Shown here: one piece after another, positions 1-64,000 of the stretch
How positions within the stretch are numbered: position 1 is the stretch's first letter
Layout of the letters: every line of letters begins with the position of its first letter
Origin: Sulfuricurvum sp.
Lineage (GTDB): Bacteria > Campylobacterota > Campylobacteria > Campylobacterales > Sulfurimonadaceae
Reading direction: 5' to 3'
DNA length: 64,000 bases
Assembly: GCA_020721585.1 (NCBI GenBank)
Contig: DYMK01000003.1
Location: forward strand, 62,001 to 126,000
Program-made: the position numbers and the translations under genes
The notes under the pieces: model-generated
Seen by the model: only the letters and a program-made list of their open reading frames with translations
Databases searched by the model: none
What the model was told of the DNA's origin: nothing

Positions 1-880
1 TATCCAGTAGAAGAGTGATCCCTTTTTGGTAACTTTTGGGGGAAATTTTAATGGCAAGGGAGGCGCGCTCTTTTTCGATAAAACTGGGAAGTTTGTACCC
101 CAATACCAAAGAAGAATCGACAAAACCATTCATTTTGATGGTCGTGTTAAACAAATACAACTCGGTCAAAAATTTACTTAACGTAGTGAGAAAATAGATC
201 TCATTAACCCCCGATTCGAGTAATTTTTCCAGATCAGTGAGGTAACTTTTCTTCTCAATAATATGGGTAATCAGGGTGTCTAATGTGATTTCATTGAGTC
301 CATACACGTGTTCGTCAATCTCTAAGGGGGTGATAGGTTTGTTGAGCAATGCCAATTTTGACAACTCATTGCACGCTAATCCAAGGTCATTGTTATGACA
401 CTCCAATAGATGAATCGCCGCTTGGGTACTCAAAGAAACGCCCAAACGCTCCCCTTCGTGGATAAGAATCGTCCTTGCTTCATTGGCAAAAGGGGTATAC
501 AGTCGCACCGATCCCGTATGTGCACCTTTAAACGCAGTGTCCACCCCTTTGACATCCTCCCCATAATAACAGTAGATAAAGGTGTTGTCAGGGTTTTTTC
601 CCACCAACGTGACCAATGTATCCAGCTCCGCTTTGGGAAGTTTTTTGTCGTGTTTGATAATCAAAAGATTTTGATCCCCAAACAGTGACCCCTGAGAGAG
701 ATGGGCTTTGGCAGTCGTAAAGTCATACTCATCATAGTACAGACTCAAAACCGATGCCCCCTCACTGTTGGCAAGCGCTCGCGCGTAACGGTCGATTAAA
801 AAATGGCTCTCCCCAAAAAGTGCCATCGCATGAGGAGCGGTTTTTTTTTGTAAATGGCGGTCTAGGTCTTGGCGGGTCAT
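1..880 (-). CDS. holA: DNA polymerase III subunit delta (HolA), C-terminus cut by window edge
   Basis: The minus strand reads as one open frame from an ATG at 880 to the left edge, starting MTRQDLDRHLQKKTAPHAMA and continuing with LFGESHFLIDRYARAL, SLYYDEYDFTTAKAHLSQGS and LFGDQNLLIIKHDKKLP. This matches the N-terminal layout of the clamp-loader delta subunit, which opens the beta clamp and loads it onto DNA. Later segments such as AAIHLLECHNNDLGLACNEL fit the helical lid and collar regions. About 293 residues are visible, and the stop codon lies outside the window. The gene is immediately downstream of the hepT stop (885), so the accessory block sits directly upstream of it. The family assignment is by recognition of the sequence; HolA is weakly conserved between phyla. 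Confidence 0.8.
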   Translation of the reverse strand, partial: MTRQDLDRHLQKKTAPHAMALFGESHFLIDRYARALANSEGASVLSLYYDEYDFTTAKAHLSQGSLFGDQNLLIIKHDKKLPKAELDTLVTLVGKNPDNTFIYCYYGEDVKGVDTAFKGAHTGSVRLYTPFANEARTILIHEGERLGVSLSTQAAIHLLECHNNDLGLACNELSKLALLNKPITPLEIDEHVYGLNEITLDTLITHIIEKKSYLTDLEKLLESGVNEIYFLTTLSKFLTELYLFNTTIKMNGFVDSSLVLGYKLPSFIEKERASLAIKISPKSYQKGITLLLD

Positions 881-884
881 TGAT

Positions 885-1286
885 TTACGGTTCCTGACTT
901 ATTTTTAAACAGTTGATTGATACATCGTTTCGCATCGTTTGAAGTACCAATAAAAGTTCAGAAATATTATTTTGGCAAATTCCATAAATCATTTCAGCAT
1001 CCAAATCAAAATAATGGTGACTGATAAAATCTCTAATTCCTTTAATTTTTTTCCATTCAATTGTTGGATAAAGTGGTAAAAGCGTGTGATTCGTAATCTT
1101 ATCAATATTTTTTAGACTTTCACCAATAGCGATTAGTTTCATACAAATACTATCGAGTTTTTCTTGCCCTGCTTTTGTATCCATAAAGTCATCAACACAC
1201 GTGGCGTATACGCATCGCTCTTGCACAATCTCAATTGATTCTATAATCTGGTCGAGTATTTCTATCACTAAAACTTTATCATACAT
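885..1286 (-). CDS. hepT: HepT-like HEPN toxin (DUF86) of a MntA/HepT pair
   Basis: A 133-residue, mostly helical protein. It carries RDFISHHY at residues 85-92, an exact RX4HXY motif (Arg85, His90, Tyr92), the catalytic signature of HEPN ribonuclease toxins of the HepT/DUF86 group. In characterised pairs the toxin cleaves RNA and is silenced when the MntA partner adds AMP to the tyrosine of this motif. The ATG at 1286 overlaps the mntA stop and has an AGAGAGG ribosome site, so translation is probably coupled to mntA. Base composition is more AT-rich than in holA, consistent with acquisition. I am confident of the family; activity is inferred. Confidence 0.85.
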   Translation of the reverse strand: MYDKVLVIEILDQIIESIEIVQERCVYATCVDDFMDTKAGQEKLDSICMKLIAIGESLKNIDKITNHTLLPLYPTIEWKKIKGIRDFISHHYFDLDAEMIYGICQNNISELLLVLQTMRNDVSINCLKISQEP

Positions 1287-1569
1287 AAATAGCCTCTCTT
1301 AAAATCCTATTTTTTAAAGAGAGATTCATTTTATCTCTCAGTCTGATAACATCAACTTTGGTATGAAATCTATTTTCTAATGTCTCTTTAAAATCATACA
1401 GAACAAAATAATCGCTCAGTTGTGTCTCAATAGCAATATCAACATCACTATCGTCTCGATTTTCCCCTCGGGCATACGAGCCAAAAAGTGCCATTTTAGA
1501 AATTTGATATTTATTTTTAAACTCATTTTTGTGCTGTTTTAGATAGTGTAATATTTCTTCTTTTATCAT
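1279..1569 (-). CDS. mntA: MntA-like nucleotidyltransferase antitoxin
   Basis: A 96-residue minimal nucleotidyltransferase. The motif GSYARGENRDDSDVD at residues 30-44 fits GSX10DXD exactly, with Asp42 and Asp44 as metal ligands. In known MntA/HepT systems the protein is the antitoxin: it AMPylates the toxin's HEPN tyrosine. I place the start at the ATG at 1569 (MIKEEILHYL) because it follows AAGAGG at a good distance; an upstream in-frame ATG at 1602 would add 11 residues without a comparable ribosome site. It overlaps hepT by 8 nt, typical of a toxin-antitoxin operon. Confidence 0.85.
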   Translation of the reverse strand: MIKEEILHYLKQHKNEFKNKYQISKMALFGSYARGENRDDSDVDIAIETQLSDYFVLYDFKETLENRFHTKVDVIRLRDKMNLSLKNRILREAIYV

Positions 1570-1657
1570 TAAATACCTCTTACTATAATGTAAGCAACTC
1601 AATTGCGTCCGCAGTGTGGACGTAATTGGAAGCTTTGTTTATTCAATAAATTTATTT

Positions 1658-4426
1658 TCATGCGAAAACTTCATTAGTAAGTGCTCTATTATTTAGCATT
1701 GCGAGGCTTATTTCGTTGCCGTCAATATTAACGACTTTATTGAACAAAATTCCAAAGATTTGCTTTTCACTTCTTCCATTTGCTTCAAGTGATTGTTTTT
1801 CATCCAAAAGTACTGCTTTGAATTTTGAAACTAAGTCATTTTGAGATGAGGGATATTTTTCTTCTCGATACGCACGATTAGTCTGTATATTTTTTAAGTA
1901 GGGATATTTAGATAAATCATAGTGTACATTGCACTCTTTACATTGATAGAAAGTTTCGGAAAGCTCTTCCATCCATTGACCACATTTATAGCAAAAATAT
2001 TCTGCTTTTTCTAAATGTCCTAATTTATTATCTATTTTATATCTTAAATCAAGATGAACATGTAGGTTATTGTTTAATAAATTATTTTTTCTTCGTTCAA
2101 ACATAGCGTGCGAACAACAGCTTCCACATGTATGGCAAATATATAATCCATTTGAACATTTTTGGGATTCCCTACTGTCTATAATGGCATTACATTGTCC
2201 ATTTAGACAATGATTTAAATAAATCACCTTCTCGTGCAATCCACATTGTTGATTAACACATGAAAATCTGGTAACAGAATAAGCGGCAACTGCAGCTTCA
2301 ACGGGATATAGTATATGTCCACACTCGGCACAATACATTCTTTCTAAAAGTTTTTGAAAACGATTTAAGATAGTAACAAATTTAATATATTCACCAATTG
2401 GAAAAGTTGCAAGCTTAGTTTTTTCTTCAAGTGATAATTCTAAAATATTTATGAAATCATAAAGAGTATATTCTTTCCACTGCTGTACACTGTGTAGATG
2501 AATATTGTTTTGATAACACTTACCTCCTGCACACCACCAAAATTTTCTAGGAGATATTAAATTTGCTTCTATCGTTTCAACACCAGAACAAAATTCAATA
2601 TCAGCAGGTTTACTTTTTATATCAAGATAAATCTCAACTAAATGGCTATTGTCTTGGAACTTATTTTCAGAGTTTATAAGAAATCTATGTGCTTTGGCAA
2701 AAGCCATAAGTTCGTCGCCATGTCTTAGTGGAACGCCCCAATATCTACCATCTGAGTTGTATCTTGAACCAGGAATCTTTCTAATTGCCTCTACAATGTC
2801 TCTAATGTAATCAAATACTACTTTAAAATAGTATCTTTCCTCACCATTAGAGGTAATAAATCTTTCTTTTGTTATCGCTCCATTCGTTTGGTCTGAAATT
2901 CTAAGGCGACCCATTCCTTCACATTTGTCAAAGTAATGGTCAATTTGAATTTTTCTTGATTTATGATTACCAATTGAAGTCAATACGGTCTTTATAAGCT
3001 CCTTTTCAGCTATGAACTTTCCATGATTTTGAAAACTATAGAGAATATTAGCAATAAGCAGTGTTGAAACATCAACAATCTGTTTATAATTATTGATAGC
3101 ATTGACAACTTTTTCACTAAGAAAAACACCCATATCTTCAGCAGTAAATTCCAATTTCAACAGCGAACGCAGATGAAAGAGTTTTTTCATGAATAAAACT
3201 TGATTTTCAGAAGAATAATTCAGCAAGCTATTGTGAATAACGTGAGTAAAATGTTTAAATTCAAAGTCACCTTCTAATATATTTTCTAAATCACATATTA
3301 TATTTTCAAGTAAAAGTTGTTCTTCGGAATGTGATAGAAGTAGCCATGTAATCTTATCAATTGTTGGGTGCAATTTTAGTTTTTCATATAAACGAAGAGT
3401 AATTTTTGGAATATTTTTTTCTATATCAACAAACTTTAGTTCTAATGTCTCAATATAGCCAGCTTCCCATGAATCGAATATAAAAATAGAATCATCACTT
3501 TTGGTTAACCTTATTGCTATTTCATGATTAACTATTGCTTCTATTGTTGATTGATTGTTCAATACTTTTAGAAGTCTGCTCGCTTCCGCAATAATACTTT
3601 TTGTTTCAATTTCTGAAATAATCTTTTTGACTTTCAGTACAGCATACTCAATTAATGAATCATTTGCCATTCCATAATTGATTAACTTATAAATCAATTC
3701 GGAATTATTTTCTTCTAATAGTACTTTATAAATATTTATCACATCTGGATGTGATATTAATTTTTTAAATAAAGTGATGTTGAATTTTAGAATATTCTCT
3801 TTAATTATCTCTAATGTCAAATCGTCAGTATTAAGAAAACCTTTTTCCCACAATTCAAATATAAAAAAATTATCATCAGGTGTTTCTTGTGCACGGATAG
3901 AAGCATTTTTTTGAATTAATTCATTCGCTATAAAGTCTTTATCAAAATATTTATACAGTTTTTCTATAAAATCAAAAAAATTATCATTAGTTACTTGATA
4001 AAGTTTATTTTCCAAAACAATATTAAAATGTGTAAAAGAAACTGGATTTTGTTTAAAGATTATATTCACTAATTTAGTGGATTTATTATTGGGTTTTATT
4101 GTAATTGCTAATTTCCCACGATGTTGGATTGTAAGCTCATATAAAAGTTTAAAATCCTCTATTGAATAATTGAAATAGCGACACTGCTTAGCTGTAATTT
4201 TTCCTCGTTCAAATATAACGTCAAAAACCAAAGGTAATGGATTGCTTGTAATGTCAATTGTGCTTTTATCTAACCAATTAGTTATATGAATAAAAACTTC
4301 ATTATATTTTTGTATGTCAATTGATTTATCTTGCTTGTTTTGAATCTCAATAGTCGAATCTATCGTTGATATTACGCCATAGCCTTTTTCTGTAGAATAC
4401 CATTGAAAGATACCTATTTGTTGCAT
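1658..4426 (-). CDS. Large unrecognised protein with N-terminal cold-shock-like domain, HARP-like segment and C-terminal zinc ribbons
   Basis: A 922-residue AT-rich protein of unknown function. The N-terminus (IGIFQWYSTEKGYGVI and EVFIHITNWLDK) resembles a cold-shock/OB nucleic-acid-binding fold. Two related helical units follow, each opening with IF(D/E)xWExG (near residues 190 and 315), which looks like an internal duplication. Around residues 535-590, RKIPGSRYNSDGRYWGVPL resembles the HARP module of SMARCAL1-type annealing helicases, although no helicase motor is present. The last 200 residues hold at least six CxxC-type cysteine pairs (for example CAECGH, CHTCGSCC, CYKCGQ and CKECNVHY), implying several zinc ribbons. 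The start follows AAGGAA. It sits beside a toxin-antitoxin pair between housekeeping genes. A nucleic-acid-binding defence or stress role is inference only. Confidence 0.6.
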   Translation of the reverse strand: MQQIGIFQWYSTEKGYGVISTIDSTIEIQNKQDKSIDIQKYNEVFIHITNWLDKSTIDITSNPLPLVFDVIFERGKITAKQCRYFNYSIEDFKLLYELTIQHRGKLAITIKPNNKSTKLVNIIFKQNPVSFTHFNIVLENKLYQVTNDNFFDFIEKLYKYFDKDFIANELIQKNASIRAQETPDDNFFIFELWEKGFLNTDDLTLEIIKENILKFNITLFKKLISHPDVINIYKVLLEENNSELIYKLINYGMANDSLIEYAVLKVKKIISEIETKSIIAEASRLLKVLNNQSTIEAIVNHEIAIRLTKSDDSIFIFDSWEAGYIETLELKFVDIEKNIPKITLRLYEKLKLHPTIDKITWLLLSHSEEQLLLENIICDLENILEGDFEFKHFTHVIHNSLLNYSSENQVLFMKKLFHLRSLLKLEFTAEDMGVFLSEKVVNAINNYKQIVDVSTLLIANILYSFQNHGKFIAEKELIKTVLTSIGNHKSRKIQIDHYFDKCEGMGRLRISDQTNGAITKERFITSNGEERYYFKVVFDYIRDIVEAIRKIPGSRYNSDGRYWGVPLRHGDELMAFAKAHRFLINSENKFQDNSHLVEIYLDIKSKPADIEFCSGVETIEANLISPRKFWWCAGGKCYQNNIHLHSVQQWKEYTLYDFINILELSLEEKTKLATFPIGEYIKFVTILNRFQKLLERMYCAECGHILYPVEAAVAAYSVTRFSCVNQQCGLHEKVIYLNHCLNGQCNAIIDSRESQKCSNGLYICHTCGSCCSHAMFERRKNNLLNNNLHVHLDLRYKIDNKLGHLEKAEYFCYKCGQWMEELSETFYQCKECNVHYDLSKYPYLKNIQTNRAYREEKYPSSQNDLVSKFKAVLLDEKQSLEANGRSEKQIFGILFNKVVNIDGNEISLAMLNNRALTNEVFA

Positions 4427-4697
4427 AATTTTATTCCTTATCTATCAGCATGTATATGTCTCCACAAAGAGACAACTGTATCAACAATAAAACACAAATT
4501 GTTTCTAGCTTGTGAAGAATAAAAAATTGCTTACATGACGCACCTTTTTTCTCAACATAGTGTCATTTTAGCTTAAGCGCAATTGGAAGTCAAACGCCAT
4601 CATGTCCTTTGTCGATTTTCCCCATCAACGATCCTGCAATCTTCGTAGTGGCTAAATCAATCATCACGCGAATGAATCGGGGTGACGAATAAAAAAA
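4427..4697. other. AT-rich intergenic spacer between ccsBA and the 922-residue gene
   Basis: This 271-bp spacer has no convincing gene. On the minus strand, in frame beyond the ccsBA stop, a short open stretch reads MIDLATTKIAGSLMGKIDKG and a few more residues, ending near 4593. It could be a gene remnant, but it is too short to assign. CGCAATTGGAAG near 4580 resembles the GTAATTGGAAG near 1623 on the other side of the 922-residue gene, so the two could be boundaries of one acquired block; this is weak evidence. Confidence 0.3.
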
Positions 4698-7600
4698 TTA
4701 TTCTATACGCCGTTTAGGATACGCCATAGCAATAAGGATCGCAATGATTGCATACGTCCATGGGACGAAATCGGGAACGGGAACAGGGTCGCCTTTGGCG
4801 TACGAGTGCATCCCTGCTAGATAATAATTGACCCCAAAATAGGTCATCAATACCGATGTAAACGCCAAAAGGGAAATGACACTAAATGCAAAGTCGGTAT
4901 ACAGCCCTTTGATCATACGCAAATGCACCACAACCGCATAGACCAAAATGGTCACCAATGCCCATGTCTCTTTGGGATCCCATCCCCAATAGCGTCCCCA
5001 ACTCTCATTTGCCCAAACGCCACCCAAGAAATTGCCCACGGTCAGAAGGACTAATCCGACCAAAAGGGTCATCTCATTGATCGCATTGAGTTCTTTGATT
5101 GAGAGGTTCAAACGCACGGCATTATGGGGATTTTTAAGGACAAAGAGGATCAAGCTAATCATCCCTAACAAAGCACTTAACCCCAAAAAGCCATAACTTG
5201 CCGTAATCATCGAGACGTGAATGCTCAACCAATACGACTGCAAGACAGGCACCAAATTGGTCACTTGCGGATCCATCCAATTAAGATGGGCAACAAACAA
5301 AATCAATCCCGCCATCATCCCCGTAGCTGCAAGGGTCATAAGTGATTTTCGGGCAAAAATAAATCCTGCCAGCATCGTCGCCCATCCGATGTAGATCATC
5401 GACTCATACCCATTCGACCATGGGGCGTGACCGGCAATGTACCATCGCATCAGCAATCCAAGGGTGTGTGCCAAGAATAATAGTCCCAACACACTCACAG
5501 CAACACGGTTCACTCCCAAAAAGCGGATGGAAGGGTTCAGAATTTTGGCAAACGAGATTATTAAGAGGCTCAAACCTACGGAAAAATACCATGGCAATAA
5601 TTTCTCAAAAATGTTGGTTTGATTGTACAAAATCTCCACGTCAATTTTATTCTTAGAGGGGTAAACACTCGCCCCAACAAAACGTTGATACTTCTCAATC
5701 AATCCTAATGCTTTATTCGCATTATCCCAATTACCACTTTTAAGGGCTTCATCAACCGCGGTAAAATAGTTGACCGCCATAAGACGCACCATCTCTGATT
5801 CTTTGGGAGGGAGGGTTTGTAACGCATCAATGGTCGCATCCCATTTGTGACGCGGATCATTGGGTTTGGGCCACATTTGGATCAACGATCCTGTATAGAC
5901 CATATATGCCACATTCACCCGTTCATCCACTTGCAAGAGGGCTTTGTCCAATTTATCGTGTTTGGCAGGGGCTTTTCGCGTTGCGGCATCGACCAACTCG
6001 GCTAATTTATACCCACTGTTATCTGAGGGAACATCAAAAAACTGGGAAAATGCTGCCATTTTGGTTTCGGGAGGGAGACCAATACGTTTGTTAATCTCAG
6101 GATTCCCCGTTTTTATGAGGGCAATTTCCCGCCACGCATCGGGGCGAAGCATCATCCCTAAGACAATTTGATTGGGTGAGAGACCCATAAAACGATCGCT
6201 ACGGTTAAGTTTTGCGACGATTTCATGCGCTAACGTATCCAGTGGTTTCATTCGACCGCTGGCATCTTGAATCACCAAATGACCAAATTGATCGGCATGG
6301 TCAGCATCAAAACTTTTGGCAACCGTAATAACGGGATTTTCCTCTGCATGAAGACCACTTCCCATCATGACCATGACCATCACTGCCAATGAGGCGACCA
6401 GTTTTCCCCCTTCGAGTTTTTTAAGCTTGTGACTGAGTTGGGCAAAACGACCATTTTTAACCACTAAACTCCCAAATAATCCCACTGCAAGCAAAAGATA
6501 GCCGATATACGTAATAATCGTCCCCGGATCTTTGTTGACCGATAGGACTGTCCCGTGTTCATCTTGATCGTAGGAAGATTGGAAAAAGCGAAATCCCTCA
6601 TAATCCAAGACATGGTTCATATAGATACGAAAGGGGAAGATCATATTCGATCCTTTATCGATCAAGGTCACCTCACTGGCATACGATGCAGGAGACATGG
6701 AACCGGGATAACGCTCCAACTGAAAATCGTTCAGGGCAAGGGCAAACGGCAATTTTCGCTCGATGGATCCATAGGTCACTTCTACTGACATATCCCCTAA
6801 AACTACAACACTTTTTTCACCCACAACGCTCGGTGAGCCTAATACCACCACCTTGGCGTGATTTTGTCCAAAGGTTACCTCAAAGGTTAGGGCATCATCC
6901 CCTTTTGCCATCGGTGCTTTAGTGGATTGAGAGACCAACTTCATCGATGCGTTGGGTAAAAATGCCCGTAAAACAAAACTCGTTTGGTCACTTTGGAAAA
7001 GTGTCCGTGCAGCAAGAGGCGTTTTTCCCGCAGCGACACTGGAGGATTCACGCGTATCCATACTCAACGTTTTGAGTTCCATAGGGGTATCCATCACCAA
7101 ATGATCCCCCTCCACACTCAAGGCAATCACGGGTTTTTGAAACGTTTTATGGGAACCAAAATCGATCACGACATCATTGGCTTCATAAAAATCCCCCGCT
7201 TTGAGGCTCACTGACTCTCCACCCCCGCCAGCGGTAATCATCATGTTTGCCACGGGAATCCCTTTGGGATCGGCAACGGCTTCATAATGGGCGTTGGGGA
7301 GATAGCTTTCAAGGGAAACTGTGACATTTTCCCCCGTAGTAGTACGTAAAGTTTTATCAAAATGGTTTTGGGAGCGTTTGGAAAGATACAACGGTTCTTG
7401 GAAGGTGGTACTTTTGTCCCCATGATGAACCACAAAACTCACATACGGTTCGGCACTGATCAAAAGATTACTGGTCTCCCCCTCACGGATGTGCATCGTC
7501 CCCTCATAGCCAAAATAACGGGTTACCCCTGCTCCGACCAAAATAATTAAAAAGGCGAGGTGAAACATAAAAACTGCCCATTTCTCTTTTCGCGCCATAT

Positions 7601-7805
7601 TGAATCGAAGAATATTCAAAAAGAGGTTCAACGCTAATAAGGCTAAAAGAAGCTCAAACCAACGGGCATTATAGATGTCAGCTTTGGCACTCATCGTACC
7701 ATAATCATTTTCAACAAACGTCGCATACCCAATGGTAATGGCAAACGTCAATAAAAGGGTTGCCATGGTTTTCATGGAGCTTAATAACGTGTAAAGTGTA
7801 TTCAT
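4698..7805 (-). CDS. ccsBA: Cytochrome c synthase CcsBA (fused ResB/ResC, system II)
   Basis: A 1035-residue membrane protein that exports haem and attaches it to apocytochromes c in the periplasm. The N-terminal ResB-like half has several membrane segments (for example ATLLLTFAITIGYATF), a long periplasmic domain and a segment near 450-470. The C-terminal CcsA half carries the haem-handling WWD motif as WGRYWGWDPKETWALVT and a final membrane helix. The single-chain fusion is typical of Campylobacterota and close to the family's usual length. I prefer the ATG at 7805 (MNTLYTLLSSMK), which has an AGG-type ribosome site; an in-frame ATG 10 codons upstream is less likely. Its presence implies c-type cytochrome respiration, consistent with the haem-binding sensor at 30-32 kb. 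Confidence 0.95.
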   Translation of the reverse strand: MNTLYTLLSSMKTMATLLLTFAITIGYATFVENDYGTMSAKADIYNARWFELLLALLALNLFLNILRFNMARKEKWAVFMFHLAFLIILVGAGVTRYFGYEGTMHIREGETSNLLISAEPYVSFVVHHGDKSTTFQEPLYLSKRSQNHFDKTLRTTTGENVTVSLESYLPNAHYEAVADPKGIPVANMMITAGGGGESVSLKAGDFYEANDVVIDFGSHKTFQKPVIALSVEGDHLVMDTPMELKTLSMDTRESSSVAAGKTPLAARTLFQSDQTSFVLRAFLPNASMKLVSQSTKAPMAKGDDALTFEVTFGQNHAKVVVLGSPSVVGEKSVVVLGDMSVEVTYGSIERKLPFALALNDFQLERYPGSMSPASYASEVTLIDKGSNMIFPFRIYMNHVLDYEGFRFFQSSYDQDEHGTVLSVNKDPGTIITYIGYLLLAVGLFGSLVVKNGRFAQLSHKLKKLEGGKLVASLAVMVMVMMGSGLHAEENPVITVAKSFDADHADQFGHLVIQDASGRMKPLDTLAHEIVAKLNRSDRFMGLSPNQIVLGMMLRPDAWREIALIKTGNPEINKRIGLPPETKMAAFSQFFDVPSDNSGYKLAELVDAATRKAPAKHDKLDKALLQVDERVNVAYMVYTGSLIQMWPKPNDPRHKWDATIDALQTLPPKESEMVRLMAVNYFTAVDEALKSGNWDNANKALGLIEKYQRFVGASVYPSKNKIDVEILYNQTNIFEKLLPWYFSVGLSLLIISFAKILNPSIRFLGVNRVAVSVLGLLFLAHTLGLLMRWYIAGHAPWSNGYESMIYIGWATMLAGFIFARKSLMTLAATGMMAGLILFVAHLNWMDPQVTNLVPVLQSYWLSIHVSMITASYGFLGLSALLGMISLILFVLKNPHNAVRLNLSIKELNAINEMTLLVGLVLLTVGNFLGGVWANESWGRYWGWDPKETWALVTILVYAVVVHLRMIKGLYTDFAFSVISLLAFTSVLMTYFGVNYYLAGMHSYAKGDPVPVPDFVPWTYAIIAILIAMAYPKRRIE

Positions 7806-7880
7806 TTCAAACCTAATACGATAAGATGGGTGCAATTGTAATCACACTTAGGTAAATGTAGGTTAATCCCAAAGGGGTAA

Positions 7881-9233
7881 TCAAATACCCTCAAGGATCA
7901 TCGCCTCAGAGAGGCGTTTAAACGCAGCGATATTGGCTCCATCGACAAAATTGCGCTCTTTGCCATGCTCTTTGGCAGTTTGGGAAATTTGTTTGTAGAT
8001 GTGACACATAATATCATTGAGTTTTCGATCCAGTTTTTTGATGTCCCACCGTTCCATCGAAGCGTTTTGGGACATTTCAAACTCACTGACCGCAACGCCC
8101 CCCGCATTGGAGGCTTTTCCCGGAGCGAAAAGAACCCCATTGCGTTGAAACAACTCAATGGCTTGGGGCATGGTGGGCATATTTGCCCCCTCTACCACCG
8201 CTTTGACACCATTGTTAAGCAATATTGTCGCATCCTCAAGACTCAGCTCATTTTGGGTCGCACAGGGAAAAGCGGCATAACAAGGGTGTGTCCATACGCT
8301 GTGACCGTGAGGAGGATATGCCTCTTTTTTGGTATACACTGACCCTTGACGCGTGGGGGTATACTGTTCCAGTGATAATCGTCGTCCCTCCCCCTTGAGG
8401 GTTTTGAGAAGGGGTAAATCAATTCCCTTAGGGTCATAAAGTGAGCCTTCACTGTCACTGCACGTGATCACTTTTGCCCCCAATTGTTGGAGTTTTTCAA
8501 TGGTATGAATCGCTACATTTCCCGCACCGCTCACGCAACACACTTTCCCCCACAACGAATCCCCCAGCTCCGCTTTGAGCATCTCTGCGGCAAAATAAGC
8601 AACCCCATACCCCGTCGCTTCAGGACGCAAAAGCGAGCCTCCAAATGCGTAAGGTTTTCCACTCAAAACACCATCATAGTTGTGGCTAATGCGTTTGTAT
8701 TCTCCAAACAAAAACCCTATTTCACGACTCCCTACTCCAATATCTCCTGCGGGGACATCGACACGCGCCCCGATGTATTGGTGCAACTCACGCATAAAGG
8801 CGTGGCAAAATTTCATGATTTCAAAATCACTTTTCCCTTTGGGATCAAAATCCGATCCCCCTTTTGCCCCTCCGATGGGAAGTCCTGTCAACGAATTTTT
8901 GAAAATTTGTTCAAACGCCAAAAATTTCAATACCCCAGAATCAACACTGGGATGGAAACGCAATCCCCCCTTGTACGGTCCCAAAGCGTTGTTAAACTGA
9001 ACACGGTAGCCATTGTTAATATGGACTTTATTGTTATCATCCACCCATTGCACTTTAAAACGGATTTCCCGATCGGGGACAATGAGACGTTCTAAAATCG
9101 CATAGGTCTCATACCGCTTATCGCTTTGCAATACAGGTTCTAAGGATCGGACGACCTCACTGACCGCTTGGATAAAGGTTCCATCCATGGCACAATTGGT
9201 GCGTTCCAAATGGGCTAAAAAATTTTCAACCAT
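7881..9233 (-). CDS. gdhA: NADP-type glutamate dehydrogenase
   Basis: A 450-residue hexameric-type glutamate dehydrogenase, making glutamate from 2-oxoglutarate and ammonium, or the reverse. The substrate-binding region YKGGLRFHPSVDSGVLKFL, the lysine motif LPIGGAKGGSDFDPKGKS, and DVPAGDIGVGSREIG are all intact, as is the nucleotide-binding segment VCCVSGAGNVAIHTIEKL. Length matches the bacterial NADP(H) class. A TATAAT box on the minus strand (9315-9310) lies upstream, and the start follows AAGGAAA. The gene is monocistronic, with a palindromic repeat in the gap before it. Confidence 0.96.
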   Translation of the reverse strand: MVENFLAHLERTNCAMDGTFIQAVSEVVRSLEPVLQSDKRYETYAILERLIVPDREIRFKVQWVDDNNKVHINNGYRVQFNNALGPYKGGLRFHPSVDSGVLKFLAFEQIFKNSLTGLPIGGAKGGSDFDPKGKSDFEIMKFCHAFMRELHQYIGARVDVPAGDIGVGSREIGFLFGEYKRISHNYDGVLSGKPYAFGGSLLRPEATGYGVAYFAAEMLKAELGDSLWGKVCCVSGAGNVAIHTIEKLQQLGAKVITCSDSEGSLYDPKGIDLPLLKTLKGEGRRLSLEQYTPTRQGSVYTKKEAYPPHGHSVWTHPCYAAFPCATQNELSLEDATILLNNGVKAVVEGANMPTMPQAIELFQRNGVLFAPGKASNAGGVAVSEFEMSQNASMERWDIKKLDRKLNDIMCHIYKQISQTAKEHGKERNFVDGANIAAFKRLSEAMILEGI

Positions 9234-9309
9234 GGTCTATTGCTTTCCTTACTATTTTGATGTTACGCAGTGCGTTATTTTTTGGTTTGAATTGCATAAA
9301 AATCTTAAA

Positions 9310-9315
9310 ATTATA
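9310..9315 (-). promoter_or_regulatory. Predicted -10 box for gdhA
   Basis: On the minus strand the hexamer reads TATAAT, about 77 nt upstream of the gdhA ATG, in an AT-rich context. No clear -35 is visible, which is common for epsilonproteobacterial housekeeping promoters. Confidence 0.5.
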
Positions 9316-9333
9316 CTCAATATCACAAACGTC

Positions 9334-9392
9334 CCTCACTCCCGCGAAGGCGGGAGTCTAGCTGGATTCCCGCCTTCGCGGGAATGACGAAA
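9334..9392. repeat. Composite palindromic repeat, inverted copy of the 27.85-kb element
   Basis: Two back-to-back hairpins: ACTCCCGCGAAGGCGGGAGT, then a short TCTAGCTGG linker, then ATTCCCGCCTTCGCGGGAAT. The core matches ATTCCC-N8-GGGAAT, the pattern called dRS3 in Neisseria. The whole unit is nearly the reverse complement of the element at 27854-27915 and its copy near 28584-28645. It lies between gdhA and the helicase gene, both read leftward, so it could also end transcription or protect a 3' end. Confidence 0.85.
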
Positions 9393-9425
9393 CTCAAATA
9401 CGACTTACAAAATCTGCAACATCAG

Positions 9426-10706
9426 TTAATACGATTTTCGACCTGAATTACTGGGACGACGCGCACCATCGCGTTTTTGTCCTTGGGGTTTTCCGCTGGG
9501 GGAGTGGTTATTTCCCCGTCCACCACCGCCGCCACGCCCTTGCAAAATGGGCATTGCAACGATGGTCGGATCGGGTTCAAACCCTGCAATAATGTCACGA
9601 TCCAATTTACGATGGATGAGTTTTTCAATCCCCTTAAGATAGTCATATTCATCGACACACACCAAGGAAATCGCTTCCCCCTCATTGCCCGCACGACCCG
9701 TTCGACCAATACGGTGAACGTAATCTTCGGCAATATTGGGCAATTCAAAATTCACCACATGCGGAAGCTGATCGATGTCCAATCCCCGTGCAGCAATGTC
9801 CGTCGCAACCAAAATTTTAACGATTCCCAATTTAAAATCGCTTAACGCTTTGGTACGTGCGGCTTGGCTTTTGTTTCCATGAATTGCAGCGGAGGTGACC
9901 CCGATTTTTTGGAGATAATCCGAAAGCTTATTGGCTTGGTGCTTGGTGCGGGTAAAGACCAACACTTGCTCCCATTTATGTTCTTTGACTAGATGCCCAA
10001 ACAGGACACTTTTTTTGGCACAGTCGACCAAGATAACTTTTTGGGTCACCAACTCACTGGAGGTATTACGACGCGCCACTTCGACGATGGCAGGGTTGCG
10101 TAAAATGGATTCGCACAACGTTTTGATCTCATCCGAATAGGTTGCGGAAAAGAGGAGATTTTGCCGTTTTTGGGGCAAGATGGAGATAACCCGACGAATG
10201 TCTTTGATAAATCCCATGTCCAACATTCGATCCGCTTCATCCAAAATCAACATCTCCACATGGCGTAAATCGATGGTTCCTTGGGCAACATGATCCAACA
10301 ATCGCCCCGGAGTAGCAATCACAATATCGACCCCTTGACGTAAAGCGGCAATTTGGGGTTGAATCCCTACGCCGCCAAAAATAATCGCACTTTTAAATTT
10401 GAGGTATTTGCCATAGGTTTTGACGCTCTCTCCCACTTGGGCAGCAAGCTCACGGGTGGGGGTGAGGATCAATACCCGTACCTGACGCGGTACTTTGGGG
10501 TTGATCGCTTTACGGGAGAGAATCTCCAACATAGGCAACGTAAATCCTGCCGTTTTTCCCGTACCCGTTTGGGCGCCGGCGAGCATATCCCGCCCTTCTA
10601 AAATAAAGGGAATCGCCTGTGCTTGGACAGGGGTTGGGGTGGTGTATCCCTCTTCGGTTACCGCTTTTAGGAGTGCGGGAGAGAGTTTTAAATCGGTAAA
10701 TAACAT
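9426..10706 (-). CDS. DEAD-box RNA helicase, RhlE-like
   Basis: A 426-residue ATP-dependent RNA helicase. All motifs are visible in order: Q motif ([13 protein letters not shown]), Walker [31 protein letters not shown] in [17 protein letters not shown] in [24 protein letters not shown] and [11 protein letters not shown] glycine- and arginine-rich tail ([16 protein letters not shown]) follows, as in many RhlE proteins, and probably binds RNA. The role is likely ribosome assembly or mRNA turnover. A minus-strand TATAAT at 10812-10807 may be its promoter. Confidence 0.93.
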
Positions 10707-10806
10707 AGTAGTAAAATTCCTTTAGGTGGTTCAAGCAGACAAAATTTGCGAGAGAAAAGATGCACATTGTGAGCGGCTTACGGATTTTTCCGTTTTGAAT
10801 GGTCGT

Positions 10807-10812
10807 ATTATA
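10807..10812 (-). promoter_or_regulatory. Predicted -10 box for the DEAD-box helicase gene
   Basis: TATAAT on the minus strand about 100 nt upstream of the helicase ATG, inside the divergent gap shared with the ATPase gene at 10921. Confidence 0.45.
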
Positions 10813-10867
10813 ACGCACTTTAGACCCAAATACCGATTCACCCCCCATTTTGGTTTCCCAAAAACGG

Positions 10868-10873
10868 TACAAT
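10868..10873 (+). promoter_or_regulatory. Possible -10 box for the ATPase/TOPRIM operon
   Basis: TACAAT on the plus strand, about 48 nt before the ATPase ATG. It resembles other -10 boxes in this window, but no -35 is evident. Confidence 0.35.
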
Positions 10874-10920
10874 AACGGTCACTGTACGGCAAAAAACTAT
10901 TTCCCAACACGAGGTTGACC

Positions 10921-11877
10921 ATGAATGACCATTTCATCAAAAATATCGAAATCAAAAATTTTAAATGTTTTGAAGATTTTACCGCTGAAGGGTTTGGACG
11001 AGTCAATCTCATCGGTGGCAAAAATAATGTGGGGAAGACGGCTTTTATGGAGGCGGTTTATGTAAATGTTTATGCACAAAATATCAAATGCTTTATTGGT
11101 TCACTACAAGCTATTAAATATATGCGAGAGAATCTTAATATTTTAGAAAATCGATTTTTAGATGATACTAAAAAATTTGTCGAACAAGCCAATCGTATTT
11201 TGGTTACTTCCAATATCAATCATGCCCATTTTCGTATTGATGAGCATGAAGGGGTTAAAAAATATCATTTTGAATTTAATAACCAAACGATTGATGTGAA
11301 TGCCAATGAATTTTCATTTGACCTTGACTACATACCAAATATAGAATTTATTGATAATTTTGGACTCTCTAATAGCGACATTGAAGATGCCTATCTATCT
11401 GTACAGAAAAAAGATAAAGAGCAGTTTATTAATGGTATTTTACATAAGTTTGACAGCCGTATAGAAAAATTTATCGGTGGAGATACTCCACAATGTAGAG
11501 TCAATGGCAAGTGGCTTGAGCTTACAGAACTAGGAGATGGAGCGAGACATTTGGTGTCTATTGTTGCGACTCTTTTTAAATGTGAAAGTGGTTATTTGTT
11601 TATAGACGAGTTAGACAATGGGATCCATTACACGCAACTTGATGAACTGTGGGAAATCATCCTCACCGTTTCCCAAGAGCAAAACGTTCAAGTTTTCGCC
11701 ACCACCCATTCCAAAGAATGCATCGAATCGTACGCGCGAGTGGCGAAAAAATTAGCCGATGAAGAGGTTACCTACAGTCTCTTAACACGCCTAAAAAGTG
11801 GTAAATTGCATCATTCTCTCTATGACTATGCTCTTTTAGAAAATGCTATTATTGAACAAGCACACGAGGTACGATAA
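10921..11877 (+). CDS. AAA15/AAA21-type ATPase, OLD-like, partner of a TOPRIM protein
   Basis: A 318-residue SMC/ABC-like ATPase. Walker A is GGKNNVGKT (residues 32-40), an ABC-type signature appears as LTELGDGARHLVSI, Walker B is GYLFIDELDNGIH (around 224-236), and the switch histidine segment is VFATTHSKECIES. This is the layout of OLD-family and AriA-type ATPases, without the C-terminal TOPRIM nuclease that full-length OLD proteins carry. That activity appears to be supplied by the next gene, which overlaps as TAATG. The start at 10921 follows GAGG; an upstream TTG is less likely. The middle of the gene is AT-rich relative to its flanks. Known relatives are mostly phage-defence proteins; that role here is inferred. 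Confidence 0.8.
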   Translation: MNDHFIKNIEIKNFKCFEDFTAEGFGRVNLIGGKNNVGKTAFMEAVYVNVYAQNIKCFIGSLQAIKYMRENLNILENRFLDDTKKFVEQANRILVTSNINHAHFRIDEHEGVKKYHFEFNNQTIDVNANEFSFDLDYIPNIEFIDNFGLSNSDIEDAYLSVQKKDKEQFINGILHKFDSRIEKFIGGDTPQCRVNGKWLELTELGDGARHLVSIVATLFKCESGYLFIDELDNGIHYTQLDELWEIILTVSQEQNVQVFATTHSKECIESYARVAKKLADEEVTYSLLTRLKSGKLHHSLYDYALLENAIIEQAHEVR

Positions 11878-12446
11878 TGGCATCGGTGGCAATACTTCAT
11901 GAGGGTAACGAAAAAAATACCCATGACAATGAACTTCTTAAACTCTTAGTCAGAGAGTTAGGTCTGGACGAAAATCGTATCCGATTTTTTGGGATGAAGG
12001 GAAAAAGTAATTTTTTTAACGAGGATCACGATACCTATCGACTTTTACGCACAGGCATTGAGAATGAAACCATCGAAAAAGTTTTAGTGATCGTTGATGC
12101 AGATTATGAAAAAAACGACCATAGTTATGGTGGCTATGACAACACCCTAAAAGGTTTAAAGAAAACGTTTACCTCCTTACAATTTACCCCTTATTGTGAC
12201 ATTTATATCATGTGTGACCCTAACACCCAAGCAGGATATTTGGAATCTTTTCTGTTGTCAACCATTCCATCGCACCAAAAAGCGTGTATTGAAACTTTTT
12301 TAGCGTGTTCAGAATTCAAATCAAAAGAGAACCACAAAGCCATTCTGAATCAAATCTACAACCTAGCCTATCCCAAAGCCCCCTTCGACTTCACTCATCC
12401 CCACTTCGACGACCTCAAAACCAAACTTTGTAACCTTTTCACGTGA
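11877..12446 (+). CDS. TOPRIM-domain protein (DUF3226-like), probable effector partner of the OLD-like ATPase
   Basis: A 189-residue protein with a TOPRIM layout: an acidic residue after the first strand (VAILHEGNEK, Glu9) and a DxD pair after a later strand (VLVIVDADYEKND, Asp74 and Asp76). This metal-binding fold occurs in OLD nucleases, topoisomerases and primases. The ATG is embedded in the ATPase stop (TAATG), so the two are almost certainly co-translated. An ATPase and a separate TOPRIM protein is the layout of PARIS (AriA/AriB), where AriB is a TOPRIM nuclease, although PARIS uses the DUF4435 branch and this looks closer to DUF3226. The 3' end overlaps the next gene by 4 nt. Confidence 0.7.
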   Translation: MASVAILHEGNEKNTHDNELLKLLVRELGLDENRIRFFGMKGKSNFFNEDHDTYRLLRTGIENETIEKVLVIVDADYEKNDHSYGGYDNTLKGLKKTFTSLQFTPYCDIYIMCDPNTQAGYLESFLLSTIPSHQKACIETFLACSEFKSKENHKAILNQIYNLAYPKAPFDFTHPHFDDLKTKLCNLFT

Positions 12447-13378
12447 AAACCTTTACCATCCAACCTCTCATCGACATTCTTGCATGGGCAAATGAGCAAC
12501 TCCAAGAAAGCGACACGATACGCTTTGAAGTCCTCAATCCCGATTGTGGTCGAGGGCATTATGCGGGGGAGAGACTCACCCTAGAGGGGACTGAGTATTG
12601 CTATCGCAGTTACAAAGCGTGGAGCGATTTGGGAGAATTGCTCTTTTGTCGGATGCTCACCCCCCAAATACTCACCCAATCCACCATCCTTCTCACCTAT
12701 GAAAAACTCGATTGTAGCGACTCATTTCACCGCAGTGAGACGCACGAGGAAAAATATGGGACGACCTCCCCCTTCGCCCGCATTCACAAAAACGAAGAAC
12801 CCAGTTTTGTAAGTCCCTATCTACGAGCGTTACGCAGTGTCAAGGTGGGGGAGAGAAAACGGATCCTTAATTTGGGGATCAATACGGGGGATGAGTTTGA
12901 TCTTATCCGTCAAATGCTCCCTAAAGAAATCTATGAAAATCTCTCCCTTATCGGCATCGACCATTCATCCTCGGCTATTGCTGCCGCACGCGAACGGTTC
13001 CCTGAGGGGAATGCGACCTTTTTTGTCCATGATATTAACGATTTAGCGTCATTGGACATGGGACTCTTTGATCTGATTATCACCATTGGGACGTTGCAAA
13101 GCAGCAACTTGGAATTCAAACCGCTTTTTATGTCCTTAGTCCAAAATCACCTGACCCAAGAGGGATCACTGATTATCGGTTTTCCCAATTGTCGTTGGAT
13201 GGGAGGGGAGATGATTTACGGTGCTAAAGCCCCCAATTACCCCTATTCGGAGATGTCCATTCTCATCAAAGATCTTTATTATTGCAAAAAATATTGCCAA
13301 CAAAAACGGTTTCGTGTTACGGTAACGGGCAGAGATTACCTCTTTTTAACCGCCACTTCCCTCAAAAAGGGTCTATAA
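12443..13378 (+). CDS. Class I SAM-dependent methyltransferase, substrate unknown
   Basis: A 311-residue protein with a Rossmann-type SAM site in its C-terminal half: RILNLGINTGDEFDLIRQML (motif I), LIGIDHSSSAIAAARERFP (acidic loop), then FDLIITIGTLQSSNLE (motif IV region). The N-terminal 140 residues (for example LNPDCGRGHYAGERLTLEG) are a separate domain I cannot assign. Translation starts at a GTG that overlaps the upstream stop (GTGA). Base use is close to the core genome, so it may be a resident gene that the AAA/TOPRIM pair landed beside, rather than a third component of that pair. Confidence 0.7.
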   Translation: MKTFTIQPLIDILAWANEQLQESDTIRFEVLNPDCGRGHYAGERLTLEGTEYCYRSYKAWSDLGELLFCRMLTPQILTQSTILLTYEKLDCSDSFHRSETHEEKYGTTSPFARIHKNEEPSFVSPYLRALRSVKVGERKRILNLGINTGDEFDLIRQMLPKEIYENLSLIGIDHSSSAIAAARERFPEGNATFFVHDINDLASLDMGLFDLIITIGTLQSSNLEFKPLFMSLVQNHLTQEGSLIIGFPNCRWMGGEMIYGAKAPNYPYSEMSILIKDLYYCKKYCQQKRFRVTVTGRDYLFLTATSLKKGL

Positions 13379-13392
13379 AAGCTTTAAGCGAT

Positions 13393-13398
13393 TATAAT
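13393..13398 (+). promoter_or_regulatory. Predicted -10 box for the MFS transporter gene
   Basis: A perfect TATAAT 32 nt before the MFS start codon, in a short intergenic gap. It suggests an operon start covering the transporter and the lytic transglycosylase. Confidence 0.55.
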
Positions 13399-13429
13399 CG
13401 AAGGCTATTTATCACTATTGGGAGTTTGA

Positions 13430-14662
13430 ATGTCTAAACCAAATACCTCTGTTATTGCTCAAGTGTTAACCCTTCCTGTCATTGTTATTGCGATGGGATA
13501 TTTTGTCGATATTTATGATTTAATTTTATTTGGAGTCGTTCGGGTTGCTAGTCTCACCGAATTGGGACTTAACAGCGAACAAATCACCTCATGGGGTGCC
13601 ACCATCCTCAATATGCAAATGGGGGGGATGCTCATCGGGGGGATCATTTGGGGGATGTTAGGGGACAAAAAAGGGCGTTTATCGGTTCTTTTTGCCTCCA
13701 TTATCCTCTATTCAGTCGCCAATTTTCTCAATGCGTTTGTCACCAACGTGGAGCAATACGCCCTTTTGCGTCTCCTTGCGGGGATCGGTCTTGCGGGTGA
13801 ATTGGGAGCGGGCGTAACACTGGTGTCTGAAATTCTTCCCAAACACTTACGGGGATATGGGGTGATGGCGATTGCCAGTTTTGGGGTGCTTGGGGTGGTT
13901 GCCGCCAATATTATCGCCCATAACTTTGATTGGCGTAACGCCTATATCTTCGGAGGAGTTCTTGGGTTTGCGTTGCTACTCTTACGTGTGGGGGTGCGCG
14001 AATCGGGCATTTTTGAGCATCATGTCGCTGATGATGTCAAGCGGGGAGATTTTCTCTTCCTCTTTGGCAACGCTGTTTTATTTAAAAAATACCTCAAAAC
14101 CATCGCCATTGGGATTCCCCTGTGGTTTGTGGTGAGTATTTTGGTGATGTTCTCCCCTGAATTTGCCCAAGCACTTCACATTAGTGGAGAGATTAATGCC
14201 GGTACGGCGCTGATGTATTGTTATATCGGTTTGGCAGTGGGGGATTTTGCCAGTGGGTATCTCTCCCAACAACTCCGCAGCCGTAAAAAAGCGTTCACCC
14301 TCTTTTTAGCAGCATCCGCAGGAAGCGTCATATGGTATTACACCCTACAAGGAGCGTCTCCTGATACGTTTTACTGGAGTGCTTTTGCACTGGGGATTTT
14401 TTGTGGCTATTGGGCATTGTTTATCACCATGGCGGCAGAACAATTTGGAACGAATATCCGTGCGACCGTTGCCACCACTGCCCCCAATTTTGTCCGTGGA
14501 GCCGTTGTCCCCATTACCCTCTCCTTTGCTGCCCTCAAAGAGAGCTACGGAGTATTAGGCTCCGGTGCCATCGTGGGAGCGGCGTGTTTTACCCTCTCTG
14601 CCGTTGCGTTGTATTATACGCATGAAACGTTTCATAAAGATCTTGATTACATCGAATGTTAA
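13430..14662 (+). CDS. MFS transporter, sugar/metabolite:H+ symporter type
   Basis: A 410-residue inner-membrane transporter with about 12 hydrophobic segments. The family signature between helices 2 and 3 is visible as GGIIWGMLGDKKGRLSVL, and the acidic residue of helix 1 is in GYFVDIYDLILFG. The R-rich loop after helix 4 (AGIGLAGELGAGVTLVSEIL) fits the metabolite:H+ symporter family. The substrate cannot be read from sequence; carboxylates are one possibility. It overlaps the next gene by 7 nt. Confidence 0.85.
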   Translation: MSKPNTSVIAQVLTLPVIVIAMGYFVDIYDLILFGVVRVASLTELGLNSEQITSWGATILNMQMGGMLIGGIIWGMLGDKKGRLSVLFASIILYSVANFLNAFVTNVEQYALLRLLAGIGLAGELGAGVTLVSEILPKHLRGYGVMAIASFGVLGVVAANIIAHNFDWRNAYIFGGVLGFALLLLRVGVRESGIFEHHVADDVKRGDFLFLFGNAVLFKKYLKTIAIGIPLWFVVSILVMFSPEFAQALHISGEINAGTALMYCYIGLAVGDFASGYLSQQLRSRKKAFTLFLAASAGSVIWYYTLQGASPDTFYWSAFALGIFCGYWALFITMAAEQFGTNIRATVATTAPNFVRGAVVPITLSFAALKESYGVLGSGAIVGAACFTLSAVALYYTHETFHKDLDYIEC

Positions 14663-15603
14663 GTTCTCTATTCCGTATCGCGCTTATCGTCGCACTGTTT
14701 TCCACCCTCGCGTTGGCAACCTCAATGCCCAATGATGCTGCCCTCAACGCCGCATTAAAATCGATTGGCTCGGATGAATCGTATCAAGAAATTGGAGCGC
14801 TGTCCAATCTAAGGGAAAAATACCGCACCAGCTATAACAGCCATTTGCGTCGCCATCAAGCGACCCAAAAAGAGTATGCATCCATTGAAAAGCAGTTTAG
14901 AAAAGCAGGGATTCCCACGTTTTTTTCGCTTATCCCCTATTGTGAATCGGGGTTTAGAACCAACAGTCATGGGTATGGAACGGCAGGATTGTGGCAATTT
15001 ATGGCGCAATCCGGACGTAACAATGGACTCATCGTCGAAAAAGGGAGAGATGACCGTACCGATGCGTGTCTCTCCACCGAAGCTGCCATCCGTTACGTTA
15101 AACGACTTAAAAAAGATCTTGGAAGTTGGTATTTGGCCGATTTTGCCTACGGGATGGGGGAACTCAAAGTCAAACGGCTAATCCAAAAAAATGGGAGCAA
15201 AAAAATCTCTGTCCTCTTGCGGGATCCTGAATTTTCACGCGGTACCCGAGACCATTTTTCGATCACCCTCCTCCTAGCTGCTACCATTCACCCCTCCAAA
15301 GAGAGCGATGAAAATTCCGACACAATGAGTGACGATCAAAATCAAACGACGAGCATCGACGCTATTGACGAGCGTGATGACGCTTCGTATATCGCTACAC
15401 GAAAGCACCATCACCCTAAAAAACACGTAAAAAGTAAAAAACATAAGCATGAGAAAAAAGGGAAAAAAAGCAAGAAAGGGAAAAAAGATAAAAAAAGCAA
15501 AAAAGCTAAAAAAGGAAAAAAAGGGAAGAAAAGCAAATCCGACAAAAAGGGTAAAAAAGCTAAAAAAAGCAAGCAATCTAAAAAGGGTAACAAGCATCCT
15601 TAA
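14656..15603 (+). CDS. Lytic transglycosylase (SLT domain) with a lysine-rich C-terminal tail
   Basis: A 315-residue exported muramidase-like enzyme that cleaves the glycan strands of peptidoglycan. An N-terminal signal peptide (LFRIALIVALFSTLALATS) is followed by the SLT core: IPYCESGF with catalytic Glu97, then SHGYGTAGLWQFM, and FAYGMGELKVKRLIQ. After a Ser/Asp-rich linker (about 215-245) the last 65 residues are almost all lysine with Ser, Gly and Ala (repeats of KKGKKSKK). Such a tail would be strongly positive and could bind teichoic-like polymers, lipopolysaccharide, peptidoglycan or DNA. Its coding DNA is A-rich and repetitive. Confidence 0.85.
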   Translation: MLSSLFRIALIVALFSTLALATSMPNDAALNAALKSIGSDESYQEIGALSNLREKYRTSYNSHLRRHQATQKEYASIEKQFRKAGIPTFFSLIPYCESGFRTNSHGYGTAGLWQFMAQSGRNNGLIVEKGRDDRTDACLSTEAAIRYVKRLKKDLGSWYLADFAYGMGELKVKRLIQKNGSKKISVLLRDPEFSRGTRDHFSITLLLAATIHPSKESDENSDTMSDDQNQTTSIDAIDERDDASYIATRKHHHPKKHVKSKKHKHEKKGKKSKKGKKDKKSKKAKKGKKGKKSKSDKKGKKAKKSKQSKKGNKHP

Positions 15604-15635
15604 GACAAGCAAGTTCCCTCCACAGGAGCTTGCAA

Positions 15636-16403
15636 TTATCGAAACGTTGTCCCGCCATCAACAACCAAAGTATGACCGGTAATCCAACTGGCTTCATCGG
15701 TGCAGAGAAAATAGACCGCACCGGCAATATCTTCAGGCGCACCCATACGATTAAGGGCAGAACGTTTAACCGTTTCGGCTTTAACCTCTTCGTAATTGGT
15801 AAACGCTTTAAGAGCATCGGTGTCGATGGGGCCTCCTGAGACGGCATTAACACGGATATTCATCTCCCCCAACTCCACCGCTGCGTAACGGCTCATCGCT
15901 TCGACAGCGGCTTTATTGGTTCCATGTCCTGCGTAGTTTTCGATGTAGATCATATTCCCCGTACTGGACATGGTAACGACTGCACCACCCCCTACTTTTT
16001 CCATCCGTTTGGCAGCTTCTTGGGTTCCCACTACAAACGCATTGACCGTTGCGGTGTAGATATTGTTGAGACCTCTGGGTTTAAGACGCATAAATTTACC
16101 ATACCCTCCCACCACCGGGCGACCGTAGATCATCGCATTGCTCACGAAAAAATCGACACGGTCAAAATCGGCATCAATGGCTTCAAAAAGGGGTTTGAAT
16201 TCATCGGGTTCGAGAATATTCAACGGATACGCACGGGCTTTGATCCCATAAAGCGTTTCCCATTTTTGGGCTAATTGGTTGGCGGTTTCACGGTTGCTGT
16301 TATAGGTAAAGGCGATATTGACCCCATTTTTGGCAAATTTTTCGGCAATCGCTTCGCCAATTCCTTTGGTTGCGCCTGTAATAACGAGTGTTTTTCCTTT
16401 CAT
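15636..16403 (-). CDS. Short-chain dehydrogenase/reductase, FabI/FabL-like or 3-oxoacyl-ACP reductase-like
   Basis: A 255-residue Rossmann oxidoreductase. The cofactor motif TGATKGIGEAIAEKF is at the N-terminus, the NAG-like segment is FVSNAMIYG, and the active-site region reads MSSTGNMIYIENYAGHGTNKAA with the spaced tyrosine and lysine of SDRs. It ends WITGHTLVVDGGTTF, as in FabG and FabL types. I prefer the ATG at 16403, which follows AAAGGA, over an in-frame ATG 9 nt upstream. It directly follows dapA, the same order as in H. pylori. Fatty-acid synthesis is the likely pathway, but the substrate is not certain. Confidence 0.8.
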   Translation of the reverse strand: MKGKTLVITGATKGIGEAIAEKFAKNGVNIAFTYNSNRETANQLAQKWETLYGIKARAYPLNILEPDEFKPLFEAIDADFDRVDFFVSNAMIYGRPVVGGYGKFMRLKPRGLNNIYTATVNAFVVGTQEAAKRMEKVGGGAVVTMSSTGNMIYIENYAGHGTNKAAVEAMSRYAAVELGEMNIRVNAVSGGPIDTDALKAFTNYEEVKAETVKRSALNRMGAPEDIAGAVYFLCTDEASWITGHTLVVDGGTTFR

Positions 16404-16405
16404 AG

Positions 16406-17299
16406 TTACCATCCTTTAATTGTGTAGTTTTGCATAACCGCTTCGAGTTTTTTGAGATTTTCAGCACTTGGAGGTACCAAGGGGAGACGGTACTCAAGGG
16501 TATCGATGAGTCCAAAGAGATACATGGCTGCTTTAATCATTACGGGATTGGACTCCAAAAAGAGGGCTTTATTGATCGGATACAAGGTATCATTAAGCAC
16601 TTTTGCCCCCCTAAGATCACCGCTTAAGGCTTTGGCGACGAGTTGACTTTTAAGATCAGGCAAGAGATTGGAGGTGACTGAGGTGATCCCTGCTCCCCCG
16701 TTTGCCAAAATCGCATAGTCAATGGCATCATCACCGCTAAACACTTTCAACTCCGGTCGTCGAGAGAGCAGTTCGATGGTACGTTCAATGCTCCCCGTTG
16801 CCTCTTTGATCCCATAAATATTTTCTATGTCATCAAACAAACGAATCACGGTATCGGCACTAATATCAACTACGGTGCGACCGGGGACATTGTAGAGCAT
16901 AAAGGGTAAAGTGGGTACGGCTTGGGCGATGGCTTTGTAGTGTTGATACAGCCCCTCTTGAGAGGGTTTGTTATAGTACGGTGCGACGGAAAAAATCGCA
17001 TCTACTCCACAACTTTGTGCCATTTTTGCCGCCTCTATGGCTTCAGCCGTGGAGTTGCTCCCCGCCCCTGCAAGGACTTTGGTCTGTGTCCCTTGACACA
17101 CTTCCACCGCAATTTCCATACAGCGTCGATCTTCGTCGTAGGTGAGGGTAGCACTCTCCCCCGTTGTTCCAACAGGACACACCGCATTGATCCCATGGTC
17201 AATTTGTCGTTGAATCAGTCGTGCGTATTTTTCTTCATCCAATGTCCCGTTTTTAAATGGGGTGATGAGGGCAGTCGTTGAACCGGTTACCAAAGTCAT
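16406..17299 (-). CDS. dapA: 4-hydroxy-tetrahydrodipicolinate synthase
   Basis: A 297-residue TIM-barrel aldolase-type enzyme that condenses pyruvate with aspartate semialdehyde for lysine and diaminopimelate synthesis. The motifs CPVGTTGESATLTYDE, PYYNKPSQEGLYQHYK and LYNVPGRTVVDIS are intact, and the Schiff-base lysine lies in YGIKEATGS. Length is typical. Its start overlaps the end of the M16 peptidase gene, and its stop lies 2 nt before the SDR start, so the three genes form one operon. Confidence 0.96.
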   Translation of the reverse strand: MTLVTGSTTALITPFKNGTLDEEKYARLIQRQIDHGINAVCPVGTTGESATLTYDEDRRCMEIAVEVCQGTQTKVLAGAGSNSTAEAIEAAKMAQSCGVDAIFSVAPYYNKPSQEGLYQHYKAIAQAVPTLPFMLYNVPGRTVVDISADTVIRLFDDIENIYGIKEATGSIERTIELLSRRPELKVFSGDDAIDYAILANGGAGITSVTSNLLPDLKSQLVAKALSGDLRGAKVLNDTLYPINKALFLESNPVMIKAAMYLFGLIDTLEYRLPLVPPSAENLKKLEAVMQNYTIKGW

Positions 17300-18597
17300 T
17301 GTTTCCCTTTTCGTAAGATAAGTGTGGTCGAATAATCACGATTAAAAGTGCGTTTTGCCACCGCTTGAAGATCCTTTGAGGTGAGCGCATTGATAGCACT
17401 TTCGTACCGTTCTAAGGGGGTGATGTCGCCACGGGACAAATATCCCCCCAACAATTCGGCAACGGAGGTGGAACTCTCTAGCGAGTAGATAAATTCTGCT
17501 TTGGTACTGATTTTGACTTTATCGAGTTCACTTTGACTCACCCCTTCATTTTGGAGCTTTTCAATCTCTTTCCAAATCGCTTTTTCGATCGTTTCGGCGT
17601 TAACCCCTTGGTTGGCAATCGCTAAAAAAACAAATACTCCCGGATCGGTTGTTTCCATATTGTAGGCATGAATTTGATTAACCAGTTGCTTTTTATCCAC
17701 AAGGGTTTTATACAGACGAGAGCTTTTGCCTGAGCTTAAGAGTTCACTTAACGCAGAGAGTTTGGGTTGGTCGGGATCTTGAAAATTGGGGATGGGGAAA
17801 CTAATCGCCAACATCTCCACTTCGCTCTCTTTGAGTACTTCAACGCGACGCGCCCCATCTTGTTTGGGTTCTACGGTGATTACCTTGGGGATCTCTACCG
17901 TATTAGGAATCGCACCAAAATGGTTTTGCGCCGCTTCAAATACTTTAGAAGGTTCAATATCTCCCGTGACCATAAGGATCGCATTTTTGGGCTGATAATA
18001 CGTAGCATGAAATTTTTGAATATCAGTGAGTGTCCACGTCTGAATGTCGTTCATAAACCCAATGGGAGTCCAGTGATACGGGTGATAAAGGTACGCGGTA
18101 TTAAAGAGGCGAAAATACAAATACCCCATAGGGTTATTATCCGTTCGCCACAAACGCTCTTCAGCGACCACTTTGCGCTCGGGTTGAAACTCTTCATCTT
18201 TGAGGTTAAGATTTTGCATCAATTCCGCGAAAAGAGCAAGCGATTTGTCCATATTTTCACTGCTGGATTTGATGTAATAATGGGTATGGTCAAACCCTGT
18301 GGAGGCGTTATTGACCCCTCCAACACTTTTGACCTCTTCATCAAATTCCCCCGCTTTAAGGTTTTTGGTTGATTTGAAATTCATGTGTTCGAGCATATGG
18401 GCAATGCCCGTTTTTCCCATCACTTCGTTTCGACTTCCCACTTTGTAAAAAATATCGGTGGAGATAACGTGGGAATGATTGTGCATCGGGACAACAACGA
18501 CCTGTAAGCCATTTTCAAGGGTTTTGGTTTCATACTGGGGTAGTGCAGTGGCCATAAGGGTTCCTAGTGTCAAAAATAGTAAGATGAAAAATTTCAT
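17296..18597 (-). CDS. Secreted M16-family zinc metallopeptidase
   Basis: A 433-residue insulinase/pitrilysin-type peptidase. A signal peptide (MKFFILLFLTLGTLMATALP) is followed by the inverted zinc motif HMLEH (His67, Glu70, His71), with the downstream glutamate in the VVAEERLWRTDNNP segment. The C-terminal half is the inactive M16 partner domain. It probably acts in the periplasm on peptides, as for related proteins encoded next to dapA and pyrD in H. pylori. Overlaps of 4 nt with both neighbours show tight coupling. Confidence 0.9.
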   Translation of the reverse strand: MKFFILLFLTLGTLMATALPQYETKTLENGLQVVVVPMHNHSHVISTDIFYKVGSRNEVMGKTGIAHMLEHMNFKSTKNLKAGEFDEEVKSVGGVNNASTGFDHTHYYIKSSSENMDKSLALFAELMQNLNLKDEEFQPERKVVAEERLWRTDNNPMGYLYFRLFNTAYLYHPYHWTPIGFMNDIQTWTLTDIQKFHATYYQPKNAILMVTGDIEPSKVFEAAQNHFGAIPNTVEIPKVITVEPKQDGARRVEVLKESEVEMLAISFPIPNFQDPDQPKLSALSELLSSGKSSRLYKTLVDKKQLVNQIHAYNMETTDPGVFVFLAIANQGVNAETIEKAIWKEIEKLQNEGVSQSELDKVKISTKAEFIYSLESSTSVAELLGGYLSRGDITPLERYESAINALTSKDLQAVAKRTFNRDYSTTLILRKGKQ

Positions 18598-19652
18598 TTG
18601 CGATCAGCGCCGATGGCTTGGGTAATTGAGGTGTATCCATCATGGGCAAGGAGATCAATAAGTCCTGTGTTAATCTCTTCGATCACCGAAGGTCCCTTAA
18701 AGATCAATGAGGTATACAATTGCACCAAGGAAGCCCCCGCACGAATCCGTCGGTACGCCTCTTCAGGGGTGCTTATACCGCCCACACTGATGAGGGTCGT
18801 TTTACCGTACAATTCACGGGCGATGGCATCAAAAAGATAAAAACTGCGCTCCCGTAACACCTCACCGCTTAATCCCCCCATCTCTTCGGGTTCATCCACG
18901 AGGGAATAATCAATGGTGGTATTGGTAGCAATAATCCCATCTGCCCCACTCTCCACCGCATGCGTACAGAGGGTAATGGCTTGATCTTCGGACATATCGG
19001 GGGCGATTTTGAGCAAAATGGGTTTATCGGTCAGTGATTTTGCCTCGTTAAACAACTGCGCGATAAAGGTCTCATTTTGCAAATCACGCAAGCCCGGTGT
19101 GTTGGGTGAAGAGATATTAATGACCATATAATCGGCATATTCATGCAACGCTTTGATGAGGGTCATGTAATCTTTCAGGGCATTTTCTTCAGAGGTGGTT
19201 TTGTTTTTGCCAATATTGACCCCAATGGGGGTACTAAAAGGGGTGATGTGTTTGAGACGATGAGCGATACGAAACATCCCATCATTGTTAAATCCCATCG
19301 CATTTTGGAGCGTTGATTCTTCGATATGCCTCCATAAACGGGGTCGGGGATTTCCCTCTTGGGGACGGGGAGTGAGGGTTCCTATCTCACTAAAGCCAAA
19401 TCCAAGGGCAAGGGTACCCTCAAGCATGGTGGCATTTTTATCAAATCCCGCTGCCAATCCTACAGGGTTTAAAAAGGTTCGACCAAAAAGCTCTTGGGTG
19501 AGGCATGGGTGAGAGATAAAGCTTTTAGTAATGAATGGGTTGAGAAAAGGGGGACAAAATCCCCCCCCTCGTAAAACAAATTCCGCCAACGTGTGGGCAT
19601 TTTCGGGCTGAATTTTAAATAACCATGGTTTTAACGTTTCATAATCGAACAT
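18594..19652 (-). CDS. pyrD: Dihydroorotate dehydrogenase, class 2 (quinone-linked)
   Basis: A 352-residue membrane-associated flavoenzyme of pyrimidine synthesis that passes electrons to quinone. An N-terminal helical extension (FDYETLKPWLFKIQPENAHTLAEF) marks class 2. The motifs NPVGLAAGFDKNATM, NISSPNTPGLRDLQ (with the catalytic serine region) and SVGGISTPEEAYRRI (phosphate binding) are present. A minus-strand TATAAT lies 36 nt upstream of the ATG, so this is likely the first gene of the pyrD-M16-dapA-SDR operon. Confidence 0.95.
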   Translation of the reverse strand: MFDYETLKPWLFKIQPENAHTLAEFVLRGGGFCPPFLNPFITKSFISHPCLTQELFGRTFLNPVGLAAGFDKNATMLEGTLALGFGFSEIGTLTPRPQEGNPRPRLWRHIEESTLQNAMGFNNDGMFRIAHRLKHITPFSTPIGVNIGKNKTTSEENALKDYMTLIKALHEYADYMVINISSPNTPGLRDLQNETFIAQLFNEAKSLTDKPILLKIAPDMSEDQAITLCTHAVESGADGIIATNTTIDYSLVDEPEEMGGLSGEVLRERSFYLFDAIARELYGKTTLISVGGISTPEEAYRRIRAGASLVQLYTSLIFKGPSVIEEINTGLIDLLAHDGYTSITQAIGADRK

Positions 19653-19687
19653 ATTTCCCTCATCTGAAAAAGTGTGAATTGGTCTTG

Positions 19688-19693
19688 ATTATA
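19688..19693 (-). promoter_or_regulatory. Predicted -10 box for the pyrD-M16-dapA-SDR operon
   Basis: TATAAT on the minus strand, 36 nt upstream of the pyrD ATG, in the only real gap upstream of this operon. Confidence 0.5.
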
Positions 19694-19716
19694 CTCAAAA
19701 AAGATTGAAGGGTTTG

Positions 19717-20799
19717 TTAATGAACCACCCGCTTAAGATGGGTAGTGACCAAAGTAGCAATCTCTTCAGGGGGACGGTTGGCAATGACCAACGATAGATT
19801 CTGTTTTCCCAACGTTCCGTATAAAATGGGTGCGCTGCTTTTGAACAATGCCACAGTAGGTACCATCGAAGCCGTGGCAAGGTGCATAGGTCCCGTATCG
19901 CCACAGACAAAAAGATCCATTTGCGACAAAAGTCCCCCCAGTTTACGTAGATTCGACTCATTCAGCGTACACACCGTTTCATTCAGCGGTTGGGTCACCT
20001 CAGGGGAGAGAATATCAATAAAGAGGGCATTGGGATGGAGGGTACGCATCGCCTCATACCAAGCACTCCACCACAACGTCTCAATCTTTTTTTCAAACCG
20101 TGCATCACGAAAGATTCCAATCATAATCCCCCCATCTTCAAGGGTCACCCCTTGTAAAGCCAGCCGTTTTTTGAGTTCCACATTGGCATTAAACCGCTCT
20201 TGCGCGCTCAAAGCGATGTCCATCCGTTGGGGGAAATCATTAGAGTGATTCCCAAAAGCCTGCATCAGTTTGAGGGCTTTAAGGGCTTCATGCGTCTCCC
20301 CATCGGGAGCTTCAATGGCATGGGTGAGTGGTGACCAGTTCGTAGCAGTCTCAAACCCCAATTTATACGTTCCTTTTGCCAACCATGTCGCCCCCCGATC
20401 ACTGGCAGATCCACTGTTGGGGTTGAGGATCAGATCGTAGTGCGTTGTCCGCAATTGGCGAATATAACGGTACGCTTGAAGGGGATGTTTAAGGAGCTTT
20501 CGGGGAAAATCAAATACTTTTTCGACATTGGGAAGCCCTTGAATCAAGGAAGAAGGGTATGCAGCACCCATGAGTACATCGATGGTGGCATGGGGAAAAC
20601 GTTGTTCCAATGCCCGCAATAACGGGGTAGTAAAGAGAATATTCCCGATACGATAATTAAGCCGTATCACTAAAATTCGATGGATCGATTCGGTGGGGAT
20701 AGGGTCATGGCAAAGGTGCATTGGGAAGAAAAATTTCAGTAACGCATCCGCCCCATCTTTAATTTTTCGGCGAATATACGCGTGCAACGGTAACCCCAT
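19717..20799 (-). CDS. Glycosyltransferase family 9 (heptosyltransferase-like)
   Basis: A 360-residue protein of the ADP-heptose:LPS heptosyltransferase family, GT-B fold. The N-terminal part has ILVIRLNYRIGNILFTTPLL and TIDVLMGAAYPSSLIQGLPN. The C-terminal nucleotide-sugar site is LFVCGDTGPMHLATASMVPTVALF, the usual D-T/S-GPMHLA motif. It probably adds a sugar to lipopolysaccharide core on the cytoplasmic face. It overlaps the msbA-like gene (TAATG), which fits a lipid A/LPS assembly operon. Confidence 0.9.
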   Translation of the reverse strand: MGLPLHAYIRRKIKDGADALLKFFFPMHLCHDPIPTESIHRILVIRLNYRIGNILFTTPLLRALEQRFPHATIDVLMGAAYPSSLIQGLPNVEKVFDFPRKLLKHPLQAYRYIRQLRTTHYDLILNPNSGSASDRGATWLAKGTYKLGFETATNWSPLTHAIEAPDGETHEALKALKLMQAFGNHSNDFPQRMDIALSAQERFNANVELKKRLALQGVTLEDGGIMIGIFRDARFEKKIETLWWSAWYEAMRTLHPNALFIDILSPEVTQPLNETVCTLNESNLRKLGGLLSQMDLFVCGDTGPMHLATASMVPTVALFKSSAPILYGTLGKQNLSLVIANRPPEEIATLVTTHLKRVVH

Positions 20800-22514
20800 T
20801 AGTGGTCTCCTTGCAAGATGTGACTCAAACGCTGATACTCACTGGAGTTTTCCAAAAGTTCTTGGTGGGTTCCTCGTGCGACAATCTCCCCCTGTTGCAT
20901 CACAACAATCATATCCGCATGGACAATGGTACTTAAACGATGGGCGATTAGGATGGTGATTTTATCCCGCGTATACGCGTGAAGTGCGGCTTGAATACGT
21001 CGTTCGGTTTCGTTGTCCAGTGCGCTGGTCGCTTCATCCAAAATAAGGACGGAGGCTTTTTTGTAGATGGCACGGGCAATGGCAATCCGTTGGCGTTGCC
21101 CCCCTGAGAGATTGGCACCAAATTCTTGCATCACCGTATGGATCCCTTGCGGAAGCGATTGGGCAAACTCAAGGGCATCTGCCATCACCAGTGCTTGAGT
21201 AACCCGCTCCTCATCGATGCGCTCACCATACGCGACATTGGCAGCTAAGGTGTCTTGGAAAATATAGACCCGTTGGGAGACAAAAGCGATCTGTGAACGG
21301 AGAGAGTGTTGGGTATACGCTTGGATAGTACGGTCATTGATGAAAACGGTCCCCGATAACGGATCGTAAAAACGGAGCAAAAGGTTCACCAACGAACTTT
21401 TTCCCCCGCCACTTTGCCCCACCAGTGCGATGGTCTCTCCGGCGTGAATCGAGAGGTTAATATTCTTTAGGGCAACTGTATCGTCAAAATGAAGAGCGAC
21501 GTGATCCAATTGGATCTGTGTAATGGGATCACGTAATTCAACGTCTCCATCGGTTATGGTGTTTTGTATATCAAAAATATGAAAGACTCGCTCACTGGCA
21601 GCTTGAGCATCTTGGACTCTCCCTAAGATATTGCTCGCCCCTTTGAGCGGTTGAAACACAAGCCCAATCGCCGTTAAAAAGGCGGTGAAATCGCCCACAC
21701 TCATCGCCCCTGAGTAAACTTGTTTCCCCCCCACAAAGACAACCGATGCCAGACCAATGGCAGCGATAATCTCCATCATCGGGGAAATGAGTTCACTGGT
21801 ATAGGTCGCTTTCATGTTGATTTTGAAAAAATTATCGTTTTCGGATCGAAAACGCTCCAATTCGTAGTGTTCTGTGGCATTGGACTTGATGATTTCGGAA
21901 TTGTTGAACACTTCGGTCAAACGGGTCACCATATCGGCATTTTTTTCTTGCGAACGGTGGGCAAGACGTTTGAGCCGTTTGGTAATCTGAAGTAAGGGGA
22001 TAATGATGGCGGGGATAACGATTAACGCCCAAAAGGCAAGGGTCGGATTGAGATAAATAACATACCCCACAAGGGTAACGACCGTGAGGCTTTCCCGCAC
22101 GAGTTCAGGCATCATGGACGATACGAAGTATTGCACCCGATTAATATCGTTGGTGATCCGTGAGATAAGTTCTCCACTGCGGTTGGTATAGAGAAAGTGC
22201 ATATCCATGTGGAGCATTTTATCCAGTAACTCTTCTCGGATTGTGGAAACAATATGAAGCCCAATATAGGTATTAAAAACCGATTGGATGTACCGTCCCA
22301 CCGCTTTGAAAACATAAATGGCGACCAAAAGGAAGGGAATGATATAGAGCATTCGCCCCTCTTTTTGGATAAACATATTATCAATCAACGGTTTCATGAT
22401 GTGTGCGGTCGCTGCGGTTGCGCTCACGGTTAAAATGATTCCCACAAAGACCATAAAAAATTGAAATTTATACGCTTTGATATACGGCCAATACCGTCTT
22501 AGGCTTTCTTTCAC
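20799..22514 (-). CDS. msbA: ABC exporter, MsbA-like (lipid A flippase type)
   Basis: A half-transporter of 571 residues with six membrane helices and a C-terminal ATPase. Walker A is LVGQSGGGKSSLVNLLLRFYDP, the signature is LSGGQRQRIAIARAI, and Walker B is SVLILDEATSALDNETER. The membrane part (for example RYIQSVFNTYIGLHIVSTIREELLD) matches the lipid A exporter group. I choose the GTG at 22514, which overlaps the cysS stop (GTGA) and follows GGGAG; a TTG five codons upstream is the alternative. Linkage to the glycosyltransferase supports a role in moving lipid A-core, but other lipids are possible. Confidence 0.85.
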   Translation of the reverse strand: MKESLRRYWPYIKAYKFQFFMVFVGIILTVSATAATAHIMKPLIDNMFIQKEGRMLYIIPFLLVAIYVFKAVGRYIQSVFNTYIGLHIVSTIREELLDKMLHMDMHFLYTNRSGELISRITNDINRVQYFVSSMMPELVRESLTVVTLVGYVIYLNPTLAFWALIVIPAIIIPLLQITKRLKRLAHRSQEKNADMVTRLTEVFNNSEIIKSNATEHYELERFRSENDNFFKINMKATYTSELISPMMEIIAAIGLASVVFVGGKQVYSGAMSVGDFTAFLTAIGLVFQPLKGASNILGRVQDAQAASERVFHIFDIQNTITDGDVELRDPITQIQLDHVALHFDDTVALKNINLSIHAGETIALVGQSGGGKSSLVNLLLRFYDPLSGTVFINDRTIQAYTQHSLRSQIAFVSQRVYIFQDTLAANVAYGERIDEERVTQALVMADALEFAQSLPQGIHTVMQEFGANLSGGQRQRIAIARAIYKKASVLILDEATSALDNETERRIQAALHAYTRDKITILIAHRLSTIVHADMIVVMQQGEIVARGTHQELLENSSEYQRLSHILQGDH

Positions 22515-23911
22515 GACTTCATCTCCCAAAAGGTTCCCAAGGGGGTATCCATTAACCCAATTCCCATAGCACTAAGCTCCTCTCTAAGGGCATCGGAGGT
22601 AGCAAAATCTTTATTTTTTTTCGCTTCGGTGCGCTGCGCGATGAGGGCATTGATCTGCTCTTTGGCAGCTTCTTCTAAGCCAAATTGAAAATACGCAAAT
22701 GGGTTCTCCTTTCCTACGCCCAAGAGGGTTTGAATACTCTCTAGCGAGGCAAGCAATTCGTTTCGATAGCTTTTGTCTTTGGGATTCGTGTCCAACGTTT
22801 CATTGGCACGGGAGAGGAATTCATCCATCAAGGCGTAGGCTTTGGAGACATTGAGATCATCACTGAGTACCGCCAATAATTCCACGCCAAAAGGGGTCGT
22901 CATTGGATTAGAGAGGCGCATCCCAAAGAGCCGTTTTTTGAGACGGTAGAGACGATCAAGCCGTTTTTTTGCGGCGAGTAGATCCTCTTCGTTGAAATTA
23001 AAATCGCTTCGGTAATGGGTACTTAAAAGATAAAACCGCAACACCTCTCCGTGATACACCCTAAGGGCATCTTTGAGAAAAAAGCTATTGCCCAAACTTT
23101 TGGACATCTTCTCCCCGTTCACCGTGATAAATCCGTTGTGCATCCAATAATTGGCTAACTCACGCTTCATGGAACAACGACTTTGCGCCGCTTCGTTTTC
23201 GTGGTGAGGGAAAAGCAAATCAGCACCCCCTCCGTGAATATCAATGGCGTAGGGGGTATTGGGGAGGGCAAGATGCTGTTCAATCATCGCTGAACACTCC
23301 AAATGCCACCCAGGGCGACCGCGACCAAAGGGGGAATCAAACGCAACGCTCTCATCGTGTACCGCTTTCCACAGGGCAAAATCGGCATCGTCCCGCTTTT
23401 GGGAAACTTTGCTCACCCGTGAGAGTTTTTCATGACTTTCACGATGGGAGAGACTCAAATACCCACGGTCACTGTGGACATCAAAGTAAATATCCCCATT
23501 GTCAATGGTATAGGCGTGCTTGTGGTCGAGGAGTTTTTGGATCATCGCAAACATCGCCTCCATCGATTGGGTCGCTTTGGGTTCGAGGGTGGGACGACGC
23601 ACCCCAATGGCATCCATATCGCGGTGATAGGCGGTGGTGTATTGGGTTGCAATAGCGTTCGTACTCACCCCCAACGTGTGGGCTTTATGAATAATCTTAT
23701 CGTCAATGTCGGTAATGTTGCGCGCAAAGGTGACGCTATAGCCATTGGCTTCTAATACTGACGTGAGCAGATCAAAGACCAAAGCACTTTTTGCATGACC
23801 CAAATGGGCATCATCATACACCGTAGGGCCACACACATACAGGGATACTTTCCCCTCTATAAGGGGGATAAAAGGTCGTTTGGTTTTGTGTACGCTGTCG
23901 TAAATAATCAT
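22511..23911 (-). CDS. cysS: Cysteinyl-tRNA synthetase
   Basis: A 466-residue class I aminoacyl-tRNA synthetase. The zinc and ATP motif region reads SLYVCGPTVYDDAHLGHAKS, with the HIGH-like element as HLGH, and the KMSKS loop is EKMSKSLGNSF. Zinc ligands include the Cys in ECSAMIEQ and the His/Glu in FPHHENEAAQS. Length is normal. It lies 11 nt after murJ and overlaps the msbA-like gene. murJ-cysS order is shared with H. pylori. Confidence 0.97.
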   Translation of the reverse strand: MIIYDSVHKTKRPFIPLIEGKVSLYVCGPTVYDDAHLGHAKSALVFDLLTSVLEANGYSVTFARNITDIDDKIIHKAHTLGVSTNAIATQYTTAYHRDMDAIGVRRPTLEPKATQSMEAMFAMIQKLLDHKHAYTIDNGDIYFDVHSDRGYLSLSHRESHEKLSRVSKVSQKRDDADFALWKAVHDESVAFDSPFGRGRPGWHLECSAMIEQHLALPNTPYAIDIHGGGADLLFPHHENEAAQSRCSMKRELANYWMHNGFITVNGEKMSKSLGNSFFLKDALRVYHGEVLRFYLLSTHYRSDFNFNEEDLLAAKKRLDRLYRLKKRLFGMRLSNPMTTPFGVELLAVLSDDLNVSKAYALMDEFLSRANETLDTNPKDKSYRNELLASLESIQTLLGVGKENPFAYFQFGLEEAAKEQINALIAQRTEAKKNKDFATSDALREELSAMGIGLMDTPLGTFWEMKS

Positions 23912-23922
23912 CGTCTCTCTTT

Positions 23923-25329
23923 TTAAGTTCTAATACTATGGAGTAAAAAATCGTTTAAGGCGTAAAATAATACCCCAAAAATTCCCATTCCTACGGTGAA
24001 ATAGAGGGTATATTTGGTTTTAAGAAGATCCAAAACACGGCTCCATCCCACCTCTTTGACCGTGAGGATCAGTTGCGCAATCCCCCCAATACTCCCTGCC
24101 AATGCCAATCCCGCTGCCCCCATAAACTGCATTAAAATGACCGAAAAAATCATATTGACCACCAACGAGGCAGCGGCGATTTTGGCGGCTTTGAGGTGTT
24201 GGTGCATGGCGTACAAATAGAGGGAAAAGAGTTTGGCTAACCCAAAAGGGACAAGCCCCACCATGTACATTTGCAACACAGCAGCGGTCGTATGGGTATC
24301 GGTAATGGTAAACGCTCCCCGTTCAAACAAGAGCCAAATAATAGGCTCAGCTAACAATACTCCCCCCAAAACGGAAATCCCCAACAACACATTGAGTAAC
24401 CAAAACGATTTGGCAAGATTCGCGTAAGCAAGGGTGGTATTGTTATTGTTAATCGCTTTGGCAATGGAGGGGAACAACGCCGTGGTAATAGCTAGGGCAA
24501 TAATAGCAAAGGGGAGTTGAAACACGCGATTGGCATAAAACAGATACGAAATTGATCCTGCGGTCAAAAACGATGCCAAACTGGTATCAATAAACGAGGC
24601 AATTTGAGCAGTGGAATTACCCAAAAGGGAGGGGAAAAAGAGGGAGGAAAATTTTCGTTCTTCCGCTTTGACATCTTTTGTCTTTCGGTATTTCCATCCC
24701 CCCACTAACATCTTTCCAATCCCCAAATGACGGATGGAGTAAAGATGCGTTATAACTTGCAACAGCCCCCCCGCCAGAATCGAAAAACTCAACGCATAAA
24801 CGATGGTTTTAGGGTCACTGTGGGCAAAGAGCAATAACGCTGTAATCATGGCGATATTGAGCCAAACGGTCGAAAACGCGGTGGTAAAAAAATGCTCTTT
24901 ATGCTGCAGTAATGCCCCCAAAAACGTAACGATGAAAATGAGATCCAAATACCAAAAATTGATAATGGTGATGGGGGCGGTTTTGGCGATGAGTTCCTCA
25001 CTCCAATCCCACGCCAAAAGTTTGGTCGAGGTTTCGGGAAAAAGGGTGATGATGAGGGAAAGGGCGACAATAAACACCATAAATCGGATAAAGATGGCAA
25101 CGGCAAAGACACTTTTTTGACGCGAAGCGATGTACGAGGGGATAAAACTTTGGGTAAAAGAACCCTCCGCAAAAATACGACGAAAAAGATTGGGGAATTT
25201 AAACGCCATAAAAAAAATATCACTCCATACATTCGCCCCCAAAACCGAAGTCATAAGGACATCCCGTATAAGACCGCTTACACGAGAAATGAGGATACCC
25301 GCAGAGTTAGAAAAAACAGATTTGAACAT
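23923..25329 (-). CDS. murJ: Lipid II flippase MurJ
   Basis: A 468-residue protein of the MOP superfamily with about 14 membrane helices that moves lipid II across the inner membrane for peptidoglycan synthesis. The conserved start FKSVFSNSAGILISRVSGLIRDV and the segment FKFPNLFRRIFAEGSFTQSF are diagnostic. I take the ATG at 25329 as start; in-frame TTG codons upstream would add only hydrophobic residues. It is followed by cysS after 11 nt. Confidence 0.95.
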   Translation of the reverse strand: MFKSVFSNSAGILISRVSGLIRDVLMTSVLGANVWSDIFFMAFKFPNLFRRIFAEGSFTQSFIPSYIASRQKSVFAVAIFIRFMVFIVALSLIITLFPETSTKLLAWDWSEELIAKTAPITIINFWYLDLIFIVTFLGALLQHKEHFFTTAFSTVWLNIAMITALLLFAHSDPKTIVYALSFSILAGGLLQVITHLYSIRHLGIGKMLVGGWKYRKTKDVKAEERKFSSLFFPSLLGNSTAQIASFIDTSLASFLTAGSISYLFYANRVFQLPFAIIALAITTALFPSIAKAINNNNTTLAYANLAKSFWLLNVLLGISVLGGVLLAEPIIWLLFERGAFTITDTHTTAAVLQMYMVGLVPFGLAKLFSLYLYAMHQHLKAAKIAAASLVVNMIFSVILMQFMGAAGLALAGSIGGIAQLILTVKEVGWSRVLDLLKTKYTLYFTVGMGIFGVLFYALNDFLLHSIRT

Positions 25330-25436
25330 CAATACCAAAACCAATTGTTAAATTTTATGTAAGTTTAGCTCATTTACGATTAAAAAAAGTAGGGTGCGAT
25401 ACGAAGGGATTTACGTCCCTTTAACCGATATTTCAT

Positions 25437-25442
25437 TACAAT
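25437..25442 (+). promoter_or_regulatory. Predicted -10 box for ruvA
   Basis: TACAAT 31 nt before the ruvA ATG in the divergent gap with murJ. No confident -35 is visible. Confidence 0.4.
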
Positions 25443-25473
25443 CACCCCGCAATAAAAGAGGGGTGGTAACGTT

Positions 25474-26037
25474 ATGATCGTTGGATTACTCGGAAACATT
25501 GACCACAAAGAGCCCAATAAACTCCATTTGGAGGTTCAGGGGGTGGTGTATGAGGTGTTTATTAGTCTACACACCTTTTCGACATTGACAAGCCAAGAGG
25601 TAAAACTCCATATTAGTCACATTATCCGTGAAGATGCCCAACAGCTCTATGGATTTCGTCAAAAAAGTGAAAAAACCCTCTTTGAGGGGATGCTTAAAAT
25701 CAACGGTATTGGTCCCAAAGCCGCTTTGGCAATTTGCTCCACCTTTACCCCTGAGCAGTTTGCGGGTATTATTACCGCCAAAGATGTCACCGCGCTCAAA
25801 AAAGTCCCCGGAATTGGCCCCAAAAGTGCCGCACGGATTATGGTCGAATTGGCAGGATTTGATGCAGTGTTGTTGCAAGGGGAGTCATTTACGACCAGTG
25901 CCTCAAGTGAAGCATTGATGGCATTGGAGTCGTTGGGATTCAAAAAAGAAGAAATTCTCACGGCATTAAGCAAATGCCATGGGACAGAGACCGCAACGCT
26001 GGTCAAAGAGGCGTTAAAACAACTTCAAAAATTTTAG
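25474..26037 (+). CDS. ruvA: Holliday junction DNA helicase subunit RuvA
   Basis: A 187-residue protein. The N-terminal OB domain (MIVGLLGNIDHKEPNKLHLE) is followed by two helix-hairpin-helix motifs, LKINGIGPKAALAICS and LKKVPGIGPKSAARIMVEL, and then the C-terminal RuvB-contact domain (SSEALMALESLGFKKEEI). It binds four-way junctions and targets the RuvB motor for branch migration. It starts the ruvA-ddl-hydrolase run; ddl begins 13 nt later. Confidence 0.97.
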   Translation: MIVGLLGNIDHKEPNKLHLEVQGVVYEVFISLHTFSTLTSQEVKLHISHIIREDAQQLYGFRQKSEKTLFEGMLKINGIGPKAALAICSTFTPEQFAGIITAKDVTALKKVPGIGPKSAARIMVELAGFDAVLLQGESFTTSASSEALMALESLGFKKEEILTALSKCHGTETATLVKEALKQLQKF

Positions 26038-26050
26038 TAAGGATGGTGTT

Positions 26051-27088
26051 ATGAAATTAGCAATTGTATTTGGAGGGGCAAGCTACGAGCATGAGATTAG
26101 TATTGTCAGTGCCATTACGGTTAAAGAAAAACTAGTCGGCTTTGATCTGAGTTTTATTTTTTGTGATCAAGATCACCGTTTTTACTTCGTCGATGGATCA
26201 AAGATGAAAGCGGTCACTTTTTCACGGGGTGAACACCGTAAAATGCCCCAACTCACTTTGGTAAAAGGGGGATTTGAACAACGGGGGATGTTGGGAAGCA
26301 AGCTCCACACGATGCCCATTTTGAACCTCATTCATGGGGGCGATGGGGAAGATGGCACCCTTGCAAGCCTCTTGGATTTTTACGGTATCCCCTTCATTGG
26401 GCCGCGTAAAGAAGCGGCGATGTTGAGTTTTGATAAACATTACACCAAATGGTTCGCCCAGTCAGTGGGGGTTAAAACGCTCCCTTTTGAGGTCATTACC
26501 CCCAAAACCCGTCATACGATTACGACGGACTACCCTTTTATCGTGAAACCTGCCCGTTTGGGAAGCTCCATTGGGGTGAGTATCGTCCGTGATGCCACAG
26601 AATTGGACTATGCGTTGGATGTGGCGTTTGAGTTTGACAGCGTACTTTTAATCGAGCCGTTTATCTCGGGGGTCAAAGAGTACAATTTAGCGGGTTTTGG
26701 TGTCCGTGGCGCGATCACTTACTCCATTGTCGAAGAACCACACAAAGTGGAATTTTTGGATTTTGAGAAAAAATACCTCGATTTTTCCCGCTCCAGTACC
26801 GTGACCCATGCCTCCATCTCCCCTGAATTGGTCACGCAGCTGCAAAGTGCTTTTAGTACGTTGTATACTCCCCTTTTTGAGGGGGCATTGATCCGTTGTG
26901 ACTTTTTTGAAATCGAAGGAGAGGTCTATCTCAATGAGATTAACCCCATCCCCGGATCGATGGCAAACTACCTTTTTGAAGATTTTAGAGGGGCGATTCA
27001 CCAATTGCTCGCCTCCTTGCCGATGAAAAAAGCAATCACCATTACCTATGACTACATCCACTCCATTTCGCAAGCCAAAGGGAAATAG
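26051..27088 (+). CDS. ddl: D-alanine--D-alanine ligase
   Basis: A 345-residue ATP-grasp ligase that makes D-Ala-D-Ala for peptidoglycan. Key segments are VFGGASYEHEISIVSA, LIHGGDGEDGTLASLLDFYGIPFIG, the lysine-containing IVKPARLGSSIGVSIV, and the metal-binding end VYLNEINPIPGSMANYLF. Length is at the long end, as expected for Campylobacterota. It is 2 nt from the following hydrolase gene, the order known from H. pylori, where murF comes next. Confidence 0.96.
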   Translation: MKLAIVFGGASYEHEISIVSAITVKEKLVGFDLSFIFCDQDHRFYFVDGSKMKAVTFSRGEHRKMPQLTLVKGGFEQRGMLGSKLHTMPILNLIHGGDGEDGTLASLLDFYGIPFIGPRKEAAMLSFDKHYTKWFAQSVGVKTLPFEVITPKTRHTITTDYPFIVKPARLGSSIGVSIVRDATELDYALDVAFEFDSVLLIEPFISGVKEYNLAGFGVRGAITYSIVEEPHKVEFLDFEKKYLDFSRSSTVTHASISPELVTQLQSAFSTLYTPLFEGALIRCDFFEIEGEVYLNEINPIPGSMANYLFEDFRGAIHQLLASLPMKKAITITYDYIHSISQAKGK

Positions 27089-27090
27089 TC

Positions 27091-27831
27091 GTGGCGATCA
27101 AATCGTTTTTTTATCACGGTAATGCCCTATCGCTTAGTTACGAGATACTCAATCCCAGTGGTACCACCGACATCCTTTTTCTCCATGGATGGGGATCCTC
27201 TAAGGCATTGATGAAACAAGCGTTTGGCAAAACGCTCCCCACGTTTCGCCATATTTATGTCGATTTACCGGGATTTGGGGGGAGTTCACCCCTTGATGGG
27301 TTGACCACAACCGATTATGCCGCGATTATGGGGCAATTGATGGAGGAATTGGGACTCCAAAAAACGGTTATTGTGGGACACTCTTTTGGGGGAAAAGTAG
27401 CGACGTTGCTTGATCCCCACTTGCTTGTACTGGTCGCTTCAGCGGGTATTTTAGTCCCAAAACCTTTCAAAATCCGTGCCAAAATAGCCCTCTTTAAACT
27501 CCTTAAAATCACAAAACTAACCTCCTTGCGCCGTTTCTTCGTCGCTCCCGATGCGCAGGGGATGAGTGAGGGGATGTACCAAACGTTCAAAAATGTGGTC
27601 AATGAAGATTTTAGCGCGACGTTTGGAGCCTTTACCCATCGTGCGTTGCTCTGTTTTGGGGATACCGATACCGCCACGCCTTTATGGGCAGGGGAAAAAA
27701 TAGCGCAGTTGATCAAAAATTCTCGCTTGGTGGCATACCATGGCGATCACTATTTTCTCTTTAAATCGGGTGCGTCGATTGCCGTAGAGATTGAAAAAGA
27801 GGTAGAGACCGTTGTCTCTAAAAATCCGTAA
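27091..27831 (+). CDS. Alpha/beta-fold hydrolase with repeat-derived C-terminus
   Basis: A 246-residue hydrolase starting at GTG. The oxyanion segment is FLHGWGSSKALMKQAFG, and the nucleophile elbow is VIVGHSFGGKVATLL with the serine in GHSFGG. The final His is probably in YHGDHYFLF and the acid in CFGDTDTATPLW. The substrate is unknown; the homologue in the same place in H. pylori is also poorly characterised. The last codons (KNP and stop) lie inside a 129-bp direct repeat, and the same three residues end the two cassette proteins, so this C-terminus appears to have been rewritten by an insertion. The murF gene usual at this point is absent. Confidence 0.85.
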   Translation: MAIKSFFYHGNALSLSYEILNPSGTTDILFLHGWGSSKALMKQAFGKTLPTFRHIYVDLPGFGGSSPLDGLTTTDYAAIMGQLMEELGLQKTVIVGHSFGGKVATLLDPHLLVLVASAGILVPKPFKIRAKIALFKLLKITKLTSLRRFFVAPDAQGMSEGMYQTFKNVVNEDFSATFGAFTHRALLCFGDTDTATPLWAGEKIAQLIKNSRLVAYHGDHYFLFKSGASIAVEIEKEVETVVSKNP

Positions 27832-27948
27832 TCTCTCGTCATTGCGGACACCTCTCGTCATTCCCGCGAAGGCGGGAATCCAGCTAGACTCCCGCCTTCG
27901 CGGGAGTGACGAAACCCCCTCCCCCTGAACTCGATTCAGGGTCTAAAA
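27820..27948 (+). repeat. 129-bp direct repeat, left copy
   Basis: Nearly identical to 28550-28678, with about four mismatches, beginning at AAAAATCCGTAATCTCTCGT and ending at CAGGGTCTAAAA. It contains the dRS3-like double hairpin (27854-27915) and a CCCTGAACTCGATTCAGGG hairpin. The two copies enclose the small cassette gene, giving a 730-bp repeat-to-repeat period. Confidence 0.9.
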
Positions 27949-27997
27949 AAATACGCTAAAATACGGTTATGATTTTTCCTACTGCAAGGAGACCCCA

Positions 27998-28561
27998 ATG
28001 ACTGATCAAGAACTCAAAGACCTTGTCGCAAGTTTAGCGATTTCACAAGCCAAAACCGATGAGCAGCTCAAAGAACTTAAAGCCTCCAATCAACGTATGG
28101 AAATGCTGTTAGAAAATATTGCTAACAATCAAGGCGATATTACCGAAGAATTTTTTTACAATGCCAACGACCAAGGCGATGTCGCTGAAGAGTTTTTTTA
28201 CAATTCTCTCGAAAATAAAATGAATTTAGGGGGAATCCATTACGACTTTATTGATCAAAATTGGAAAAGAAGCAATAAAGCATTATGCGATGAATTTGAT
28301 ATTATCATGGTCAATGGCAAAGATATTGCGATTATCGAAGTAAAATACAAAGCGCATGAAAAAGATTTAGAAAAGCTTTTGACCAAAAAACAAGAAAATT
28401 TTAAAGAATTGTTTCCTATTTATAAAGATTACAATCATCATCTTGCCTTAGCTTCGTTTTATATGCCTCCAGAACTCAAAGAAAAAGCGTTGGAAAATAA
28501 CGTCATTGTTCTTCAACGTAAAGGGGATGTGATGGAGACGTTTCTCCCGAAAAATCCGTAA
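27998..28561 (+). CDS. PD-(D/E)XK-like cassette protein (DUF3782-type), copy 1
   Basis: A 187-residue protein. The N-terminus (MTDQELKDLVASLAISQAKT) is a predicted coiled coil, then comes a short tandem duplication of NQGDxxEEFFYN, then a nuclease-like core. EFDIIMVNGKDIAIIEVKYK has the spaced Asp and ExK of the PD-(D/E)XK superfamily. A paralogue at 42035-42661 shares almost all of the C-terminal 130 residues. Both have GGAGACCCC before the ATG and the same 3' flank, so the mobile unit includes promoter, gene and tail. Catalysis is not shown; the fold is also common in restriction and repair proteins. A direct repeat encloses the gene. Confidence 0.75.
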   Translation: MTDQELKDLVASLAISQAKTDEQLKELKASNQRMEMLLENIANNQGDITEEFFYNANDQGDVAEEFFYNSLENKMNLGGIHYDFIDQNWKRSNKALCDEFDIIMVNGKDIAIIEVKYKAHEKDLEKLLTKKQENFKELFPIYKDYNHHLALASFYMPPELKEKALENNVIVLQRKGDVMETFLPKNP

Positions 28562-28678
28562 TCTCTCGTCATTGCGTATACCTCTCGTCATTCCCGCGAA
28601 GGCGGGAATCCAGCTAGACTCCCGTCTTCGCGGGAGTGACGAAACCCCCTCCCCCTGAACTCGATTCAGGGTCTAAAA
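28550..28678 (+). repeat. 129-bp direct repeat, right copy
   Basis: Second copy of the repeat at 27820-27948. It starts within the last codons of the cassette gene, so the KNP-stop ending belongs to both the repeat and the gene. Differences to the left copy include GCGTATA for GCGGACA and CGTC for CGCC in the second hairpin. Confidence 0.9.
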
Positions 28679-28685
28679 GAAGAGA

Positions 28686-28759
28686 TGCTGAATCAAGTTC
28701 AGCATGACCGAGATCGTCACCCTGTACGTCTAACCGTCACCCTGAGCTTGACTCAGGGT
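28686..28759 (+). repeat. Palindromic repeats upstream of the leucine-rich-repeat gene
   Basis: Two hairpins: TGCTGAATCAAGTTCAGCA at 28686-28704 and the ACCCTGAG...CAGGGT palindrome at 28739-28759. The same pair, in the same order, lies just after the gene at 30206-30259, so the gene is bracketed by direct copies. Confidence 0.85.
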
Positions 28760-28786
28760 CTAAAACCACCCCAAAAAGGAAATCGT

Positions 28787-30196
28787 GTGTACCGTCCAGA
28801 AGCCCTCAAAACCATTGCTATCATTGAAGAAAAATATAAGATTGACTGGAACAACGACGCGCAACGTCAACAACTTACTGAATTGAATTTAATAAGCAAC
28901 CAAATCACCGACCTCTCCCCCCTTGCTCAGCTTACGCAACTGACCGAATTGAATTTATGGAACAACCAAATCACCGACCTCTCTCCCCTTGCTCAGCTTA
29001 CGCAACTGACCGAATTGAATTTAGGGCGTAACCAAATTACCGACCTCTCTCCTCTTGCTCAGTTGACGCAACTCACCGAATTGAATTTATGGAAGAACCA
29101 AATCACCGACATCTCCCCCCTTGCTCAACTGACGCAACTCACCAAATTGAATTTACAGAAGAACCACATCACCGACATCTCCCCCCTTGCTCATCTGACG
29201 CAACTGACCACCTTGGATTTAGAGAAAAACAAAATCACCCATATCCCTGAATGGTTGCTTGCTCTTAATTTAAAGATTACCCTCGAAAATATGGGGGAAA
29301 GTCTTGAAAAACCTATTTTATTCGCAGGCAATAACAGCAACAGCGTTATGATCAATGCGGGTAATCATAACGCTATAAACAGTGTAAACTGCAATAATAT
29401 TACGTTACTAAAGAAAGAACTAGATAATTTATTTATGGGAAAAATGATATTTAATACTCCTAAAGAGATGTGTTCTAATGAGAGTAAAGAAGTAATATTA
29501 CGCATTTCTAAAAATGAAATTGATACAGATGACTTAGCCAAAGACAATAAAACAATCAAAGAAGATATTAAAATATCACCTTATATGAAAGCAGTACTAA
29601 AGAGTGGAGATTTTGATGTTATTTCTCTTAACAGCGAAGAGCAAATTATTGATGATACCACAGTGACCGAATGGCAATGGAGTATTACTCCTAAAAAAAG
29701 TAAAGAAGAAGGTCAAGTTTATTTGACCATTACTGTGCGAATACCATTAAAACATAAAGAAGAGTATAAAGATATACCTACTTTTAAAAGAACGATCAAA
29801 ATACTTTTAAAGGACTCTGATATGCAATCAAAAAAAGATGAAGGAGGTAACAGCACTGTGTTTAATATAAGTTTAACGGGAAATGGTGATATAAACATTA
29901 ATGATGGTGAGAACAGCACCATCACCCAAACCATCACCACCACCAACAATGACCTCAAAGCCCTCTTAGAATTAGTTAAAAAAGAGGCGAATACCATCGC
30001 CGATCAGTTACCCAACGACAAAAAAGATACTTTTACAAAACTTACCAATCAAATCATCAAGGATGCTGATGAAGGTAAAAAAAGTCCCTTTTTTGAGTTT
30101 AGTACCAATGGCGTGTTAGAAACTGCTAAGACGGTAGGTGAAGTTGGTGTCACGTTTATGGAATTGATTCCAAAAATTGTGGAATTTTTGGGCTAA
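28787..30196 (+). CDS. Leucine-rich-repeat protein with unassigned C-terminal domain
   Basis: A 469-residue protein with no signal peptide. I start it at the GTG at 28787, which follows AAAAAGGA; an earlier ATG would translate palindromic repeat DNA. After a short leader, six 22-residue leucine-rich repeats (LTELNLxxNQITDLSPLAQL type, residues about 27-165) form an internalin-like solenoid. The long C-terminal part is polar, with Asn-rich segments such as NNSNSVMINAGNHNAINSVN and NISLTGNGDININDG, then a helical end. Similar Asn/Gly-rich stretches occur in bacterial conflict proteins, but I cannot assign a family. The protein is probably cytosolic and may act by protein binding. Confidence 0.7.
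   Translation: MYRPEALKTIAIIEEKYKIDWNNDAQRQQLTELNLISNQITDLSPLAQLTQLTELNLWNNQITDLSPLAQLTQLTELNLGRNQITDLSPLAQLTQLTELNLWKNQITDISPLAQLTQLTKLNLQKNHITDISPLAHLTQLTTLDLEKNKITHIPEWLLALNLKITLENMGESLEKPILFAGNNSNSVMINAGNHNAINSVNCNNITLLKKELDNLFMGKMIFNTPKEMCSNESKEVILRISKNEIDTDDLAKDNKTIKEDIKISPYMKAVLKSGDFDVISLNSEEQIIDDTTVTEWQWSITPKKSKEEGQVYLTITVRIPLKHKEEYKDIPTFKRTIKILLKDSDMQSKKDEGGNSTVFNISLTGNGDININDGENSTITQTITTTNNDLKALLELVKKEANTIADQLPNDKKDTFTKLTNQIIKDADEGKKSPFFEFSTNGVLETAKTVGEVGVTFMELIPKIVEFLG
28872..29230 (+). repeat. Tandem 66-bp coding repeats (LRR array)
   Basis: About five copies of a 66-bp unit containing ACCGAATTGAATTTA and ATCACCGAC(C/A)TCTC are nearly identical at the DNA level. The first copies are most alike and the last two drift, which suggests recent unit gain by slippage or unequal recombination. 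Confidence 0.85.
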
Positions 30197-30205
30197 AAGA
30201 GGAGA

Positions 30206-30259
30206 TGCTGAATCAAGTTCAGCATGAGGGGGTTTGTCACCCTGAGCTTGACTCAGGGT
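30206..30259 (+). repeat. Palindromic repeats downstream of the leucine-rich-repeat gene
   Basis: TGCTGAATCAAGTTCAGCA (30206-30224) and the ACCCTGAG...CAGGGT hairpin (30239-30259) repeat those before the gene. They lie between convergent genes, so they may also act as a two-way terminator, although there is no long T run. Confidence 0.8.
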
Positions 30260-30265
30260 TTTAAC

Positions 30266-32107
30266 TTAAAACTGTCCCCCACTGTTAAACATCTCTTTTT
30301 TAAACTCTACGACGCGATTACGCCCCGTATGTTTGGCTTCATACAAAGCAACATCGGCAAATTTAATCACCTTCCAAATTGAATCGGCATCTGCGGGGAA
30401 ATGAGCGATTCCAATACTTAAGGTTTTTTGGACGGTTTCACTTCCAAATTGAAACTTTTGTGCCGAAAATTGGGTACGAATTTTATCCGCAACACTCACG
30501 GCTCCCTCTTTAGTCGTATTATGTAAGAAAATCAAAAATTCTTCCCCCCCATAACGGATAGGGAGATCCGATTGGCGGACACTCGATTGCAAAATCTCTG
30601 CCAACGCACGGATAACCACATCCCCAGAATCATGTCCGTAGGTATCGTTGACCATTTTAAAATAGTCAATATCAATCATCAAAATGGCATAACTATCGTT
30701 GGTTCTAAGGGATTGATCGACCGTTTTATCAATAAATTCTTCCATAAAGCGGCGATTGTACAATCGAGTAGCTCCATCCCGAAGAGAGGAATCTCGAAGT
30801 TTATCGGTTAAGGTTCGACTCTCAATGACCGCTTTGGCCGCTTCAAAATAGCTTTTAATACTCGGCAACACTTGATTAAGTGTCTCAATGGTACGAAGAT
30901 GATTCGCCGAATAGGAGAGCGTTAATGCCAAATCATCATTAATGTTAAAAGGGACACAGGTATATTCTTTGTTACTCACCGAACAATTTTGGCACACATG
31001 GGCAAAATCGGTCGAATACACATCCGTATGCGTTCGATAGGCGCGACATCCCATGGCATCTGCATCCACCGTGGGGGTGCAAAAGCTTTTATGATCAGTA
31101 ATGTAAATAAGACGGCGCGTTTTAGACCCTTTATCCACCTCATACAGGGCAAAATGGTCAAAATGAAATTTCTCCTTAAGGACATAGATAAAACGACCAT
31201 AAATTTCCTCTTTGCTGTTGTCTAATTCAATGGTTTTCTTGAATTTATAGACATCGGAAAGCTCTTTAATGATAATGCCAGCTGAATTCAATGGATCAGC
31301 ACACGCTATATTGGAACGGGACATAAACGTCCCCAAATCTTGCTTGATATTGCCAAAGGTTTCATCCATTTTTTCAAATAAGGTGTTCATTTGTTCCGCA
31401 ACTTCATTCCCCCCATTTTTGAGGGTGGTAGTGAATCGAAAACTAAAATCCCCTTTTCGCGCTTGTTTAATCCCTTGTTGCAGATTTTCAAACAATTTCA
31501 TATAGGGCTTAAGATAGTGTTGCGTTGCCCATAGCGCAATGACCAAAAACAGCAAATTAATCCCAAAAATTTTAGCAATGGTCAATGCCCCTGTTTGTCG
31601 AATATCATTAACACTAAATTCCATACTAATGGCACCAAGGACATCCCCCTCTTTGGCTTGGTGACAACTCAAACAATTGGGATTACCATCGGTAGAAGCA
31701 ATATAGGGGATTGTCACTCGCAAAATAGCATCTTGGGCATCTTCACGGACACTGCTGATGATTCGCCCCTCGCGAAGAACCTGACGATCAATGGCATCAC
31801 GAGGGTGTTCATTTTTAAATCCTTCCCCATGTTGTGCTATGACCGTAGGAGAACGTACCAGCCAAATAGCCTGAATATCACGCGTATGAGAGACGTTAGA
31901 AAGAAAAAACTCCCGTTTGTCCATAATCCCATTGACCATATGGGCAGTAAGACCATCCCGCACCATTTCAGCGGTCATTTTGGATTTTTCAAGGGCATTG
32001 CTGTACCCATAATCCCGAAAATTCAATGCCACATTGGTAATGGTAGCAACTGCCAATCCCATGAGCATAAAAGCAACAATAAAAAGAATTTTTCGATTGG
32101 TATTCAT
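30266..32107 (-). CDS. Membrane diguanylate cyclase with haem-c sensor domain
   Basis: A 613-residue signalling protein. An N-terminal membrane helix (ILFIVAFMLMGLAVATI) is followed by a periplasmic DUF3365-like sensor with a CLSCH haem-c motif (145-149). A second helix (about 173-193) leads to a HAMP-like segment, a GAF-like cytosolic domain (around 290-440) and a GGDEF domain with RYGGEEF near 518-524. The GAF-like part carries several cysteines (CRAYRT, CQNCSVSNKEYTC) that could hold a metal or act as a redox switch. The protein probably makes cyclic-di-GMP in response to a redox signal or gaseous ligand. The haem would be attached by CcsBA, encoded in this window. Confidence 0.85.
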   Translation of the reverse strand: MNTNRKILFIVAFMLMGLAVATITNVALNFRDYGYSNALEKSKMTAEMVRDGLTAHMVNGIMDKREFFLSNVSHTRDIQAIWLVRSPTVIAQHGEGFKNEHPRDAIDRQVLREGRIISSVREDAQDAILRVTIPYIASTDGNPNCLSCHQAKEGDVLGAISMEFSVNDIRQTGALTIAKIFGINLLFLVIALWATQHYLKPYMKLFENLQQGIKQARKGDFSFRFTTTLKNGGNEVAEQMNTLFEKMDETFGNIKQDLGTFMSRSNIACADPLNSAGIIIKELSDVYKFKKTIELDNSKEEIYGRFIYVLKEKFHFDHFALYEVDKGSKTRRLIYITDHKSFCTPTVDADAMGCRAYRTHTDVYSTDFAHVCQNCSVSNKEYTCVPFNINDDLALTLSYSANHLRTIETLNQVLPSIKSYFEAAKAVIESRTLTDKLRDSSLRDGATRLYNRRFMEEFIDKTVDQSLRTNDSYAILMIDIDYFKMVNDTYGHDSGDVVIRALAEILQSSVRQSDLPIRYGGEEFLIFLHNTTKEGAVSVADKIRTQFSAQKFQFGSETVQKTLSIGIAHFPADADSIWKVIKFADVALYEAKHTGRNRVVEFKKEMFNSGGQF

Positions 32108-32187
32108 AGTAACCTCATTTTTTAGATAACCTAGCCAAATGATTTGTTTTACGCGTGGCTATTTTATGTAAATAACGCTTAAAAAAA

Positions 32188-34002
32188 TTATTCTACCGTC
32201 ACACTTTTGGCTAAATTGCGGGGCATATCGACATCATTCCCCAAGCGAATTGCAATTTCCATCGAAAAAAGTTGCAAAATGACCATCATTTCAAAAAACT
32301 CTGCCATATAATCACTATGGCTATGGGTGCGGATATGATCATCGGCTTTATCAAAGTCCAAGGGGCTGAGCGAACAAATCGTTGAATCGCGCGCACTTAA
32401 CTCTTCCACATTGCTTTTGGTTTTATCATAGAGTTTATGCTCAGGAAGTAACGCGATGGTAAACAATTCCGGATCAGCTAAGGCGATAGGGCCATGCTTC
32501 ATCTCACCACTGGGATACCCCTCTGCATGGAGATAACTGATCTCTTTGAGCTTTAACGCCCCTTCAAGTGCTAAAGGGAAAAATACATCTCTTCCGATAA
32601 AAAAGAACCCATGACCGTGCAAATACCGTTTGGAGAGGCGACGAAGCTGTTCATGGGTGCTATTTTCCACTTTGACCACACTGGGAAGGGTGCGTAATAC
32701 GCTAATCTGTCGCCCTATTTCACTTGCTTCAAGGGTTTGACGTAGACCTGCCAAATGAAGACTTAACATCCACAAAACACTCACTTGGGTGGCAAAGGCT
32801 TTGGTCGAAGCGACCCCTTTTTCAATCCCTGCGCGGGTCAAGATACTTGCATCGGCTAAACGCACCATCGAAGAGTTATCGACATTACAGATAACTAAGG
32901 TTTTAAGACCCCGTTTTTTCGCCATTTTGAGGGTCTCTAGGGTATCGGCGGTCTCTCCGCTTTGGCTAATGACCACAAACAGCGTATCGGGGGTGAGAAG
33001 CGGTTCACGATACCGAAACTCACTGGCAATCTCCACAGAGGTACGAATTTTGGCATGACGCTCTAGCAAATAGGTGGCGACCATCGCCGCATGGTAACTG
33101 GTTCCACACGCACAGAGTTTAATCTCACAAATTCCCTCAAAAAGATCGCTGGGAAGCTCTTCAAAATAAATTTCATCCTCACGCAAACGTCCCATCAACG
33201 TATCGGCTAAAACGGTGCTTTGCTCATAAATCTCTTTTTCCATAAAAAAGCGGTATCCCTCTTTTTGGGCAGAGAGTTTGGTGACGCTTAAGGGGGTAAA
33301 ACGGGATTGCAGCGCGTGATGGTGGGGATCAAAGAGGGTAATCGTCTCTGCTGTGGCATACCCATACTGACCATCTTCCAAATAGATTACCTCCTGTGCT
33401 TTACCAATCAACGCTGCATCCGAAGAGCCAAAAAAGGTCTCATCTTCACCTCTACGTCCCACAATCATAGGGGAACCGTTTTTGGCAAAGAAAATGGTTT
33501 TATCCTCCGATGCGGTCACCAGCAAAAGGGCATACGCCCCCTCTAATTGCGCCAAAGTTGCTTTAAACGCCTCAAAAGGGGTGCCGACATTAGAGAGATG
33601 ATGCTCAAACAAATGGACAATTACTTCCGTATCGGTTTGACTCACAAACTGCACTCCCTCATGGGTCAGGCTGTTTTTGAGTTCTTGGTAATTTTCGATG
33701 ATCCCATTATGCACCACATACGAAACCGCTCCGACGTGGGGATGGGCATTAAGTTCGGTGGGTTTTCCATGGGTTGCCCAACGGGTATGCCCAATTCCAA
33801 TCGAAAAACCAGTGCTTTCAAAAAGAGAGGCTTTTTCTTCAAGATTGATCAGTTTTCCGACTGCTTTAAACAGCGAAAATTGGTGATTTTGAAGGACAAC
33901 AATTCCCGCAGAATCGTATCCTCGGTATTCCAGCTCGCGAAGTCCGTCAATTAAAATCTCTTTGACCGGTTTGGTTCCGATATAACCTACAATTCCACAC
34001 AT
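32188..34002 (-). CDS. glmS: Glutamine--fructose-6-phosphate aminotransferase (isomerizing)
   Basis: A 604-residue enzyme that makes glucosamine-6-phosphate, the entry to UDP-GlcNAc for peptidoglycan and LPS. The N-terminal nucleophile is Cys2 in MCGIVGYIG, with glutaminase motifs such as GHTRWATHGKPTELNAHPH. Two SIS sugar domains follow (CGTSYHAAMVATYLLE and FFIGRDVFFPLALEGALKLK), and the protein ends MPRNLAKSVTVE. No glmS ribozyme is visible upstream, since glnD ends only 3 nt before the start. The gene is co-transcribed with glnD. Confidence 0.97.
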   Translation of the reverse strand: MCGIVGYIGTKPVKEILIDGLRELEYRGYDSAGIVVLQNHQFSLFKAVGKLINLEEKASLFESTGFSIGIGHTRWATHGKPTELNAHPHVGAVSYVVHNGIIENYQELKNSLTHEGVQFVSQTDTEVIVHLFEHHLSNVGTPFEAFKATLAQLEGAYALLLVTASEDKTIFFAKNGSPMIVGRRGEDETFFGSSDAALIGKAQEVIYLEDGQYGYATAETITLFDPHHHALQSRFTPLSVTKLSAQKEGYRFFMEKEIYEQSTVLADTLMGRLREDEIYFEELPSDLFEGICEIKLCACGTSYHAAMVATYLLERHAKIRTSVEIASEFRYREPLLTPDTLFVVISQSGETADTLETLKMAKKRGLKTLVICNVDNSSMVRLADASILTRAGIEKGVASTKAFATQVSVLWMLSLHLAGLRQTLEASEIGRQISVLRTLPSVVKVENSTHEQLRRLSKRYLHGHGFFFIGRDVFFPLALEGALKLKEISYLHAEGYPSGEMKHGPIALADPELFTIALLPEHKLYDKTKSNVEELSARDSTICSLSPLDFDKADDHIRTHSHSDYMAEFFEMMVILQLFSMEIAIRLGNDVDMPRNLAKSVTVE

Positions 34003-34005
34003 TGA

Positions 34006-36516
34006 TTATCCCTTTGTTAACTGAGTAATTATTTGGGCTGCATTATCGCACATCCCGTTTTGTTTTTCGATTAAGAAATGATCACGCGCTTTGTTTTTAT
34101 CGGTGTGAATTTTAGCCGTGGCGATATTAATGTACGCCTCATCAAACAGTTGGACGAAATAGGCTAATAATCCCCGCTGATTGGTGGTATTGAGATTGAG
34201 TTGCGCATAATGGAGGGAATGGTCACAATCGAGGGTAATCTCATTGGGTTTGATACTGGGTTTGGGCAAATTGAGTTTTTTAGACATATCAAATGCCTCT
34301 TCGATAATGGAGATAACAAACTCCATCGTCCCCTCTTGCGGGGATTGTAAAAATTCGATTCTAAAATATTTGATCGAATCAAAAAGGGTAAAAATATCCA
34401 TGGATGCAACATCCAAATAGCTCAATTTTCCCAATAAATACCCCAAGTTAAGGGGAACTTTTCGGAAAATATGAAGAACCAGACCTTGTTCAATATCGAT
34501 CTCAAACGTAAAAGTATGACACGTTTTTGCCTCTTTAAAAAGGGCAATAATTTCATCCGAAGTGTATTTAAAAAAGAACAAATTTGATTCGATGGAAAGG
34601 AGCTTTTTTTGGTCTATTTTACTCAATAATCCAAAATCGGGGTCATTAAGGAGCCGTTTTTCTTTGTTTTGCCGTTTAATGGCATCGGTCAAACGGTCAT
34701 TTTGGGACGATATTTCCAATGACGCTTCATACAGTTCATGGAGCAAATTTGCCCCAAAATTGGTATACGTCCCTTTTCCCACCCCATTAATATCGGCATA
34801 GGTGAGGATATAAAGCAATTTAAGGTTCTCAGGGGTTTTGATTTTGGACATAAACTGGTAAAGCGTCTTTTCACTGTAAAGATTTTCCCGATACGCCACA
34901 TTGCTCATCAATGTGTGATACCGAACCAAAATCACCGAGCGTTCATGGACGGAAGTCGGAAGTTTGATGCTCTGAATAAAAGGGATAATGAGTTTTGCCC
35001 CCACCTCACTGTGATCTTGTTTGCGCCCTTTGCCCGTATCGTGCAGCAATGTAACCGCTTTGAGCAATACTTTATCGGCACCGCTTAATGCCTCATACAA
35101 CGCCGCAACATTGGGATCGTGAATCGCCTCAAGGGCTTTAACGCACTCAATGGAGTGAAGATCCACAGGATAGTGGTGATACCCATCAAACTGAGGGAGA
35201 TGCAGCACTTTTTTAAACGCACCAATCAACTGATGCAAAATACCCGCATCGTAAAAGAGCTTTAACATCGCATACAAATGGTTACGTTCAAAGAGCTTGC
35301 GCAACAACGTATGGGTTTTGGTTTTCATCGGATGCTTGATGGTCACATAGGTAAAATGGAACAATACGCTCTCATCAAATTTCCACCCTACACGATCGTC
35401 CAAGGATAAAAGCACTTCCAAGAGCGTGTCCACCGAGGGGGTCTTAAGATGATACGAGCTGTAAAGCACCTGATCGACCGCATAAAACCCTTTGGCAACA
35501 CGACTTGCACGTAAAACAGCCAACGCCGTGGAATCGACCAGATAGTGCCGTGCCATTTTTTTGACGTAAATTTGGGTGAAGTTACTAATGCGCCATTGCG
35601 CTTCGAGAAGTTTGGTCACCAACCGACGCTCATCGCTAAAGCCCAGCATACGGGCAATCGTGGGCATCACATCCAGCACCAATTGATCTTGTTGTTTATT
35701 CGCGACAAGATGTAAGGCACTGCGCACCCGAAACAACAATTCCAACGCAATGCGATACTCACGGTACTGCTCTTCGCTAAACAATCGCCCTGTCAGTTCT
35801 CGCAACGCATTGACCCCATACAACGTTTTGGCGATCCAGTACAACAGTTGCGAATCCCGTAATCCCCCGACCCCCTCTTTGATATTGGGTTGCATCGAAA
35901 AGGGGAATTTTTTACGGCGTGTTTCGGCTTCTTGGATTTTGGCTAAGACAAACGCTTTTGGGTTATCGTGACGGATAAGATTCAAACGGTGCTGTGTCGC
36001 ATTCCACGTAAAGGGAGACCCAATAATGAGCCGTGACTCCATCATCGCGGTTTTGATCGTGATGTCTTCGCGTGAGGCTTTACGTAAATCGTTCACTTCA
36101 TGGACACGATGCCCCAATTTTAATCCCGCATCCCACGCCAAATAGAGAAATTTTTCAAGGATGGCTGCGGTATTGTACCCCTCGTTTTTTTCATACACCA
36201 TCATCAAATCAATGTCACTGTGGACGCACAATTGCTCTCGCCCGTAACTTCCCAACGCAATCAACGCAATGGGGATATTCCCCCGCATGGGGAGATAGTG
36301 ACCAAACATTCGACGTAAAACCGTTTTGTACATCAAGGAAATAAGAAAATCCAGTTTTTTGGTATGGGTGACCAAAAAATCTTTCCCTTGATTCCGTTCA
36401 AAAAGGGTTAAGAGGGAATCTTTATATTCATTGATGTGAATTTTAAAACATTTGGAGAGGGCAAAATCACTGGCGTTGGATTCGATAAGGTCTTCTAACT
36501 GGAGTTCAAGGGTCAT
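34006..36516 (-). CDS. glnD: PII uridylyltransferase/uridylyl-removing enzyme
   Basis: An 836-residue nitrogen sensor that uridylylates PII. The nucleotidyltransferase site is ALGSYGREQLCVHSDIDLMM (residues near 90-120), the HD hydrolase site is TLLHDTGKGRKQDHSEVGAKL, and the C-terminal region holds ACT-type glutamine sensors. I choose the ATG at 36516 (MTLELQLEDL); an in-frame ATG 16 codons upstream is possible, and neither has a strong ribosome site. glmS follows in the same direction. Confidence 0.9.
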   Translation of the reverse strand: MTLELQLEDLIESNASDFALSKCFKIHINEYKDSLLTLFERNQGKDFLVTHTKKLDFLISLMYKTVLRRMFGHYLPMRGNIPIALIALGSYGREQLCVHSDIDLMMVYEKNEGYNTAAILEKFLYLAWDAGLKLGHRVHEVNDLRKASREDITIKTAMMESRLIIGSPFTWNATQHRLNLIRHDNPKAFVLAKIQEAETRRKKFPFSMQPNIKEGVGGLRDSQLLYWIAKTLYGVNALRELTGRLFSEEQYREYRIALELLFRVRSALHLVANKQQDQLVLDVMPTIARMLGFSDERRLVTKLLEAQWRISNFTQIYVKKMARHYLVDSTALAVLRASRVAKGFYAVDQVLYSSYHLKTPSVDTLLEVLLSLDDRVGWKFDESVLFHFTYVTIKHPMKTKTHTLLRKLFERNHLYAMLKLFYDAGILHQLIGAFKKVLHLPQFDGYHHYPVDLHSIECVKALEAIHDPNVAALYEALSGADKVLLKAVTLLHDTGKGRKQDHSEVGAKLIIPFIQSIKLPTSVHERSVILVRYHTLMSNVAYRENLYSEKTLYQFMSKIKTPENLKLLYILTYADINGVGKGTYTNFGANLLHELYEASLEISSQNDRLTDAIKRQNKEKRLLNDPDFGLLSKIDQKKLLSIESNLFFFKYTSDEIIALFKEAKTCHTFTFEIDIEQGLVLHIFRKVPLNLGYLLGKLSYLDVASMDIFTLFDSIKYFRIEFLQSPQEGTMEFVISIIEEAFDMSKKLNLPKPSIKPNEITLDCDHSLHYAQLNLNTTNQRGLLAYFVQLFDEAYINIATAKIHTDKNKARDHFLIEKQNGMCDNAAQIITQLTKG

Positions 36517-36638
36517 GGGGACTACTTTTTTTTGGTGGTATTGTATCTCAATTTTTGGGTACAATCTTTACCAAGCTCCCCTTTGGGGAGTTGTATGGTC
36601 AGCTCCGAGGGGGCGTATTATAAGTATGGGAATTTGGT

Positions 36639-36872
36639 ATGAAAGAAAAAGCATCTTTTGGGTTAAATATACACGATGATGGTAATTGCAAATATGTTTT
36701 ATCGAGTGATATTCAAAAATTACCTTTTTATGCCACTTGGCTAGAGAGTTCGAGAGGTAAAACTTGTTTATTACTTGATGATGATTGCGGTATCTATATA
36801 CATGATTGGGAAAACTTTTGCAAGAAGTTTAATGAGATTAATCCCGTTCGCCCTGAGCTTGTCGAAGGGTAA
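36639..36872 (+). CDS. Small hypothetical protein ending inside a palindromic repeat
   Basis: A 77-residue AT-rich gene with no recognised family (MKEKASFGLNIHDDGNCKYV). The last ten residues, NPVRPELVEG, are the translation of a common intergenic repeat (CGCCCTGAGCTTGTCGAAGG), so the original C-terminus has probably been replaced by repeat DNA. A TATTAT box at 36616-36621 could drive it. It may be a decaying or clipped gene. Confidence 0.45.
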   Translation: MKEKASFGLNIHDDGNCKYVLSSDIQKLPFYATWLESSRGKTCLLLDDDCGIYIHDWENFCKKFNEINPVRPELVEG

Positions 36873-36914
36873 AGCGGGTGAGTTGTTCATGGTTCGACAA
36901 GCTCACTACGAATG
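36845..36914 (+). repeat. Repeat pair with CTTGTCGAAGG / GGTTCGACAAGC
   Basis: A CGCCCTGAGCTTGTCGAAGG unit and a nearby GGTTCGACAAGCTCACTACG unit lie in opposite orientation and can pair. Units of this type are widespread in proteobacterial intergenic DNA. The left unit supplies the 3' end of the gene at 36639. Confidence 0.7.
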
Positions 36915-36955
36915 GAAAAAGAATTCTATTATAAAAAAATATTTGAGGTGATTGT

Positions 36956-37324
36956 ATGGAACGTTGGATTTTTCAAATAACCCCACAAGGATATGGTGGT
37001 GAGATTGGATGCATAGACTATGATTTACAAAATGAAAGTGAATTTGAATGGGAAGTTTATGCAAATATTAAGAATGTAAATATTGGTGATGAGATCAAGA
37101 TTCAATGTGGACTTGATCAAAGATCAAAAAAAAATAGAATATCTCAAGACGGTAAAATGGTGCCACTTTTACAAAAAGGTGTTTATTTACAAGGAGAAAT
37201 TATCAATGTTGATTACAATAAAAGAACAGTTACTTTTAGCATTAACGAGCGTTTTTTTCTTAAACCTAAGGATCCTTATAATCTTGGTCGCCATCGGGGT
37301 TTATATAACGAGTCGTCACTATGA
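36956..37324 (+). CDS. Small hypothetical protein, possibly EVE/PUA-like
   Basis: A 122-residue AT-rich gene beginning MERWIFQITPQGYGGEIG. The opening and the later EVYANIKNVNIGDEIKIQCG and GVYLQGEIINVDYNKRTVTF resemble the beta-rich EVE/PUA-type fold, which binds modified bases, but the match is weak. Its stop overlaps the hypE start (ATGA), which would couple translation. hypE normally follows other hyp genes, so this looks like an acquired gene placed next to it. Confidence 0.45.
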   Translation: MERWIFQITPQGYGGEIGCIDYDLQNESEFEWEVYANIKNVNIGDEIKIQCGLDQRSKKNRISQDGKMVPLLQKGVYLQGEIINVDYNKRTVTFSINERFFLKPKDPYNLGRHRGLYNESSL

Positions 37325-38319
37325 CCAAAACCATAACCCTCGCCCAAGGCAACGGCGGTGTTGAAAACGCTGAGTTGATTTCCAATATCTTTTATCGCCA
37401 TTTCAAAAATCCCCTATTGGAAAAAAGCGAAGATGCCGCCATCATCGATAGTGGGCGATTGGCGTTTACGACCGATAGTTTTACGGTCTCACCCCTCTTT
37501 TTTGCGGGGGGGGACATCGGAAAACTCAGTATCTGTGGCACGTGCAACGATTTGGCGATGATGGGAGCCAAACCCACCTATATGACTTGTGCGGTGATGG
37601 TCGAAGAGGGGTTTAGCATTGAAGCACTCAACACCATCGTCACATCGATGGCAAAAGAGCTAGCCATCAACGGTGCGACCATCGTGTGTGGTGATACCAA
37701 AGTGGTTCCCCGTGGGGCAGTCGATAAAATTTTTATCAATACCACAGGGATTGGGGTTGTCCAAAAAGGGGGAATCTCCTCCAACAGCGTAAGCGATAAG
37801 GATACGATCATCCTCTCCAATGACATCGGGCGACACGGTGCAACGATTTTTGCTGCCCGTGAGGGGATGGAATTTGAAAGTGATCTTAGCAGTGACTGTA
37901 CGTCCTTATGGCCGTTGGTTGAAAAGTTATTAGCTGAGGGGATTGGGATCACGGCGATGCGCGATGCGACGCGTGGAGGGGTTGCTGCGGTACTCAATGA
38001 ATGGGCGAAACAATCCAATATCTGCATTGAGGTGGAGGAAGCATCCCTCCCTGTGAGCGATACGGTGCGGGGGATTTGTGAAATTTTGGGATTTGAAGCG
38101 ACCAATCTTGCCAATGAGGGGACGTTTGTTCTTGCGGTCAAATCGCACGATGCCCCACGCGCGGTGGAGATTTTACGCACATTTGATGCGGGTCAAAACG
38201 CCGCTATTATTGCGAAGGTGACCCATCAGTATGCGGGAAAAGTGGTGCTGTTAAGTCCATGGGGGTCGAAACGGTTTATGGAACTCCCCAGTGGTGAGTT
38301 ACTCCCGAGGATATGTTAA
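37321..38319 (+). CDS. hypE: Hydrogenase maturation protein HypE
   Basis: A 332-residue AIR-synthase-like protein that dehydrates a thiocarbamate on its C-terminal cysteine to the cyanide ligand of the [NiFe] site. The chain ends PRIC, the required carbamoyl acceptor. Other family segments are LAQGNGGVENAELI, DSFTVSPLFFAGGDIGKLSI and MRDATRGGVAAVLNEWA. It works with HypF (48870-51083). hypA follows after 91 nt that hold palindromic repeats. Confidence 0.96.
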   Translation: MTKTITLAQGNGGVENAELISNIFYRHFKNPLLEKSEDAAIIDSGRLAFTTDSFTVSPLFFAGGDIGKLSICGTCNDLAMMGAKPTYMTCAVMVEEGFSIEALNTIVTSMAKELAINGATIVCGDTKVVPRGAVDKIFINTTGIGVVQKGGISSNSVSDKDTIILSNDIGRHGATIFAAREGMEFESDLSSDCTSLWPLVEKLLAEGIGITAMRDATRGGVAAVLNEWAKQSNICIEVEEASLPVSDTVRGICEILGFEATNLANEGTFVLAVKSHDAPRAVEILRTFDAGQNAAIIAKVTHQYAGKVVLLSPWGSKRFMELPSGELLPRIC

Positions 38320-38335
38320 AGAGTAGATTTTGTCA

Positions 38336-38386
38336 TGCTGAACTTGATTCAGCATCTTTTATTAGACCCTGAATCAAGTTCAGGGT
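38336..38386 (+). repeat. Two palindromic repeats between hypE and hypA
   Basis: TGCTGAACTTGATTCAGCA (38336-38354) and a second hairpin ACCCTGAATC...CAGGGT (38366-38386). They belong to the same families as those around the leucine-rich-repeat gene and may affect hypA transcript stability. Confidence 0.8.
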
Positions 38387-38410
38387 GACGGTATAAAAAA
38401 GGAACTTATT

Positions 38411-38752
38411 ATGCATGAGTATTCAATTGTCCAAGCCCTCTTAACCCAATGCGAAGAATTAGCCCATGAAAATCAAGCCCAAGCCGTGACCAAGGTCGTG
38501 GTCAAAATCGGAAGAATGGCGGGGGTGGAACCCCATTTGCTTGAGATGGCGTTTAACACGTTTAAAGAAAAAACGGTGTGTGATGGGGCAGAATTTGTGA
38601 TGAATCTCCAACCGCTGGTGATTGCCTGCCAAGGGTGTCTGACTGTGATCGTATTGGACGAACTGTTGTATAAATGTCCTGCGTGCGAGAGTTGGGATGT
38701 TAAGGTCATTGAGGGTGAAGAGATGTTTTTAATGAGCTTAGAGATGGAGTAA
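38411..38752 (+). CDS. hypA: Hydrogenase nickel insertion protein HypA
   Basis: A 113-residue nickel metallochaperone. The N-terminal MHEYSIV carries the Ni-binding Met-His-Glu. The zinc loop has two CxxC motifs, CQGC and CPAC, around residues 75-98. It delivers nickel with HypB, which is not in the window. It is separated from hypE by repeat hairpins only, so the two were probably once tightly linked. Confidence 0.95.
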   Translation: MHEYSIVQALLTQCEELAHENQAQAVTKVVVKIGRMAGVEPHLLEMAFNTFKEKTVCDGAEFVMNLQPLVIACQGCLTVIVLDELLYKCPACESWDVKVIEGEEMFLMSLEME

Positions 38753-38831
38753 AGATAAAAAAAAAGAACTTTTACGAAAGTTTAATGGAACCACAGGGAT
38801 AATGTGGGTGGGAACGTCTCAAAAAGGATAG

Positions 38832-38867
38832 ATGATGAGTTATGATGCAGTGGTGGTAGTGCGATGA
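38832..38867 (+). other. Eleven-codon open frame coupled to the Ser/Gly-rich gene
   Basis: After AAAAAGGATAG an ATG opens MMSYDAVVVVR and stop, and the stop overlaps the next ATG. The peptide resembles the first strand of a flavoprotein (MxYDxVVVG), so it may be a gene remnant or a leader that sets up coupled translation. Confidence 0.3.
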
Positions 38868-39151
38868 GAACGACACGCCATAAAAGCAGAAAAAAGTTTA
38901 CCCCCTCAACCGATAATGTTTCCAATGCATTCCGATTTGGGATCTTTGGGATCATTGCATTGGTCTTACTGGGAAAAGGGTGTCAAAAAGAGAACGATTG
39001 TGGTCCCAATCATGATCAAGAGTGCCGTGAGGGCGGTGGAAGCTCGCACTCCTCTAGTGGAAGCTCCCACTCCTCCTCTAAATCTTCGTTTTTTTCCTCT
39101 ACGGGCGATGGGGGAGGTAGCGATAGTCATAGCTCCTTTTTTGGGGGATAG
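38864..39151 (+). CDS. Small Ser/Gly/His-rich membrane-anchored protein
   Basis: A 95-residue protein: a basic N-terminus, one hydrophobic helix (GIFGIIALVLLGKGC), then CQKENDCGPNHDQECREGGG and a low-complexity tail of SSHSSSGSSHSSS and GDGGGSDSHSSFFGG. The orientation is uncertain, but the basic start favours a cytoplasmic N-terminus and an outside tail. The four cysteines near the helix may form disulfides, or one may be a lipid site. No family is recognised. The end of the gene is 100 nt before the next promoter. Confidence 0.5.
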   Translation: MRTTRHKSRKKFTPSTDNVSNAFRFGIFGIIALVLLGKGCQKENDCGPNHDQECREGGGSSHSSSGSSHSSSKSSFFSSTGDGGGSDSHSSFFGG

Positions 39152-39191
39152 ACTCTTTTGGCTAAGCCACCCTTCATCCCCCCTTTTTAGT

Positions 39192-39219
39192 TTGATTCAC
39201 ATTGTTCTTTAGGTATAAT
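39192..39219 (+). promoter_or_regulatory. Predicted sigma70-type promoter for the CoA-binding/ilvA/gppA operon
   Basis: TTGATT at 39192-39197 and TATAAT at 39214-39219 with a 16-nt spacer, ending 34 nt before the ATG at 39254. This is the best -35/-10 pair I see in the window. Confidence 0.6.
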
Positions 39220-39253
39220 GAACCCCCAATAGAACGATTAAAGGAGCCATACC

Positions 39254-39685
39254 ATGGAGTGCGAATTTCCCACCGTGAATGCGGACAATGAAACCATTAA
39301 AGCCATTTTTACCGAGGTAAAAACCATCGCCGTTTTGGGGTTATCCCCCGATGAGACCAAAGATTCTCACCGTGTCGCGGCGTATTTGCAACAAGCGGGC
39401 TACACCATTATCCCCGTGTACCCCAAAGGGGAGACCATCTTGGGGGAAAAAGTGTATCGCTCGCTCGAAGAGATCCCACAGGGGGTTGATATGGTCAATA
39501 TCTTCCGTAAACCCGATGCACTGGATGCGATTGCTCAGGTGTGTATTGCACGGGGCGATGTCAAGGTCTTTTGGGCGCAAAAAGGGATCGTGAATAATGC
39601 CGCGGCGCAAAAAGCCAGTGATGCGGGGATGAGCGTGGTGCAAAACCATTGTAGCATGGTCGAACATCGACGAATTTACGGATAA
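39254..39685 (+). CDS. CoA-binding domain protein (YccU-like)
   Basis: A 143-residue single-domain Rossmann protein of the succinyl-CoA-synthetase alpha CoA-binding type. VKTIAVLGLSPDETKDSHRVAAYL and IIPVYPKGETILGEKVYRSL match the family, as does NNAAAQKASDAGMSVVQNHC. A ligand role or CoA binding is known for relatives, but the physiological job is unclear. It begins the run with ilvA and gppA. Confidence 0.85.
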   Translation: MECEFPTVNADNETIKAIFTEVKTIAVLGLSPDETKDSHRVAAYLQQAGYTIIPVYPKGETILGEKVYRSLEEIPQGVDMVNIFRKPDALDAIAQVCIARGDVKVFWAQKGIVNNAAAQKASDAGMSVVQNHCSMVEHRRIYG

Positions 39686-39695
39686 AAGGGGTAGT

Positions 39696-40907
39696 GTGAT
39701 CGATTTACAACGTATCATTGAGGCAAAAAAGCGCATTGAGGAGGTGGTGGTCAATACCCCTTTTTCGTATGCACCCCGTTTGAGTGAACACAGCGGATGT
39801 GAAATTTATCTCAAAAAAGAGAATTTGCAAGTGACCGGTGCCTTTAAAATTCGAGGCGCGTACAACAAAATCGCCTCGTTAACCGATGAGCAACGTGCGT
39901 GTGGGGTCATTGCAGCCAGTGCGGGTAACCATGCCCAAGGGGTGGCGATGGCAGCGCAAATGTTTGGGATTAACGCCCTGATTGTGATGCCCGAATCGAC
40001 CCCATTGACCAAAATTAATGGCGTTCGTTATTATGGCGCGGACGTAATCTTATCGGGAAGCAACTACGATGAAGCCTACGCCTATGCGTGCAGCTATGGC
40101 AAGGAACGGGGGATGGTCTTTGTCCACCCGTTTGCCGATGAAGCGGTGATGGCAGGTCAGGGGACGATTGCCTTAGAGATGCTTGAGGCTATTCCTGATT
40201 TGGATGCGGTGGTGATCCCTGTGGGGGGTGGAGGATTAATCTCTGGGGTAGCCTCGTGCATCAAACAGCTCAATCCCACCATTGAAGTCATCGGGGTGAG
40301 TGCCGTGGGTGCGCCTGCGATGAAAGAGTCGTTTGAGGCAAAAAAGGCGATTGATTCCCTTTCTGTCCGTACCATTGCCGATGGGATTGCGGTGCGTGAT
40401 ACGTCCCCCATTACCTTAGAGCATATTTTAAGCAGTGTTGATTCGATGGCAAGCGTCGATGATGAAGAGATTGCCAATGCAATTTTGTTTCTCTTAGAAC
40501 GGCAAAAACTGGTCGTCGAGGGGGCTGGTGCTGCGGGCGTTGCGGCGATGTTGCACCATCGACTCCCCCATCTTAAGGGAAAAAAAGTGGGGGTTATCCT
40601 CAGCGGGGGGAATATGGATGTCACGTTGTTGTCCATCATTATCGAAAAAGGGCTCAAAAAATCGGGTCGAAAGATGGAATTAACGGTCACCCTCATCGAT
40701 AAACCGGGTGCATTGATGAACCTCACCAATTTGTTCCAAGAACTCAATGCCAACATCGTCCATATCGAGTATGACCGTACCGCCACGTCGTTGGCGTATG
40801 GGGATGCCAATGTCCGTATCCATCTGGAGACCAAAGGGGAAGAACATCAAACACAGATTCGCCAAACCCTCCACCAACACCGTTACCCCTTAAGCGAAGC
40901 GGAGTAA
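39696..40907 (+). CDS. ilvA: Threonine dehydratase (threonine ammonia-lyase)
   Basis: A 403-residue PLP enzyme making 2-oxobutanoate for isoleucine synthesis. PLP is held on the lysine of VTGAFKIRGAYNKI, with the phosphate loop VGGGGLISGVASC. A C-terminal ACT domain (LTVTLIDKPGALMNLTNLFQ) suggests feedback control; one ACT copy fits the shorter TdcB/IlvA2 group. It starts at GTG after AAAGGGG and ends in a TAATGA overlap with gppA. Confidence 0.93.
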   Translation: MIDLQRIIEAKKRIEEVVVNTPFSYAPRLSEHSGCEIYLKKENLQVTGAFKIRGAYNKIASLTDEQRACGVIAASAGNHAQGVAMAAQMFGINALIVMPESTPLTKINGVRYYGADVILSGSNYDEAYAYACSYGKERGMVFVHPFADEAVMAGQGTIALEMLEAIPDLDAVVIPVGGGGLISGVASCIKQLNPTIEVIGVSAVGAPAMKESFEAKKAIDSLSVRTIADGIAVRDTSPITLEHILSSVDSMASVDDEEIANAILFLLERQKLVVEGAGAAGVAAMLHHRLPHLKGKKVGVILSGGNMDVTLLSIIIEKGLKKSGRKMELTVTLIDKPGALMNLTNLFQELNANIVHIEYDRTATSLAYGDANVRIHLETKGEEHQTQIRQTLHQHRYPLSEAE

Positions 40908-41815
40908 TGATTGCCATTGATTTGGGCTCCAATACCCTACGAATGGTGGAGTATGATGGGAAAACATGGGGCAAAACGTTTGAAAAAATCGTCCGCACTG
41001 CCCAAGGGTTGGATCACACAAGACGCATTGACCCACGCGCTATCGAACGGATTGTCTTAGCCATTGAAGAGGCAAAAACGCTCCTTGATTTTGAGGGGCA
41101 AACCATCGTCGCTGTGACCACCGCCGCGATGCGTATGGCAACCAACTCCCACGAGGTACGAGAAGTATTTTTCCAACGAACGGGGATCAATTTTAGAGTG
41201 ATTAGTGGGGAAGAGGAGGCACAACTCACCCTTATGGCGGTACAAAATCGTCTCAACGCCCTTGGGATCACGTCGCCCTCATGGGCATTGGTCGATATTG
41301 GAGGCGGTTCGACTGAGATTATTGTGGTCACTGGGGAAAAAATCGATGCCAAAAGTCTCCCTTTTGGGATTGTGACCATGAGCGAAAGCGGTGATAGTAA
41401 AGGGCGTTTGACCCTCTTTAGGGAGGCACTTTTGGAAGCACTCCCAGAAAATATCCCCAAAACGTTAGTCCTCACCGCAGGCACCCCCACGACCATGGCA
41501 GCCTATTTACACGGAATGACCTACGCAACGTATGACCCACACCGTATCAATGGAACGACGTTAAAAGCCTCGGATTGTGGAGAAATTTTAGACGCGTTAC
41601 GCGCTATGGACGAATCCACACGCGCCACATACGTAGGGGTGGGGAGAGAACAGCTTATCATTACAGGCATAGCGATGGTCGAATCTGTTTTTCATGCCCT
41701 TGGGTGCGATGAAGCAGTCGTTGTCGATGATGGGTTACGTGAGGGGGTCGCCCTTAACCATGTAAAACTAGCCTTGTCTCGCTCCCAAGCTCCAGCTTGG
41801 GAGTGTATAGGTTAG
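40907..41815 (+). CDS. Ppx/GppA-family phosphatase with displaced C-terminus
   Basis: A 302-residue ASKHA-fold exopolyphosphatase/pppGpp phosphatase. The phosphate loops are IAIDLGSNTLRMVEYDG and ALVDIGGGSTEIIVV. The last normal residues are VVVDDGLREGVALNH. Beyond this the frame runs into repeat DNA and ends LALSRSQAPAWECIG. The 44-bp end of the normal frame is repeated at 42699-42742, where it continues LNHFRNG and stop, the likely original C-terminus. The core is intact, so activity may survive, but the final residues are foreign. Confidence 0.85.
   Translation: MIAIDLGSNTLRMVEYDGKTWGKTFEKIVRTAQGLDHTRRIDPRAIERIVLAIEEAKTLLDFEGQTIVAVTTAAMRMATNSHEVREVFFQRTGINFRVISGEEEAQLTLMAVQNRLNALGITSPSWALVDIGGGSTEIIVVTGEKIDAKSLPFGIVTMSESGDSKGRLTLFREALLEALPENIPKTLVLTAGTPTTMAAYLHGMTYATYDPHRINGTTLKASDCGEILDALRAMDESTRATYVGVGREQLIITGIAMVESVFHALGCDEAVVVDDGLREGVALNHVKLALSRSQAPAWECIG
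41714..41757 (+). repeat. 44-bp direct repeat from gppA, left copy
   Basis: Identical over 44 bp to 42699-42742, and to 48 bp if one mismatch is allowed. Both begin GCAGTCGTTGTCGATGATGG. This copy is inside gppA; the other restores the gppA frame to a natural stop. The pair marks both ends of an insertion of about 985 bp. Confidence 0.92.
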
Positions 41816-41904
41816 TTTGCATTCCCAACAAGAACGATAGAAGAGCTGGATTCCCGCCTTCGCGAGAATGACGAGATTTTGTCACCCTGAACGTGTTTCA
41901 GGGT
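41782..41904 (+). repeat. Cluster of three palindromic repeats
   Basis: CTCCCAAGCTCCAGCTTGGG (41782-41801, pairing continues to 41803), a half-copy of the dRS3-like element around 41844-41876 (ATTCCCGCCTTCGCGAGAAT), and ACCCTGAACGTGTTTCAGGG starting at 41884. Three different repeat families stacked in 120 bp at the left end of the cassette. Confidence 0.8.
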
Positions 41905-42034
41905 CTAAGATTATGGCGGTGAACAATCTCAATGTTGGGGTGTTCTTTGATGGAACGGGTAAATTACGCTTGCAACATACCCGGTGTATACTTTATGATA
42001 AAATATCCTTACTATTTCCCCCAAGGAGACCCCA

Positions 42035-42661
42035 ATGACCGATCAAGAGCTCAAAGACCTTGTCGCAAGTTTAGCGATTTCGCAAGCCAAAACAGATGCT
42101 CAGATGAGAGAGACCGATGCGCAGATGAAAGCATTGCGAGAATCGCAAGCCAAAACGGATGCTCAAATGCAAAAAACCGATGAACAGATGAAAAAAACCG
42201 ATGAACGTTTTGAAGACCTCAGAGCATCCAACAAGCGTATGGGAATACTCTTAGGAAACATTTCCAACAACCAAGGCGATGTCGCCGAAGAGTTTTTTTA
42301 TAATTCATTGGAAGATAAAAAAGATTTAGCAGGGATTCATTACGACTTTATCGATAAAAACTGGAAAAGCAGTACCAAAAATTTGCGTGATGAATTTGAT
42401 ATAGTGATGGTCAATGGCAAAGATATTGCGATTATCGAAGTAAAATACAAAGCGCATGAAAAAGATTTAGAAAAACTTTTGACCAAAAAACAAGAAAATT
42501 TTAGAGAACTGTTTCCCATCTATAAAGACTATACGCATCATTTGGCACTTGCTTCCTTTTATATGCCTCCAGAGCTAAAAGAAAAAGCATTGGAAAATAA
42601 TGTCATTGTCTTACAGCGCAAAGGGGATGTGATGGAGACGTTTATCCCTAAAAATCCGTAA
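42035..42661 (+). CDS. PD-(D/E)XK-like cassette protein (DUF3782-type), copy 2
   Basis: A 208-residue paralogue of the protein at 27998-28561. The N-terminal coiled coil is longer, built from repeats of QAKTDAQMRETDAQMK, while the C-terminal 130 residues are nearly the same, including EFDIVMVNGKDIAIIEVKYK with the Asp and ExK spacing. Both end PKNP and share AAGGAGACCCC before the start and the same 3' flank. The N-terminal repeat number differs between copies, pointing to slippage. It sits inside the gppA insertion. Function unknown; nuclease fold inferred. Confidence 0.75.
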   Translation: MTDQELKDLVASLAISQAKTDAQMRETDAQMKALRESQAKTDAQMQKTDEQMKKTDERFEDLRASNKRMGILLGNISNNQGDVAEEFFYNSLEDKKDLAGIHYDFIDKNWKSSTKNLRDEFDIVMVNGKDIAIIEVKYKAHEKDLEKLLTKKQENFRELFPIYKDYTHHLALASFYMPPELKEKALENNVIVLQRKGDVMETFIPKNP

Positions 42662-42698
42662 TCTCTCGTCATTGCGTATACCTCTCGTCATTCCCGCG

Positions 42699-42742
42699 GC
42701 AGTCGTTGTCGATGATGGGTTACGTGAGGGGGTCGCCCTTAA
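42699..42742 (+). repeat. 44-bp direct repeat from gppA, right copy
   Basis: Second copy of 41714-41757. It continues in the gppA frame as NHFRNG and a TAA at about 42759, so it preserves the original 3' end of gppA. Confidence 0.92.
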
Positions 42743-42838
42743 TCATTTTCGCAACGGTTAACCTTTAAGTTGCCTCACGTTCTGATCGTCTGGATTGATT
42801 TTTAACAAGCAAACATCACCCATAAAAAAGGAAAAACC

Positions 42839-45265
42839 ATGCGTATTGTTATCGTAGGAGGGGGAATTGCGGCGGTGTATCTTGCTAATGCCCTAAGCAT
42901 CCAACCCCAATGGGAAGTGGTCATCGTCTCTGAAGAGGAGTTTCCCCCATACGACCGTATCCATCTGTGTGGTTTGGTGGATCATTCTAAAACCCTTGAT
43001 GCGATCACCTTGCATCTTAATCCCCGTGTCCGCGTGGAATTGAATCAAAAAATCACCGCCATTGACTCAACTGCAAAGCGGGTTTTAAGTGACCATGCCG
43101 CATTTCATTACGATAAACTCATTATCGCCACAGGGTCTAATCCTAAATCGCTGTTTGATATTTCCCACATTGATAATGCCGCTACGTTTCGCAGTGTTCA
43201 TGATTGTGAGCGGATTGCCAAGGGGATGGTGGATAAAAATGTGGTCATTGTGGGGGCAGGGCCTATCGCGTTGGAACTGCTTGATACGCTGATGAAAAAC
43301 GATGCTGCCAAAACCATCACCCTCATTGTCCGCAGTGACTATCTCTATTCGCGGGAGTTAAATCCCCTCTCGATTGCGTTGATACGTACTATTTTTGAAT
43401 CTGATCCCCGTATTACCATCGATTTTAATGATGCCATTGTCGATCGTGAACTTTTAGAAGGGAAGATTTATCGTATCTTGACTAAAAAAGGGAGGGTCAT
43501 CGAGGATCCTTTTCTTATTTTCGGGGTAGGAATTGATCCCAATATTGCCTTTGCCCGTGAGACCTTGGCGTGTGATAAAGGGGTTTTGGTCAACGCTTTT
43601 ATGCAAACTTCGGATGAGAATATTTATTGTGTCGGAGAAGCTGCGCAACTACGGGAGGGGGGATTTATCGCCGGACGGGTCAAAGAGTGTACGATGCAAG
43701 CCCACGTCGCCATCGCCCATCTTTTGGGGAAAGAACCCCAGTTTAAACCTGCGGTTACGATGGATGGACTTAAAGTGGGATCGTTTTTGTTTGCCGATTT
43801 GACCGCTCCTGATTTTAACCCCAAAGACCCCCATAACGAAACGATCTTGCTCTCTCATGCTGACCGAATCGATCAGTACATTGTCAATAATGATCGTCTC
43901 AAGCGGTTTATTGGGATCAATACCAATACCAATTTGTTGAAACTCAAATCACTTATGGAGCAAGACGACCCCATCGATGTGGGCTATTTTTATTCCAATC
44001 GTGTGATGTCGGAAAATGGGCGGTTGGTGTGCAGTTGTGAGGGGGTGCATGAACAAGAGTTGGTGAAGATTATTCGCGAGCATGGGGTCACCTCATTTGC
44101 TGAGCTTGAACCCTTTTCCACAGCAGGACGGACGTGCGGACGGTGCAAACATGACGTGTGCGCCCTTATCGCCGCCACCCCCATTGACCCCAAAGAGGCA
44201 TTAGAACGTAAACGCGCCCAAGAAGCCTCAGCCAAAGAAGGCAAGCTTGCCATGGTGCGGGAACGTATTGCCAAATACAACCGTATCCACCCCCAAAACC
44301 AACTCAGTGGGGAAAATCTCCAAGAGGCATTGGATTCCTTTGAGATGCGTCACGAATTTAATCGGTGGATTTCGATGGTGACCGCATCGATGCACTTGCA
44401 TCCTGACTACGAAGAGGTGGTCAAAGAAGGGGTGACCAATCTCAATAAAATCCCCATTATTTGGTTGGAACTTTCCGATTGCAGCGGTAACTCCGAAGCG
44501 TTTATCAAAACGTCGCACCCTACCGTCGATGATCTGATCCTCAAATACCTTTCGTTGGATTACCATGAGTTGCTTATGGCAGGATCGGGAGATCAGTCCG
44601 AAACCGCCCTCGATGCGATACTGCACAACGATCACGGAGCGTATATTCTCATCGTTGAGGGGGCGGTACCCTTGGGACTGGAAGGGAAATTTTTGCGCAT
44701 TGGTGCGAAGGGGGAGACGGGATTAGCCTTGCTTGAACGGGTCGCTTCGGGGGCGGCGGCGGTCATAGCGTTGGGGTCGTGTGCGTATGATGGTGGGGTA
44801 GTGGCAGCTGCACCCAATCCCACCGGTGCGGTTGGCGTTGCCCAAGCACTGCATCGAACCGATATTATCAATCTCCCCGGATGTCCGACCAATCCGATCA
44901 ATGTCGTAGGGACACTGTTGCACTATATCATGTTTGAGGAGTTTCCCAAACTGGATGAAAAAAACCGTCCCCAATGGGCATACAGCTTTAGAATTCACGA
45001 TAACTGTGAGCGCAGAGGGCATTATGATATGGAAGAGTTCGTCCGTGAATGGGGTGATGAGGGGGCGAAAAAAGGGTGGTGTCTGTTCCAAATGGGGTGC
45101 AAAGGACCCTACGCCAATCTCAATTGTTCTTTGGTGAAATTCAATGAGGGGACCAGCTGGCCTGTCCAAGTGGGACATGGATGTTTTGGGTGTGGTGAGG
45201 GGAAAATTGCCTTTGACCACTACGCCAACAATCGACCTTTGGAGGAAAAATCAGATGAAAACTAA
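42839..45265 (+). CDS. Flavoprotein/[NiFe]-hydrogenase small subunit fusion
   Basis: An 808-residue cytosolic fusion. Residues 1-390 form a two-dinucleotide-fold oxidoreductase (VIVGGGIAAVYLANAL, IIATGSNPKSL, VVIVGAGPIALELL, IYCVGEAAQL). A BFD-like [2Fe-2S] domain follows with C398, C400, C433 and C436 (CSC...CGRC). A charged linker leads to a hydrogenase small subunit from about 535 (SCAYDGG, LPGCPTNP, IHDNCERRGHYD, CLFQMGCKGPY, GHGCFGCGEG). The usual proximal CxxC is CSGN at 548-551, so Asn replaces the second Cys ligand. There is no Tat signal. The likely role is electron transfer between H2 and a nucleotide or quinone via flavin. Its end overlaps the large-subunit gene by 11 nt. Confidence 0.9.
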   Translation: MRIVIVGGGIAAVYLANALSIQPQWEVVIVSEEEFPPYDRIHLCGLVDHSKTLDAITLHLNPRVRVELNQKITAIDSTAKRVLSDHAAFHYDKLIIATGSNPKSLFDISHIDNAATFRSVHDCERIAKGMVDKNVVIVGAGPIALELLDTLMKNDAAKTITLIVRSDYLYSRELNPLSIALIRTIFESDPRITIDFNDAIVDRELLEGKIYRILTKKGRVIEDPFLIFGVGIDPNIAFARETLACDKGVLVNAFMQTSDENIYCVGEAAQLREGGFIAGRVKECTMQAHVAIAHLLGKEPQFKPAVTMDGLKVGSFLFADLTAPDFNPKDPHNETILLSHADRIDQYIVNNDRLKRFIGINTNTNLLKLKSLMEQDDPIDVGYFYSNRVMSENGRLVCSCEGVHEQELVKIIREHGVTSFAELEPFSTAGRTCGRCKHDVCALIAATPIDPKEALERKRAQEASAKEGKLAMVRERIAKYNRIHPQNQLSGENLQEALDSFEMRHEFNRWISMVTASMHLHPDYEEVVKEGVTNLNKIPIIWLELSDCSGNSEAFIKTSHPTVDDLILKYLSLDYHELLMAGSGDQSETALDAILHNDHGAYILIVEGAVPLGLEGKFLRIGAKGETGLALLERVASGAAAVIALGSCAYDGGVVAAAPNPTGAVGVAQALHRTDIINLPGCPTNPINVVGTLLHYIMFEEFPKLDEKNRPQWAYSFRIHDNCERRGHYDMEEFVREWGDEGAKKGWCLFQMGCKGPYANLNCSLVKFNEGTSWPVQVGHGCFGCGEGKIAFDHYANNRPLEEKSDEN

Positions 45266-46940
45266 AAAAATTATCATTGACCCCATTACCCGTATTGAGG
45301 GGCATTTGCGGATCGAAGTGGAAATCGATGAGGACAATATTATCCGTGAAGCATGGGCTTCGGGACAACTGTTTCGGGGGATTGAGACCATTTTACAAGG
45401 GCGTGACCCCAGAGATGCGGGACTCATCGCCCAACGTATTTGTGGGGTGTGTACCAACGCCCATTATCGCGCCTCTATCAGTGCTGTGGAGGAGGCGTAT
45501 GGGATTGTTATCCCTCCCAATGCCGAGATTATCCGTAATCTGGTCACCCTCTCGCTGTTTGTCCAAGACCATATCGTCCACTATTATCACCTCCATTCGC
45601 TTGATTATGTCGATATTACCAGTGCGCTTGGTGCCTCGTGTGCCAAAGCCCAAGAAGAGGCGCATCGCTATTGCGCTTCTCCGTATCGTAATTCGGTCGA
45701 GCATTTGGAAAATGTCCAAGAAAAACTGACCAACTATGTCAAAGCAGGACGGTTAGGACTCTTTGCCAATGGGTATTGGGGTCATGAGGCGTATCGTCTT
45801 ACCCCTGAGCAAAACCTAATCCAGATGAACCACTACCTCGAAGCGCTCACCATTCAGCGGGATATTTCCAAAGCGATTGCGATTTTTGCGGGCAAAACAC
45901 CCCATCCCCAAAATCTCGTCGTAGGGGGGGTGACCAGTGTGGCGGAGATCCTCAATCCCCAACGGCTCAATGACTTTTTATTTATCATCAAAGAGGTGCG
46001 AGAATTTATTTCCCGTGCCTACATCCCCGATATGGTGATGATGATTGACGCGTATCGTGAGAGTATCCACACAGGTGAGGGGCGCGCGAGTGGAAACTTC
46101 ATGGGGTGTGGCGGCTACCGTTTTTCCCATGGGGGGACACTGTTTGAATCAGGGGTGATTAAAGGGCATAATTTTGACCGTATCGACCCCTTTGATGCGA
46201 CCAAAATCACCGAAGAAGCGTCCCGTTCGTGGTACGAAAACGATGCACCACTCTCCCCCTACGAGGGGGAAACCACCCCTTTTTATACCGATCTCAATGA
46301 CGATGGTTCCCTAAAAACCCACGGAAAATACACATGGGTCAAAGCCCCCCGTTATGAGGGAGAGGTAATGGAAGTAGGACCTCTTGCACGGATGATGATC
46401 GGATATAGCAAAAACTCCCCCGCGATTGTCCCCTACATGGAGGCGTTTATGAAGCGGTCTACTATGAAATTGATCGATTTTTCGACCACCATTGGGCGCA
46501 ATGCTGCCCGCGCGGTCGAGGCACAACTGTGTTGCGATTACCTCTTTGATATGATGAGCGATTTGATCGAAAACGTCAAATATTTCGATGAGACCACATG
46601 GAGCAAATACGTCTTTGAATCACTCCCCCAATCCTCCCAAGGGGCAGGAATTTTTGAAGTACCACGCGGGGTATTGGGACATTTTGTCAAAATCGAAGGG
46701 GGAAAGATTGCCAATTACCAAGCAGTCGTCCCCACCACATGGAACGCTTCCCCCAAAGATGCCCGCAATCAACGGGGGGCGTATGAAGCATCCCTTATTG
46801 GTCTGCGCTTAGCCGATCCCACCCAACCGCTGGAAGTGTTACGCACCATCCATTCGTTTGATCCGTGTTTGGCGTGCGCGGTACACGTGATCGATGCTAC
46901 AGGCAAAGAGCTAGCACGGTATAAAATCGCAACGCCGTAG
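45255..46940 (+). CDS. [NiFe]-hydrogenase large subunit
   Basis: A 561-residue catalytic subunit. The N-terminal nickel motif is RICGVCTNAH and the C-terminal one DPCLACAVH, giving four Cys ligands. After the final His a 17-residue tail (VIDATGKELARYKIATP) remains to be removed by a maturation protease not seen here. I start at the ATG at 45255 (MKTKKIIIDPITRIEG), which overlaps the fusion gene. It resembles uptake-type group 1/2 enzymes (VVGGVTSV, GGCGGYRF-like regions), but the partner architecture rules out a periplasmic group 1 enzyme. The start lacks a signal peptide, as normal for large subunits. Confidence 0.95.
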   Translation: MKTKKIIIDPITRIEGHLRIEVEIDEDNIIREAWASGQLFRGIETILQGRDPRDAGLIAQRICGVCTNAHYRASISAVEEAYGIVIPPNAEIIRNLVTLSLFVQDHIVHYYHLHSLDYVDITSALGASCAKAQEEAHRYCASPYRNSVEHLENVQEKLTNYVKAGRLGLFANGYWGHEAYRLTPEQNLIQMNHYLEALTIQRDISKAIAIFAGKTPHPQNLVVGGVTSVAEILNPQRLNDFLFIIKEVREFISRAYIPDMVMMIDAYRESIHTGEGRASGNFMGCGGYRFSHGGTLFESGVIKGHNFDRIDPFDATKITEEASRSWYENDAPLSPYEGETTPFYTDLNDDGSLKTHGKYTWVKAPRYEGEVMEVGPLARMMIGYSKNSPAIVPYMEAFMKRSTMKLIDFSTTIGRNAARAVEAQLCCDYLFDMMSDLIENVKYFDETTWSKYVFESLPQSSQGAGIFEVPRGVLGHFVKIEGGKIANYQAVVPTTWNASPKDARNQRGAYEASLIGLRLADPTQPLEVLRTIHSFDPCLACAVHVIDATGKELARYKIATP

Positions 46941-46950
46941 TGAATTCATG

Positions 46951-46956
46951 TATAAT
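46951..46956 (+). promoter_or_regulatory. Predicted -10 box for the restriction-modification pair
   Basis: TATAAT at 46951-46956 and a second CTATAAT just after it, about 80 nt upstream of the endonuclease ATG. The AT-rich acquired pair thus has its own promoter. Confidence 0.45.
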
Positions 46957-47035
46957 CCTATAATTTTTATTTTCTTTGATGCCCTTTCTTTGGCTGAAAG
47001 AATAAAACCCCCATTTGGAAAAGGATGACTTTAAG

Positions 47036-47659
47036 ATGACGATAGAGCAAGCAATACAAGCATTAGCACAAAAATATGCAGACACTTTAAAACATCAAAT
47101 TAATGATAGAACGGAAGAGATGAAAGGTGATGATAAATCACATTATTTGGTTTATCACGTTTTAGGAGTAACCGATGAAGAGGGTCATTTAATTGATTTA
47201 TATCAAAATAAAGGGCGTTTTTTATACAAATACGCAGGTTCATTTTTAGAAGAAGCGACAAAGCTATGTTTTTTACATAAATTTCCTGAATCTGCTACAA
47301 CTAAAATAACAAATACTTTAGGGACACGTCCAAAAACGTTTGAAATTGATTGTTTAGAAGGGAATAATGCCATAGAGATAAAATGGCGAGATGCCACAAC
47401 GGATGGTGACCATATAACAAAAGAACATACAAGAATTAGAGTAATTCATGCGGCAGGGTATACTCCCATTAGAGTAATGTTTTATTATCCCAATCGAGAA
47501 CAAGCTATGAAAATTCAAAGTACCTTAGAAACTCTTTATAAAGGTATTGGAGGTCACTATTATTATGGAGATAGTGCTTGGTATTATGTAAAAGATAGAA
47601 CGGGTATCGATTTAAAAAATATTTTAGAAAAAATTGCTAAAGAGAATACTGGAGCATAA
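47036..47659 (+). CDS. ApaLI-like type II restriction endonuclease
   Basis: A 207-residue AT-rich protein resembling the ApaLI family, whose reference enzyme cuts GTGCAC. The PD-(D/E)XK core is FEIDCLEGNNAIEIKWRD, with Asp105, Glu114 and Lys116. The gene starts at ATG 47036 after AAAAGGA; a TTG seven codons upstream is possible. A methyltransferase follows 2 nt after the stop. The target site is inferred only from family resemblance. Confidence 0.75.
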   Translation: MTIEQAIQALAQKYADTLKHQINDRTEEMKGDDKSHYLVYHVLGVTDEEGHLIDLYQNKGRFLYKYAGSFLEEATKLCFLHKFPESATTKITNTLGTRPKTFEIDCLEGNNAIEIKWRDATTDGDHITKEHTRIRVIHAAGYTPIRVMFYYPNREQAMKIQSTLETLYKGIGGHYYYGDSAWYYVKDRTGIDLKNILEKIAKENTGA

Positions 47660-47661
47660 CA

Positions 47662-48852
47662 TTGGAAAATGTTTTACAAGGTGATTGCCTAGAACTTTTA
47701 CAAGCGTTTGAGGATAATAGTATTGATTTAATCTATTTGGATCCCCCTTTTTTTACTAACACCATACAAAAACTGACAACAAGAGATGGAAGTAAAGAAT
47801 TTTCCTATAAAGATATGTGGAAAAGTAATGAAGAATATGCAGAGTTTTTGTATTACCGATTAGTTGCATTAAAAAGAGTACTCAAAGAGACAGGAAATAT
47901 TTTCGTCCATTGTGATAGAAATTCTACACATATTGTGAAAATGCTTTTAGATGATATTTTTGGCGTAGAACACTTTCAATCGGAAATTATTTGGTATTAT
48001 AAGCGATGGTCAAATTCAAAAAAAGGTTTGCTACCTTCCCATCAAACGATCTATTTTTATTCAAAAACGTCATCTTTTACCTTTAATACGCTTTACAATA
48101 ACTATTCAGAAACAACCAATGTAGATCAAATTTTACAAAAAAGAACCAAAGACTATCAGGGTAAAACAGTCTATGCACGTGATGAAAATGGCAATACCAT
48201 AAATAGTGATAGTAAAAAAGGGGTTCCTTTAAATGATGTTTGGGAAATACCCTATTTGAACCCAAAAGCCAAAGAGAGAGTGGGATATCCAACCCAAAAG
48301 CCAATCGTATTATTAGAAAAAATCATTGACATAGCGTCAAATGAGGGTGATACAATACTTGATCCTTTTTGTGGCAGTGGCACAACGTTAGTTGCTGGAA
48401 AATTAAAAAATAGAAACGTCATTGGTATGGATATTTCAGACGATGCGATTCAACTAACACGGTCAAGATTGGATAATCCCATTAAAAGTGAATCAAATTT
48501 GCTTAAAAACGGAAAAGAATCGTATAAAAATAGTGATCTCCTTGTTGAAAAAATTTTACACGATATAGACTATATTCCCGTTCAAAGAAATAGAGGTATA
48601 GATGCAATATTAAAGAAAACGTATCAAAATAGCCCCATATTGGTACGTATCCAAAAAAAGGATGAAACACTGCAAGAAGCGATTAAAAAACTCACGAATG
48701 CAATAAAAGTTAAGCATTCCAAAAAATCATTTTTAATACGAACCAATGATATAGAATCATTATTGGAATATGATATGGTTGATACTAAAATAGAAATCAT
48801 CAATGCCACCTCGTATGGATTCAAAAAACTTTTAAATAATACAAATTTTTGA
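47662..48852 (+). CDS. DNA methyltransferase, beta class (cognate of the ApaLI-like nuclease)
   Basis: A 396-residue N4-cytosine or N6-adenine methyltransferase. DPPF at 27-30 (IDLIYLDPPFFTN) precedes the SAM motif ILDPFCGSGTTLVAGKLKNR (around 232-251), the beta-class order. The C-terminal 120 residues are an extra domain of unclear role. TTG is the most likely start, 2 nt after the endonuclease stop. The pair would protect and cut the same site. The gene is AT-rich and inserted between the hydrogenase and hypF. Confidence 0.9.
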   Translation: MENVLQGDCLELLQAFEDNSIDLIYLDPPFFTNTIQKLTTRDGSKEFSYKDMWKSNEEYAEFLYYRLVALKRVLKETGNIFVHCDRNSTHIVKMLLDDIFGVEHFQSEIIWYYKRWSNSKKGLLPSHQTIYFYSKTSSFTFNTLYNNYSETTNVDQILQKRTKDYQGKTVYARDENGNTINSDSKKGVPLNDVWEIPYLNPKAKERVGYPTQKPIVLLEKIIDIASNEGDTILDPFCGSGTTLVAGKLKNRNVIGMDISDDAIQLTRSRLDNPIKSESNLLKNGKESYKNSDLLVEKILHDIDYIPVQRNRGIDAILKKTYQNSPILVRIQKKDETLQEAIKKLTNAIKVKHSKKSFLIRTNDIESLLEYDMVDTKIEIINATSYGFKKLLNNTNF

Positions 48853-48869
48853 TTTTTGACTGTGGCACA

Positions 48870-51083
48870 ATGAAACAGTACTCTCTTACCATTCAAGGAT
48901 TAGTCCAAGGGGTAGGGTTTCGCCCGTTTGTCTATCGTGAAGCCCTTGCCCATGGAATTCGGGGATGGGTTAAAAATACCCCACAAGGGGTCATCATTAA
49001 GGCACAAGGGGAACACTCCGAAGCCTTTGTTAATGCCCTGCGTACCCATCTTCCCCCCAATGCCCGTATCGATTCGATGGAGATTAGCCTCTTGGAGGGG
49101 GAGGTTTATACCGATTTTACCATTCGTGAGAGTGTAGTGGGTGAAGGGGGTGTTACGATTCCACTGGATCGTGCCTTATGCCCTGCGTGTGAGGCGGAGA
49201 TGGACGATCCCCACAATCGCCGTTACGCTTATCCGTTTATCAACTGCACCGACTGTGGCCCGCGCTATACGATTCTCCACACTCCTCCCTACGACCGTGT
49301 TCGCACCTCGATGAATACGTTTGGGATGTGTTTGGCATGCGCAAGCGAATACACCGATCCCACCTCACGATGCTATCATGCCCAACCCATCAGTTGTCCC
49401 CAGTGTGGCCCACAGCTTCGTTTTTTGAATCATCAGGGCAATGTTCTCTCAGGTGATCCCATCGATCATGCCATCACGATGCTCAAGGAGGGGAAGATCA
49501 TCGCCCTCAAAGGGCTGGGGGGATTTCATCTGATGTGCGATGCGACCAATGATGAAACGGTAGGAGAGCTACGAAGACGAAAGCACCGTAAAGCAAAACC
49601 GCTTGCGGTGATGTTTGGTTCACTCGAACAGCTTGAAACGTATGTATCGATCAATGAGGTGGAAAGAAACCATATCACGGGTTCTATCAAGCCTATCGTG
49701 ATCGTTGATGCAAAAGCTGGGACAAGCTTATCCCCTCAGATTGCTCCCCATATTCAAAGATTAGGGGTATTCCTCCCCTACACCCCGCTTCATCGGTTGT
49801 TATGTGAGCAGATTGATTTCCCTCTCGTTGCCACCAGTGCCAATATCAGTGACGAACCCATTATCGTCTCGTCTGATGCGCTGTTGCACTCGCTTAGTCA
49901 CGTGGTAGAGGGGATTCTTGACCATAACCGCCCGATAGTAAATGCCCTTGATGATGCGGTGATTCAGATTGCCGAGGATCGGGTGGTGATGTTGCGTCTG
50001 GGTCGAGGGTTTGCACCCCATACGTTTCCCTTGGCGCGATCAATCACGCAATCCATACTTGCCTTAGGGGCACACCAAAAAAGCGCCATTGCGTTGGGAG
50101 ACCACACGACCATGGTCTTAAGCGGTCATATCGGCGATTTGGGGAGCATTGAAGCCGATGGGTATTTTGACCAAACGATTGAAACGGTGTTGCGGTGGTA
50201 TCAGTGTACCCCCTGCCTCCTTGTCCACGATCTTCATCCGCTTTACTCCTCGACCCGTTATGCCCACCATCAACCCTCTGACCATTATGGGGTACAACAC
50301 CATTACGCCCATATTTTGGCGTGCATGGCAGAGTATGGCTTGGATGAAACGGTACTGGGCTTTGCGTTCGATGGGACAGGATACGCAGCGGATGGAACGT
50401 TGTGGGGGGGAGAGGTGATGATTGCCACGCTCCATGGCTATGAGCGGATCGGTCACCTTAAACCTTTTGCCCTGCTGGGGGGAGAAAACGCGATCAAAGA
50501 ACCGCGACGGATTGCGTTGTCATTGCTGTTTGAGAGTTACACTCTCGATGAAGTGATACGTCTAAAATCCCCGACGGTGGAAGCCTTTTTACCCCATGAG
50601 ATCCGAACGCTTCACCATATGTGGTTCAAAAATATCAACGCTCCCCGAAGCTCATCAATGGGGCGATTGTTTGATGCGGTTGCTTCCTTGGGGGGATTTA
50701 TTCAGACGTTGGAGTATGAGGGTCAGGGGGGGATGATGTTGGAAGCGTTTGTGAAGGATTCTATAACAGAGCCGTTTGCTTTTGAGGTAAATGATGGGAT
50801 AATCAATCTCTCGCCGATGGTTTTGGAAATCATCGCTTTAGAGGGGGATAAAACACAAATCGCTAGCCGTTTTATCGCTACGGTCGTGGCGATGATAGCG
50901 CATTTTGTTCACCGCTATCCCCATCTCCCCATTGTGATTGGGGGAGGAGTTTTTCAAAATCACGCGCTTATGCGTCGCCTCTATCGCCGCTTCGGTGAAG
51001 GAGCGTTTTATGCCCAACAGCAAACGCCGATCAATGACGGCTCGATTGCTCTCGGTCAGCTTTATTATGCGATACACAATTAA
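48870..51083 (+). CDS. hypF: Hydrogenase maturation carbamoyltransferase HypF
   Basis: A 737-residue protein that makes the carbamoyl group for the CN ligands of the [NiFe] site. In order: acylphosphatase-like domain (LTIQGLVQGVGFRPFVYREA), two zinc fingers (CPACEAEMDDP and INCTDCGPRYTI; CLACASEYTD and ISCPQCGP), a YrdC-type domain (KHRKAKPLAVMFG), and a Kae1-like domain (HHYAHILACMAE, FAFDGTGYAADGTLWGGE). I start at the ATG at 48870; an in-frame TTG seven codons earlier is possible. It is placed just behind the restriction-modification insertion and shows core-like base composition. Confidence 0.95.
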   Translation: MKQYSLTIQGLVQGVGFRPFVYREALAHGIRGWVKNTPQGVIIKAQGEHSEAFVNALRTHLPPNARIDSMEISLLEGEVYTDFTIRESVVGEGGVTIPLDRALCPACEAEMDDPHNRRYAYPFINCTDCGPRYTILHTPPYDRVRTSMNTFGMCLACASEYTDPTSRCYHAQPISCPQCGPQLRFLNHQGNVLSGDPIDHAITMLKEGKIIALKGLGGFHLMCDATNDETVGELRRRKHRKAKPLAVMFGSLEQLETYVSINEVERNHITGSIKPIVIVDAKAGTSLSPQIAPHIQRLGVFLPYTPLHRLLCEQIDFPLVATSANISDEPIIVSSDALLHSLSHVVEGILDHNRPIVNALDDAVIQIAEDRVVMLRLGRGFAPHTFPLARSITQSILALGAHQKSAIALGDHTTMVLSGHIGDLGSIEADGYFDQTIETVLRWYQCTPCLLVHDLHPLYSSTRYAHHQPSDHYGVQHHYAHILACMAEYGLDETVLGFAFDGTGYAADGTLWGGEVMIATLHGYERIGHLKPFALLGGENAIKEPRRIALSLLFESYTLDEVIRLKSPTVEAFLPHEIRTLHHMWFKNINAPRSSSMGRLFDAVASLGGFIQTLEYEGQGGMMLEAFVKDSITEPFAFEVNDGIINLSPMVLEIIALEGDKTQIASRFIATVVAMIAHFVHRYPHLPIVIGGGVFQNHALMRRLYRRFGEGAFYAQQQTPINDGSIALGQLYYAIHN

Positions 51084-51196
51084 TGTTGTGCAAATGATTT
51101 TTTTCCTGTCATCCTCGGGTTTGATCCAACGATTCATTATTAAGAGAATTTTAAAAACTTTTACAATACAGAAGTTACAGAAAACAAAGGAAAGTT

Positions 51197-51484
51197 ATGA
51201 AAGACTACAGTAAAATAGTCCTACAAGACATTATAGCCAAAGCAAGAAAAGTACCTCAAGAAAATAGAAATACAGATGGATCATTAGAAATAAAAGTATC
51301 CGATAATGATTTGAAGAAAATTTCAGGCAGAAAAAGACTTAGGGAAAGCTTAAAAAATAATATTTTTAATGATTTAAATGAGAAGGATATTACTACTAAA
51401 AAATGTGATACTGATTCATTATGTATCATTATCCCTAAAGAAAAAATGGGAAAACAAATAATTAATTATAAAGATATTGTATAG
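51197..51484 (+). CDS. Small AT-rich hypothetical protein
   Basis: A 95-residue gene (MKDYSKIVLQDIIAKARKVP) with a good AAAGGAAA ribosome site. It is rich in Lys, Asp and Ile, with no signal peptide, membrane segment or family I recognise. It opens an accessory zone that runs to 53 kb. Confidence 0.45.
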   Translation: MKDYSKIVLQDIIAKARKVPQENRNTDGSLEIKVSDNDLKKISGRKRLRESLKNNIFNDLNEKDITTKKCDTDSLCIIIPKEKMGKQIINYKDIV

Positions 51485-51643
51485 CTTTTTATTTTTTTTA
51501 ATACTCAGTAGAAAAATAAAAATACCTGACAAGAGACTTGGCTTTCAGCTGCAAGCAGTACCAGACAATGTGCGTCCGTTAGAAAGCCTAAGTGCTAGAA
51601 TGATAGAATAAAAATAGTTAAATAGTAATAAAGGGATTCAAAA

Positions 51644-52414
51644 TTGACGCTGAGCGATAAAGTATTGGCTGAGTTATGTACGGCGTTAAATATCGATAAT
51701 ACACATCCCGAATATTTCAAATTTGGAAAAGCCGGTGATCTTGTCAATCAAGCTTATTTCAAAATTGCTATCAACGAATTTGCCAATATAAAAACCTCCA
51801 ATTCTACTAAGGTCATAAAATCCGATTTTGATTTTTTGATGGGACTGTACAATAAGCATATCAAAGAGCATCAAGTGATGTTTTTACTGTTCAACATTTT
51901 TGAGACGGCGATCCGTTCAAAAGCGGCAGTTGTTTTATCTCAAAAATACAGTTCTCCAGATCAAGATGATTGGCTTCATAACCCCTCTTTGGTTCCTCCA
52001 AAAATTCAACATACTTTGGATAAATCAGTCGAAATAATCCAACTAGATGGTGAAGACATACAGAATTTGGATACATTTCAGGTTTTCGATTATATATTGC
52101 TCGGCGGATTGAAGACACTCTATATTTCTTTTTGGGCGGATTTAGCAGACCTATTTGAAGAAAAAGAGTTTAAAGGATATAAGCTCAAGAAAATTGGTAA
52201 AAAATCGATGACGATCATGCTTGAGTCGATACGAAAGTCTCGTAATGACAATGCCCATCATAAACCATTTCACAGTAGCCGAAAAAAACGGCATAAAATT
52301 GTTGATGATATAGAATTGATTTTGGCACACCTTGGTTTTAATCTTGAAGATGCTATTACCAACATCGATCCATATCATCGCATCATTCGATTAAAATACT
52401 CGTCCATCTGTTAG
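51644..52414 (+). CDS. Abi-like protein with HEPN-type motif
   Basis: A 256-residue AT-rich protein. LESIRKSRNDNAHHKPF carries RNDNAH, an RX4H motif of the HEPN ribonuclease superfamily, in the arrangement seen in Abi_2-type abortive-infection proteins. The upstream region includes VMFLLFNIFETAIRS, also usual for that group. Start is a TTG after AAAGGG. A role in phage defence is likely for the family but not shown here. Confidence 0.65.
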   Translation: MTLSDKVLAELCTALNIDNTHPEYFKFGKAGDLVNQAYFKIAINEFANIKTSNSTKVIKSDFDFLMGLYNKHIKEHQVMFLLFNIFETAIRSKAAVVLSQKYSSPDQDDWLHNPSLVPPKIQHTLDKSVEIIQLDGEDIQNLDTFQVFDYILLGGLKTLYISFWADLADLFEEKEFKGYKLKKIGKKSMTIMLESIRKSRNDNAHHKPFHSSRKKRHKIVDDIELILAHLGFNLEDAITNIDPYHRIIRLKYSSIC

Positions 52415-52623
52415 TATCAAGGCACAATGAGAATAGTCTGTTTCTCAATTTTTTGCATATTAGAATGGTCACATATCAGAATTTTATAAAATACAAACCA
52501 TGAGTAAGAATTGACCGATTTGAAAACTGCAACAACAAAAACTAATCCCAAAGGAAAACACATGGATACAAAAGTAGCCCTCATTGGTTTAGAAAACCCA
52601 TTGTTTAGGGATTAGGGAACTAG

Positions 52624-52893
52624 TGGAATTTTACACGACCTGTTATCATTATCCGAAAACTAACCCATGATTTATTTTTAGGAGTGCCTACCACTACAAC
52701 TGCGAAACATGACGATTATTTTCACACTTTTGAGTATAACCACGAGTCAAAAGGCGAAACCAAAACAACCGCGATGGTGCTTCAATTAAAAGTTTTTAGT
52801 ACGAAGCGACTAATGAAACGAATTGGAATGATCGACAAAGAAAACTTTAAAATGATTCAGGAGAAGATAAAGAAGCTTGTTGACCCCACTTAA
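52624..52893 (+). pseudogene. 5'-truncated PemK/MazF-family toxin remnant
   Basis: The frame reads NFTRPVIIIRKLTHDLFLGV, PTTTTAKHDDYFHTFEYN and MVLQLKVFSTKRLMKRIGMI before its stop, the central and C-terminal parts of a PemK/MazF RNase. A TAG directly precedes the first visible residues, and the N-terminal strand with its usual start is missing, as is any antitoxin. The end from a GTG at 52684 is open, but would be only 69 residues. Confidence 0.7.
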
Positions 52894-52955
52894 AAAGTGG
52901 GTGTGCCCGAAGGCGAATTGTAAAAGTATTCTACACTATTTTTAAAAAAGTGTAG
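52885..52955. terminator. Two inverted repeats, possible bidirectional terminator
   Basis: CCCACTTAAAAAGTGGG at 52885-52901 at the end of the PemK remnant, and a 25-bp palindrome at 52931-52955 with CTACACT and AGTGTAG arms and an A/T-rich centre. They lie between convergent genes; the T and A runs would suit termination in both directions. Confidence 0.5.
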
Positions 52956-53036
52956 CTTTAACCCTGCTTGAGAGAATCAGCAGCTTTCCTGAAGGTAATT
53001 AGACGAAAATTGAAGCAAAATGATTACTCCACACCC

Positions 53037-53813
53037 TTATAACCGACTGAGCAATTCCCCTTTTTTGGTCTCAAATTCCGCTGCACTGAGGATACCATTG
53101 TCCCGTAGTTTGGCAAGTTTTTCGAGCAATTCGATCACTTCATTGGACGAGCTGTAGGTCGCAAGGGGTGCTGAGGTCTCCATAACGTGCGGAATGGGTG
53201 GGGTAAAAACGGGGGTTGGTTGCATCGTCGGTTGGGCAAAATTGGTTTGGGGTGCAAGAGGAGTCTCTGCGCCAAACACAACGGGCAAGCTGCTCACCAA
53301 AATCGTGCCGTATTGACTGGAGAAGGTTAAGGAGGTATCACCCCCTTGTTGTTGACTCACGCCACCGATTTGATGATCAAGGGTATCATAAATCGTGACT
53401 GTCCCATACATCTCTACTGCCAATCTATGAGGGAAAAGTGCATAACGGATATTGTTTTGACCGCCACTGCTAAAAGGGATCCCCAAATCCATAGGCCACC
53501 ACTGGTTGCTACCGGGGGTTCCGGCGGGGAGGATGGGAAAAATTTGGGTGGTGGAGAGGGCATTGGAAATTTCGGCGCAGAGATTATTGACCGTATTTTT
53601 AAGACCATAGTTAAACATATCGCCTACCATAGTCATCCCCCCTTGCATCCATTGACCACCGCCACCTAATTCGGGAGAATTAAACTGTGCCATGGTTCCC
53701 CCCCCATTGCTGACCGCACCGATCATGTGGAGGATGGCATCGGAACTGAGGTTGTAGCGATACGAAAGATCATTGAGCAGGGTTTGACCCGCTGGGGTAA
53801 GTTGTTGTTGCAT
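53037..53813 (-). CDS. SHOCT-domain protein with glycine-rich N-terminal region
   Basis: A 258-residue protein. The C-terminal SHOCT module is LLEKLAKLRDNGILSAAEFETKKGELL (shown in part as ILSAAEFETKKGELLSRL), a short oligomerisation or targeting domain. The first 110 residues have QNNQ/Gly-rich stretches (NGGGTMAQFNSPELGGGGQW) and helical segments; the middle is beta-rich (IRYALFPHRLAVEMYGTVTI). No enzyme motif is seen. Relatives are annotated only by SHOCT. The start is an ATG with no strong ribosome site in view. Confidence 0.65.
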   Translation of the reverse strand: MQQQLTPAGQTLLNDLSYRYNLSSDAILHMIGAVSNGGGTMAQFNSPELGGGGQWMQGGMTMVGDMFNYGLKNTVNNLCAEISNALSTTQIFPILPAGTPGSNQWWPMDLGIPFSSGGQNNIRYALFPHRLAVEMYGTVTIYDTLDHQIGGVSQQQGGDTSLTFSSQYGTILVSSLPVVFGAETPLAPQTNFAQPTMQPTPVFTPPIPHVMETSAPLATYSSSNEVIELLEKLAKLRDNGILSAAEFETKKGELLSRL

Positions 53814-53987
53814 GATAAACGTCCTTTAAAAAAAGTTAGGGGAGAGGATGGGGATACAAGCGTATAAGAGTGGAAGTATACCATCTATCTCTCGTTGCGC
53901 GGTAACACCGATGAAATGCCATAAAAACCGTACAAAAATTTCGGATCTCCTTTTACAATTGCCTATTATTTTTTTAAAGAAGTGACC

Positions 53988-54866
53988 ATGAAAATTCAAC
54001 TTGCCATCGAATGGTTTTTAAACCCCGACCACCTCCCTTTTATTGTCGCCTTACGTGAAGGTATCTTTGAGCGTTACGGTATTGATTTTGAACTCATTGA
54101 GCCTGATGACCATTACGATGGGTTAGCCGAAGTGTTGGCGGGAAATATCGCGTTTGCCACCAACGAACCCTTACACCTCATCGAACAATTTGATGAACGT
54201 TTTCTCTCGTTGGGACGATTTTTTGAGACCAAAGGAGGCGTATTGCTCAAAACCGCTTCGTACGAAAAACTCCTCCACGGTGACTCCCTTACGGTCACAA
54301 CCCCTGTGGTTAATGCCACGACCAATACCATCGGATTTGAGATTATCCGCCGTTTTTACGCCCAAAAAGGGTTAGCGGTGACCCGTGATCAGGTGAATTT
54401 TGTCGCGAATGGGTTTGAACATCTCCGTTATATGGCTGAGGGTGCCGATGCGGGGTGGCTTTATTTTTACAATTTTGAGGGGATCGAAGCCCAGCATGAG
54501 GGGATGGAGGTGCTGTATCTCGATGCCGATACGGTTGGATTTGCCAATTTTAGCGCGTTGGATATTTTTACGACCAAAGCCTTTTATCACACCCATACGG
54601 CGGTGTGCAATGATCTTCTTCTCGCGATTCGTGAGGCGATTTTGGTTATCACAACGCACCCGCAACGTGCCATGGAACACTATTATGACCATACGCATAC
54701 CCAATCTTCCCCTTTAATGGATGATATTTTACAAGCGACCATGCGCTGTTTTGATCCCCTTTTCCGCTCCAGTTACGCTCAAGCGCTCCCCATTTTGGAG
54801 TTTTTTACCGAAATTGGGGTGACCTCACTGGATAAAGACCACTTTAAAACCGCATTTTTAGCCTAA
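53988..54866 (+). CDS. NMT1/THI5-like protein without signal peptide
   Basis: A 292-residue periplasmic-binding-fold protein of the NMT1/THI5 family. The family opening is visible as IEWFLNPDHLPFIVALREGIF and FELIEPDDHYDGLAEVLAGN. No signal peptide or lipobox precedes it, so it should stay in the cytosol. It lies in a run with a flavin-reductase-like gene, thiD and thiE, so a role in thiamine pyrimidine (HMP) supply is plausible: a THI5-like synthase, or a salvage binding protein. The CCCFC motif of fungal Thi5 is not seen. I choose the ATG at 53988; a GTG two codons earlier is possible. Confidence 0.65.
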   Translation: MKIQLAIEWFLNPDHLPFIVALREGIFERYGIDFELIEPDDHYDGLAEVLAGNIAFATNEPLHLIEQFDERFLSLGRFFETKGGVLLKTASYEKLLHGDSLTVTTPVVNATTNTIGFEIIRRFYAQKGLAVTRDQVNFVANGFEHLRYMAEGADAGWLYFYNFEGIEAQHEGMEVLYLDADTVGFANFSALDIFTTKAFYHTHTAVCNDLLLAIREAILVITTHPQRAMEHYYDHTHTQSSPLMDDILQATMRCFDPLFRSSYAQALPILEFFTEIGVTSLDKDHFKTAFLA

Positions 54867-54877
54867 AAGGAGTTCCC

Positions 54878-55387
54878 ATGTTACACCAAGCCGATTATTT
54901 TACCGCTTCCACCCACCATCAACCCCGTGTCGCCGCCATCGTAGGGTGCGGCGATAACCTTATGGCACTCTCATGGCACACCCCCATAAGCAAATCTCCC
55001 TTTCGCTACGCCATTGGGATTCGCGCTGAGAACCTCACCCATGCGCTGTTGGTGAAACATCGCAGTTGCACGCTCAATTTTCTCCCCTTCTCCCACTACG
55101 AATCCATCGACCTCTTTGGCAAAGAGCATGGAGGGGATAAACTTTCCAAAACTCCACTCCACGCCACCCATCGGGATCGTCATAATAATGTTATCGTGGA
55201 TGAATCGGATATGGTCTTTGTGTGTGAACTGATCGATACCTACGAAAACGGTGACCACACCCTTTTTATCCTCGACATCACCCAAACCTATATCAACGAT
55301 CTCCCTCCCCAACCCGCACTCTTTTTTGGGCAAGGTCGCTACGCGCCACTGGGTGCGTGTGTACGCGCTACGAAAAAAGGATCCTAA
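54878..55387 (+). CDS. Flavin-reductase-like FMN-binding protein
   Basis: A 169-residue protein with the split-barrel FMN fold. NLMALSWHTPISKSPFRYAI and ALLVKHRSCTLNFLPFSHYE are characteristic of flavin reductase/DIM6-NTAB proteins. It probably reduces or binds FMN with NAD(P)H. It starts 11 nt after the THI5-like gene and ends 78 nt before thiD, so a joint role in thiamine metabolism is possible but unproven. Confidence 0.75.
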   Translation: MLHQADYFTASTHHQPRVAAIVGCGDNLMALSWHTPISKSPFRYAIGIRAENLTHALLVKHRSCTLNFLPFSHYESIDLFGKEHGGDKLSKTPLHATHRDRHNNVIVDESDMVFVCELIDTYENGDHTLFILDITQTYINDLPPQPALFFGQGRYAPLGACVRATKKGS

Positions 55388-55465
55388 CCAATGACCATAA
55401 AGGGGGTACGAATGGATCGCCTTTCCCTTTACAATACCCCTTATATTCCTACAGGAGAAACCCCT

Positions 55466-56236
55466 ATGAAAGTTGTACTCACCATTGCAGGCTCAGACAG
55501 TAGCGGCGGCGCGGGAATTCAAGCCGATCTCAAAACCTTTGAAGCGTTTGGGGTTTTTGGCACCTCCGCCATCACCGTCCTTACCGCCCAAAACACCACG
55601 GGGGTACAGGCACTTTTTCCCCTTCCTGTCCCTTTTATTCAGCAACAAATCCAAAGTGTTTTAGATGATTTCGATGTAGCTGCCATTAAAATCGGGATGC
55701 TGTATGATGCAGAGATTATCACCATGGTGCAAGCGATGATTGCCCCGCTTGATATTCCCATTGTCCTTGACCCCGTGTGCATCTCCAAGGCAGGTTCGGT
55801 GTTGCTCAAAGACGATGCGATTGAAGCGTTACGAAAGCTCAGTGGTCACGTCACCCTCTCCACTCCCAATTTGCACGAGGCGTATCGTCTCTTTGGCTAC
55901 ACTATGGGAGAAACGGATTCCCTCGCATCCCTCATAGCGCACCCAAAGCCGGTGCTGATTAAACATCACGTTATGCATACCGTTACGGCTGATTTGCTCT
56001 ATTTTGGTCACCAAAAACGGATTTTTACCGCCCCCCTCATCGACTCTACCGCTGCCCATGGTACGGGATGTTCGTATGCCTCTGCCATTACGGCGGGGTT
56101 GGCATTGGGACTAAGCCTTGAAAATTCCATCCAAAACGCCAAGAGCTTTATCACCCACGCCATTGCCCATGCTCCCCTCATCGGTCAGGGTGCAAGCCCC
56201 ATCCATCATAAAGCAGGGGGAGACCATGTCGCTTAA
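55466..56236 (+). CDS. thiD: Hydroxymethylpyrimidine/phosphomethylpyrimidine kinase
   Basis: A 256-residue ribokinase-fold enzyme that phosphorylates HMP and HMP-P. Substrate loop [20 protein letters not shown] and the anion-hole end [20 protein letters not shown] are intact. I start at the ATG at 55466, with AGGAGA upstream; an in-frame ATG at 55391 would add 25 residues unlike the family. The end overlaps thiE by 11 nt. Confidence 0.95.
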
Positions 56237-56843
56237 AGGACTCTATGCCATCACCGATGAACACCTCACCCCCGATGCGACGATTATCGCGCAAGTGACC
56301 ATCGCCCTCCAATCAGGGGTAAAAATACTCCAATACCGCAATAAAACCGCCACCGATGGGGCAATTGAGACGGTGTGTCGCCAACTCCAAAAGCTCTGCA
56401 CCGCCCATGATGCCCTTTTTATCCTCGATGACCGTCCCTATTTGGCGCAAAAAATCGGTGCCGATGGTCTCCATATTGGAAAAGACGATACGGAACTCTC
56501 CCGTGCACGGGAAATTTTTCCTCAAGGGATTATCGGCGTATCGTGTTATGGAAGCATCAAAAAAGCGATAGAAGCCCAAGAACAAGGGGCCAACTACGTC
56601 GCCTTTGGATCGTTTTTCCCCTCTCCGACCAAACCCCATTCAGGGATTGTCTCTCTAAGCGTCTTGGACAAAGCCAAAAATGCCCTCTCAATTCCCATCT
56701 GTGCCATTGGGGGGATTAATGTCACCAATATCCACGACGTGGCTGCCCATAAACCCGATATGATCAGTCTGGTCAGTGCGGTGTGGGAAGGGGATATTCA
56801 TCGCACTATTCTTCAGCTCAATCAAGGGATGAACGTCCATTAA
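56226..56843 (+). CDS. thiE: Thiamine-phosphate synthase
   Basis: A 205-residue TIM-barrel enzyme coupling HMP-PP with the thiazole phosphate. [58 protein letters not shown] and VAFGSFFPSPTKPHSG are the expected segments. The start at 56226 lies inside the thiD 3' end, so the two are coupled. No TPP riboswitch is visible upstream of this cluster. Confidence 0.95.
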   Translation: MSLKGLYAITDEHLTPDATIIAQVTIALQSGVKILQYRNKTATDGAIETVCRQLQKLCTAHDALFILDDRPYLAQKIGADGLHIGKDDTELSRAREIFPQGIIGVSCYGSIKKAIEAQEQGANYVAFGSFFPSPTKPHSGIVSLSVLDKAKNALSIPICAIGGINVTNIHDVAAHKPDMISLVSAVWEGDIHRTILQLNQGMNVH

Positions 56844-56876
56844 CGCTTAAAAATTGTACACCACAAAGGAACTGCC

Positions 56877-58082
56877 ATGCAACCTTATATCCCCACCGCC
56901 TTTGACTTTGATCCCGATGCGTCAGGTCATTTTGGAAAATTTGGGGGACGTTTTGTCCCTGAGACGCTGATGCCTTCCCTTATCGAACTGGATGAAGTGT
57001 ATCGATCGTACCGTTTTGATCCCCAATTTTGGTCAGAGGTCAATGCCCTTTTACACGAGTATGTGGGTCGCCCCTCTCCGTTGTATCGCGCCACTACCCT
57101 TTCACAGCAATTGGGGGGAAATATCTTTCTCAAACGCGAAGACCTCAATCACACCGGAGCGCATAAAATCAACAACACCATTGCGCAGGGGCTTTTAGCC
57201 AAACGGATGGGAAAAACCAAAATCATCGCCGAAACGGGGGCAGGTCAACATGGAGTTGCTACAGCAACCATTGCAGCGTTGATGGGATTGGAGTGCGACA
57301 TCTTTATGGGGGAAAAAGATGTGGCGCGTCAAGAACTTAATGTCTTTCGGATGAAATTATTGGGGGCAAACGTCCATCCCGTCACCTCAGGGAGTCGCAC
57401 CCTCAAAGATGCCATGAACGAAGCGATCCGCCATTGGGTCACCCATGCGCGGGATACGTTTTACATTATCGGTACGGCAGCAGGACCGCATCCTTATCCC
57501 CTGATGGTGCGTGATTTTCAAGCGATTATCAGCTACGAAGCCAAAGCGCAACTGCTCCACCAACACGGAAAACTCCCCGATTACGTGGTCGCGTGCATCG
57601 GAGGAGGTTCCAATGCGTTGGGGATGTTTGCCCATTTTATCAATGAAGAAGGTGTCCAATGTATCGGTATCGAAGCGGGGGGGCATGGATTGGGATCGGG
57701 TAAACATGGGGCAAGTTTGGCATTGGGTCGCCCCGGTATTTTACACGGGCAATTGAGCTATCTCCTCCAAAGCGATGAGGGGCAGATTTGCCAAGCCCAT
57801 TCCCTCTCTGCGGGATTGGATTATCCCGGTATTGGCCCTGAACATTCGTATCTTATGGAACAGGGCAAAGTGATGTACGATAGCATCACCGATGATGAAG
57901 CATTGGAGGCGTTTGTGTGGCTTAGTCGTGCAGAGGGGATTGTCCCCGCCTTTGAAAGTTCCCATGCCATCGCCTATCTCAAAAAAATGGGGAAAGATTT
58001 GGAAAACAAAACGGTGATTGTCAGCCTCTCAGGGCGGGGTGATAAAGATATGCCCCAAGCCATGCACTTGCTGAAGCTTTGA
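56877..58082 (+). CDS. trpB: Tryptophan synthase beta chain
   Basis: A 401-residue PLP enzyme joining indole and serine. PLP lysine is in [15 protein letters not shown]; the phosphate loop is [22 protein letters not shown]-type motif appears as [18 protein letters not shown]. Length is typical. No trpA or other trp genes are adjacent, so the trp genes are scattered. It starts 33 nt after thiE. Confidence 0.96.
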
Positions 58083-58155
58083 AAAAATCACTACCTAAAT
58101 CAACCTAATGATCGGGTTCAACGTAAAAAAACAAAAAAGTTCAGTTGATTAGCGT

Positions 58156-58161
58156 TACAAT
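58156..58161 (+). promoter_or_regulatory. Possible -10 box for the methyltransferase gene
   Basis: TACAAT 24 nt before the start codon at 58186, in the only gap between trpB and this gene. No clear -35. Confidence 0.35.
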
Positions 58162-58185
58162 TAACTAAAAATAGGAGTGGTGACG

Positions 58186-58863
58186 ATGCGGGAATCAAGT
58201 AAAGCAATGGTGCGAAGGCTCTATGATCAACGATTTGCGACACGATATTTTGTAGGGGAGGGAATTGATATTGGTGCTGGTAATGATTCCATTTCACTCT
58301 ATAGAGAACTTTTTCCATCGATGGGCGGTGTGCGTGCGTGGGATATGCCCGATGGCGATGCGCAATATATGGAAGGTATTGCCGATGAAAGTTATGATTT
58401 TGTACACTCTTCGCACTGCTTAGAACATATGGTAGATCCTTCTGTCGCACTAAAGAATTGGTTTCGTATTCTCAAACCGGGTGGCTATCTTATTTGTGTC
58501 ATCCCTGATGAAGATTTGTATGAGCAGGGTACATTTCCGTCTTCCTTTAATCCAGACCACAAATGGACCTTTACAACATGGAAACCTTCAAGTTGGTCAA
58601 ACTACTCCATTAACCTTTTTGACCTTATTCCAACACTTGGTGGGAGTGCGCAAACGCTACGTATAGAGCTTCTTGATGCAACCTATCACTATGGGCTTCC
58701 TCGTTTTGATCAAACACTTACACCCATGGGAGAGAGTGCGATTGAACTCATTATCCGAAAAAGACATCCGCAAGAGCTAGAAGAAGGGGGTCGTTTACCA
58801 CCGAAAGATAAAGGATTAACCCAAAAAGGTTTTACCCTTCTTACGGGCATTTCACTCAAATAG
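58186..58863 (+). CDS. Class I SAM methyltransferase
   Basis: A 225-residue protein with GIDIGAGNDSISLYRELFPS (motif I), ESYDFVHSSHCLEHMVDPSV and LKNWFRILKPGGYLICVIPD (motifs IV-V), the usual small-molecule or glycan methyltransferase layout. The substrate is unknown. The ATG at 58186 follows AGGAG; a GTG three codons upstream is possible. It stands alone, with no operon partner in the same direction nearby. Confidence 0.8.
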   Translation: MRESSKAMVRRLYDQRFATRYFVGEGIDIGAGNDSISLYRELFPSMGGVRAWDMPDGDAQYMEGIADESYDFVHSSHCLEHMVDPSVALKNWFRILKPGGYLICVIPDEDLYEQGTFPSSFNPDHKWTFTTWKPSSWSNYSINLFDLIPTLGGSAQTLRIELLDATYHYGLPRFDQTLTPMGESAIELIIRKRHPQELEEGGRLPPKDKGLTQKGFTLLTGISLK

Positions 58864-59009
58864 TACGAAATCCATTGCCCTATCTACCCTAAAATGGTAG
58901 GGAGGTGATCCCCTTTGTCGGGTCACTACGCTATGACCAAAAAGGTGAGCATGGGTTTATCTTCCGATGAAAAGACAAAAAAGCAATACAAATCCCCCCA
59001 AAAAATCTC

Positions 59010-59015
59010 TATAAT
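59010..59015 (+). promoter_or_regulatory. Predicted -10 box for the ubiD-to-lipocalin operon
   Basis: TATAAT 27 nt before the ubiD start. It lies downstream of a CTACC...GGTAG hairpin (near 58886-58901) that could end the upstream transcript. Confidence 0.5.
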
Positions 59016-59042
59016 CACACAAATTAGGTAAAGGTCATGATT

Positions 59043-60881
59043 ATGAGTACCCTTCAAACCCTCCTAGAGGCGTTACAACAGCGAAACTGGCTCAAAATAA
59101 TTGATGAACCTTTGGACATTTATTTGGAAATCCCCCATCTAGCCTACGTGGAAGCCAAACTTCCACACCCAAAAGTGCTTTTGTTTTCTCACCCCATTGA
59201 CGTCAAAAATGGCACGGTTTTTGAGATGCCCGTAGTCATGAATATGTTTGCCAATTTTGAGGTGACCGAATGGATTTTTGGTACCCACCCCGACGCAATC
59301 GCTTCTGAGATTCGTGAGCTACTCCATCTCAAACCCCCAGAGGGATTTATGGGGAAGATGTCGATGCTCTCGCAGCTTTTTAATCTCAAGAACGTCCCCC
59401 CCAAAAAGCTCAAAAAACGGGGAGAATGTCAAAGTATCGTCTATGAAGGCAAAGAAGCATCCCTTGACCGTCTCCCTATTCTCACCACATGGAGCGAAGA
59501 TGGGGGAGCTTTTATCACGATGGGTCAGGTCTATACCCAAAGTTTGGATGGGAAAATGCAAAATCTAGGGATGTACCGTCTCCAAAAATACGACGCGCAT
59601 CATTTGGGTCTCCATTGGCAAATCCATAAGGATTCCTCGTGCTTTTTTGACCAGTACCGTGAAGCAGGCAAAAAGATGCCTGTCTCCATCGCCATTGGGG
59701 GTCATCCCCTCTATATTTGGTGTGGACAAGCTCCCATGCCCTATGGAATGTTTGAACTAATGCTGTACGGGTTTGTCCGTAAAGAAAACGCCAAATTGGT
59801 CAAATCAATCACCAACGATCTGTACATTCCTCACGATGTCGACATTGTCATCGAAGGGTTTGTTGATCCAAGCACGCTTCGTATAGAGGGACCTTTTGGC
59901 GACCATACGGGGTATTACACCCCCCAAGAGCTGTACCCCGTGTTGGAAATCAGTGCGATTACGACGGCAAAATCTCCTATCTACCAAGCCACCGTTGTGG
60001 GCAAACCCCCTCTTGAAGACAAATACATGGGGTGGGCAACGGAGCGGATATTCTTGCCACTCTTGCAAACAACCGCTCCTGATTTAGTCGATTACCATAT
60101 GCCCGAAAACGGTGTCTTCCATAATCTCATCCTTGCCAAGCTCAAAACACGCTTTAAAGGACACGCCCAACAAATTATGCACGCCTTTTGGGGGGTTGGT
60201 CAGATGAGTTTTGTCAAACACGCCCTTTTTGTCGCAGACGATGCCCCCTCACTCACCGATTATGGGACACTTACTGAACACATTCTCAATCGCCTCACCC
60301 CACGCGGTATTCTCATCACCAGTGGTATTATCGACGCACTGGATCACGCCAGTCATGAAACGCTTGTTGGGGGGAAACTGGGGGTTGATGCGACCGGAGC
60401 AATTCAGCCCAAAACGTGTGAGGTGATCAGCGATGACGTGTTGGAGGAACGTGTATCATCACGCGTTCCGACATTCATTGCCCTCAAACAGTATATGACC
60501 CATACCGCCAATCCCATTACGGTCATCCAATACACCAAAACCACCACAGCAAAAACCCTTTTTGAATCCCTTGTACCCCTTCACAAGCATCTTCGTATCG
60601 TCGTTTTCGTGGATGAATGCCATAATGATGTAGCTAATCCGTATATGTTGATTTGGCGTGTTTTTAACAACATTGATGCCCAACGCGATGTTTGGCTCTC
60701 TCCTTTTATCGGTATTGATGCAACGACCAAAAACCGCCTTGATGGCTACACGCGTGAATGGCCCAAAGATGTCGATTGTGACCCAACGGTCATTGACAAT
60801 TTACGTAAACGTGGTATTATCGACTGTGACGATGCCCTTATACACGCCTACCAACTCCATAAAAAACGGTTGGATGTCTGA
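59043..60881 (+). CDS. ubiD: UbiD-family decarboxylase
   Basis: A 612-residue prenyl-FMN-dependent decarboxylase. Family segments include PVVMNMFANFEVTEWIFGTH, NLGMYRLQKYDAHHLGLHWQ, RIEGPFGDHTGYYTPQELYP and KPPLEDKYMGWATERIFLPL. In Campylobacterota, which make menaquinone by the futalosine route, UbiD-like enzymes are thought to act in quinone synthesis. Its partner UbiX is not in the window. The second ATG (59043) has the better ribosome-site spacing. The next gene begins 2 nt after the stop. Confidence 0.92.
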   Translation: MSTLQTLLEALQQRNWLKIIDEPLDIYLEIPHLAYVEAKLPHPKVLLFSHPIDVKNGTVFEMPVVMNMFANFEVTEWIFGTHPDAIASEIRELLHLKPPEGFMGKMSMLSQLFNLKNVPPKKLKKRGECQSIVYEGKEASLDRLPILTTWSEDGGAFITMGQVYTQSLDGKMQNLGMYRLQKYDAHHLGLHWQIHKDSSCFFDQYREAGKKMPVSIAIGGHPLYIWCGQAPMPYGMFELMLYGFVRKENAKLVKSITNDLYIPHDVDIVIEGFVDPSTLRIEGPFGDHTGYYTPQELYPVLEISAITTAKSPIYQATVVGKPPLEDKYMGWATERIFLPLLQTTAPDLVDYHMPENGVFHNLILAKLKTRFKGHAQQIMHAFWGVGQMSFVKHALFVADDAPSLTDYGTLTEHILNRLTPRGILITSGIIDALDHASHETLVGGKLGVDATGAIQPKTCEVISDDVLEERVSSRVPTFIALKQYMTHTANPITVIQYTKTTTAKTLFESLVPLHKHLRIVVFVDECHNDVANPYMLIWRVFNNIDAQRDVWLSPFIGIDATTKNRLDGYTREWPKDVDCDPTVIDNLRKRGIIDCDDALIHAYQLHKKRLDV

Positions 60882-60883
60882 AG

Positions 60884-61357
60884 ATGAAAAACATGGTATT
60901 ATCGTATAAGTGCCTGATCGCTGCGTCGCACGAAAAGGTGTGTCACTTTCACACAGATACCCATAATCTTCCCCTTATCACTCCTCCATGGATAAACGTT
61001 ACGATTGTTTCCATGGACGATCCGATGATCGAAAAGAGTACTGTTGTACTGGATATTCGCAGGTTTGGAATCGCTACCCGATGGAAAATGCACATCGAAA
61101 CCCTCCAATGCCCCAACACCCTAACCGATCTGATGCTCAAAGGCCCTTTCCCCTTTTTTCGTCATGAACGTCGTTTTATCCCCCTCACCCTCACAACCAC
61201 ACAGATGGAAGAGACCCTAACGCTGCGTTTACCCATGGGGTGGCTGGGTGCATTGGCTTTTGGATGGGTCAAGCGGGATATGGATGCGATGTTTGCCTAT
61301 CGTCATCTCATGACCCAAAAATATTGTTTAGGAGAAGCCAATGTACTACCTGTATGA
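60884..61357 (+). CDS. SRPBCC-superfamily ligand-binding protein
   Basis: A 157-residue protein. FHTDTHNLPLITPPWINVTI matches the start of SRPBCC/START-like lipid-binding proteins, and the C-terminal helix (MGWLGALAFGWVKRDMDAMF) fits the family. Ligand unknown; a hydrophobic small molecule is likely. It begins 2 nt after ubiD and overlaps the next gene by 17 nt, suggesting a linked function, perhaps in quinone or lipid handling. Confidence 0.65.
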   Translation: MKNMVLSYKCLIAASHEKVCHFHTDTHNLPLITPPWINVTIVSMDDPMIEKSTVVLDIRRFGIATRWKMHIETLQCPNTLTDLMLKGPFPFFRHERRFIPLTLTTTQMEETLTLRLPMGWLGALAFGWVKRDMDAMFAYRHLMTQKYCLGEANVLPV

Positions 61358-61691
61358 TGGAAAAAAACGGCTCACACCCTTATCCCTTAATCCCCAAAAT
61401 GCCCTACGGATAGCCCAACTTCACGACGCTATTTTAGTGAGCAACCGCATTGAGGAGATGGTACGTATCGCACCCTACCCAAAATCGGGATTTTTACTCA
61501 CCGCGCATAATCGCTATTCCCTTTTTCGCTATTGCGTTTACCAAGCCAAAGCACGCACTTTGAGCGAATTTCGTCTCATTCTCTACACTCTACCCACGAA
61601 ATCGTGGTTGTATTATCTCCTTAAAGCAACAGCATCCCTCTCTTTTGGGTATTATCAGCTCATGCAATTTTCCAAAGGTCAATCCCAATGA
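61341..61691 (+). CDS. Hypothetical protein in the ubiD-to-lipocalin run
   Basis: A 116-residue protein (MYYLYDGKKRLTPLSLNPQN) with a likely amphipathic end (LYYLLKATASLSFGYYQLM). No family recognised. It overlaps the SRPBCC gene by 17 nt and the peroxidase gene by 4 nt. The overlaps support it being real and co-translated. Confidence 0.55.
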   Translation: MYYLYDGKKRLTPLSLNPQNALRIAQLHDAILVSNRIEEMVRIAPYPKSGFLLTAHNRYSLFRYCVYQAKARTLSEFRLILYTLPTKSWLYYLLKATASLSFGYYQLMQFSKGQSQ

Positions 61692-62242
61692 AATTCAAAA
61701 CCCTTATCTTACTTATCACCGCATGGAGTACCCTTATGGCAACACCCATCCCCTCCCTCTACGATTGTGACGTTGTCACGATTCATCAGGAAAAAACCAC
61801 CTTAGCCCCCTACAAAGGGAAGGTTTTATTGATCGTCAACACCGCAAGCGGATGTGGATTTACCCCTCAGTTTGAAGGGCTTGAGAAGCTCTACACTGCC
61901 TATAAATCACGCGGTTTTGTGGTCTTGGGTTTCCCCTCCAATCAATTTGCCGGACAAGAACCGCTGGATGAAAAAGGGATTGAGAATTTTTGCCGTGTCA
62001 ACTATGGGGTAACCTTTCCATTGTTTGCCAAAATTGAGGTCAATGGCAACCATACGCACCCCCTCTACACCTATCTCAAACGCAACGCCAAAGGGATTTT
62101 AGGAAGTGAAGCGATTAAATGGAATTTCACCAAATTTTTGGTCACCAAAGAAGGCAAAGTGATCCGACGCTACGCCCCCTCCACCGCCCCTGAAGCGATT
62201 GCCTCAGACATCGAAACACTCCTTAAAAAGGGTACGTTATGA
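61688..62242 (+). CDS. Exported glutathione-peroxidase-family protein
   Basis: A 184-residue thioredoxin-fold peroxidase. Signal peptide MKFKTLILLITAWSTLMATP precedes the peroxidatic Cys56 in IVNTASGCGFTPQFEGLEKL, with a standard Cys rather than selenocysteine. FPSNQFAGQEP and WNFTKFLV are the family's Gln/Trp motifs. It probably removes peroxides in the periplasm, using thioredoxin-like reductants. It overlaps the lipocalin gene by 4 nt. Confidence 0.9.
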   Translation: MKFKTLILLITAWSTLMATPIPSLYDCDVVTIHQEKTTLAPYKGKVLLIVNTASGCGFTPQFEGLEKLYTAYKSRGFVVLGFPSNQFAGQEPLDEKGIENFCRVNYGVTFPLFAKIEVNGNHTHPLYTYLKRNAKGILGSEAIKWNFTKFLVTKEGKVIRRYAPSTAPEAIASDIETLLKKGTL

Positions 62243-62766
62243 AAGTTTCAGTCGCTGCCATCCTCACCGCACTCCTTTTACTCAGCGGATGTGCCAAAAC
62301 CCCTGCACCCGCCCCCCTCGCTACCGTCCCTGACGTTGATTTAGAGCGTTATCGCGGAACATGGATCGAAATTGCCCGCTATGAAAACCGTTTTGAAAAG
62401 GGCTGTTTTGGGGCAAGTGCCACGTATGTTCCTCACGGTGACCATATTCTCGTTACGAATCGATGTTTTGATCGTACGGGGATCCAAAGCGGTGAAGCAA
62501 ACGGTCGCGCCTACGCCGTTGAGGGGAGTCACAACACGAAGCTACGGGTCAGTTTTTTCCGTCCCTTTTATGGGGATTATTGGGTATTGATGGTGGGAAA
62601 AAACTATCAGTACAGTGTGGTGGGTGAACCCACGCGTCGCTATCTTTGGATCCTAAGCCGCACCCATACGCTTAGCGATGCGGATAAAAAAACGATTTTG
62701 GATACCTTGCCCTCACTGGGATATGACGCTTCTAAACTCTATTGGACCTCATCCCCATCGAACTAA
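62239..62766 (+). CDS. blc: Bacterial lipocalin lipoprotein (Blc-like)
   Basis: A 175-residue lipoprotein. Lipobox LLSGC puts the lipidated residue at Cys18. The lipocalin signature is YRGTWIEIARYENRFEKGC, followed by DYWVLMVGKNYQYSVV and YLWILSRT. It probably binds lipids in the outer-membrane or periplasmic space, and its link to the peroxidase fits membrane damage repair. It ends the run starting at ubiD. Confidence 0.92.
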   Translation: MKVSVAAILTALLLLSGCAKTPAPAPLATVPDVDLERYRGTWIEIARYENRFEKGCFGASATYVPHGDHILVTNRCFDRTGIQSGEANGRAYAVEGSHNTKLRVSFFRPFYGDYWVLMVGKNYQYSVVGEPTRRYLWILSRTHTLSDADKKTILDTLPSLGYDASKLYWTSSPSN

Positions 62767-62800
62767 CATTTTTGGGCTACTAAAACCTTCTTGAAGCTTT

Positions 62801-62806
62801 TATAAT
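62801..62806 (+). promoter_or_regulatory. Predicted -10 box for the EAL-domain gene
   Basis: TATAAT 20 nt before the EAL gene start, in the 60-bp gap after the lipocalin gene. Confidence 0.45.
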
Positions 62807-62826
62807 GGTACCCAAAAAGGGTGACC

Positions 62827-63897
62827 ATGAGCTGTATGCAATGTCAAACACTTCCCATTATTTCCCCATCAAACGGTGAGCTTATCATCAGTTGTTCTGT
62901 GAGCGAACTTGCCCACAAGTTTTCCCTCTATTTGCGTGGGGAGAACCTTCCTTTTACCCTCGAAGACCCCCAAACGTTGTGGGTGCGTGTCGATAATTTT
63001 GCCCTCTTTTTAGAGAGACTGTGTGCCTCTAACCTTTTTTTCCCTTTAGAACGGGAGGGGATTAGCCTATTGCTGTTGGAAAACGGCGAAAAACTTACCC
63101 CCTCCAAACTCAGATCCATGCGCACTTTGCAATCCTACAACGATTTAAGGGGGGCGATGGAGCTTTCTGCCTTGATCCAAAAAGGGGCATTAACGACCCA
63201 TTTTCAACCCATCGTGGATGTGATTTCAAAAACCGTTTATGGCTATGAATCTTTAGCGCGGGGGGTGAGTGATTCGGGTGAGCTTATTTATCCGGATACC
63301 CTTTTTCGGTGGGGGCGTGAGGGGGATATGCTCTTTTACCTCGATCGTGCGTGCCGAGAAACGTCTCTCAAAACAGCGGCGGTCAAAAATATTTCCACCA
63401 AAGTGTTCATCAATTTTATCCCCACGGCGATTTATGACCCGCAACACTGCCTGCAATCGACGGTCAAATGGGCAAAACAGCTTGATTTTGATCCCAAAAA
63501 CATTATTTTTGAGGTGATTGAGAGTGACCATGTTGCCGATTTGGATCATCTGAAAACCATTTTGGATTATTATCAATCACAGGGGTTTATGGTCGCACTC
63601 GATGATGTGGGGAGTGGCTATTCCTCCTTAAACATGATTGCTAAATTACTTCCCGATATTGTGAAGATTGACCGTGATATTATCGATCGTATTGATGAAA
63701 ATCCTGTCAAACAGTCCATTTTTCGCGCCATTGTACAAATCGCCCACGAGAACAGTATCGTGGTCTTAGCGGAGGGGATTGAGCGGGAAGAGGAACTCCT
63801 TTTTTGTACTGCCAATGGTGCCCAGTTGGCACAAGGGTACTATTTTGGGAAACCCTCCGCCGAACCGATCCGAAAAATTGACCATCTCATCAATTGA
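62827..63897 (+). CDS. EAL-domain cyclic-di-GMP phosphodiesterase
   Basis: A 356-residue protein. The first 115 residues are an unassigned domain that starts with CMQC. The EAL domain follows: YESLARG (ESL variant of EAL), FINFIP (Asn), IFEVIESD (Glu), LDDVGSGYSSL (both Asp), VKIDRDI (Lys), LAEGIE (Glu) and AQGYYFGKP (Gln). All catalytic positions I can check are present, so hydrolysis of cyclic-di-GMP is likely. No membrane segment. It could oppose the diguanylate cyclase at 30-32 kb. Confidence 0.9.
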   Translation: MSCMQCQTLPIISPSNGELIISCSVSELAHKFSLYLRGENLPFTLEDPQTLWVRVDNFALFLERLCASNLFFPLEREGISLLLLENGEKLTPSKLRSMRTLQSYNDLRGAMELSALIQKGALTTHFQPIVDVISKTVYGYESLARGVSDSGELIYPDTLFRWGREGDMLFYLDRACRETSLKTAAVKNISTKVFINFIPTAIYDPQHCLQSTVKWAKQLDFDPKNIIFEVIESDHVADLDHLKTILDYYQSQGFMVALDDVGSGYSSLNMIAKLLPDIVKIDRDIIDRIDENPVKQSIFRAIVQIAHENSIVVLAEGIEREEELLFCTANGAQLAQGYYFGKPSAEPIRKIDHLIN

Positions 63898-63967
63898 CAA
63901 AAAACCGCTACGAAAATTTCCCCTTTTTTTCTATCATCTTCCCATCACTTTGTTTGGGAGAATGACC

Positions 63968-64000
63968 ATGAATGAACTCACCCCCACCTATCCTTTGGTG
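63968..64000 (+). CDS. Start of a gene cut by the window edge
   Basis: MNELTPTYPLV is read from the ATG at 63968 after GGGAGAA and runs off the right edge. Too short to identify. Confidence 0.4.
   Translation, partial: MNELTPTYPLV

Follow-up and report, generated by a model that had tools for sequence, protein, structure and literature searches.

A cold-shock, HARP-like and cysteine-rich protein from an unnamed family that recurs beside restriction genes: a possible sensor or adaptor of anti-phage defence operons

The stretch of Sulfuricurvum sp. DNA analysed here (the window, 64,000 nucleotides in all) carries between ccsBA and holA a reading frame that we call X, followed by mntA and hepT (Table 1). 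An initial annotation had described X as an AT-rich gene for an undescribed 922-residue protein next to a MntA/HepT pair, with its strand left unstated. The frame is real and intact, its GC content is 29.3% against 44.1% window-wide, and both neighbours match the corresponding Pfam families; their products also carry, by eye, what we take to be the RX4HXY and GSX10DXD motifs of such pairs. No restriction gene adjoins X in the window. The gap between the X stop codon and mntA holds an inverted repeat with a 14-pair stem (window 1599-1629), which occurs as one exact copy in the window, lacks a T run on the transcribed strand and is possibly an operator or a terminator remnant. A search of window positions 1-15000 against Rfam gave no result.

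Table 1. Positions of gene X, of the parts of its product and of the two adjoining genes in the window
Feature	Residues	Window positions	Strand	Remarks
Whole gene X	922 aa	1658..4426	(-)	ATG at 4426; no internal stops; homologues of similar layout in L007, L009-L011, L121
Cold-shock (OB-type) domain	1-70	4217..4426	(-)	HMM and profile-profile matches
Helical unit 1 (FIFELWEKG)	184-255	3662..3877	(-)	significant duplication
Helical unit 2 (FIFDSWEAG)	311-382	3281..3496	(-)	significant duplication
HARP-like domain	512-587	2666..2893	(-)	Pfam HARP matches in members; high pLDDT; Foldseek 4o66
Cys-rich (probable zinc) module	612-838	1913..2593	(-)	12 Cys and 8 other invariant columns in 16 divergent sequences
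C-terminal tail	845-922	1661..1894	(-)	mostly helical in model; absent from aligned relatives
mntA-like antitoxin		1279..1602	(-)	immediately downstream of X; Pfam Polbeta/NTP_transf_2 about 1e-14; GC 29.3%
hepT-like toxin		885..1286	(-)	same insert; HepT-like PF01934 5e-16; GC 31.6%

Within the stretches examined at 29 congeneric holA loci we found neither X nor mntA nor hepT, and in 27 of the 29 the frame just upstream of holA encodes what we take, from its sequence, to be an RNase R-like protein. Fifteen congeneric stretches downstream of ccsBA, one of which (L061) covers only 4 kb, contain none of the genes that the window genome has on that side. Since congeneric ccsBA and holA loci lack the trio, it lies at a point of insertion or rearrangement. 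X was found in none of the 36 congeners searched and, among 60 related genomes, only in its own; order-wide, 1 of 398 genomes has a credible match to the window protein. A second match in the order (G319; E 4e-5, 23 bits) falls in a 91-aa frame with three stops and was put down to chance. On comparison of these genomes, X and the MntA/HepT pair can be taken as shown to have been acquired horizontally, as a low-GC insert. Elsewhere in the window, 6.5 kb from X and beyond three housekeeping genes, lies a second defence-like pair, an AAA_15 ATPase followed by a DUF3226 protein (10915-12446, plus strand), which match the PADLOC candidate pair PDC-M38A/B and AbiLi. A weak Abi_2 match (E 5e-4, under the Pfam cut-off) is located at 51644-52414 on the plus strand.

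The initial annotation had read the start of the protein as a cold-shock or OB-type domain. Pfam CSD (PF00313) gave no match in the window protein at E<=1. An HMM made from 16 cold-shock proteins of the same order as the window matches residues 3-26 (E 3.5e-4, set size 27), and a comparison of N-terminal profiles with cold-shock proteins gives 97.2% probability, which supports a divergent domain; in two relatives, L010 and L121, Pfam CSD matches above its cut-off. Residues 14-19 (KGYGVI) and 44-48 (VFIHI) resemble both nucleic-acid-binding motifs of cold-shock domains. Compared with bacterial cold-shock proteins, X thus has an N-terminal domain with both motifs, but it is divergent, bears a loop insertion of about 20 residues (likewise present in L007) and is fused to about 850 further residues. 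This region reaches a pLDDT of only about 30-40 in the full-length model, a low confidence for a five-stranded OB fold.

The two related units that follow, already noticed on first reading, are a true duplication: 25 of their 72 residues are identical, and their local alignment score of 120, against a shuffled mean of 34, was equalled in none of 1000 shuffles. Each of four longer relatives has three of these units, which makes the window protein look like a shortened version. HEAT/ARM-like matches of the helical region fell in a stretch with pLDDT <50 and were discarded; the model of the whole protein is of low quality, with a mean pLDDT of 43.

The HARP-like segment of the initial annotation also survived closer analysis. 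Pfam HARP (PF07443) matches the whole window protein at E 0.013 (15.5 bits) and the excised domain at 0.0013 (18.6 bits); as the window protein stays under the Pfam gathering cut-off of 25 bits, we call the domain HARP-like. The same family matches in four of the seven aligned members (best E 6.4e-6), and the HARP sequence motif PGxxYN...WxVP is present. A model of residues 500-845, made from 16 sequences, reaches block pLDDT values of 92-96 over most of the domain, for which the highest-probability Foldseek match is the HARP structure of SMARCAL1, 4o66 (probability 0.90-0.91, but E 0.16-0.19). A profile search of PDB sequences was headed by 4o66 too (E 0.2, not significant alone). X shares the motif with SMARCAL1 HARP and may share its fold, as predicted, but differs from SMARCAL1 in having no SNF2 helicase in the protein. 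HARP and XPB are akin in fold, and an alignment to Archaeoglobus fulgidus XPB gave an rmsd of 1.9 over 55-56 residues with a Z of 5.4, within the range of unrelated rows. Other Pfam matches at this region were MutS_I (in L010, E 0.014) and DUF5710 (E 0.0099).

Towards the end of the protein, where at least six CxxC-type pairs had been claimed, we count seven between residues 632 and 832, four of them CxxC and three Cx4C. Besides the 12 invariant cysteines, the alignment of 16 divergent sequences has eight invariant columns (N, Y, two I, D, R and two G), and the window protein retains all 12 cysteines and the Asp-x-Arg, the latter within IIDSR (residues 748-752), which precedes ICHTCGSCC (763-771; family form ICxxCGSCC). 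This module is common to proteins of Bacteroidota, Firmicutes and Enterobacterales. Judged by this alignment, the terminal array is the family's conserved core, which the initial annotation had missed, and its cysteine pattern suggests that it binds zinc. We accordingly define membership of the family by the 12 Cys and the Asp-x-Arg, and treat location in a restriction operon as its usual context, not as a defining one. The Cys module led neither of the fold searches, and its matches to zinc ribbons of the ribosomal L37a type (best E 0.006) point to nothing more specific than a generic zinc ribbon.

In a pattern-limited scan, 84,980 species genomes yielded 23 loci. Window-type proteins, 31-37% identical, are encoded at L007-L011 (Gallicola, Flavobacteriaceae, Symbiothrix, Holdemania and Flavobacterium records). 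Among 349 genomes of the family of the L011 genome, three have a match, L011's own included; the other two are L121, which is window-type (1169 aa), and L122 (959 aa). Proteins of the Bacteroidota type (741-962 aa) keep the Cys module and have different N-termini; neither CSD nor HARP is detectable in these members. The enterobacterial proteins (592-620 aa) consist of a cold-shock domain and the Cys module, and RefSeq already labels them 'cold shock domain-containing protein'. Those from type I restriction-modification operons (for example WP_227507541.1 in L003) have an N-terminal cold-shock domain, as in the window protein, and a Cys module 30% identical to that of X over about 165 residues. 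They differ in their length of 615-620 aa, in a middle part unrelated in sequence, in having no HARP match and no third set of zinc-ribbon pairs at the end, and in that their genes lie inside type I operons while the window gene does not. Among public plasmids 132 records match, 129 of them from Klebsiella and most near-identical to one another. Of 5,426 complete E. coli genomes 264, or about one in twenty, carry the enterobacterial gene (198 with >=80% of it), always on the chromosome. Both of the E. coli loci examined are type I operons.

Searches of phage genomes, of viral contigs with the window protein and with the group-A alignment, and of the PDB with the window protein alone gave no result. 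NCBIfam and PADLOC have no family covering that of X, Pfam has none above cut-off for the window protein, PHROGs has nothing apart from a cold-shock match in L121, and we found no description in the literature searched, so that 'undescribed' holds within this scope. In PADLOC the window protein has a weak match to PDC-M04B (E 0.021), which was dismissed.

We then counted gene neighbours at 28 loci (L002, L003, L007-L029, L121, L122 and the window; L004, with the same genes as L018, was left out). A type I hsdR directly adjoins the gene in 12 of them (L002, L003, L007, L018, L021-L027 and L122), which represent four lineages (Enterobacterales, the Prevotella type, L007 and L122), eight of the 12 being one close enterobacterial lineage. 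By our own estimate, a random gene would rarely lie next to hsdR. At least three divergent hsdR types are involved: HsdR of Enterobacterales and of Prevotella are 24% identical, that of L122 matches neither, and an L007 HsdR fragment is 48% identical to the Prevotella protein. In Enterobacterales the genes run hsdM-hsdS-yecA-X-hsdR-sprT, in Prevotella hsdM-hsdS-hsdR-X, and in L122 hsdM-hsdS-(three ORFs)-X-hsdR.

Other loci have other defence genes. The L121 gene is preceded by genes for a DndD-like ATPase, DndE-HerA and GmrSD, and the L011 gene by a PDC-M62A/B pair, that locus starting with an ORF which by eye we take to be Cas9-like. In L013 the gene follows a WYL regulator, an AAA_15/DUF3696 ATPase and a 343-aa protein without Pfam match (ATPase and 343-aa protein, positions 5550-7993); these last two both have relatives ahead of hsdM in L002 and L018, and the 343-aa protein has one ahead of X in L009. 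L016 (4659-10705) and L017 (4696-10702) contain a four-gene unit, WYL, HATPase, receiver-like and Cys-module protein, whose HATPase and receiver-like genes have no PADLOC match in L017. This unit is a candidate for a defence operon of two-component-like type. A WYL gene and a presumably helicase-like gene, so labelled by eye, occur in L014 and L015, and Septu-like neighbours are also found among the relatives' loci. No defence gene was found in the neighbourhoods of L012 and L019; L008, L010 and L029 are cut or of insufficient length for such a reading. Where the initial annotation had suggested an RNA- or DNA-sensing accessory protein and looked to defence neighbours for support, these neighbourhoods do favour the accessory and defence part, while the sensing part stays conjectural.

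With the domain order of X, the conservation of its Cys module in different phyla and its repeated occurrence directly beside hsdR, GmrSD and other defence genes observed, we tentatively favour the reading that X belongs to an unnamed accessory family of nucleic-acid-binding sensors or adaptors of restriction-type anti-phage defence operons. The cold-shock domain would bind single-stranded RNA or DNA, the HARP-like domain would bind single/double-strand junctions or distorted DNA arising from phage entry, replication or restriction, and the helical array might serve as a scaffold. The constant Cys (zinc) module would dock onto, and license or target, the motor or nuclease of the neighbouring gene (HsdR, GmrSD or an AAA ATPase), making X an exchangeable sensor or targeting adaptor. 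We prefer an adaptor because no catalytic family was detected in X or its relatives with Pfam and NCBIfam, and because the Cys module is kept although the nuclease or motor partners differ. Counting against this reading are the lack of an adjoining restriction gene in the window, the metabolic or housekeeping surroundings of L020 and L028, the loci L012 and L019 that show no defence gene, the Pfam, Foldseek and XPB values of the window protein given above, and the Bacteroidota-type members in which CSD and HARP are undetectable. At the window locus the usual partner is lacking, and X may work together with restriction enzymes from other parts of the genome; this genome is rich in restriction genes, with 10 HSDR_N matches at E<=0.001 on other contigs and none at the X locus. 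A broader proposal, which we regard as possible but hold with more doubt, is that a single exchangeable immune module, a zinc-cluster protein whose nucleic-acid-sensing heads can be swapped, serves a number of unrelated bacterial defence machines (type I restriction, GmrSD/Dnd-like, Septu-like, AAA-ATPase and HATPase/receiver operons) as their common trigger or effector.

PrrC, the model for the main rival reading, is made up of an ABC ATPase and an anticodon nuclease. By analogy X would be a guard effector, a toxin silenced by the intact restriction complex and freed when a phage disables that complex, its Cys module with the invariant Asp-x-Arg being the effector, which the cold-shock domain brings to RNA. 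The Cys module is indeed the constant part across differing partners, and in L016 and L017 the gene comes last after the HATPase and receiver-like genes, an effector's expected place. The enterobacterial members lie between hsdS and hsdR, the slot reported for DarTG2 (PMC12255303), and PrrC, too, is encoded within a type IC locus (PMC12707154). We nevertheless think this somewhat unlikely. X has no match to ABC ATPases (none at E<=1, Pfam), to anticodon nucleases or to the DarT/DarG families, and a nuclease or other catalytic family is undetectable, the only invariant polar residues besides Cys being N, Y, D and R; moreover, the Prevotella gene follows hsdR instead of lying between hsdS and hsdR.

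The presence of a cold-shock domain and a place just before hsdR in Enterobacterales and L122 would also suit a regulator or self-protection factor, in which mRNA binding by the cold-shock domain, or protection of host forks by the HARP domain, would control hsdR expression or lessen restriction of host DNA. This appears improbable given that the same module stands beside GmrSD, AAA-ATPase and HATPase operons, and that several loci already have dedicated WYL regulators. We give slightly less credence still to X being a general nucleic-acid-binding or repair protein that hitch-hikes on islands without a role in defence: its neighbours are metabolic or housekeeping genes at L020 and L028, but its position right beside divergent hsdR genes of distant phyla and the patchy distribution within the order (one credible match in 398 genomes) speak against it. 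That X belongs to the MntA/HepT toxin-antitoxin module as its third part, as its adjacency, common strand and equally low GC might suggest, is very improbable, since the pair was found at 0 of 21 other loci compared for it, which does not support it as a characteristic partner of X, and since the inverted repeat separates X from mntA.

Accessory genes within restriction operons are a known kind; a family with the domain combination of X is unnamed in Pfam, NCBIfam, PADLOC, PHROGs and the literature searched. Few bacterial immune systems have been studied for as long as type I restriction, yet one such operon holds an unstudied gene, and the question is whether the operon restricts by sequence only or also senses phage through this protein. 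The function is probably a general one, given that relatives are found repeatedly next to unrelated nucleases in other phyla, and natural E. coli operons make the role of X directly testable. Two enterobacterial loci have interrupted restriction genes: in E. coli 005008 (L124, 10264-14848) an IS1 cuts hsdM, with yecA, the cold-shock/Cys gene and hsdR intact, and in a Klebsiella michiganensis contig (L023, 10658-13941) hsdR is split into two frames and the Cys-module gene is intact.

Follow-up and report, generated by a model that had tools for sequence, protein, structure and literature searches.

Little is understood about the small nuclease genes whose copies multiply in genomes in the absence of a transposase; the well-studied case is that of Rpn (recombination-promoting nuclease, YhgA-like, PF04754/COG5464). 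Rpn proteins act in phage defence (PMC10327210, PMC5350276), and the authors of the Rpn work found no evidence of autonomous transposition for rpn genes (PMC10327210). The DUF1626 proteins often lack the motif-III lysine (PMC1913061). For the CGTC-tagged REPs, a further element of relevance here, no dedicated transposase was reported by Di Nocera et al. (PMC3733652). The locus to be compared with these systems lies in a 64-kb stretch of Sulfuricurvum DNA (the window), where a predicted nuclease gene stands between two direct repeats made up largely of such palindromes, and where the neighbouring hydrolase gene ends in the same codons as the nuclease gene.

Gene order and the direct repeats

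The genes around the locus are ddl (26051-27088), an alpha/beta hydrolase gene (27091-27831, 246 aa, Abhydrolase_1 at E 1e-16), the PD-(D/E)XK gene (27998-28561), a leucine-rich-repeat (LRR) gene that starts at 28685 or 28788 and ends at 30196 and, beyond it on the opposite strand, a GGDEF-type gene; ddl and the GGDEF-type gene owe their names to a reading of the translations. The features located below by window coordinates are on the + strand unless otherwise indicated. An Rfam scan and a tRNA scan of the 64-kb window gave no match.

The 129-bp direct repeats (27820-27948 and 28550-28678) are spaced 730 bp apart. They are real, as the first-pass annotation had said, and they differ at three positions (27847, 27849 and 27895) rather than at about four; a wider ungapped repeat of 147 bp, with 94% identity, extends over 27805-27951 and 28535-28681. 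The left copy contains the last three codons and the stop of the nuclease gene, the tail TCTCTCGTCATTGCGGACACCTC, paired REP-A hairpins and REP-B, and the right copy is the nuclease gene's own tail with its REPs. The repeat opens with the codons AAA AAT CCG TAA, then TCTCTCGTCATTGCG, continues with two head-to-head palindromes, GTCATTCCCGCGAAGGCGGGAATCCAG and its partner, and closes with a REP-B that ends in GGGTCTAAAA, where the nuclease-gene leader begins. The pair of CGTC-tagged REP-A palindromes (27855-27912, not assigned to a strand) is a head-to-head, BIME-like arrangement, and the stretch 27850-27951 folds at z = -10. REP-B (CTCCCCCTGAACTCGATTCAGGGTCTA, 27919-27945) is one of 78 matches in the genome at three or fewer mismatches. 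The leader, a promoter-RBS region at 27952-27997 (AATACGCTAAAATACGG...AAGGAGACCCCA), is common to other nuclease copies.

Generic CGTC-tagged REP palindromes thus account for about 95 of the 129 bp. Both repeats carry TCGTCATTCCCGCGAAGGCGGGAATCCAG, a short palindrome with an unpaired CGTC at one end; there are 83 matches to REP-A in the genome, here paired in opposite orientation, and the palindrome core is matched seven times in the window, against none expected in shuffles. The palindrome string itself had no match in a literature search, and the REPs in the repeat are not new in themselves. They are strongly associated with the nuclease genes: a REP lies within 120 bp downstream of eight of ten nuclease copies, as compared with 21 of 190 other ORFs (p 3e-6). 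The genome has two Y1_Tnp genes, one of them, on contig C22, with a REP-A about 1.4 kb away, but RAYT-type Y1 transposases were rejected as the movers, since neither gene has an adjoining A- or B-type REP.

The LRR gene has a listed start that falls inside the repeats, with an alternative GTG near 28788. It lies (28670-30265) between direct copies of a REP-C + REP-B block, one at 28670-28765 and a similar one after the gene at 30190-30265, and resembles a second REP-bounded accessory gene. Within the genus, the site 3' of the hydrolase serves as an accessory hotspot: in three relatives (L028:2255-2927, L032:2268-2824 and L024:2244-3433) the hydrolase is followed by what the translations suggest are nucleotidyltransferase-HEPN-like, RelBE-like and anti-sigma/STAS-like pairs. 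Most other relatives have a murF-like gene directly 3' of the hydrolase. Here murF is found on contig C17, after an ftsZ-like gene, and the searched REP core sequences were absent from the fetched 4.4 kb; REP-mediated translocation as the reason that murF no longer follows the hydrolase is unsupported.

Origin of the hydrolase C-terminus

The left repeat gives the hydrolase its K-N-P-stop in frame, and identity falls off upstream of 27820 (14 mismatches in the preceding 30 nt), which places the junction at or just before that position. On the + strand of the window there are exactly three occurrences of AAAAATCCGTAA (27820, 28550 and 42650), one for the hydrolase and one for each of two nuclease genes. 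The genome has six matches to a 24-nt motif that runs from the last codons into the tail, five of them at the ends of nuclease genes and the sixth at the hydrolase; a reversed-pattern control had none. Since the motif is otherwise confined to nuclease-gene ends, the hydrolase end evidently derives from a nuclease-gene tail. Among hydrolase orthologues from other genomes of the genus, none of 29 has the KNP end or the tail, and none is immediately followed by a matching REP; the orthologues end variously (EIEKSL, EIEKNLRGN, ...LKSLEH). The opposite direction of transfer, with the ending native to the hydrolase and copied from there into the nuclease genes, was rejected because these 29 orthologues are without it. 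What the hydrolase gained is limited to three residues, at a C-terminus that is variable among relatives in any case.

The first-pass annotation had proposed that the final codons of the hydrolase come from the left copy and that both cassette proteins share this ending, and it was right on both points. It had also named relatives lacking any cassette but having the same hydrolase end and repeat as the finding that would count against its proposal; they were looked for, and the 29 orthologues include no such case. Its word "cassette" must not be taken to mean an integron cassette, whose attC site is recombined by an IntI tyrosine integrase.

The enclosed gene and its family

The gene between the repeats encodes a protein of 187 aa with an N-terminal coiled coil and belongs to a multi-copy family. 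Across 46 homologues E64, D101 and K116 do not vary, and E114 is nearly invariant. Profile matches of the protein are weak and scattered; the predicted structure (pLDDT 87.6) has weak fold matches to R.BspD6I2, XisH and the Can2/Card1 nucleases. Judged by sequence and structural model, the product is PD-(D/E)XK-like, which agrees with the first reading. The N-terminal coiled coil differs between copies by whole heptads: in each of the eight complete copies from this genome, the number of residues up to the conserved NNQG is divisible by 7. The dN/dS values among the seven clade copies (0.03-0.17) indicate that the protein is under purifying selection. A 42-bp tandem duplication at 28120-28203, seen in this copy only, doubles the motif-I region (NNQGDITEEFFYNA / NDQGDVAEEFFYNS) in frame by 14 residues, and may alter or disable the predicted enzyme.

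The family has about 12 loci in this genome, several of them at contig ends. The seven complete own copies just mentioned form one clade (100/98), while the C90 copy groups with Gammaproteobacteria and another Sulfuricurvum and is a separate acquisition. Within the genus, 3 of 41 genomes have the gene, and within the class 7 of 298; the family occurs in several phyla, with members in Campylobacterota, Gammaproteobacteria, Bacteroidota, Fibrobacterota and others, and no member was found in the plasmid or phage records searched. The family is patchy in distribution, multi-copy and spread horizontally.

Some of its members are arrayed. A Sulfurospirillum locus (L073) has seven nuclease genes in tandem, separated by 54-bp spacers that are mutually identical, with ordinary tandem-duplication ends and no extra tail; an integron-like n+1 repeat array was rejected as a description of it, there being six full spacers for seven genes. 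Around a constant core, the genes of the array at L073:1021-5226 mix two alternative EEFF-to-DEYD segments and differ in their number of heptads. Clusters of two or three copies on one locus are found at L101, L078, L084, L063 and L124, and the tail-gene-tail layout of the window is found also at L090, L091 and L083. Flanking direct repeats accompany 11 of 49 homologues, compared with 7 of 83 control ORFs, and four of those controls belong to the L073 array; such repeats are common in the family but not universal. A tail-only match on C22 was considered as a solo tail and rejected, as it is a contig end.

A second insertion and the ends of the copies

The window holds a second copy of the nuclease gene (42035-42661, 208 aa), which ends in KNP-stop as well and has the same tail for 37 nt. 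Its insertion site is the 3' end of a ppx/gppA-like gene, and an exact 44-bp duplication flanks the insert: the left copy (41714-41757) is the 3' coding end of that gene, and the right copy (42699-42742) precedes the native gene end (ALNHFRNG-stop) and the downstream DNA. The insert between them (41758-42698) is composed of REP-D, REP-A, REP-B, the leader, the nuclease gene and a tail cut at the REP-A loop, and a palindromic repeat (VKLALSRSQAPAWECIG) now encodes the last residues of the ppx/gppA-like gene product.

What the nuclease copies have in common begins about 12 to 80 bp before the start codon and extends from 1 to more than 100 bp past the stop. They end at different points, and the ends are therefore ragged, not fixed at one recombination point. 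A transposase profile was sought in the nuclease gene and none was found, which, with the varying ends, leaves it outside the insertion sequences and composite transposons. Host DNA is duplicated or carried along in several cases. In genomes G060 and G032 the insert carries the beginning of a priA-like gene or has it duplicated on either side, and in G032 (L135:2000-2800) the tail after the nuclease gene holds the first priA-like bases, with the real start several hundred bases downstream. In the genome under study (G000), the copy on C30 (717-989) carries as its 3' flank about 130 bp that are the first part of the gene adjoining the copy on C22 (158473-158708). The copies at 28.0 and 42.0 kb of the window are identical for 37 nt after the stop, yet the genes themselves differ at dS 0.83, so that an exchange of tails does take place among the copies. 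A stretch of 80 nt is identical at 79 positions between 27998-28600 and 42035-42700, and gene conversion among dispersed copies is the likely cause.

How the locus arose

In our judgement the locus is probably what is left of a tandem unit, bounded by tails and belonging to an Rpn-like mobile nuclease family, from which one gene body has gone. The first-pass annotation had left two routes by which the hydrolase was fused, duplication of the unit or recombination at its tail. One of them did take place, and the data do not themselves choose between duplication with loss of one gene body and insertion of a unit into an older tail; we favour duplication followed by loss because tandem multiplication is documented in the family. 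Recombination between near-identical repeats would have duplicated the 730-bp tail-bounded unit (leader, gene, tail and REPs) beside the hydrolase; the loss of one gene body would then have left the hydrolase frame running into the final codons of the copy that disappeared, and the order hydrolase-tail-[gene-tail] would be what remained. The two 129-bp tails differ by 2.3%, whereas the enclosed gene differs from its clade paralogues at dS 0.65-1.0, which argues that the left tail was copied locally and recently and is not a second independent insertion, although gene conversion could mimic its young age. The order of events is our inference from a draft assembly, as are the repair-based copying and a defence-like role for the family. 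Like an Rpn-type mobile nuclease, the family spreads between unrelated bacteria, forms tandem arrays and multiplies within a genome with no recognisable transposase and no fixed ends. The nuclease may aid its own copying, with the breaks that it makes leading to repair that pulls in the gene and some flanking DNA.

The one gene with two tails is also exactly the product expected if a nuclease unit, possibly circular, had recombined by homology into a solo tail that already lay beside the hydrolase, duplicating that tail. This would fit nearly as well as duplication and loss, the same layout recurs at the three other loci named above, and the exchange of tails between the 28.0-kb and 42.0-kb copies speaks for it too. 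It requires, however, that an insertion and a loss had first produced the solo tail, neither a circular form nor a site-specific recombinase was found, and what is seen for the family in the L073 array is plain tandem duplication; we regard it as possible but rather unlikely. The driver of the recombination is another matter, and pure REP-mediated shuffling, in which palindromes recombine, the genes between them are moved passively and the nuclease has no part, is compatible with the duplication and the insertion readings alike. The REPs adjoining most nuclease copies, their large share of the 129 bp and the bracketing of the neighbouring LRR gene by REP-C/REP-B copies would all be accounted for in this way. 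Against it, homologues in the REP-A-poor genomes G060 and G032 and in other phyla also lie between direct repeats or in arrays, the tail sequence copied to the hydrolase includes a part outside the REPs, and it is the nuclease family that is present some twelve times; we rate this possibility about as low as the insertion.

The strong local association with CGTC REPs, together with their want of a reported transposase, might suggest that the nuclease is the missing enzyme that mobilises them. REP-A abundance is independent of the gene, with 97, 61 and 51 matches in G024, G007 and G015, which lack it, and only 2 and 1 in G060 and G032, which have it, and a role as dedicated mobiliser was rejected as extremely improbable. 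An artefact of short-read assembly in a repeat-rich genome, affecting the repeat or the junction, is only marginally more credible, even with 112 contigs and four nuclease copies cut by contig ends: the repeat copies differ at three positions and have distinct flanks, the contig is 174 kb long, and a clean duplication of its own marks the second insertion at a distance of 14 kb.

The hydrolase fusion is a trace of the copying and loss of this nuclease family in genomes, and an example of housekeeping proteins having their ends remodelled by such genes. The junctions are readable (tail copies, the 44-bp target duplication, carried flanks), so that the copying reaction could be deduced from them. 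A broader proposal, which we put forward tentatively and think more doubtful than any of the routes weighed above for the locus except the mobiliser and the artefact, is that the family constitutes a second, Rpn-like class of mobile PD-(D/E)XK nucleases, with a subunit recognition code set by heptad length, self-copying without a transposase by repair of the breaks that the nuclease provokes, host DNA dragged along or duplicated, and occasional new C-termini for neighbours (hydrolase, ppx).

Comparison with known systems

Card1/Can2 and the UPF0102 (YraN) nucleases are among the best distant profile and fold matches of the nuclease core, but the family has only that core in common with them and is without the CARF sensor domain. 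DUF1626/PDDEXK_10 (PF07788, COG5493) has the same order of a coiled-coil N-terminus followed by a PD-(D/E)XK domain (PMC1913061); the motif-III lysine, in contrast, is invariant in the family described here. DUF3782 (PF12644) and PDDEXK_10 match 4 and 6 of the 46 homologues, respectively, at E < 0.01, with the window protein and most relatives below a profile match at that threshold. The palindromes of the repeat have the properties of the CGTC-tagged REPs (Di Nocera 2013, PMC3733652), whose hairpins begin with CGTC and which are high in copy number, paired in opposite orientation and mostly downstream of genes, with the difference that here they belong to the tail carried by a single gene family.

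The closest resemblance is to Rpn, with which the family shares the PD-(D/E)XK fold and catalytic core, the patchy horizontal spread, several copies per genome, tandem arrays, variable ends and in-frame variation of repeat number in a helical oligomerisation region (PMC10327210, PMC5350276). PF04754 is absent from the Pfam matches of the window protein and from the 25 families listed, out of 29 in all, for the 46 homologues. Rpn has a variable C-terminal antitoxin (RpnS) that is translated separately, whereas the length variation of this family lies in the N-terminal coiled coil. The Rpn repeats are C-terminal and of four residues, whereas those of this family are N-terminal heptads, and the target and flank duplications seen here differ from the Rpn case, for which the Rpn paper reports no target-site duplications. 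Rpn is the nearest functional model for a family that, by profile, is not Rpn.

Follow-up and report, generated by a model that had tools for sequence, protein, structure and literature searches.

A hydrogenase small subunit fused to a flavoprotein in Sulfuricurvum and other Campylobacterota: a candidate soluble H2:NADP+ oxidoreductase

The fused gene and its genome

The window analysed here is a stretch of 64,000 nucleotides from the genome of a Sulfuricurvum sp. At 42839-45265 on the forward strand it carries one uninterrupted open reading frame that runs from ATG to TAA without internal stops and encodes 808 amino acids, in which a flavoprotein, a [2Fe-2S] domain and the small subunit of an [NiFe] hydrogenase follow one another in a single chain. 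The features of the locus, in window positions, are as follows.

37321..38319, + strand: maturation gene of hypE type, assigned from its sequence alone; its homologue adjoins hypA in other loci
38411..38752, + strand: hypA maturation gene (PF01155, 5e-30)
42839..45265, + strand: fused flavoprotein-BFD-hydrogenase small subunit, 808 aa (Pfam, NCBIfam, 50 distinct full-length homologues)
42839..43717, + strand: FAD/NAD(P) reductase module, residues 1-293, with a BphA4/putidaredoxin reductase fold (Pfam Pyr_redox_2, AlphaFold with pLDDT ~90, Foldseek)
42968..42970, + strand: codon of Cys44, invariant in the 50-fusion alignment; Ser in NirB and NorW
43331..43333, + strand: codon of Arg165, an NADP(H) signature (50/50); NADH-type relatives have an acidic residue here; aligns with R176 of the T176R mutants of BphA4 and with VR of E. 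coli Gor
43688..43690, + strand: codon of Cys284, invariant in the 50-fusion alignment
44024..44173, + strand: BFD-type [2Fe-2S] domain, residues 396-445, with C398, C400, C433 and C436 (Pfam Fer2_BFD; four Cys in 50/50)
44321..44443, + strand: linker, residues 495-535; its counterpart in exported HydA is the region of the Tat signal (TIGR00391, HydA alignment)
44447..45262, + strand: [NiFe] hydrogenase small subunit, residues ~537-808 (Pfam, alignment, 50 homologues)
45255..46940, + strand: [NiFe] hydrogenase large subunit (PF00374, 4.7e-200; nickel-ligand motifs L1 RICGVC and L2 DPCLACAVH)
48849..51083, + strand: hypF maturation gene (HypF domains)

Pfam places Pyr_redox_2 at residues 1-293 (5.5e-39), Fer2_BFD at 396-445 (4e-9), Oxidored_q6 at 548-695 (7.7e-26) and NiFe_hyd_SSU_C at 715-790 (1.1e-25). 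The best NCBIfam models are those of the HydA and Hyd-2 families, and TIGR00391 (hydA) reaches 357.7 bits (cut-off 179.5). The domain order, coordinates and cysteine positions given in a preliminary description of this locus agree with Pfam, NCBIfam and an alignment of 50 homologues. That description set the small subunit at about residues 535-808; the domain is present, but its core starts at about 537, and residues 495-535 form a linker.

The last 11 bp of the fusion gene overlap the large subunit gene, whose product has the kind of C-terminal tail that a maturation protease removes. No cytochrome b gene was found among the fusion's neighbours in the window. Further genes on the same contig encode HypD, a GTPase of HypB type (CobW/HypB/UreG), two HyaD/HybD-type proteases and a NicO-like protein. 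A DNA methyltransferase gene and a gene for an ApaLI-like restriction endonuclease (PF09499, 8e-99) interrupt the hydrogenase cluster at 47015-48852, between the large subunit and hypF. The stretches 41714-42746 and 27805-28681 each hold one of a pair of related nuclease-like genes (at 42035-42661 and 27998-28561), flanked by direct repeats of 48 nt (98%, spacing 985) and 147 nt (94%, spacing 730) respectively; they look inserted with duplication of the flanks and are possibly a small mobile unit.

In the genome from which the window comes (G000, 99.9% complete), a PF00374 search returned the large subunit in the window alone. A PF01058 (Oxidored_q6) search returned nothing but the fusion and one 200-aa protein, which is taken as NuoB type. 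The fusion and its large subunit are the sole [NiFe] hydrogenase found in this genome. PntB was not found there either, by a search that detects it in control genomes. Likewise, no group-1-type large subunit other than the partner of the fusion was found in four further genomes (G001, G009, G035 and G312). The fusion thus persists, and its maturation machinery with it, in the absence of a respiratory hydrogenase.

Distribution, cluster ligands and origin

A full-length fusion was found in 38 of the 397 Campylobacterota genomes sampled; one further copy is interrupted by a TGA (G351) and another is truncated where its contig ends (G417). The interrupted copy belongs to family f9 (G351:C1:28841-33193, L103), where the TGA is in frame and the large subunit gene still lies downstream. 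The six weakest matches (~30% identity, ending near residue 450) are taken as NirB-type, on the inspection of one of the six. The homologue search that the preliminary description called for yielded 50 distinct full-length fusions of the same layout, 51-77% identical to the window copy. Families f1, f4, f6 and f9 of the survey and also f12 carry the fusion, at least five Campylobacterota families in all, which bears out the suggestion that related layouts exist elsewhere in the phylum. Because full-length, stop-free copies recur in many independent assemblies, the fusion is neither a product of chance nor an assembly error, and a frameshift separating the domains is excluded. The gene is under strong purifying selection: dN/dS is ~0.06 for the sole unsaturated pair, G009-G020 (dN 0.05, dS 0.87), and dN is low in every domain; for the window copy, where dS is saturated, dN alone was used. 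Across the 50 fusions, 194 residues are invariant.

Contrary to what the preliminary description had implied, the layout is not new. The fusion was first described in 2006 in Thiomicrospira crunogena XCL-2 (Scott 2006, as cited in PMC4744846), and later in S. kujiense, which belongs to the same genus as the window copy, and in S. autotrophica, Sulfurovum AR and Arcobacter nitrofigilis (PMC4744846; PMC6501319). A published tree joins the XCL-2-type hynL with epsilonproteobacterial sequences, S. kujiense being among the most similar (PMC4744846). The group 1b hydrogenase of XCL-2 (Hydrogenovibrio crunogena, cluster I) has a small subunit of ~810 aa with a pyridine-nucleotide-disulfide oxidoreductase part and an adjoining group-1b-type large subunit, and it lacks both a Tat signal and a cytochrome b gene. 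The window pair shows the same traits: 808 aa with Pyr_redox_2, Fer2_BFD and the small subunit, no RRxFxK, no cytochrome b gene, and a large subunit with RICGVC and DPCLACAVH. Comparing the two by published description, I found no difference of kind.

Residues of the small subunit were assigned to clusters by the established hydrogenase numbering. All 50 fusions have C548, N551, C648 and C682 at the proximal cluster, H720, C723, C748 and C754 at the distal cluster, and C763, C782 and C785 with P775 at the medial cluster, the last as in [3Fe-4S] enzymes. Ten of the eleven standard FeS ligands are therefore invariant, and the eleventh is changed from Cys to Asn; the second Cys of the four-Cys proximal cluster of standard HydA is Asn551 in every fusion. 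I rejected this substitution as a trait unique to the fusion, because it is common to 23 Tat-exported HydA. The exported HydA of Campylobacterota (L088-L091, L115-L144) fall into two sets by proximal motif: 23 Tat-bearing members have CAGN[ST]E (families f1, f4, f6, f7, f9 and f18), and 11 have CTGCSE (families f11, f14, f16 and f19). In genera g25 and g35 there is also a second HydA-like small subunit, ~42% identical over the core, in a frame of ~500-600 aa with ~200 extra residues (for example G151:C8:8775-9716 and G080:C1:151253-152179).

The 23 CxGN-bearing proteins include those of genus g18, taken to be Sulfurimonas, and judging from the members examined, the HydA of S. denitrificans probably carries the proximal Asn as well. 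In that species, H2 uptake by the membrane fraction has been ascribed to the periplasmic group I enzyme (PMC4584964). A proximal cluster of three Cys and one Asn in a respiratory hydrogenase would merit spectroscopy.

These ligands bear on whether the fusion works at all. Hansen and Perner read its non-conserved motifs as a sign that FeS clusters may not bind, and neither soluble nor membrane fractions of XCL-2, whose known hydrogenase cluster is the one with the fusion, took up H2 (PMC4744846). The missing uptake is the strongest fact contrary to the function proposed below. It would fit an enzyme that is inactive, is a sensor, or is active only under conditions not yet known. The cluster I enzyme is still considered a possible soluble hydrogenase under other conditions (PMC6501319). 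With ten of eleven ligands kept and the Asn shared with exported HydA, the published doubt about FeS binding is weakened. Strong purifying selection and retention with maturation genes where the fusion is the sole hydrogenase also speak against loss of function, and I consider all three of these readings together quite improbable.

The exported HydABC (group 1b) of Sulfurimonadaceae, Sulfurovaceae and their relatives have homologous subunits, the small ones being 45-49% identical to the fusion, and share its CxGN proximal motif and the Pro at the medial cluster. Exported HydA differs in having RRxFxK and a C-terminal hydrophobic tail, in lacking the flavin and BFD modules, and in the cytochrome b-type gene that adjoins the pair. 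As the preliminary description had noted of the Tat signal, RRxFxK is missing from the fusion, and so are the twin Arg, the hydrophobic core and the C-terminal hydrophobic tail. Its linker (EENGIDRREFMKWASATTAMLML...) can nevertheless be aligned to the stretch of HydA that comprises the N-terminal extension and the Tat signal (DSFEM-RHEFNRWISMVTASMHL...), and the alignment to TIGR00391 begins with profile position 16, in the twin-Arg region, at fusion residue 503. The linker thus looks like a decayed Tat signal. In a small-subunit tree the fusions group together (88/71; in 86% of bootstrap trees) beside exported HydA. As this support is moderate, and long branches lead to the E. coli and group 2 sequences, I claim no closest HydA clade. 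Probably the fusion arose from a group-1 small subunit, Tat-exported and attached to the membrane, that lost both its export and its anchor and was joined behind an FAD-[2Fe-2S] unit of the NirB/ferredoxin-reductase type.

The flavin module and its electron acceptor

The FAD positions (G7, G9 and G266-E267), the NAD(P) Rossmann positions (G139, G141 and E146) and the four BFD cysteines are invariant in all 50 fusions. NirB, too, begins with an FAD/NAD domain followed by a BFD [2Fe-2S] domain, and its model TIGR02374 matches residues 3-447 with 137.5 bits, far under the family cut-off of 578. The match ends at 447, and the hydrogenase small subunit stands in place of the siroheme/[4Fe-4S] domain of NirB. 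An AlphaFold model built from a shallow alignment of 16 rows is good for the FAD and BFD parts (flavin pLDDT ~90), and Foldseek matches the flavin part best to putidaredoxin reductase and BphA4, which pass electrons from NAD(P)H to [2Fe-2S] ferredoxins. These enzymes take the same NAD(P)H/FAD/[2Fe-2S] electron step, but those of the BphA4 type work with a separate [2Fe-2S] protein and draw electrons from NADH, whereas in the fusion the cluster is part of the chain and electrons are thought to come from H2. In the same model the small-subunit half is poor (pLDDT <50 over most of it); I accordingly dropped a model-based electron path and claim no cluster distances.

Just past strand two of the nucleotide fold, all 50 fusions have V, A, S, I or L and then Arg165. 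Here NADH-type relatives have an acidic residue (HVIE in NirB, TLID in NorW), and an acidic ribose-binding residue occurs in none of the 50. The fusion therefore has the basic residue after beta-2, in place of Glu or Asp, that marks NADP(H)-linked flavoproteins of this fold. The same V-R step is found in the NADPH-specific glutathione reductase (Gor) of E. coli (HLFVRKH), whose VRKH is the 2'-phosphate binding motif; the second Arg of that motif is without an invariant counterpart in the fusions. In a PDB sequence search, T176R mutants of BphA4, which were reportedly engineered to accept NADPH, score 70.7-71.6 bits against 68.0 for the wild type, with Arg165 aligned to their Arg176. Arg at this position is also present in some nitrite-reductase-like relatives. 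An invariant Arg where NADP phosphate is bound makes NADPH the likely product.

A hydrogenase coupled instead to NAD(H), equivalent to HoxFUYH in function though built differently, would suit the intact Rossmann motif. The nearest solved relatives include NADH-dependent ferredoxin reductases, and the XCL-2 authors assumed coupling to NAD(H) from an 'NADH-binding site' (PMC4744846). Set against this are the invariance of Arg165 and the lack of any acidic ribose-binding residue in the 50 homologues, which leave NAD(H) an unlikely partner.

The preliminary description had left the acceptor as NAD(P), a quinone or a sulfur compound. Arg165 favours NAD(P), and NADP specifically. That the flavin site might serve polysulfide or persulfide, quinone, or a carrier of the flavodoxin/ferredoxin type is suggested by the sulfur-metabolising lineages that host the fusion, by CoA-disulfide and persulfide reductases among the structural relatives in Foldseek, and by Cys44 and Cys284 of the flavin module, whose invariance is without explanation. 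Both are present in 50/50 fusions and missing from aligned NirB and NorW. The catalytic Cys of CoA-disulfide/persulfide reductases, however, aligns with Ile41, in a loop where the alignment is remote, which tells against polysulfide or persulfide. As a candidate for that active site, Cys44 is unsupported, lying three residues past the aligned Ile41. A rhodanese domain, a membrane segment and a partner gene with a quinone site are all absent, and the NAD(P) motif is intact; an acceptor other than NAD(P) is consequently improbable.

Hydrogen, NADPH and the Ech-type neighbours

The explanation that best covers these observations is that the fusion and its large subunit form a soluble cytoplasmic H2:NADP+ oxidoreductase. 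Taken as a whole, with its electron path, origin and role, I hold this to be somewhat more probable than all other readings together. The soluble, flavin-linked hydrogenase that the preliminary description proposed is supported by the domains, by the loss of the Tat motif and membrane tail, and by the ferredoxin-reductase-type fold; its activity is a prediction, and the path, the acceptor NADP+, the direction and the physiological role are what I infer. H2 would be split at the large subunit, and electrons would travel along the three clusters of the small-subunit domain (proximal, medial, distal) to the BFD [2Fe-2S] cluster, then to FAD, and as hydride to NADP+. At modest H2 the reaction of H2 with NADP+ is close to equilibrium and can go either way, and the chain would probably reverse with excess NADPH or scarce H2. 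Hydrogenases of groups 3b and 3d (HoxFUYH; sulfhydrogenases) share the presumed cytoplasmic reaction of H2 with NAD(P)+; they differ in belonging to another hydrogenase group and in using a NuoE/F/G-like diaphorase, and no such model is among the fusion matches listed.

The proposed oxidoreductase probably serves as a source of NADPH for CO2 fixation and biosynthesis. Some relatives have an Ech-type hydrogenase beside it, which would provide reduced ferredoxin from the same H2. Ech-type, complex I-like genes adjoin the fusion and its large subunit in six of the 19 loci examined with long flanks. They lie upstream of the pair in G010, G016, G312 and G332, and in G093 with one gene between, and downstream in G327. 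In G010 a ferredoxin-type gene overlaps the start of the fusion by 4 bp, and in G327 an antiporter-type gene begins 4 bp past the large subunit. The Ech large subunit retains RVCGLC and DPCMSC, and the other Ech subunits are supported by Pfam. In families f1, f6 and f9 the pair and the Ech-type hydrogenase are apparently one operon, and two gene orders in three families suggest a functional link. Possibly, although I would sooner expect otherwise, the fusion (giving NADPH) and Ech (giving reduced ferredoxin) draw on one cytoplasmic H2 pool as an anabolic unit for the reductive TCA cycle in free-living Campylobacterota, while genomes like that of the window, with the fusion alone and no respiratory hydrogenase, would use H2 purely for biosynthesis.

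Judged by the literature searched, where absence is no proof, the following appear to be new: the assignment of the flavin module to the NADP type, the inventory of cluster ligands, the linker as a decayed Tat signal, the operon shared with Ech, and the genomes that have the fusion as their sole hydrogenase. Since 2006 this fused hydrogenase has been without an assigned reaction and suspected of being inactive. The sequence evidence that it is conserved, under selection and NADP-type, together with genomes in which it is the sole [NiFe] hydrogenase, makes the old question directly testable. If the proposal is true, the compact enzyme would be of interest for NADPH regeneration, and free-living Campylobacterota could turn H2 into NADPH in a single step, with an architecture that differs from that of the known NAD(P)-reducing hydrogenases.
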